Positions 1-20,906 of a stretch of DNA of 20,906 nucleotides are shown piece by piece. Location of the stretch: the IMG/VR virus record IMGVR_UViG_3300044700_000788, positions 1-20,906 of that record. One strand, 5' to 3'. The stretch's first letter is position 1; every line of letters starts with the position of its first letter. Below the pieces are notes generated by a model that was given only the letters and a program-made list of their open reading frames with translations, ran no database searches and was not told the DNA's origin. Origin of the DNA: a virus. Both the position numbers and the translations under genes were made by a program.

Positions 1-2
1 GA

Positions 3-2321
3 CTAGTCGACCTCGATCCTTCATGTACCTATGAGTTTCCAGACACTCTTGGCATTCCCCCTACCTATTACCCTCCTCCGGTAAAACCTTTTCCTGCCTG
101 TGAAAAATTTGGAGCTACTGCAGATGTCCAATTTCTACATCTCGCGGCTAAAAATAGCTTTTTAGTTATTGAAGCAAGCGGTCCAGTAAAACCAGAGGAA
201 TCGGGAGATGAGGCACTCATCGACAATGCTCCAAATGATTGTAGTCTTAGAGTAACTGGTAAATTTGATATTGAGGCCTGCGACAAAGTCACCACCTCCA
301 CTGCTGTTAATTTTGGTGAAAGCCTCTCAGGCTCTTTAAATCTAGTTAATGTTGAGGACTGTGGTGTAGCTTTGGTGGGGGATATTCAGTATAGTGGCTG
401 TCCTTATTACAATGTTCAAAACAATGTCTCCTTTGCTCCAGTATTCTCAGGGTCTAGCTTGGGAGTTACCGCCAACAACGACAATCCGTGTTCGCTTACT
501 ATTGATGGTTTTTTTAATGCAGACGTATGCGAAGAGTTTGGCGCAACCAACACAGTCAATATTTCTGGATCTGTAGTAAAAAACCAAAAGTCTACATTAA
601 ATGTAAGAGATAAAAATCCTTGCGGATATGACTTCTCTTATTCTGCGGATATTGTTGCTTGTGATAAAGTTAACGTTGACGGTTCTGTAACCGTCAAAGG
701 AGACGCCAAATATGTAAAAATAAACAAACCAATATCTTTAGTTAAAGGAAACGATGCACCGAATTGTAGTTTAGAGCTTGCTGGAGATATTGAAATTAAT
801 ATCCCTAATCCAGGATGCAAACAGCTTCAATATACAGACACTAGCAGCATATACGGAAGAAGTGTGGTAGAGGTCACCCCCAAATATTACACCGTATTAC
901 CATCCAGTGACGAAAACCCTGTGTGCGGTGTCACCATTGGAGGAAAAACAGAAATACAAGCCTGTCCTACTTATCCAACTACATACTATTGGAGCTGGCG
1001 GCAAGTTAAAGAATTGGTTACATTAAGATTGCCTGTAGAGTTTTGGAAAGATCCTGTAGCTGTAGCGAAATATAATGATGCTGTAAGTAATGGAAATGTC
1101 TATGGACCTAACGGCGCTGTACCTGGATCAACTTTTGAAGAAAAAACAGCTTTAAATATTAATTTTGTAAATTCTTTTGGTCAGGTTGTAAGCCAGAAAA
1201 CTGTAACAGGCTTAAAATATGCTGCACCTCCGGTGGTCAAACAAGTGAGCAAAAAAGAAGATTACAATTATCCGGCTTGCGGAAGTGTTGTACAGAACTC
1301 CTTCTATACTGATATTTGTCCTGAGGTTTATTTAGATTTTCCATATACATCTCAACAGATGAGCACGATCACCATCTACGGTCCTGATGGTAGTGTTGGG
1401 CGAGGAGGGTTCAAGATATCTGCGGCTGCCGAAAATGCCCCAGGCACACCTAAAGGTTGCGGAAAGTCTATATATTTGATGGCCACAAAGAACATAGACA
1501 TCTTCATGGATTATGACGATAACAGTGACGGCGCTGGAGATGTTTATGGAGGTGACGCAACCGGAGGCGGGGCCAGTCAATCAGGTGAAGAAGGTGGAGG
1601 TGTGGGTGGTGGTGGAGCATCCACAAGCGGATCATCTAAATCAAAGGGATTGAAAGGAGGTCCGTGTAATTTTGGATGTTATGACGAAGGGGCAAGTGGA
1701 GCAAGCGGGGGCGGCGGACTGGTATGGGACGCAAAAACAAAAAAATGGGTGCCTTATGTTCCAGGACCATCAGGTGCATCAGGTGCAACAGCACCTCTAA
1801 TTAGACCCTACAGAAAAAAGAATCTTGCGGTTGAATTGCGCGATATTTTTGTAAATAACATATATCCCGCACAAGCTCCCTGTTGCTATGAAAACGGTAT
1901 GATGATAGACCTGTGCAAAAGCTCTATCACGGGACTTAAAAAACTACAGATAGCCAGACAAGATGGAAAGCTGTGGGACATGCCGGCTGTTCCCGGGGGA
2001 GCAGACCCTAAGTGGACACCCATTATGATGTGTGACGGTGCAGGTAAGAAAAGAATTATGTATGTACTTTCTTTTCCGGAACCTAGCAAAGAAAATTGGT
2101 ATGAGGGTGCATCGGGAGCAAACGCTACTTTTATGGTAAAAGAAGGAGAGCGTGGATATTTTGATCAAACTACTAAGAAGTTTATACCGTACGGCGGCGA
2201 AGGCGCAACCAGCTTCACCGGAGCCGCCGCCACCTCAGGACCGTCAGGCTCCACAGGTCCCTCAGGCTCATGGAGTAATCCTGGAGATAACTGGGACAAT
2301 CCTTTTGCAGGTATAGCTTAA
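3..2321 (+). CDS. Large virion/fibre-type protein with cysteine modules and collagen-like islands (5' end outside window)
   Basis: The frame is open from the first bases of the window to TAA at 2319-2321, giving at least 772 residues. The TTG at 372 is internal and is not a real start, because the frame continues upstream without a stop. The N-terminal half holds about seven related units of the form C-[SG]-x-x-hydrophobic-x-G-x-[FI]-x(4)-C, for example NDCSLRVTGKFDIEAC, NPCSLTIDGFFNADVC and PVCGVTIGGKTEIQAC, about 40-60 residues apart and rich in beta-type residues. The C-terminal third is glycine-rich and has collagen-like triplets at about 1684-1720, 1757-1795, 2102-2124 and 2196-2273. No catalytic motif was seen. 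A virion fibre, spike or baseplate-associated protein is the best inference. The next gene starts 4 bases downstream and carries the same triplets, so the two proteins probably act in the same structure. Confidence 0.8.
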   Translation, partial: LVDLDPSCTYEFPDTLGIPPTYYPPPVKPFPACEKFGATADVQFLHLAAKNSFLVIEASGPVKPEESGDEALIDNAPNDCSLRVTGKFDIEACDKVTTSTAVNFGESLSGSLNLVNVEDCGVALVGDIQYSGCPYYNVQNNVSFAPVFSGSSLGVTANNDNPCSLTIDGFFNADVCEEFGATNTVNISGSVVKNQKSTLNVRDKNPCGYDFSYSADIVACDKVNVDGSVTVKGDAKYVKINKPISLVKGNDAPNCSLELAGDIEINIPNPGCKQLQYTDTSSIYGRSVVEVTPKYYTVLPSSDENPVCGVTIGGKTEIQACPTYPTTYYWSWRQVKELVTLRLPVEFWKDPVAVAKYNDAVSNGNVYGPNGAVPGSTFEEKTALNINFVNSFGQVVSQKTVTGLKYAAPPVVKQVSKKEDYNYPACGSVVQNSFYTDICPEVYLDFPYTSQQMSTITIYGPDGSVGRGGFKISAAAENAPGTPKGCGKSIYLMATKNIDIFMDYDDNSDGAGDVYGGDATGGGASQSGEEGGGVGGGGASTSGSSKSKGLKGGPCNFGCYDEGASGASGGGGLVWDAKTKKWVPYVPGPSGASGATAPLIRPYRKKNLAVELRDIFVNNIYPAQAPCCYENGMMIDLCKSSITGLKKLQIARQDGKLWDMPAVPGGADPKWTPIMMCDGAGKKRIMYVLSFPEPSKENWYEGASGANATFMVKEGERGYFDQTTKKFIPYGGEGATSFTGAAATSGPSGSTGPSGSWSNPGDNWDNPFAGIA

Positions 2322-2325
2322 AATT

Positions 2326-3894
2326 ATGGCAACCTTAGGAGCTTCGTTTAGTGGTATAGTGGATTATACAATTGACGGACTTGGTCCATCAGGAACCACA
2401 GGCGCGAGTGGAGCCACTGCCTTTTTTAAAGATCTCATGTACCTCGCTGACTGTAATGAATGTGAGAGTATTTATCATAAACCTCAATACGACAGTGATG
2501 GTAAGCGTATCGACGGAACAGAACCTGCAGGTGCGACAGGCTGGTACTTCGGTGCTTCTGGTGCGTCTTATACCGGCACAGATTACACCGACCCAGATCC
2601 AAACGCACTTCCGCCAAGCGCTTGGGGACAAAGAGGGGCTAACGAGGATTTAATGGTTAAAAAGGCTAGTCTTTTAGCGCAGCCTCCAACATACATAGAA
2701 GGCAAATACGTCGACTGCATGCGTTGCGGTTGCCCATTGAACCATGTCGACAATAAAGATTGGTCTTGTGAATTAGCAGTTGAGGTATCTTATCCAGAAA
2801 ACTCTCGATTTGAACCAATTACAATGTATATTGTACAAAATCGCTCAGAAGCTATTGAAGAGATGGTTCCTAATGTGGCGAAGCTTTTAAAGAAAATTAA
2901 CCTTATAAAAGCATATGAGGATATTCTTTATTACGGTGAGATTGGATCTACAGGATCTGGCGCTACAGGAGCCTCAGGAGCTACAGGGTACTATATCATA
3001 GATGGTCAGACAGGCGCAGTAGTTGGCGCCATCGGTTCAAGTTCTTTTACTAGCGCTTACACAGAATTAGCGCATCCCACTAGAATACCTGTAACAGACC
3101 AGGAAAGAAGATGGTACGAGGAGGCAACAGATGACTTATATGATGAGTTAAGACAAATGGTGGGAGTTACAACCGGACAAGATGGTTTTGCAGATTACTC
3201 AAATATACAAAAATGCAACATTGAAGATGTAACAAAAAAAAGAGCAGTATTCGAAATTTCCGGTGACTGCTCTGGAGAAGATCCCGAGCCCGAGGATGCT
3301 ACTGATTGTTACAATTCTTACTCGTGGTGGTATTGGCGCAACGACTTTACAAGTTTTTTTAGCAATCATGACTGTGATGAGTTCACAGACCACAAAGCCT
3401 GCTGCTGCTCAGATTGTAGCAAAACGTTTACCAGAGATGAAGGCATTGACATTACTGACAGCTGGTTTGAAACAGCTAAAATAAAAACAACAAAAAAAAC
3501 TTTTAAAATAACGGCAGAAGACGTTTCATGTGAGCAGGGGAGCTGTCATGTTAATTATATTATAACCCCATCAGTAGAGGCAGCTACAAACTGGAAACTT
3601 TGCAGTTTTCCTGGCACTATTAGACTGATATCGCCAAAAGAAGCGGACGAAGCAAATTTGAGTGAAGCTGAAAAAGCGTATTTTACATACAATACAAGAT
3701 TATTTATTGGAGGTTATGGTGGCAGTATCCTTCCAGTCAACTACCAAACAGCCAATTTGTGCCCAATTCATAAGTTCGACCTTGCGGAGCTTTGCGGAAC
3801 TGAAGATAATCCAGATGTATATGGCGGCAATGGAGGATCTAATAGAACCAATTATCAATACGACTACACTCTAGATAACAACCAATACCCATAG
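2326..3894 (+). CDS. Putative structural protein with collagen-like inserts and cysteine clusters
   Basis: This 522-residue protein starts at ATG 2326, 4 bases after the preceding stop, so the two genes are probably co-transcribed. Short runs of collagen-type triplets interrupt otherwise globular sequence near residues 20-32 (GPSGTTGASGAT), 66-80 and 206-222 (GSTGSGATGASGATG). Two cysteine clusters could bind metal or form disulfides: one around residues 128-143 (CMRCGCP, then SCE) and one around 360-370 (CCCSDCSKTF). The rest is acidic and aromatic, with no membrane segment and no enzyme motif that I recognise. I do not recognise the family. The collagen-like islands and the position beside the first gene suggest a virion component such as a fibre or baseplate protein. 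Confidence 0.78.
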   Translation: MATLGASFSGIVDYTIDGLGPSGTTGASGATAFFKDLMYLADCNECESIYHKPQYDSDGKRIDGTEPAGATGWYFGASGASYTGTDYTDPDPNALPPSAWGQRGANEDLMVKKASLLAQPPTYIEGKYVDCMRCGCPLNHVDNKDWSCELAVEVSYPENSRFEPITMYIVQNRSEAIEEMVPNVAKLLKKINLIKAYEDILYYGEIGSTGSGATGASGATGYYIIDGQTGAVVGAIGSSSFTSAYTELAHPTRIPVTDQERRWYEEATDDLYDELRQMVGVTTGQDGFADYSNIQKCNIEDVTKKRAVFEISGDCSGEDPEPEDATDCYNSYSWWYWRNDFTSFFSNHDCDEFTDHKACCCSDCSKTFTRDEGIDITDSWFETAKIKTTKKTFKITAEDVSCEQGSCHVNYIITPSVEAATNWKLCSFPGTIRLISPKEADEANLSEAEKAYFTYNTRLFIGGYGGSILPVNYQTANLCPIHKFDLAELCGTEDNPDVYGGNGGSNRTNYQYDYTLDNNQYP

Positions 3895-3904
3895 TTTAAA
3901 TAAT

Positions 3905-4393
3905 ATGACTCCTCAACAAGTAGCCAATTTTTTCCTACATATACCTAAAGAAATTATTGAAAACAAAAGAGCAAAAAGCCCTGATTTCATAGAAGCACTA
4001 TTACTCGAAGGTGTATGGCTAGAAGAAGTTTTTATAGTACCTAAAAAGAAAATGGAGGTGTTGATGCATCGATACAGGCCTTCCGACAAGCCGAACAGCA
4101 ATCAACAGACAATTACAGAGTCCCAGGCTGAACCAGCATTAGACAGCTCAATATTGCGACCAATTAAAAATTTTGCAGGATCGATGAAAAATTGGGTATC
4201 TAACGGCATGCCTTTGGCTAGTAAAGAAGTTTACGAAACTCGTAAAAGTATTTGCAATAGTTGCCCGTTCTGGGATAAAGACGGAAACATGGGTATGGGT
4301 AAATGCAAGCAATGTGGATGCACTGCAGCCAAGCTATCTTTAGCCACAGAAAAATGCCCTGTAGGTAAATGGGGTCCTGTAACAAAAGACTAG
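3905..4393 (+). CDS. Small six-cysteine, zinc-binding-like phage protein
   Basis: This protein has 162 residues. The N-terminal half is plain and slightly basic. The C-terminal part carries a compact cysteine motif, CNSCPFWD (Cys117, Cys120), then GKCKQCGC (Cys134, Cys137, Cys139), then EKCPVGKWG (Cys151). The spacing resembles a zinc knuckle or ribbon. From memory, a C-x2-C-PFW...C-x2-C-x-C...KCP-GKW module is common in hypothetical proteins of marine tailed phages, but its function is not known. The gene lies 10 bases after the structural gene and probably belongs to its operon. Its TAG stop (4391-4393) overlaps the TAG stop of the opposing gene through the palindrome CTAG, so the two genes converge with no spacer. 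Confidence 0.8.
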   Translation: MTPQQVANFFLHIPKEIIENKRAKSPDFIEALLLEGVWLEEVFIVPKKKMEVLMHRYRPSDKPNSNQQTITESQAEPALDSSILRPIKNFAGSMKNWVSNGMPLASKEVYETRKSICNSCPFWDKDGNMGMGKCKQCGCTAAKLSLATEKCPVGKWGPVTKD

Positions 4394-5082
4394 TGTTCAG
4401 GAATATCTATAACCGAAGAAAGAAACTCATGATGATCAATCCATACAGGCTTGCCAGTAGAATTATCAATTACCTGTCTGTAAAGTTTTCCATCAGTACC
4501 TTTTCTGGTATTATGAACGAAAAAATTTACTACCCCTATGGTCGTTGCCTCTACTGTTTGAATAGGGTCAAGTAAACCAAATTGAGATTCATTTACCTCT
4601 CTAGAAGATTCTGGAATAGCCTCAGTAGAACCGATACCTCCCTCACCCATTTTGGTAACTTTATGTGCAAGCATATACTGCTCCATCGGATTTACACCCT
4701 CAATATTTTGACTTAATGCGTTACCAACAAAAACAGATTTTATCTGAGGAGAAAAGAAGCCTGCATGCAACCATGACAGGTTTCTTTTTTGTCTTAGCTT
4801 AGACTTTGCCTTGAATTGAATCTTACCCGCATCATGCTCAATATGTTCTCTAATATGATCTTCAGGCCCCATAAACTTGGAAAAGATGACGTTATCACGA
4901 TCATCAGGCTCAACCTTCCTACCAAACACATCCAGGAGCTTCTTGGTGGTATCTAGCATTATTTGAGGCGAAACATATGAAGATGAGCTTCCTAGAGTCC
5001 TTCCCATCACAGATGCGTCCAAACGCATGTTCCTAAAATATTCCTTAAGTTTAGTTATTTTTTCTTGTTTAGAACTAGGCAT
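4390..5082 (-). CDS. RNA polymerase beta subunit, middle fragment (split phage RNAP)
   Basis: This 230-residue protein aligns without gaps to the rifampicin-region segment of bacterial RpoB. LSQNIEGVNPMEQYMLAHK (residues 123-141) matches E. coli LSQFMDQNNPLSEITHKRR (511-529), GEGGI follows where RpoB has GPGGL, and DPIQTVEATTIGVVN (172-186) matches CPIETPEGPNIGLIN. Upstream, EPDDRDNVIFSKFMG (58-72) corresponds to VDDIDHLGNRRIRSVG. Downstream, YRQVIDNSTGKPVW (201-214) corresponds to the YRKV...VTD strand. The protein therefore covers roughly residues 400-605 of E. coli beta (Rpb2 domain 3 and the fork region). It stops before the segment that begins DDANRALMGSNMQRQA. No other polymerase piece lies in the window. 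Phages of the phiKZ/AR9 type encode beta and beta' in separate pieces, and this would be a similar arrangement with an unusually short piece. The gene stands alone on the minus strand between plus-strand genes. Confidence 0.83.
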   Translation of the reverse strand: MPSSKQEKITKLKEYFRNMRLDASVMGRTLGSSSSYVSPQIMLDTTKKLLDVFGRKVEPDDRDNVIFSKFMGPEDHIREHIEHDAGKIQFKAKSKLRQKRNLSWLHAGFFSPQIKSVFVGNALSQNIEGVNPMEQYMLAHKVTKMGEGGIGSTEAIPESSREVNESQFGLLDPIQTVEATTIGVVNFFVHNTRKGTDGKLYRQVIDNSTGKPVWIDHHEFLSSVIDIPEH

Positions 5083-5126
5083 ATTAGATATATTATTAGA
5101 AAGTTATTCAAAACACAACAACACAG

Positions 5127-5315
5127 ATGACATTCGAATTTGATTATAATACAGACACAGACCAGATAACCATTGTATATGATGGCTCTTGTATGCTTAA
5201 AGTTGATTTCGATGGCGAGCGTCCAACGTTTCATAACTTTGATAGAGTAGATGACGAGGAAATGGAGCATCTGCTAAAAAATCTTTGCAGGGCTGCTTAC
5301 GAAGTGCTAGCGTAA
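5127..5315 (+). CDS. Small acidic hypothetical protein
   Basis: This protein has 62 residues and starts at ATG 5127 after an A/C-rich leader with no Shine-Dalgarno sequence. It begins with two or three beta-type stretches (TFEFDYNTDTDQITIVYD, then CMLKVDFDG) and ends in an acidic helix (DDEEMEHLLKNLCRAAYEVL). I do not recognise the family. It ends 6 bases before the start of the deaminase-like gene and is probably transcribed with it and with the reductase. It diverges from the polymerase-fragment gene across a 44-base gap that must hold promoters for both. Confidence 0.6.
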   Translation: MTFEFDYNTDTDQITIVYDGSCMLKVDFDGERPTFHNFDRVDDEEMEHLLKNLCRAAYEVLA

Positions 5316-5321
5316 GCACTC

Positions 5322-5768
5322 ATGAATAGTTCAGAAAAGCCCCGTCCAAATTGGGATGAGTACGGAATGCTGCTCGCTTATGCAGCAAGTCAAAGATCTC
5401 CAGACCCTTACATCAGCGTAGGAGCTGCAGCATTTAGAAAAGACAGAAGTACCATAGCCACAGGGTATAATGGCGCTCTGCCTGGAGTAGAGCTAGATTG
5501 GTCTGATAGAGATTCACGCAGACCTTTTGTCATACATGCAGAATTCAACTGCTTGAAATATGCTGAAAGAGGTAGCATTCACTATCTTTATGTGACAATG
5601 CTCCCGTGCAGCAAATGTCTAGACCTCATAGCTGAGCATGGTGTGAAAGAAGTAATCTACGACCAACTCTACCATAGAGATCATTCTTCATTGACTAGAG
5701 CCCTGGATATGGGAATAGTCATCAGGCAATTGTCGCTAAGTCAGCCCTATATGCTTGGACAGAGATAA
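5322..5768 (+). CDS. dCMP deaminase-like zinc-dependent cytidine deaminase
   Basis: This 148-residue protein has the cytidine/deoxycytidylate deaminase signature. His72-Ala-Glu74 (IHAEFN) gives a zinc ligand and the proton-shuttling glutamate, and PCSKC (Cys96, Cys99) gives the other two zinc ligands. A TGYNGALPG loop at 47-55 matches the substrate loop of ComEB/dCMP deaminases. The expected reaction is deamination of dCMP to dUMP, supplying dTMP synthesis. At 148 residues it is close to the usual length for phage dCMP deaminases. It starts 6 bases after the small gene upstream and precedes the reductase by 111 bases, so it belongs to a nucleotide block. A deaminase with another cytosine-containing substrate cannot be excluded. 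Confidence 0.82.
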   Translation: MNSSEKPRPNWDEYGMLLAYAASQRSPDPYISVGAAAFRKDRSTIATGYNGALPGVELDWSDRDSRRPFVIHAEFNCLKYAERGSIHYLYVTMLPCSKCLDLIAEHGVKEVIYDQLYHRDHSSLTRALDMGIVIRQLSLSQPYMLGQR

Positions 5769-5879
5769 GGCAAGATATAAATATATCGTATCGAAAACTA
5801 ATTTTCTGTAGGCTAAACAGTTATTTTGGTACTATAAATGTTAGGTTAGGTAAACCTATATAAACAAATAAAAAACAAT
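5769..5879 (+). promoter_or_regulatory. AT-rich leader upstream of the ribonucleotide reductase
   Basis: This 111-base gap lacks an ORF. It holds TATAAATA at 5776-5783 and TATAAATG at 5833-5840, both resembling T4-type late promoter cores. It also has a small hairpin formed by TAGGTT and AACCTA around 5842-5858. The reductase start follows the A-rich stretch AACAAATAAAAAACAAT, with no Shine-Dalgarno sequence. Either TATA element may be chance in such AT-rich DNA. Confidence 0.3.
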
Positions 5880-7730
5880 ATGAGTAAAGAATTTCTATCA
5901 AAAATCGTTCACTATCGCACCTATGCAAAGTATCTTCCTGAAGAACAGAGAAGAGAAACCAAAGAGGAAACTATCAAGCGTAACCTAGATATGCATGTTA
6001 AGAAGTTTCCAAATCTTGAGAAAGAAATCTCAAAGGCATATGAACAGGTTTTTGCTGGCAGGGTAGTTCCTAGCATGAGGAGCTTTCAGTTTGCAGGTGA
6101 GGCTATTGAGCGTAGACACAACCGCATGTACAACTGCAGCTTCCTAAACATTACTTCTGTAAAAGACTTTGCTGATCTTTTTTACATGAGTATGAGCGGA
6201 GCGGGAGTAGGATTCAGCGTAAAGAAGCGTCATGTATCACAGCTAGCCCTTGTACCTGAAGGCTTTGTTGTGGCTCCATATATTATTGAAGATTCTGCAG
6301 AAGGCTGGTGTGATTCTTTGGTAGCGTTGTTTACCAATCCTGACCTTCAGTTTGACTATACTCAAATTCGCCCTATGGGTAGTCCGTTGAGCACAGGAGG
6401 AACATCTAGCGGGCCTAAGGCATTGATCAAGATGCATGCGAATGTAAGAGCAATTCTTAGGAAAGCTGAAGGACGCAAGCTTACTCCTTTTGAATGTCAT
6501 AGAATCTGCTGTCTTGTAGCAGATTGCGTTGTTGTAGGTGGAGTACGCAGAGGTGCGTTGATTAGTCTTTTTGATGCAGATGAACAAGAGCTTGTTCACT
6601 GCAAAGCAGGCAACTGGTGGGAGAAATACCCAGAGCTAGCAAGAGCAAACAACAGTGCAGTCTTAAGAAAAGACGATCCTGAGTTTGCCAGCAAAGCCGC
6701 TTATATCATACAGGCATGCTTCGACGGAGGGCAAGCTGAGCCGGGGTTGTCGCTTACTGGTGACAGCGATGACCTCGGCTTTAACCCCTGCCATGAAATT
6801 GCATTGAAATCGCGAGGAGTATGTAACCTGACAGAAATCAACGCAGCCAAATGCTTTTCTAGAGAAGAGTGGCTTCAAGCGGTAGAAGCTGCTACAATCA
6901 TAGGAACCCTACAAGCATCATACACAGACTTTAAATATGTTCACCCAGGATGGAAAGAAAATGCAGAGGACGAGTCACTTCTCGGTGTATCGATCACTGG
7001 TCAGGCTGAAAATCAGCAAATTCTCACTAATGAAAACCTGCAAGACGGAGCAAAGCTTTCTGTCGAAATTAATAGAGAGTGGGCAGGCAAGCTTGGCATC
7101 AAGCCAGCTAGGAGAATCACTACAACCAAACCTAGCGGTACAAGCAGCAGCTGGCTGGGAACCACAGCGGGCGTACATGCGGGACATGAGATCAGATATA
7201 TTAGGCGAGTGCGCATGGATAAGTTCAGCGCTCTTGCTAAGGCCCTGGCCAAGCGATTTCCTGCCTTTGTTGTTGATGATCCTTTCAACAGCAACGACAT
7301 GATCATGCAGGTACCTGTAAAACTCTATGACACCACACTACTCAGATCTCAAGAAACTGCCGTACAATGTCTTGAGCGTGTTAAAAAATTGTACGATAAT
7401 TGGATTGTGCCTGGTCACGTCGAAGGTGTTAACACTCACAACATCAGCCTTACAATCAACTATCATGAACACGAAAAAGAGGCGATCAAGAAGTGGATGA
7501 TCGAAAACAAGGACTCGTATTATGGGATTAGTCTTATTCCTTATGACGGTGGAGATTATAAGTACTTGCCTTATAGCCAGCCCCCGCATCCGGAAGTATT
7601 TGAAATCCTGGATAAAGCGTTTTCCCAAATAGTAGAAAACTTCAGTTTCGAAGACATCAAAGAAAGAAAAGACAATACTGATTTCAAAGGTGAAATCGCA
7701 TGTGCTGGCGGAGCTTGTACTATCGACTAG
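5880..7730 (+). CDS. Adenosylcobalamin-dependent (class II) ribonucleoside-triphosphate reductase, monomeric type
   Basis: This 616-residue enzyme reduces ribonucleotides to deoxyribonucleotides using vitamin B12. NCSF (85-88) carries the first redox cysteine (Cys86). NPCHE (302-306) is the active-site Asn-x-Cys-x-Glu triad with the thiyl-radical Cys304, and CNLTEI gives the partner redox Cys315. KPSGTSS (418-424) is the phosphate-binding loop. The C-terminus ends in CAGGAC (Cys608, Cys613), the C-x4-C pair that re-reduces the active site in the Lactobacillus leichmannii type. No class I iron or class III glycyl-radical motif is present. It is somewhat shorter than the Lactobacillus enzyme (about 740 residues), as many phage versions are. 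It lies behind the dCMP-deaminase-like gene and ends just before a strong terminator. Dependence on host or environmental B12 follows from the class. Confidence 0.92.
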   Translation: MSKEFLSKIVHYRTYAKYLPEEQRRETKEETIKRNLDMHVKKFPNLEKEISKAYEQVFAGRVVPSMRSFQFAGEAIERRHNRMYNCSFLNITSVKDFADLFYMSMSGAGVGFSVKKRHVSQLALVPEGFVVAPYIIEDSAEGWCDSLVALFTNPDLQFDYTQIRPMGSPLSTGGTSSGPKALIKMHANVRAILRKAEGRKLTPFECHRICCLVADCVVVGGVRRGALISLFDADEQELVHCKAGNWWEKYPELARANNSAVLRKDDPEFASKAAYIIQACFDGGQAEPGLSLTGDSDDLGFNPCHEIALKSRGVCNLTEINAAKCFSREEWLQAVEAATIIGTLQASYTDFKYVHPGWKENAEDESLLGVSITGQAENQQILTNENLQDGAKLSVEINREWAGKLGIKPARRITTTKPSGTSSSWLGTTAGVHAGHEIRYIRRVRMDKFSALAKALAKRFPAFVVDDPFNSNDMIMQVPVKLYDTTLLRSQETAVQCLERVKKLYDNWIVPGHVEGVNTHNISLTINYHEHEKEAIKKWMIENKDSYYGISLIPYDGGDYKYLPYSQPPHPEVFEILDKAFSQIVENFSFEDIKERKDNTDFKGEIACAGGACTID

Positions 7731-7733
7731 TCT

Positions 7734-7781
7734 CTGACAGCTAAAAAAAAGCCTGGATTCCTTTTGGGGTCCAGGCTTTTT
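7734..7781. terminator. Bidirectional intrinsic terminator with conserved AGCTGTCAG tail
   Basis: AAAAAGCCTGGA (7746-7757) pairs perfectly with TCCAGGCTTTTT (7770-7781). Read on plus it ends the reductase transcript, and the loop can add U-G and C-G pairs. Read on minus it ends the 7795-8366 genes, with eight T residues followed by AGCTGTCAG (complement of 7734-7742). The same tail follows two other minus-strand terminators. Confidence 0.9.
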
Positions 7782-7794
7782 CTGTTTCAAAGGG

Positions 7795-8019
7795 TTAGCG
7801 AACTCTCTCCAACATGGCGAGCTGTTGTTGTAATTCCTCGTTAGTTGAACTGTGTCTTTGTTGTCCCCTGTTGTTCCAAATCCCGTTGTCATTAAAACCG
7901 ATCAATCTCCATGGAGATTCGGTTATATTGACAACCCACTCCTCAGGCTCCTCTCTTGGAGGATTTGTGTTAGTGGGCAACACAAACGTTGGGCCATCGG
8001 CTACTTCGGATGTGGTCAT
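7795..8019 (-). CDS. Small hypothetical protein
   Basis: This protein has 74 residues and is rich in Pro, Glu, Trp and Asn. It ends in a short charged helix (TNEELQQQLAMLERVR). Its ATG overlaps the stop of the preceding minus-strand gene by 4 bases (8016-8019), which indicates translational coupling, and it ends just before the terminator at 7734-7781. A perfect 16-base palindrome (AATCTCCATGGAGATT, 7904-7919) lies inside it. I do not recognise the family. An overlapping plus-strand frame of similar size exists, but the coupling favours the minus-strand call. Confidence 0.6.
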   Translation of the reverse strand: MTTSEVADGPTFVLPTNTNPPREEPEEWVVNITESPWRLIGFNDNGIWNNRGQQRHSSTNEELQQQLAMLERVR

Positions 8020-8366
8020 TGTAGGTATCCTGTTTTGACGAATTTTTTCTTTTTGCTGTTCCAGCGACCAAAGGCCACCGATCCCATCTCCGGCGTTAAC
8101 CTCACCAACGGTGAGATTTTGGGATAATAGTGATCATCCAGCATTACTGTTAACTGATCAAATTCCTCTACTTTTGAGATAACTTTTATATGCCTCTTAA
8201 TATGCTCTAGCATATTAAGAAATTCATTAAAAGGCACCTCTTGATCTTGAGGTGACGATATAACATCTTCATAATATCCGCTGTCAAATACGTCTTGAAA
8301 CGTCTTGTACTTTTTGCACATCACCATCGCTATTTTTTCTTTGGCTATTTCTTTGACTATTTTCAT
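8016..8366 (-). CDS. Hypothetical protein, stem-loop rich gene
   Basis: This protein has 116 residues, mainly helical and charged (EFLNMLEHIKRHIKVISKVEE), and ends in a lysine-rich stretch (FGRWNSKKKKFVKTGYLQ). I do not recognise the family. It is the first gene of a two-gene minus-strand operon, with a predicted extended -10 promoter and a 16-base palindrome upstream. The coding sequence contains perfect inverted repeats, notably CTTAATATGC/GCATATTAAG with a 4-base loop (8196-8219), CACCTC/GAGGTG (8235-8254) and CTCACC/GGTGAG (8101-8115). Confidence 0.65.
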   Translation of the reverse strand: MKIVKEIAKEKIAMVMCKKYKTFQDVFDSGYYEDVISSPQDQEVPFNEFLNMLEHIKRHIKVISKVEEFDQLTVMLDDHYYPKISPLVRLTPEMGSVAFGRWNSKKKKFVKTGYLQ

Positions 8367-8383
8367 TTTTGTAGTTTAATAAA

Positions 8384-8411
8384 AAGGCTAATTAGCCTTC
8401 ATAATATTATA
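8384..8411 (-). promoter_or_regulatory. Extended -10 promoter with 16-base palindromic operator candidate
   Basis: On the minus strand TGGTATAAT places a TATAAT box at 8411-8406, with the TGn extension typical of extended -10 promoters. A perfect 16-base palindrome, AAGGCTAATTAGCCTT (8384-8399), begins about where transcription should start, a usual position for a repressor site. It could also fold as a leader hairpin. The gene starts at 8366. No convincing -35 box is visible. Confidence 0.55.
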
Positions 8412-8528
8412 CCATAAAACCTCTTGATTATTCTGACTGCAGAAGATCATATATAGGAATGCGTATTGCTACAAAATCAGGAGACAAAGGAACAACTGGC
8501 ACTTATCAAAAACAACCCTAACAAACAT

Positions 8529-8951
8529 ATGAGCAAAACAATTAAAACTACCAAAGCCCCGAAAGAGCAGATCAACGACGACATTGAACTTAAGATTGCA
8601 GGATTCAATATGACTATCGAAGAAATGAAGAAATGGCTGGAAGATATTCAGAAGTTTACATATGAAGATCATAAAGCTGCTGAAGCTAAAAATAAGCCAT
8701 CTTGCGCTGCAGCGTTGTATGAGGATTGGGTAGCCAAGAGTGAAGAAGAAAACGTGGCTGCCTCTCAGAGAAATGTCACATTTGTTCCTGGAAAAAATAC
8801 CGAAGATACCAAAGTATTTGTATCGACAAGTCTTGGTAAAATGGTAGAAATTAAGAATGTCGTGAGAGCCAAGCTTGACTATAACCCAGAGTTGGGCTTT
8901 CCTATTCTACAGCTGGAGATTATGAATCCAGATATCAAAGCAGTTGTTTAG
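8529..8951 (+). CDS. Hypothetical acidic/helical protein
   Basis: This is a 140-residue protein counted from ATG 8529 (MSKTIKTTKAPKEQ...). A longer frame begins at TTG 8466, but the ATG is preferred because it follows the A/C-rich leader typical of this window and the extra residues look like leader sequence. The middle is helical and charged (MTIEEMKKWLEDIQKFTYEDHKAAEAK), and the C-terminal part has beta-type stretches. I do not recognise the family. It diverges from the 8366 gene across a 162-base control region and is followed by its own strong plus-strand terminator, so it is probably a single-gene unit. Confidence 0.72.
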   Translation: MSKTIKTTKAPKEQINDDIELKIAGFNMTIEEMKKWLEDIQKFTYEDHKAAEAKNKPSCAAALYEDWVAKSEEENVAASQRNVTFVPGKNTEDTKVFVSTSLGKMVEIKNVVRAKLDYNPELGFPILQLEIMNPDIKAVV

Positions 8952-8978
8952 TATTAGTTAGTCGTTGCGAACGAGACG

Positions 8979-9014
8979 GCTGGTCTGGAGAAATCCAGGC
9001 CAGCTTTCCTTTTT
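8979..9014 (+). terminator. Intrinsic terminator of the 8529-8951 gene
   Basis: GCTGGTCTGGA (8979-8989) pairs with TCCAGGCCAGC (8994-9004) over 11 bases, with one U-G pair on the plus-strand RNA. The loop is GAAA, and TTTCCTTTTT follows. The wobble and the T-rich tail both assign it to plus-strand transcription. Confidence 0.88.
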
Positions 9015-9016
9015 GT

Positions 9017-9067
9017 CTGATAGCTAAAAAAGAGCGACAGTAATAGGTACTGCCCGATGCGCTCTTT
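9017..9067 (-). terminator. Minus-strand terminator with AGCTATCAG tail
   Basis: AAAGAGCG (9029-9036) pairs with CGCTCTTT (9060-9067), and the space between holds an inner CAGTA/TACTG stem. On minus the stem is followed by TTTTTT and then AGCTATCAG (complement of 9017-9025). It lies just downstream of the 9081-9683 gene and back to back with the plus-strand terminator. Confidence 0.8.
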
Positions 9068-9069
9068 AA

Positions 9070-9095
9070 CAGCAGACAGCTTACGCTGCCTGCTG
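9070..9095 (-). other. RNA hairpin with the stop codon in a GTAA tetraloop
   Basis: On the minus strand CAGCAGGCAGC, loop GTAA and GCTGTCTGCTG form an 11-pair stem with one G-U pair. The TAA in the loop is the stop codon of the 9081-9683 gene. Confidence 0.75.
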
Positions 9096-9683
9096 CCTGA
9101 ATGACAATGGCCACATTTCTGCGGCCATTGTCATCACCACTTCTCTTGGCCACCGATCCAGGGCCTTTCTGACCCTGGTTGCAGGTCTCTCGGGACCTCT
9201 GTTAAGGAAGCCCTTGATTGCATTCATTTGCCTGCATCTCTCGATGCAGGCAAATGTGGCTTTTTTGTTGATTTTAAGGCCGGCTTTCGCCAGCCTTTGT
9301 GCAACAATGTTAACTCTCTCTTCGGGAGAAAAGTGGCCACCGAAGGCCAACTGCGACTCTTCAGTCCCAGTGTCTAGGTTTAAAACTTCCCCCGCAGTGG
9401 AGAATTCTATTGCTACAGCATGACCGCTACAGGACGATATTGTTATTGAGGTCTTCGTCCTTCTGACCTCCGACCCATAACCGCACCTGTATGAGTAGCC
9501 GCCGTCTTTTGTGGGCCTAAGGGTGGAATAATCCCAGTCCCAATATATTGAGCTGGAGTTACTCACCATATCGGCCAACTGGCCGATTCCACCCCATCCA
9601 ACAGCTTGCTTTAGTTGGATTATCAAGGCTTCGTCTTGTGATAGCGCTGCTTCTGCAATACTGTATTCTTCTTTTGTGAACAT
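9081..9683 (-). CDS. Hypothetical protein encoded by a stem-loop-dense gene
   Basis: This protein has 200 residues, starts at ATG 9683 and ends at TAA 9081-9083. The N-terminal third is helical (EEYSIAEAALSQDEALIIQLK), the middle looks beta-rich, and the C-terminal part is arginine-rich and basic (RGPERPATRVRKALDRWPREV). I do not recognise the family. The coding DNA is exceptional: at least ten perfect or near-perfect inverted repeats follow one another at roughly 30-60 base intervals. One has 13-base arms (9226-9255) and one has 11-base arms (9102-9133). The stop codon sits in the loop of another (9070-9095). Wobble positions and GNRA loops appear when the minus-strand RNA is folded, so the structure probably belongs to this gene's messenger RNA. 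No Shine-Dalgarno sequence is visible. Confidence 0.65.
   Translation of the reverse strand: MFTKEEYSIAEAALSQDEALIIQLKQAVGWGGIGQLADMVSNSSSIYWDWDYSTLRPTKDGGYSYRCGYGSEVRRTKTSITISSCSGHAVAIEFSTAGEVLNLDTGTEESQLAFGGHFSPEERVNIVAQRLAKAGLKINKKATFACIERCRQMNAIKGFLNRGPERPATRVRKALDRWPREVVMTMAAEMWPLSFRQQAA
9226..9255 (-). repeat. Perfect 13-base inverted repeat with GAGA loop
   Basis: ATTTGCCTGCATC (9226-9238) and GATGCAGGCAAAT (9243-9255) are exact complements around a 4-base centre. On minus-strand RNA the loop is GAGA, a GNRA tetraloop. It lies inside the 9081-9683 coding sequence. Confidence 0.85.
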
Positions 9684-9776
9684 AACTTTAAAATACTCTA
9701 TGCCTCCAGGTTAGGTTTACCATCGCATGGAGGCTGCGAAGGTAATTAGGATAAATGCCTTTCGGCAGATTACAGG
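9684..9776 (-). other. Intergenic leader with 7-base inverted repeat
   Basis: GCCTCCA (9702-9708) pairs with TGGAGGC (9728-9734) around 19 bases. A smaller TGCC-GAAA-GGCA hairpin on the minus strand (around 9757-9768) follows the stop of the 9777-9980 gene and lacks a T-tract. The larger repeat lies 20-50 bases upstream of the 9683 start and could be a leader structure or a weak terminator. Confidence 0.4.
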
Positions 9777-9980
9777 TTAGATGTAGTAGGCGTATCGCCA
9801 TACTACGAAATTTTCTTCAAAGTCTAACTTCAAAGTTTCCGGGTCTATGAAATGTGTGCAGGTATCTCTGATACCCTGCTCAAGCGATTCGGCTATTATC
9901 CGATGCGCTCTGTTTTCTTCCAAGAACAAGCTCCGGTCTTCATCTATGTATCTCCAACCGACGTCGTTTATATTCGCCAT
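9777..9980 (-). CDS. Small hypothetical protein
   Basis: This protein has 67 residues and is acidic and aromatic (MANINDVGWRYIDEDRSLFLEENR...). It starts at ATG 9980 after an A-run (AACAAAAAAAAC), with no Shine-Dalgarno sequence. I do not recognise the family. It is upstream of the 9081-9683 gene on the same strand. Two strong hairpins lie inside it: GTAGTAGGCG/CGCCATACTAC (9783-9806) and GCAGGTATC/GATACCCTGC (9858-9879), each with a single bulged base. Overlapping plus-strand frames are shorter and have no promoter context. Confidence 0.55.
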   Translation of the reverse strand: MANINDVGWRYIDEDRSLFLEENRAHRIIAESLEQGIRDTCTHFIDPETLKLDFEENFVVWRYAYYI

Positions 9981-10010
9981 GTTTTTTTTGTTAAATGTTT
10001 TCCAGCAAAC

Positions 10011-10051
10011 TTTGAATCAAAAGCTATAGAGCTCTGATTCAAATTACTATA
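10011..10051 (-). promoter_or_regulatory. Minus-strand promoter with inverted repeat at the start region
   Basis: TGGTATAGT on the minus strand places a -10 box at 10051-10046. Just downstream TTTGAATCA (10011-10019) and TGATTCAAA (10035-10043) form a perfect 9-base inverted repeat around 15 bases, which include AGCTATAGAGCT. It could be a repressor site or a leader hairpin for the 9980 gene. Confidence 0.5.
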
Positions 10052-10081
10052 CCACAAGACTAGCCGGTTACACAGGGGGGG

Positions 10082-10102
10082 TATAATTAGTGTATACACT
10101 AA
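10082..10102 (+). promoter_or_regulatory. Plus-strand -10 box followed by a 16-base palindrome
   Basis: TATAAT (10082-10087) lies 40 bases upstream of the 10128 start. The perfect palindrome TTAGTGTATACACTAA (10087-10102) covers the expected start of transcription, as expected for an operator. No -35 box is evident at the usual distance. Confidence 0.5.
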
Positions 10103-10127
10103 AAAATAATAGTATTATAATAGTAAT

Positions 10128-10979
10128 ATGCTATTCATTATACTTGTCGCTTTTAGTGCTTTGTTTGTGGCCGGGTGCGCGGCCTTCTTCAGCATCAAGG
10201 GGCTTATTGTTCTGTTCTCTGGAAGCAGCCTGGCAATCGGGATTATGGCCAGCAGCCTTGAGATAGGTAAGCTGGTCGCAGCCAGTTTCCTGCATACCTA
10301 TTGGAGGCATATCAGCTTCCTGCTGAAGACATATCTTTGTGTTGCTGTACTCACTCTTATGGGAGTCACTAGCCTGGGTATCTTCGGCTTCCTCACAGGA
10401 GCCTATCAGGTGCATTCTGCTACTGTAGGTACTTTTGAAAATAAAATTGAAGCGTTAACCACAGAAAAGACAGCTATCGAAACAGGTGTAGCTGAACATA
10501 GCGAGCGAATCAAAAGTCTCACCACGCTGAGACAAGATCAGGAGCAGCGAGTCAAAGATGCTGGCAACTATAAAGCTCCTAGAGAGCAGGCATACAAGGC
10601 TATCGAAGAAGCCAATCTTGAGATCAAACAGAAAGAAGAATCTTTGACTAAAGACAGAGAAAGAATCATTGAAATTGAGAAGGATATATCTGAATTGAAG
10701 ATAGGCATGAACACCACAACGGATGTAGGCTCGTTTAAGTTTATCGCAGCTGCCACAGGATCTACTGTAGATGAAGCAGTGAGATATTTCATATTTGCTC
10801 TAATCTTTGTGTTTGATCCTCTCGCAGTAACTCTTGTATTAGCTTGGAATAAGCTATTGGAAGCTAGAAGAGAGAAGAAAGAACAGGAAGAAGCTGCATA
10901 CATTGCCAGCCTTAAACCCGTCGAATTCGAAGGGATTAACGCGCAGGACGAAAATGCCTCCAGCTTAAAAAAAAAGTAA
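10128..10979 (+). CDS. Membrane protein with cytosolic or periplasmic coiled coil (zero-frame product)
   Basis: This protein has 283 residues. Hydrophobic segments lie at about 2-22, 25-47, 66-92 and 220-240. Between the third and fourth, residues 100-195 are a highly charged heptad-like stretch that should form a long coiled coil. A conserved-looking patch, SLEIGKLVAASFLHTYW (43-59), recalls a membrane protein of unknown function that I remember from marine T4-like phages. The tail after the last segment is charged (EARREKKEQEEAAYIAS). The zero frame ends with AAA AAG TAA, that is, the stop follows directly on an A AAA AAG slippery heptamer, so this may be the short form of a frameshifted pair. 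It has no Shine-Dalgarno sequence and is preceded by a promoter with a palindrome. A role in the host envelope is likely but unproven. Confidence 0.8.
   Translation: MLFIILVAFSALFVAGCAAFFSIKGLIVLFSGSSLAIGIMASSLEIGKLVAASFLHTYWRHISFLLKTYLCVAVLTLMGVTSLGIFGFLTGAYQVHSATVGTFENKIEALTTEKTAIETGVAEHSERIKSLTTLRQDQEQRVKDAGNYKAPREQAYKAIEEANLEIKQKEESLTKDRERIIEIEKDISELKIGMNTTTDVGSFKFIAAATGSTVDEAVRYFIFALIFVFDPLAVTLVLAWNKLLEARREKKEQEEAAYIASLKPVEFEGINAQDENASSLKKK
10970..10976 (+). other. Candidate -1 ribosomal frameshift site (A AAA AAG)
   Basis: The heptamer A AAA AAG is in the correct register relative to the membrane-protein frame (codons AAA 10971-10973 and AAG 10974-10976). The zero-frame stop TAA follows at 10977-10979. 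It is the same heptamer as in E. coli dnaX. It lies in a run of nine A residues, so a sequencing error or polymerase slippage is also possible. Confidence 0.65.
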
Positions 10980-11266
10980 CTGACGATTCTGACATAGCTA
11001 TTTCCGTAGAACTAGATCCTGCGGAAATAATAGAGCAGCGTATTATTCCTGACGCTGAACCAGAGCGCGTCCAATTGTATCAGGCAGATCCTGTGAGTGG
11101 TTCTCCTGTAAGCGATGTAAAAGAAGTTTCCGTGGATCTGGATAAGCCTATAGATGACGCTTCTCTAGAACATATCTTAACTCCAAAAGAGTTGAATAAG
11201 GTAAAAACAGAACGGAAAAAAAGAAGCAAGCTGAGCGGACCCAATAACTCTATAATGAACAGCTAG
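10976..11266 (+). CDS. -1 frame C-terminal extension of the membrane/coiled-coil protein
   Basis: The -1 frame is open from the slippery site to TAG at 11264-11266 and adds 96 residues (VTDDSDIAISVELDPAEIIE... ending KLSGPNNSIMNS). The full frameshift product would have about 379 residues. The extension is acidic at first (many Asp/Glu) and has a basic patch near its end (KVKTERKKRSKLSG). It contains no ATG early enough to serve as an independent start; the first alternative start is a TTG at 11075 without a ribosome binding site. This supports expression by frameshift rather than as a separate gene. The alternative explanation is a single-base error in the A9 run, in which case it is simply the C-terminus of one longer protein. 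Confidence 0.65.
   Translation, partial: VTDDSDIAISVELDPAEIIEQRIIPDAEPERVQLYQADPVSGSPVSDVKEVSVDLDKPIDDASLEHILTPKELNKVKTERKKRSKLSGPNNSIMNS
10999..11029 (+). other. Stem-loop downstream of the slippery site
   Basis: TATTTCCGTAG (10999-11009) pairs with CTGCGGAAATA (11019-11029) over 11 positions with one U-G pair and a 9-base loop. It begins 22 bases after the heptamer, farther than the usual 5-9 bases, so a stimulating role is only possible. Confidence 0.5.
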
Positions 11267-11276
11267 CTATCTGTTC
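11257..11276. other. Hairpin spanning the stop codons of two convergent genes
   Basis: GAACAG (11257-11262) pairs with CTGTTC (11271-11276). The 8-base loop CTAGCTAT contains most of the plus-strand TAG (11264-11266) and the minus-strand stop (complement of 11267-11269). It has no T-tract, so it is a weak terminator at best. Confidence 0.5.
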
Positions 11277-11878
11277 CTCACATCTTCCAGCCCCAGCAGC
11301 TCATCTAGAACAGACTCCCATGCTAGCTGCTCTGTTTTAGCGCTAAGCTTATATTCTTTTAGCTTACCTTTAAGATAGTTGGCTTCACTCACGGTAGTAA
11401 CCCTACTCATCAGCTGGTAGGCAAGATGGTCAATAGCATCAACATCACTGTCTGTTGCTTCCAGAGCATATTTGATTAGTTTGCCTCTAGCTTGTATAAC
11501 CGTAGAATAATCTCCTGTGTATTCTTCTCCGGCTATATAACACAACTGCCTGTTGAGTTGCTCTCTACTCAGTGGCATCTTTTTAAAGTGCTTATAATTA
11601 TGAGACATCAGAGTTTTTCTAATGTCTTCTATGCTCATATGATCCCAACCTGGAGTCCACTTATCTCTAGGTCTAGCAAGCACCCACTCTACAGCCATGT
11701 TATAGCCGTTATCGTTATATACGCAATACCAGTCTACCTCATGAGGTAAAGGTACAACACCCAATACATCCAAATATATTCTGCGTATAATATACGACTC
11801 ATCTTCATGTTGTCCTGGGAATATATCACTCAGACAAATAAAAGCAAATATCGCAAGTATGCACAGATCTCTTCTCAT
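11267..11878 (-). CDS. Secreted-looking protein with a DUF1549-like motif
   Basis: This protein has 203 residues. The N-terminus (RRDLCILAIFAFICLSDIF) looks like a signal peptide or membrane anchor. Residues 27-70 read IIRRIYLDVLGVVPLPHEVD... AVEWVLARP. This pattern, IRRxYLDxxGxxPxPxEVD, resembles the start of DUF1549 (PSCyt2), known mainly from large planctomycete proteins. The rest is helical and charged, without cytochrome-type CxxCH motifs. It starts in a 1-base overlap with the stop of the 33-residue peptide upstream (TGATG) and so is probably translated with PhoH and that peptide. It converges on the frameshift gene with no spacer. Its function is unknown, and the family match is by eye only. 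Confidence 0.7.
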   Translation of the reverse strand: MRRDLCILAIFAFICLSDIFPGQHEDESYIIRRIYLDVLGVVPLPHEVDWYCVYNDNGYNMAVEWVLARPRDKWTPGWDHMSIEDIRKTLMSHNYKHFKKMPLSREQLNRQLCYIAGEEYTGDYSTVIQARGKLIKYALEATDSDVDAIDHLAYQLMSRVTTVSEANYLKGKLKEYKLSAKTEQLAWESVLDELLGLEDVRNR

Positions 11879-11979
11879 CAGAAAAATACTCTAGCTAATA
11901 TGATTAACCCTACAAGTGCACCTATAGCACTGGAGGCTATAATACCTAGACCCATTAAAATATATCCAAGTGTTTTCAT
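11878..11979 (-). CDS. 33-residue single-span membrane peptide
   Basis: The sequence MKTLGYILMGLGIIASSAIG continues into ALVGLIILARVFF, giving one hydrophobic span with small residues (Gly, Ala, Ser) spaced as in glycine-zipper helices. A longer frame starts at 12066 but overlaps the 3' end of phoH. The start at 11979, one base after the phoH stop, fits the tight packing. The stop TGA shares one base with the next ATG. Small phage membrane peptides can be holin-like or lysis-control proteins, but nothing here proves that. Confidence 0.6.
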   Translation of the reverse strand: MKTLGYILMGLGIIASSAIGALVGLIILARVFF

Positions 11980-11980
11980 A

Positions 11981-12757
11981 CTAGTGCTGTGGATGTAATA
12001 CGTTATGATTATCCTCGAAGGTTTGCACAATAAATTTACACAGCTCACTGCGCATGATGTCTTCATTAGTGAAAGCTAGACTATAAATACCCATCTTCTC
12101 TGCATGCTCTGTATTAAACATATGTAGACATTTATCAAAGCCTCCCTGCTTAGCTTTAGGCAGATCACTTTGAGCGCTATCAGCACAAAGAATCATTCTG
12201 GTAAACTTACCAATACGTGTAAGCAGAGTTTGAATCTCGTTGATAGTCATGTTCTGACACTCATCTATAATTACACACCTTGCTGTCCAGCTAGCTCCAC
12301 GCACAAAGTTAATAGGCTGATAGATAAACCTTCCCTCACCCTTGAGACGCTTAACTTCACCAGCAGGCAGAAGCTCCTCAATCTTGTCTTCAAAAGGCCC
12401 CATATAGGGCTCATATTTTCCTGCAATATCTCCAGGAAGAAAACCTAGTTTAGAGTCTGCACTTTCCACAGCTGCCCTAACAAATACAAGATCGCTAACT
12501 TTCTTTTGATTAAGAAGTTCTAACCCTATACGTACAGCGCTAAGTGTTTTACTGCTACCCGCAGGGCCTGCTAGGAATATGATCCTGCAGTCTTTACTTC
12601 CTCCCAGTTCTATAAGCGCTTTCTGTTTCTCAGTCCAAGGCAGCTCCCTGACATGCAGATCAAAATCTATCTTTTCTCTCTGATATACTTTTGGGCTAGT
12701 ATCTTTTCTTGGTTGATCCTTGGGTTTTTTTTTCGAGGCAACTTTAGATTTTTCCAT
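11981..12757 (-). CDS. phoH: PhoH-like ATPase
   Basis: This protein has 258 residues. Walker A is GPAGSSKT (64-71) and Walker B is VIIDECQN (162-169), both as in PhoH-family ATPases. The segment SKLGFLPGDIAGKYEPYMGP (102-121) is also characteristic of the family. The first 25 residues are a lysine-rich extension. PhoH is common in marine phages, and its role there is unsettled; RNA binding/ATPase activity and phosphate-stress links have been proposed. It is followed on the same strand by the 33-residue membrane peptide and the secreted-looking protein, forming one tight unit. The start is preceded by TTAGGAT, one of the few Shine-Dalgarno-like sequences in the window. Confidence 0.92.
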   Translation of the reverse strand: MEKSKVASKKKPKDQPRKDTSPKVYQREKIDFDLHVRELPWTEKQKALIELGGSKDCRIIFLAGPAGSSKTLSAVRIGLELLNQKKVSDLVFVRAAVESADSKLGFLPGDIAGKYEPYMGPFEDKIEELLPAGEVKRLKGEGRFIYQPINFVRGASWTARCVIIDECQNMTINEIQTLLTRIGKFTRMILCADSAQSDLPKAKQGGFDKCLHMFNTEHAEKMGIYSLAFTNEDIMRSELCKFIVQTFEDNHNVLHPQH

Positions 12758-12786
12758 ATCCTAATTGTACTACAAACCCGCAAAGC

Positions 12787-12826
12787 CTGATAGCTAAAAA
12801 AAGGCTACCGGTTAGGGTAGCCTTTT
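12787..12826 (-). terminator. Minus-strand terminator with AGCTATCAG tail
   Basis: AAAAGGCTACC (12799-12809) pairs perfectly with GGTAGCCTTTT (12816-12826). On minus it is followed by a T-run and AGCTATCAG (complement of 12787-12795). It ends the 12857-14023 group. A second hairpin, TCGGTG/CACCGA (12835-12850), lies between it and the stop codon. Confidence 0.88.
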
Positions 12827-12856
12827 ATACCATTTCGGTGAAGTCACCGACATGGC

Positions 12857-13465
12857 CTACTCTGGAGGAGGCTGTACTTCTCCGTTGATTATATAGATGT
12901 CCATATAATCATTGTCGCCTCTCCATTTAATAGCCGGACCGCCTTCGTTGTGAAGTTCTCCGGCCTCGTTAAAATGCACTTCTAATGGGCGCTCCTGAAT
13001 AAATACTACCTTATCGTAAGGTGCCCACCAGCCTACATTTTTTGCAGTCTCAAATAGCCCCTCAAACACCTCAAGCTCACCTACGCCAAAAACCTCTTTG
13101 ACATAGTCGTATGTGCAAAGCCATGAGCTATCACTAAACCCATGCATCTGCTCATCTAGCGCCTTCTCAATGTCCTTTAACTTGAACACTGTATCTGGAG
13201 GAATATCTAATTCTTTAACATTCTCTATATCCACATCTTCGCCAAGGTTCTTAATGAACACTTGAGCTTTTGCACAGTCTAGAGGGTTATTGAACGGCCC
13301 CAGAAAAACCTTAGGCATATTCAAGCCTGCAAAAGTGTACGCTTTTGCAATAGCAAGTATAGCCTTGTCCATGTCGACAGGCTCAGTACTCAATCCTGTC
13401 TGGGTCCATTTTTTACCATAGTCAATTAGTAGGTTGATCTCATCTTGGTTCAGTTCAGTAATCAT
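12857..13465 (-). CDS. DUF6745-like protein
   Basis: This protein has 202 residues. The C-terminal part reads FEGLFETAKNVGWWAPYDKV, VVFIQERPLEVHFNEAGELH, then NEGGPAIKWRGD. The order GWW-P, ERP...H-NE-G-LHNE-GPAI-R matches the C-terminal half of DUF6745 proteins, which are otherwise known mainly from bacteria and have no assigned function. Here the N-terminal part is shorter than in the family. It is the last gene of a minus-strand set, overlaps the preceding gene by 11 bases, and ends just before a strong terminator. A perfect 8-base inverted repeat (TGCAAAAG/CTTTTGCA, 13327-13348) lies inside the coding sequence. Confidence 0.72.
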   Translation of the reverse strand: MITELNQDEINLLIDYGKKWTQTGLSTEPVDMDKAILAIAKAYTFAGLNMPKVFLGPFNNPLDCAKAQVFIKNLGEDVDIENVKELDIPPDTVFKLKDIEKALDEQMHGFSDSSWLCTYDYVKEVFGVGELEVFEGLFETAKNVGWWAPYDKVVFIQERPLEVHFNEAGELHNEGGPAIKWRGDNDYMDIYIINGEVQPPPE

Positions 13466-13643
13466 GATGTTCTAAAATATATTCAACTATTGTCTGTTTA
13501 ACTGCAAGAGGCTTTTTTAAATATAGCACCTCATTTAATTTAAGAACCATTGTGCCTCCAATGATTGACCTGCACTCTTCGTACATCTCTTTACGATGGT
13601 CCTCAAATGCTTTTTTAACTGACACGATTGGCTTTGTTTTCAA
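13455..13643 (-). CDS. Small hypothetical protein
   Basis: This protein has 62 residues and is basic, with a helical N-terminus (KKAFEDHRKEMYEECRSIIGG) and a C-terminal helix (KQTIVEYILEHHDY). It starts inside the end of the upstream gene (29-base overlap) if ATG 13643 is used. An internal ATG at residue 20 would remove the overlap. Its end overlaps the next start by 11 bases. I do not recognise the family. Confidence 0.5.
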   Translation of the reverse strand: MKTKPIVSVKKAFEDHRKEMYEECRSIIGGTMVLKLNEVLYLKKPLAVKQTIVEYILEHHDY

Positions 13644-13878
13644 TTCCGTATGGTATTAAATTCCTAGGTGCGTGAATTTTAAATCCGCTAGGCTTATGGG
13701 TAAGTCCAACGTACTTACTGTTCAATGCGGAGTCTACCTCAAATTGCTTTGGGTAGTTGTTCAGTAGGTCTGCAAGTATGGTGTTTTTAGTTCCATAGTC
13801 CCGTTTGTCGGACATCTGCTTTGCCTCTATCAGCTTTTTAAGTTGCATCGACTTTGCGATCTTGCTTAGACCTAGCAT
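13615..13878 (-). CDS. Small hypothetical protein
   Basis: This protein has 87 residues. It has a basic helical N-terminus (KIAKSMQLKKLIEAKQMSDK) and a C-terminal part with GLTHKPSGFKIHAPRNLIP, which looks like a folded beta segment. I do not recognise the family. It starts 1 base after the stop of the 47-residue gene upstream and overlaps the next gene by 29 bases, so it lies in a compact minus-strand operon. Confidence 0.55.
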   Translation of the reverse strand: MLGLSKIAKSMQLKKLIEAKQMSDKRDYGTKNTILADLLNNYPKQFEVDSALNSKYVGLTHKPSGFKIHAPRNLIPYGIENKANRVS

Positions 13879-13879
13879 A

Positions 13880-14023
13880 TTATTTAAGGTTAAAAGCCTT
13901 TTTTAAAGCAGAGGTATATTTGAACACCTGCCTAGTTTGCTTTTGAACTTCCTTAACAATCTGTGGTGAGATTAAAGGAAGCTGGGTTTTGTCTGGTATA
14001 ATTTTAACTCTATGTATCTTCAT
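13880..14023 (-). CDS. 47-residue basic hypothetical protein
   Basis: The frame from ATG 14023 to TAA 13880-13882 encodes 47 residues, starting MKIHRVKIIPDKTQLPLISP and ending SALKKAFNLK, with many lysines. It directly follows an extended -10 promoter and is followed after 1 base by the next start, so it looks like the first gene of the 12857-14023 operon. Nothing in it identifies a family. Confidence 0.5.
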   Translation of the reverse strand: MKIHRVKIIPDKTQLPLISPQIVKEVQKQTRQVFKYTSALKKAFNLK

Positions 14024-14046
14024 ACTAAAAGATTGGTTATCAATAT

Positions 14047-14055
14047 ATTATACCA
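14047..14055 (-). promoter_or_regulatory. Extended -10 promoter (TGGTATAAT)
   Basis: On the minus strand TGGTATAAT places TATAAT at 14052-14047, 23 bases upstream of the 14023 start. The 9-mer is identical to that upstream of the 8366 gene. No clear -35 box was seen. Confidence 0.55.
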
Positions 14056-14093
14056 TTAAATAATATTAGAAAATATATCGTGCTCTTCCATCA

Positions 14094-15476
14094 TTAGAAC
14101 GTGGTCAATGCAGCGCGCTTCCAGATGTTTGCAGCTGTGCAGACGTACAGCCAGTTGTTGGTGTTATCCACGGCAACTTGCCCCACAAGGCCAGTGGAAG
14201 TTGAAGTAGCCGGGATGGCAACGTGCGTTGTGTTGGTTGTGCGAACTCCTGCTGCGGTCGTCAGATACATCTGGTCGCCAAACCACTCAACAGCATGCGC
14301 CTGCGGGGTGGTCATCAATCCGCTACCCAAAGAAAAAGAAAATGGGTTTCTATTTGCCGTAGCTTGGTTTGAGCGAAAGATTTGCGGACCGGTAAACGTG
14401 TTACTGCTAATAAGCGCGGGTTTTTCGCGGTAATTGATTTGAACCGCAGTAATTAACGTAGTTCCAACTGTAATTTCAGTTGTTCCCAAAGGCCCAAAAA
14501 ATGCCATCACAAAACCGCCTTGGGTAGAGCCAAACCGAGTCATGTACATCGTATTTTTTACAACGCCAGTGTACCAAGATGGGCGAGTGAAAACAGCTTG
14601 CACACCTACAGCGCCCACAGTTGTGACTTCCCAGAATCCATTTTGCGTTGTTGTGGTTTGCAGTGCAAACGCAATAATGTCGCCCAGTACTGGAGTGTAA
14701 CCGTCTGCCGCAAACACCCCTGTAGCCGTCACAGTAAACGTGTTTGGAGACACGTTAGTGTTCATTGTACCGACAACGTTCGCAGTGGTCTGCGCCTCGA
14801 CCATCCGCATCCCAATACTCAGATTCGAGATCGCAGCTTGGGCACCTGTTGCTGCAGTTCCTCCGTTTGTTAAACCTATAACATCAGCAGTACCAAATGC
14901 TCCAATGGCTGCGGGAGTAAGTCCAGCTATTTTACTTAAACTAATAGCAGCATTTGTAGCAATATCTGCATTAACAACAAGTGAAGCTGGGGTTTTAAAG
15001 AGGCCGTTTTCTACTTTTACAACACCTGTGCCGCTTACGCTGGGCCCGACTGAGCCTGTTGCCCCCGTTTCACCTGTAACTGCAATTCCGAACGAAATAA
15101 CATCATCATCAGACAGAGTGTTAAACTGCGTAACTAGGGACACGTGAAAAATGACATGACCATCGAACTCATCTTCAACCTGCGAAAAACTATAGGTTGC
15201 AAAGTTGTTAGGCTGGGTCTGTGATGTTAAAGTTAAATGTCCCCTCTCAAGAGACAAGAAAAGAAGACCAACGTTGCTCAAATCAATCGACTGCTTGCTA
15301 ACCAACAAATGCGTTGCGTCGAACGGACCGGTGCCGCCAGCAAAACGAATTTCTCCCTGCGAGGGCTGAGTTTCTAAACTTTGTGTACCAGACAAATCAA
15401 GTCGATAAAGGAAAGTCAGCGCCGCGTCAAGTCCACTGACGCCGCCAGAAGAGTTTGTAGGATTAAATATTCTCAT
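14094..15476 (-). CDS. Tail fibre / receptor-binding protein
   Basis: This protein has 460 residues. The N-terminal part (1-130) is beta-rich. A short collagen-like stretch, TGETGATGSVGPS, lies near 133-147, followed by the common fibre segment NADIATNAAISLSKIAGLT and TNGGTAATGAQAAI (about 165-215). The C-terminal half is a long beta-rich region and ends GLVGQVAVDNTNNWLYVCTA...WKRAALTTF, a terminal motif seen in many phage fibres. There is no intramolecular chaperone or enzyme motif. Base composition is uneven: sample lines near 14100-14340, 14701 and 15301 count about 52-57% G+C, while lines near 14881-15000 count about 35-43%. That suggests mosaic origin. It follows the decoration-like gene by 2 bases on the same strand. 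Confidence 0.82.
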   Translation of the reverse strand: MRIFNPTNSSGGVSGLDAALTFLYRLDLSGTQSLETQPSQGEIRFAGGTGPFDATHLLVSKQSIDLSNVGLLFLSLERGHLTLTSQTQPNNFATYSFSQVEDEFDGHVIFHVSLVTQFNTLSDDDVISFGIAVTGETGATGSVGPSVSGTGVVKVENGLFKTPASLVVNADIATNAAISLSKIAGLTPAAIGAFGTADVIGLTNGGTAATGAQAAISNLSIGMRMVEAQTTANVVGTMNTNVSPNTFTVTATGVFAADGYTPVLGDIIAFALQTTTTQNGFWEVTTVGAVGVQAVFTRPSWYTGVVKNTMYMTRFGSTQGGFVMAFFGPLGTTEITVGTTLITAVQINYREKPALISSNTFTGPQIFRSNQATANRNPFSFSLGSGLMTTPQAHAVEWFGDQMYLTTAAGVRTTNTTHVAIPATSTSTGLVGQVAVDNTNNWLYVCTAANIWKRAALTTF

Positions 15477-15478
15477 AA

Positions 15479-15976
15479 TTACGCCTCAAATGCTGTAAAC
15501 TTTTTACCAGTAGTAGCACAGATAACCTTGATCTCTTCCACAGGAACAAAAGAGTCGCACGTAAGAGTGCCTCCGTTTTTAGCAAGTAGTAAACCTAAGC
15601 CTACTTCAGGAGTATAACCTACACCTACATACATATCAGTGTCAGATATGTTTTGGAGCATGAAATATCTTCTATTGTCGTTAGCTGCACTCACAACTTG
15701 AGCTGTGCCTCCAGCTGTGATCGTACCACTCTGGTTGTCTACTGGCCCTGCACCTATTTTAATAGGATCAATTGCTCCTGTATGTGTAATACCGCAAGCA
15801 AGGTAAGCTTCTGTATCTGGTGCAAGGTCATCAACGTCTACAATGCGCTCGACCCAGTTTTCCCCTTCAGCAGAATAATACTTACCCTCATCTGAGGCAA
15901 AATAATACGAGTTGGGAACGCTTAATGGGTTAGGTCTGTCAGCTAAAAGACCAGAGTGGGTAATTTTTCTAGGCAT
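15479..15976 (-). CDS. Small fibre/decoration-like structural protein
   Basis: This protein has 165 residues. The N-terminus, THSGLLADRPNPLSVPNSYYF followed by ASDEGKYYSAEGENW, resembles the fibre segment that links to trailing-value domains. The C-terminal half, GTITAGGTAQVVSAANDNRR, then YFMLQNISDTDMYVGVG, then ATTGKKFTAFEA, is a beta-sandwich-like module found in many phage head or tail proteins (pattern GGTAQ...ANxNRR...QNxS...G...ATTG..FTA.E). It probably attaches to or decorates the virion. It is separated from the fibre gene by 2 bases and has a candidate promoter upstream. Confidence 0.75.
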   Translation of the reverse strand: MPRKITHSGLLADRPNPLSVPNSYYFASDEGKYYSAEGENWVERIVDVDDLAPDTEAYLACGITHTGAIDPIKIGAGPVDNQSGTITAGGTAQVVSAANDNRRYFMLQNISDTDMYVGVGYTPEVGLGLLLAKNGGTLTCDSFVPVEEIKVICATTGKKFTAFEA

Positions 15977-16000
15977 AGTCGTATACGGTTATTTTCTCTG

Positions 16001-16029
16001 ATTATATCAGAAACAGATAAAGCTGTCTC
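16001..16029 (-). promoter_or_regulatory. Sigma70-like promoter and hairpin upstream of the fibre genes
   Basis: On minus, GAGACA (16029-16024) and TATAAT (16006-16001) are separated by 17 bases, a sound -35/-10 layout upstream of the 15976 start. The same bases form a GAAACAG/CTGTCTC hairpin (16010-16029) that may help end the methyltransferase transcript, and the -10 lies within TCTGATATAATCAGA. Confidence 0.5.
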
Positions 16030-16033
16030 TTAG

Positions 16034-16591
16034 TTATTTTTTCTTCTCAAACCATTTACCTGGAGGAGGTATAGTATAACCCTGCAGCTCTAGGCTCTCG
16101 TTAATTGCTCTATTCACCCCAGGCCAGCCGCCATCTACGTCATGCCCTGAAAAAATGCCTCCAGTCTTTATTTTAGGATACCAGGCAACAATATCCTTTT
16201 TAACGTCCCCATAGTGATGACTAGCATCTAAAAACAAAAAATCAATAGACTCGTTTTCAAACGTTTCTGCTGCAGCCAAAGAGTCTAATCTCAATGGTGT
16301 GATTAAATCCCCCAAAGGTGAGATGTTTTTTAAGAAAGTGGTGTAGAGTTCATCTCGTTTCACTATATCATGATTCTGATGTTCAGAACTCCCTAGCCAA
16401 GTATCCACAGCATATACTTTAGGCCGCTTGTTGTTATTAACTAACTCTACGCCAAGATAGCAAATAGACCTACCCACCCAAGATCCAACCTCGACAATAA
16501 TTGAATCGTTGCTGCATTCTCTAGCAAACCGATCGTACAGTTGGCTATAATTAAACCAATCTTCTCCTAGCGTGTTATAGTAATGTTGCAT
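16034..16591 (-). CDS. Class I SAM-dependent methyltransferase
   Basis: This protein has 185 residues. Motif I is VEVGSWVGRS (33-42), the acidic ribose-binding residue is Asp63 in YAVDTW, and a later motif reads FLFLDASHHYGDV (118-130), the pattern of the Methyltransf_24 group. GGIFSGHDVDG (144-154) follows. The substrate cannot be read from sequence. The gene is the last of the sugar cassette (2-base gap to the preceding gene), so methylation of a sugar or a glycosylated product is the natural inference. Confidence 0.85.
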   Translation of the reverse strand: MQHYYNTLGEDWFNYSQLYDRFARECSNDSIIVEVGSWVGRSICYLGVELVNNNKRPKVYAVDTWLGSSEHQNHDIVKRDELYTTFLKNISPLGDLITPLRLDSLAAAETFENESIDFLFLDASHHYGDVKKDIVAWYPKIKTGGIFSGHDVDGGWPGVNRAINESLELQGYTIPPPGKWFEKKK

Positions 16592-16593
16592 AA

Positions 16594-17238
16594 TTAAAAA
16601 AGGTCTACGTGGCTATAGCAAGACCATCTGGCAGTGACGCCAATATTGCCTACTATACTGATGTGAGGTGTGACTGAAAGATACTTATGAAAAACTTGCT
16701 CAGCAGGAGCTGGGTCGTTGCTTGCTATTAAATAGCCGCAAATTTCTTTAAGCTTTGAGATGCTGTCTTTGTTGAACTTGTACAGGAAGGTGTGTATCGA
16801 AGGACCGGAGTAGTGGTTTGTTTTTTTAACTGTTATGCTTTTGTTATCCCATAGAGAATAGTCAAAGTCGTTATTTAAAAGATAGCGTCCTGTAAGCTTG
16901 AATACGTTCTGATACTCCCATTTTTCTATAATATCTAGCATAGCTAGAAGCATCCTCGCCTCAGCTACACCCTTGTTAGGGTTTTTCCTAATTTCTTCGT
17001 TAGGGTACAAGTTTAAAAACACATCTGCTTTTGTACTTAGATCATACAGCATCTTAGAAACAGGACTGCATTCTACTATAGCTATGTCAGTGTCAGGTAT
17101 ATATTTTTTAACTGACTCTAGCGTCTCGAGAGTCTGGACGTACCTCTCGCCTTTAGAGTATACGCTTCTTTTGTCTGTGTAACTCAACGGCGCGTTGGAC
17201 GGCTCTATTACAGATGTAATAATTACGCAGTTTTTCAT
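16594..17238 (-). CDS. Putative sugar-modifying protein, possibly glycosyltransferase-like
   Basis: This protein has 214 residues. The N-terminus, CVIITSVIEPSN, looks like the first strand of a nucleotide-sugar-binding fold. Later, NVFKLTGRYLLNNDFDY resembles the FKI/LTGRY motif of uncharacterised virus and bacterial glycosyltransferase-like proteins. No clear DxD motif is present. Its ATG overlaps the stop of the GT-D-like gene by 4 bases and it lies 2 bases before the methyltransferase gene, so it belongs to the cassette. I call the class with low confidence. Confidence 0.6.
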   Translation of the reverse strand: MKNCVIITSVIEPSNAPLSYTDKRSVYSKGERYVQTLETLESVKKYIPDTDIAIVECSPVSKMLYDLSTKADVFLNLYPNEEIRKNPNKGVAEARMLLAMLDIIEKWEYQNVFKLTGRYLLNNDFDYSLWDNKSITVKKTNHYSGPSIHTFLYKFNKDSISKLKEICGYLIASNDPAPAEQVFHKYLSVTPHISIVGNIGVTARWSCYSHVDLF

Positions 17239-17999
17239 AAATGCCTCCCGAATGTTTCTGCTGCAGCTAGATAAACACTATCGAATATAGGGTTATCCCA
17301 ATCGCTAGGAAGAATGTCCGCTAGATCTTGCATGTACGCATCATAATCTCTCTCCCAACCTCTAGATGTTTTTTTAGTACATATCTTGTCCAGTGCTGAT
17401 CCAAAATCTAGATAGATGTTATTTGGAAACTGTTTACTTAAATCTGCAATTAATACTTTAGCTCCCATACCTGCGCTGGTCATAATTATATTCGGCCTAC
17501 TACTAGTTATGGCTTTTACGGTATTTTCCAGTACCTTAGAGTATAGCTCAGTATCAAACCAATTGTTAAAAGGCACATGCACCATGTGGTTAATATCCAG
17601 CAAATGCTTTGCTTTAATTAACAGCGGATTGCATACGTATATTTTATTTAAACTACTTTTTTTAACAGCCTTTAATAGCTCTATCTTGTCTTGCGTATCT
17701 TTATTGCACGGAAGCACTGTATGATAATCCACCCAATTTACTTGCTTTGTGCACAGACTCTGCCAGAACGCTTGAATTTTCCCATCAGGCCATTGCCCAA
17801 TGTACGCATTGCTGGAGTCATCCACCATATGCCTGATAGAGTTTATCAAGCCATGCTTGAGGGTCGGAGTATATCTATCTCCGTCACAGTTCGTGCCTGC
17901 ACTCCCCGATGCGGCAAGATATTCACCATCACCGTATTTTGAAAAAGATACAGGTGTAGTGTTTTCGATACAGTCTATTAGATATTGGGTTGTATTCAT
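17235..17999 (-). CDS. GT-D fold (DUF1792-like) glycosyltransferase candidate
   Basis: This protein has 254 residues. The N-terminal motif SFSKYGDGEYLAASG (18-32) carries the Asp-x-Glu triplet (Asp24-Gly-Glu26) that binds the metal in GT-D glycosyltransferases of the DUF1792 type, first described for dGT1 of Streptococcus parasanguinis. The central part, NIIMTSAGMGAKVLIADL, resembles the conserved GxG-K-L segment of that family, and LDFGSALD follows. The C-terminus includes SRGWERDY. It would transfer a hexose to a glycoprotein or glycan. It sits between the GT4 genes and the 17238 gene, with a 4-base overlap to the latter. Confidence 0.65.
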   Translation of the reverse strand: MNTTQYLIDCIENTTPVSFSKYGDGEYLAASGSAGTNCDGDRYTPTLKHGLINSIRHMVDDSSNAYIGQWPDGKIQAFWQSLCTKQVNWVDYHTVLPCNKDTQDKIELLKAVKKSSLNKIYVCNPLLIKAKHLLDINHMVHVPFNNWFDTELYSKVLENTVKAITSSRPNIIMTSAGMGAKVLIADLSKQFPNNIYLDFGSALDKICTKKTSRGWERDYDAYMQDLADILPSDWDNPIFDSVYLAAAETFGRHL

Positions 18000-18000
18000 T

Positions 18001-18885
18001 TTAATAAAATAGCTGAACCCAATCTTTTAAAGTGTGCTTCCAATCATAGGTTGCGGCCGCATAAGCCCTAGATTCTAAGCACTTTTTCCAATACCTTTCA
18101 TGGTCTTTGTAATTCATAATAGCATTTATTGCGTCTGTAACAAATTGCTCGTCACTCATACCGCACACTACTCCGGCTTGCGCATTAAAATAGCCCACCT
18201 CAGTGGAAATAACTAACCTGCTAGCAGCAGCAGCCTCCATAGCGGGAAGACCTGCAGTCTCTTCGCTTGATGCCACTAACAGGGCATCTATACTTTTATA
18301 ATAACCAGGCATGCTCATATGCGACATTTTTGAAGACGGGCAAACCAAGCGCAGTCCTGTTTGTTTGGCCACATCCTCTATAAGATGCGCCCGCTTACAA
18401 TCTTTACCGTCTTTTAGCAAATGCTGCTTAGCTCCTGCATATCCTAACGTTTTTAATTCTTTGGCTGGGGCAGAATAAAAATAATCTGCATCTACCCCAA
18501 CTTTAACTAATAAAGGTTTTCGCTTAATCCCCAGGGTTTCACACAGCACTGACAGATCTTGATTAATTACAGCAAACTTAAAAACATTTTCAAAAACTTC
18601 TGTACCATATTGCGCTACAATTCGCTGCAGGCTTTCTGAACCATGAACCACAACCACCAATCTATCAACAGGAACTCCTCTACGCATTAAATAAGGAACG
18701 CTCTCAGGTGTGGTTGAAAAATAATTATGTCCCTCAACCATGTACAAAAACTCAGCGTCTGTATATTGCTGCTCCCAACTGAGTATGTCCGCATTTATAT
18801 CGTACTTAAATAATCTTTTACATAGTGCTCTATGTATAGCTCCAAAGGCCCAATTATTTTCCGTAAAAAACAATACATTAATCAT
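18001..18885 (-). CDS. GT4-type glycosyltransferase
   Basis: This is a 294-residue protein from ATG 18885 (MINVLFFTENNWAFGAIHRA). A longer frame starts at 18951, but ATG 18885 overlaps the TGA of the upstream gene by 4 bases (ATGA), which fits the cassette. The C-terminal Rossmann domain holds the GT4 E-x7-E motif, ETAGLPAME (Glu209, Glu217), after YYKSIDALLVASS. The N-terminal domain has VVVVHGSES and a KVGVDADYF segment, typical of GT-B enzymes. It retains the anomeric configuration in its family. Donor and acceptor are unknown. Confidence 0.85.
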   Translation of the reverse strand: MINVLFFTENNWAFGAIHRALCKRLFKYDINADILSWEQQYTDAEFLYMVEGHNYFSTTPESVPYLMRRGVPVDRLVVVVHGSESLQRIVAQYGTEVFENVFKFAVINQDLSVLCETLGIKRKPLLVKVGVDADYFYSAPAKELKTLGYAGAKQHLLKDGKDCKRAHLIEDVAKQTGLRLVCPSSKMSHMSMPGYYKSIDALLVASSEETAGLPAMEAAAASRLVISTEVGYFNAQAGVVCGMSDEQFVTDAINAIMNYKDHERYWKKCLESRAYAAATYDWKHTLKDWVQLFY

Positions 18886-20033
18886 ACGTACAAAGCCCTG
18901 TAATTCAATCCTTGACCAGTCTTCAGTGGGCGGTTGTGGTCTTCGTACCAACCCTTACCGCCAAACACATCTTTAAAGTCATCGAAGGCTCGATCAAACT
19001 TAGGTTTAACATTTTCAAGACTAAAGTTGTCTCTAGCAAATTGAATCATCTTATCCCTGTCAATAGTATCAACAAGCCTGATAGCTCTAAGAATATCGCC
19101 CATAGTATTGCACCTAAATCCGTTTAAGCCATCTACACAATACTCAGTCATTGCGCCCATATCGCTTAGAATAGGTACACAACCGCTAAGCATCATCTCT
19201 ACAGCTGTACCACCGAACGGCTCCCAATAAATACTGAGCAAGAAGCCGAACTTAGCCTTACCCATCAATTCTTTTCTTTTCTCAATATCAGCATAGCCGA
19301 CAAATTCAACATGGTCATGCCATTCTTTAAGCCCTACCCCCTCAGGCCCACCTTGACCAGCAATCTTCAGTTTAATACCCATACGCTTACAAGCGTCAAT
19401 GGCGATATCTAGCCCCTTGTTGCCCCCAATACGCCCAATATACAAAGCGTAGTCTTCACGCTCCATAGTGGTGCCAAAATTTCTGAGATCGAAATAATTT
19501 GGAACAACGCGCCAATACCATTCAGGATAGCATCTGGCTACTCCATTAGTACCTACAAATGCTGCTCTCAACGGATGCGATTCATAGCACCTAAACTTTG
19601 CGAAAGCTCCTCCAGAACCAATACCAGGCTCAACAACAATTAGATCACCATCTACATTAGCGTCATTACATGCCTGGGCTGTACCTCCCCAGAAGGCTAG
19701 TACAAGATCCCCTTTTTGCTTACGCTCAATAATAGCTTTTGCCGACCATGAATTAAAAACTGTATGCGCTAGATCTCCTGAATCGTGTTTGAACTGGTTT
19801 TTACGCCAATCATAATTACCGTAAGTTTGCTGGAGAATATCGTTATTTGTTACATTAACATGCTCATGTGCAGATGTTAATGAATCAGGATGACCGTAAT
19901 GAATTGTTTTATAGTTAGGGTCGTCCTTGTACATCTCCAAGAACTTAAGTACTTTCTGCGTGAAAGCACAGGCTGAATAATCTGGGTGAGTTACGGTGTG
20001 CGGAACACCTAAACAATGTAAGTTAGTAGGCAT
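18882..20033 (-). CDS. GT4-type glycosyltransferase
   Basis: This protein has 383 residues. The N-terminal domain begins LHCLGVPHTVTHPDYSACAF. The linker VVPNYFDLRNF and YIGRIGGNKGLDIAIDACK mark the second Rossmann domain, and EPFGGTAVE (Glu271, Glu279) is the E-x7-E donor-binding motif of GT4. The C-terminus closes with the usual helix. The family transfers sugars from nucleotide donors. It is the first gene of the cassette and is coupled to the next by a 4-base overlap. Confidence 0.88.
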   Translation of the reverse strand: MPTNLHCLGVPHTVTHPDYSACAFTQKVLKFLEMYKDDPNYKTIHYGHPDSLTSAHEHVNVTNNDILQQTYGNYDWRKNQFKHDSGDLAHTVFNSWSAKAIIERKQKGDLVLAFWGGTAQACNDANVDGDLIVVEPGIGSGGAFAKFRCYESHPLRAAFVGTNGVARCYPEWYWRVVPNYFDLRNFGTTMEREDYALYIGRIGGNKGLDIAIDACKRMGIKLKIAGQGGPEGVGLKEWHDHVEFVGYADIEKRKELMGKAKFGFLLSIYWEPFGGTAVEMMLSGCVPILSDMGAMTEYCVDGLNGFRCNTMGDILRAIRLVDTIDRDKMIQFARDNFSLENVKPKFDRAFDDFKDVFGGKGWYEDHNRPLKTGQGLNYRALYV

Positions 20034-20045
20034 AGTTCTATGACT

Positions 20046-20098
20046 ATACCTAGCAGCTAAAACAGATCAACTGTTTATTACACTAAATATTTGATCTG
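20046..20098 (-). terminator. Candidate minus-strand terminator and hairpin around a stop codon
   Basis: AAACAG/CTGTTT (20060-20076) is followed on minus by TTTT and AGCTGCTAG (complement of 20050-20058), a weaker version of the tail at 7734, 9017 and 12787. An alternative 8-base stem, CAGATCAA (20063-20070)/TTGATCTG (20091-20098), encloses the stop codon of the upstream gene. Confidence 0.5.
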
Positions 20099-20857
20099 CA
20101 ATTTTTCCAGTGAATCGCACACCCAACTAACACTATCTTGTCTTGTCCAGAGATTTGTTTTGTTTCTGATTCCTCTAACAAAAACATCAGAAAGCTCGCT
20201 GCCGTACATGGGTTCAGGACTACCGTACATCCCGTTATCTAGGCCTAGCTTCCTTGCGTTAGGTAAACCCTCCAGCACACGCATCCAGCATTTACGGAAA
20301 GAATCAGGACTCACAAGCCAGAAGCTCAATAGATCCATATCCAATAGTCTATCTGCAGGCTTAACAACTAGAGATCCGTAGAAGTTATGATTATTCTTGG
20401 ATATGCTGCAGTATTGCGTAATACTCACAGCTCTTCCAGACTGCTCTAAAAGATAGGCAAGAATGGCAGTAATTGCTCCACGCTCAATAATACTTGTTTT
20501 AGAAAAATTATATGGAGTAGTAACATTGTAGCCTATGTTGATAATTCTACGCTCTTCGTCAGGATCAGTAGATACATATGAACCTTTGTTCTGAGCATCC
20601 TGAGGCTCTAGCCAGCATTCAGGAATACCTGCACAAACAAGACCAATATCAAAGAATAGCCCGCTTAGATTTGGATTAAACTCTTTCCAGAACTTCTCAG
20701 GCTCGATATACAACGACAAACTCTGCAATAGGTCATGTATAGCTACCGCTCCGTCAACCCAGCCTGTTCTGGCAGAACTAAGCACATCCATCATGCTGGC
20801 ATGATCTACAAAATCTACAAAATCTTCTGTAGATTCGAATTTGATAGTTGTGTCCAT
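20078..20857 (-). CDS. DUF7192-like phage protein
   Basis: This protein has 259 residues. The N-terminus (FESTEDFVDFVDHA...LSSARTGWVDGAVAI) and the central part (RRIINIGYNVTTPYNF, then ERGAITAILAYLLEQSGRAV) resemble DUF7192 proteins of tailed phages, which have an A-xx-GW-xG motif early and a GAAI-x-ALIDxLE-xxG motif later. Function is unknown. It starts 4 bases after the stop of the partial gene upstream and ends 44 bases before the first glycosyltransferase. The family call is from memory. Confidence 0.7.
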   Translation of the reverse strand: MDTTIKFESTEDFVDFVDHASMMDVLSSARTGWVDGAVAIHDLLQSLSLYIEPEKFWKEFNPNLSGLFFDIGLVCAGIPECWLEPQDAQNKGSYVSTDPDEERRIINIGYNVTTPYNFSKTSIIERGAITAILAYLLEQSGRAVSITQYCSISKNNHNFYGSLVVKPADRLLDMDLLSFWLVSPDSFRKCWMRVLEGLPNARKLGLDNGMYGSPEPMYGSELSDVFVRGIRNKTNLWTRQDSVSWVCDSLEKLQIKYLV

Positions 20858-20861
20858 GCTA

Positions 20862-20906
20862 TTAAGCCTGGCGAATTTTAGCCACAGTTTCAGCAGAAAG
20901 ACTCTT
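20862..20906 (-). CDS. C-terminal end of a gene running off the window
   Basis: The minus-strand frame is open from the window edge to TAA at 20862-20864 and reads KSLSAETVAKIRQA. It is too short to identify. The spacing to the next start (4 bases) matches the packing of the cluster. Confidence 0.5.
   Translation of the reverse strand, partial: KSLSAETVAKIRQA

Follow-up and report, generated by a model that had tools for sequence, protein, structure and literature searches.

The locus described here raises the question of why a protein gene of a phage should consist of hairpins following closely one after another, and whether these have been favoured in the messenger RNA or left behind by mutation of the DNA. 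The window, i.e. the whole stretch of DNA analysed, is the 20.9-kb record of a phage that has not been cultured. Among its relatives are records measuring 204 and 198 kb, which carry tRNAs and tmRNA; a tRNA search across the 20.9-kb window gave none. The hairpin-rich gene, designated here gene Y (9081-9683, minus strand), specifies an orphan protein of 200 amino acids and is recognized by its open frame and by an orthologue in the related phage L012. The explanation we favour, tentatively and at a little under an even chance, is that gene Y, which occupies a swap slot, encodes an accessory protein, and that its mRNA is loaded with hairpins since structure itself, and not given stems, has been favoured.

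Elsewhere in the window, the product of 11267-11878 (minus strand) bears a weak likeness to DUF1549/PSCyt2 (E 6e-5), which misses the curated cut-off; the domain is known from Planctomycetes, and this likeness is a possible hint at the host. The product of 4390-5082 (minus strand) matches RNA polymerase Rpb2 domain 3 and may be one portion of a phage RNA polymerase beta subunit that is split.

Gene Y and its hairpins

The orthologue of gene Y lies at 9392-9994 of L012 and likewise encodes 200 amino acids, with 63% identity at the amino acid level and 66% at the DNA level. The frame is open over its full length in both phages and the substitutions (dN 0.33, dS 1.0, dN/dS about 0.33) indicate that gene Y encodes a protein under purifying selection, for which AlphaFold (AF2) gives a moderately confident model (pLDDT 72.5, pTM 0.63). 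The suggestion, made in an earlier note on this DNA, that an RNA function might exist instead of the protein is contradicted by both the dN/dS ratio and the model. No match to the protein was obtained in Pfam or PHROGs at normal cut-offs, nor in a fold search with the predicted structure. Protein and alignment scans of viral contigs and GTDB genomes, together with tblastn of annotated phages, yielded as further copies only L012 and L001, the latter an identical fragment, and the orthologue comparisons given below rest on the single orthologue of L012.

The eleven inverted repeats listed in the earlier note can all be read at the positions claimed or 1-2 bases off them, and three of the eleven (9225-9256, 9101-9134 and 9070-9095) were recovered by a repeat finder. 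All are described here on the minus strand. The last hairpin of the gene (9070-9095), CAGCAGGCAGC-GTAA-GCTGTCTGCTG, seen in the sequence, by the repeat finder and in the fold, has 11-nt arms matching at 91% and holds the stop codon TAA of gene Y inside its GTAA loop; it is present in L012 with a difference at one outer base. The neighbouring coding hairpin (9101-9134), found by the repeat finder and in the MFE fold, has 15-16 bp (15-nt arms, 93%) and a GAAA loop, which in L012 is GAGA, with 14/16 pairs still possible. A coding hairpin of 8 bp with a 5-nt loop (9158-9178; sequence and MFE fold) and a short one of 5 bp, AGGTC/GACCT (9183-9198; read in the sequence, an alternative MFE fold competing with it), separate these from the hairpin at 9225-9256, in which both the repeat finder and the MFE fold give 14 bp with 100% match and a 4-nt GAGA loop; 12/14 of its pairs are possible in L012, where 5 have changed, including one double change from T-A to C-G. 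The 9-bp coding hairpin with a GAAA loop at 9276-9297 (MFE fold) keeps 9/9 pairs in L012 with one change, C-G to U-G. Two adjoining coding hairpins (9334-9349 and 9350-9371, within 9332-9371) were supported by the sequence and the MFE fold. Towards the 5′ end of the gene the MFE fold contains a 6-bp coding hairpin, GAGGTC/GACCTC (9448-9470), and two helices overlooked in the earlier note, of 12 bp (9388-9437) and 19 bp (9522-9567), and the block at 9570-9620 comprises two more coding hairpins, 9570-9587 and 9596-9620 (sequence and MFE fold). The hairpin at 9448-9470 is not conserved (1/6 pairs in L012), and neither are those at 9570-9587 and 9596-9620 (3/7 pairs each).

Strict hairpins, with a stem of at least 7, number 8 in gene Y as compared with 2.0 expected, a count (8 in 603 nt) that makes the gene stand out less than its folding energy does. 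The GNRA character ascribed to the minus-strand loops was borne out in 3/4 tetraloops of the strict hairpins, besides the GTAA at the stop codon, versus 0/4 on the plus strand. Rfam searches at gathering and at relaxed thresholds gave no relevant RNA family match.

Folding excess and the exchange slot

In folding energy native gene Y lies far below shuffles preserving dinucleotides, codons or codons together with dinucleotides, in agreement with the reading of the earlier note. The 120-nt minus-strand folding windows at 9061 and 9181 reach z -7.9 and -7.8 against dinucleotide shuffles, the lowest of 694 window/strand pairs, and for the 3′ 431 nt (8970-9400, minus strand) z is -10.5, with 0/100 shuffles as stable. 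With synonymous-codon shuffles, which leave the protein and codon usage unchanged, the whole gene has a native value of -218.8 and the best of 100 shuffles one of -178.6 (z -7.0); when dinucleotides are also held close, z is -6.2 and the best of 100 is -182.6. The excess goes beyond codon, amino-acid and dinucleotide needs and amounts to about -10 kcal per 100 nt, which tops all 389 genes of two relatives of about 200 kb (extreme -8.6); among 203 control genes from T4, phiKZ, P-SSM2, SPO1 and Mel-JY01 the most extreme value is -6.2 kcal per 100 nt. A slight excess relative to codon-shuffled versions is common to all phages (control means -1.0 to -1.8, mean of the gene Y lineage -1.8). The lineage average is unremarkable, and it is the outlier tail of genes that is special. 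Among the genes of these two large relatives, an excess beyond -6 is found in 6/63 of those lacking a counterpart in the other record versus 6/326 of the remainder (Fisher p 0.006). Gene Y is overall GC-richer than the genome, its GC3 being 0.65 at paired and 0.35 at unpaired sites. Because the latter is the genome value, a foreign high-GC origin is unlikely as the main cause.

Another accessory region of this kind is seen in the 204-kb relative G001, where a run of neighbouring genes right after the tRNA genes (L022 9184-13988) includes several that are extremely hairpin-rich; at L022 9184-9861 the codon-shuffle z is about -8 to -13. The same record carries hairpins of 10-15 bp (L022 10985-11015 and 11607-11633, L024 17341-17377) in which a loop of 7 nt reproduces that of the tRNA T arm (GG-TTCRANN-CC) and of which some precede T runs. 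G001 has three of these T-loop-like hairpins; G003 has none, and neither do the 50-kb stretches searched in five control phages.

The site of gene Y is, to judge from comparison with relatives, an exchange slot between conserved edges, one formed by a conserved gene at 8466-8951 (plus strand) and the other by a conserved coiled-coil membrane-type gene at 10128-10979 (plus strand). In related phages the slot holds gene Y (the window, L012), an unrelated gene X (L003, L014) or other short genes (L006, L007, L011), and it is empty in L008, L009, L010, L013, L015 and L016. A 26-residue remnant of the gene X C-terminus in the same slot (L006 6275-6352, L007 6935-7012) points to recombination. A gene of 67 amino acids (9777-9980, minus strand) within the leader region of the window is absent in L012 and L003 and represents a small insertion.

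Ahead of the start codon lies a 33-nt leader hairpin sequence (9702-9734, minus strand). Four phages, represented by the window, L012, L048 and G001, have it with 100% identity, preceding either Y or X. It may form a GCCTCCA/TGGAGGC stem in which GGAGG stands some 19 nt ahead of the ATG, and such a leader with stem-embedded GGAGG is perhaps a control element. Sequence and comparison reveal a terminator-like hairpin, GAGCG...CGCTC followed by a T run (9025-9064, minus strand), the hairpin at 9032-9064 being also found 3′ of other genes in L007 and L011; a terminator-like hairpin of the convergent plus-strand gene (8979-9014, plus strand) is conserved in both L003 and L012. Every one of the four slot genes with at least 140 amino acids is hairpin-rich, so the excess recurs in the orthologue and in gene X (Y -10.1 and -8.0, X -13.3 and -7.1 kcal per 100 nt), with codon-shuffle z of -5.5 for the L012 orthologue and -7.8 and -4.8 for gene X. 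A third copy of gene X, in contig L048, has a weaker excess (-4.6 kcal per 100 nt). Structure prediction for gene X gave a poor model.

Origin of the hairpins

Both orthologues of gene Y are extreme in folding despite few common pairs: of about 181 pairs, their own folds share 46, and 40 of these lie in the better-conserved 3′ third. Given the codon changes, 118/174 pairs of the window structure are kept in L012 versus 119.2 expected (p 0.69; 5′ part p 0.98, 3′ part p 0.53), and the stems are not maintained by compensating changes beyond chance in this orthologue. Most stems occupy other positions in the single relative known, which speaks against a single fixed RNA machine, and the decoy or scaffold RNA put forward earlier is not supported. 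Selection on the mRNA, the broader claim of the earlier note, is plausible in a diffuse form, given the excess over shuffles, the hairpin-rich orthologue and unrelated slot gene, and GC3 raised only in stems; for a specific structure the second refuting condition of that note tells against it, the stems being kept in L012 no more than by chance. For gene X an excess of kept pairs was obtained (p 0.003 and 0.01) and one helix is changed on both sides between relatives, which is rated only suggestive because the null ignores transition bias. The RNR orthologue test, first strongly positive with a null ignoring that bias, was not relied on; a pairing-aware substitution test gave no excess over unpaired sites for the sense strand (OR 0.98) and a lower value for the antisense control (0.69).

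Excess structure combined with hairpin turnover fits diffuse selection on the mRNA, for stability, and the main rival is mutation that makes inverted repeats. The hairpins would then be by-products of template switching from one imperfect inverted repeat to another (quasi-palindrome correction) in phage replication or slot recombination, which would create and mend such repeats with no RNA benefit; this we consider possible rather than probable. Coding inverted repeats are known to arise by template switching (PMC8604942; coding palindromes are discussed in PMC6649704), the gene Y site is a recombination slot, the arms at 9225-9256 are perfect over 14 bp, and the stems turn over between orthologues without compensation, their third positions being not extra conserved. 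The signal is strong and broadly symmetric on both strands, as inverted repeats would produce; the antisense strand of gene Y is itself strongly structured (z -5.6), so that most pairing in the gene is plain Watson-Crick inverted repeat. Against template switching, the sense-strand wobbles are for the most part G-U, the GNRA loops are confined to that strand, perfect inverted repeats are scarce, gene Y having one and the L012 orthologue none, and neighbouring conserved genes are less affected. Across the four slot genes, the extra inverted repeats contain on the sense strand 15 G-T wobbles versus 5.5 expected and 6 A-C versus 5.0, a contrast that is weak for the slot genes alone (p about 0.06, our own binomial estimate); lineage-wide the values are 1.36 for G-T and 1.15 for A-C. 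The larger sense excess (-10.1 versus -7.7 kcal per 100 nt for antisense), the G-T wobbles and the sense-only GNRA loops modestly favour sense RNA, and because these signs are modest template switching remains a serious rival. Diffuse selection has against it that the antisense is nearly as structured, that gene Y has no pairing-preserving substitution bias, and that one orthologue is at hand.

It is rather unlikely that the 3′ third with the stop-codon and terminator hairpins constitutes a specific functional RNA (a 3′-derived small RNA, a protein-binding scaffold or a decoy) overlapping the coding end. The fold of this part is stable (z -10.5, as given above), the common pairs are concentrated there, synonymous divergence between Y and L012 is 2.8 over codons 1-50 and has dropped to 0.26 by codons 176-200, and the sequence beyond the stop codon is almost identical in L012. 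Opposed to a specific RNA are the chance-level pairing of the 3′ part, the equal conservation of its third positions in stems (26/36) and loops (13/18), the amino acids, which are also most conserved at this end, and the lack of an Rfam match. The same terminator occurs after other genes, and for this reason a recently recombined common 3′ end, through recombination at the slot 3′ edge, explains the gradient better than a protected RNA.

It is highly improbable that cassette exchange is guided by DNA hairpins or cruciforms serving as signals for recombination or retrohoming, in the manner of the GRNA-loop hairpin in diversity-generating retroelements (DGRs): the slot does have conserved edges and several gene Y hairpins look like the 7-10 bp stem, GRNA-loop hairpins of DGR targets (PMC3240598), but they occur throughout the gene and not at its edge, and no reverse transcriptase was detected (PF00078 in 0/5 records, some of them fragments: the window, two relatives of about 200 kb, L012 and L014), on which ground identity of gene Y as a DGR target was rejected. 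An ordinary effect of chance or base composition, met with in scanning many genes, deserves next to no credence, for all the mild codon-shuffle excess in all phages (means about -1 to -1.8) and the GC-richness of gene Y, as the gene is more extreme than about 590 others, survives codon plus dinucleotide shuffles, has its GC excess confined to stems and shares its excess with the orthologue and gene X.

If structure density is what has been selected, gene Y would be a slot gene held between a fixed leader and fixed terminators in a lineage of roughly 200-kb phages, and the benefit to its sense RNA would most likely be a longer life in the face of host or phage-induced endonucleases, or alternatively less exposed single-stranded RNA. 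The stop-codon and terminator hairpins would close the 3′ end of the transcript, and recent common ancestry, or recombination at the slot 3′ edge, would be a further reason for the common 3′ third. A bolder version, which we regard as unlikely, is that any slot occupant has its codons altered so that its mRNA, behind the invariant leader, is dense with hairpins and either resists nucleases or hides targets, structure density being selected without fixed structures, possibly as counter-defence against RNA-cutting host systems. With selection on structure density the slot would offer a natural experiment on mRNA structure in infection, with unrelated genes behind one leader and before one terminator; with a mutational origin gene Y would show recombination slots seeding inverted repeats in genes. 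Gene Y separates strong excess mRNA structure, which is clear, from conserved RNA elements, for which the test failed, two things usually confused.

Comparison with known systems

The bypass in T4 gene 60 also involves a stem-loop inside a phage coding gene; gene Y differs in having no non-coding gap and an open, conserved frame. Genome-scale ordered RNA structure (GORS) of RNA viruses is a pervasive excess of mRNA structure without fixed elements. Gene Y has the same kind of excess without fixed elements, in a dsDNA phage and in some genes only: a GORS-like genome-wide spread was not found in the lineage (mean z -1.8 versus -1.0 to -1.8 in the controls), and lineage-wide ordered structure was rejected as a general trait. 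With the hairpins of DGR targets (PMC3240598) gene Y shares GC-rich stems of 7-10 bp and GRNA loops near the stop codon, and it is unlike them in its gene-wide hairpins and in that reverse transcriptase was not found in the five records searched. Among inverted repeats homogenised by template switching (PMC8604942), as in gene Y, short repeats alter the coding sequence; gene Y was compared with one distant orthologue, in which clustered copied changes are not demonstrable. The coding palindromes of nematomorph mitochondria, for which the function is unclear and template switching or repeat conversion has been proposed (PMC6649704), are perfect and up to 284 bp long, as opposed to the arms of 5-16 bp, short loops and many wobbles of a phage slot gene, and they resemble gene Y in that many inverted repeats lie in expressed protein genes and are gained or lost between relatives.
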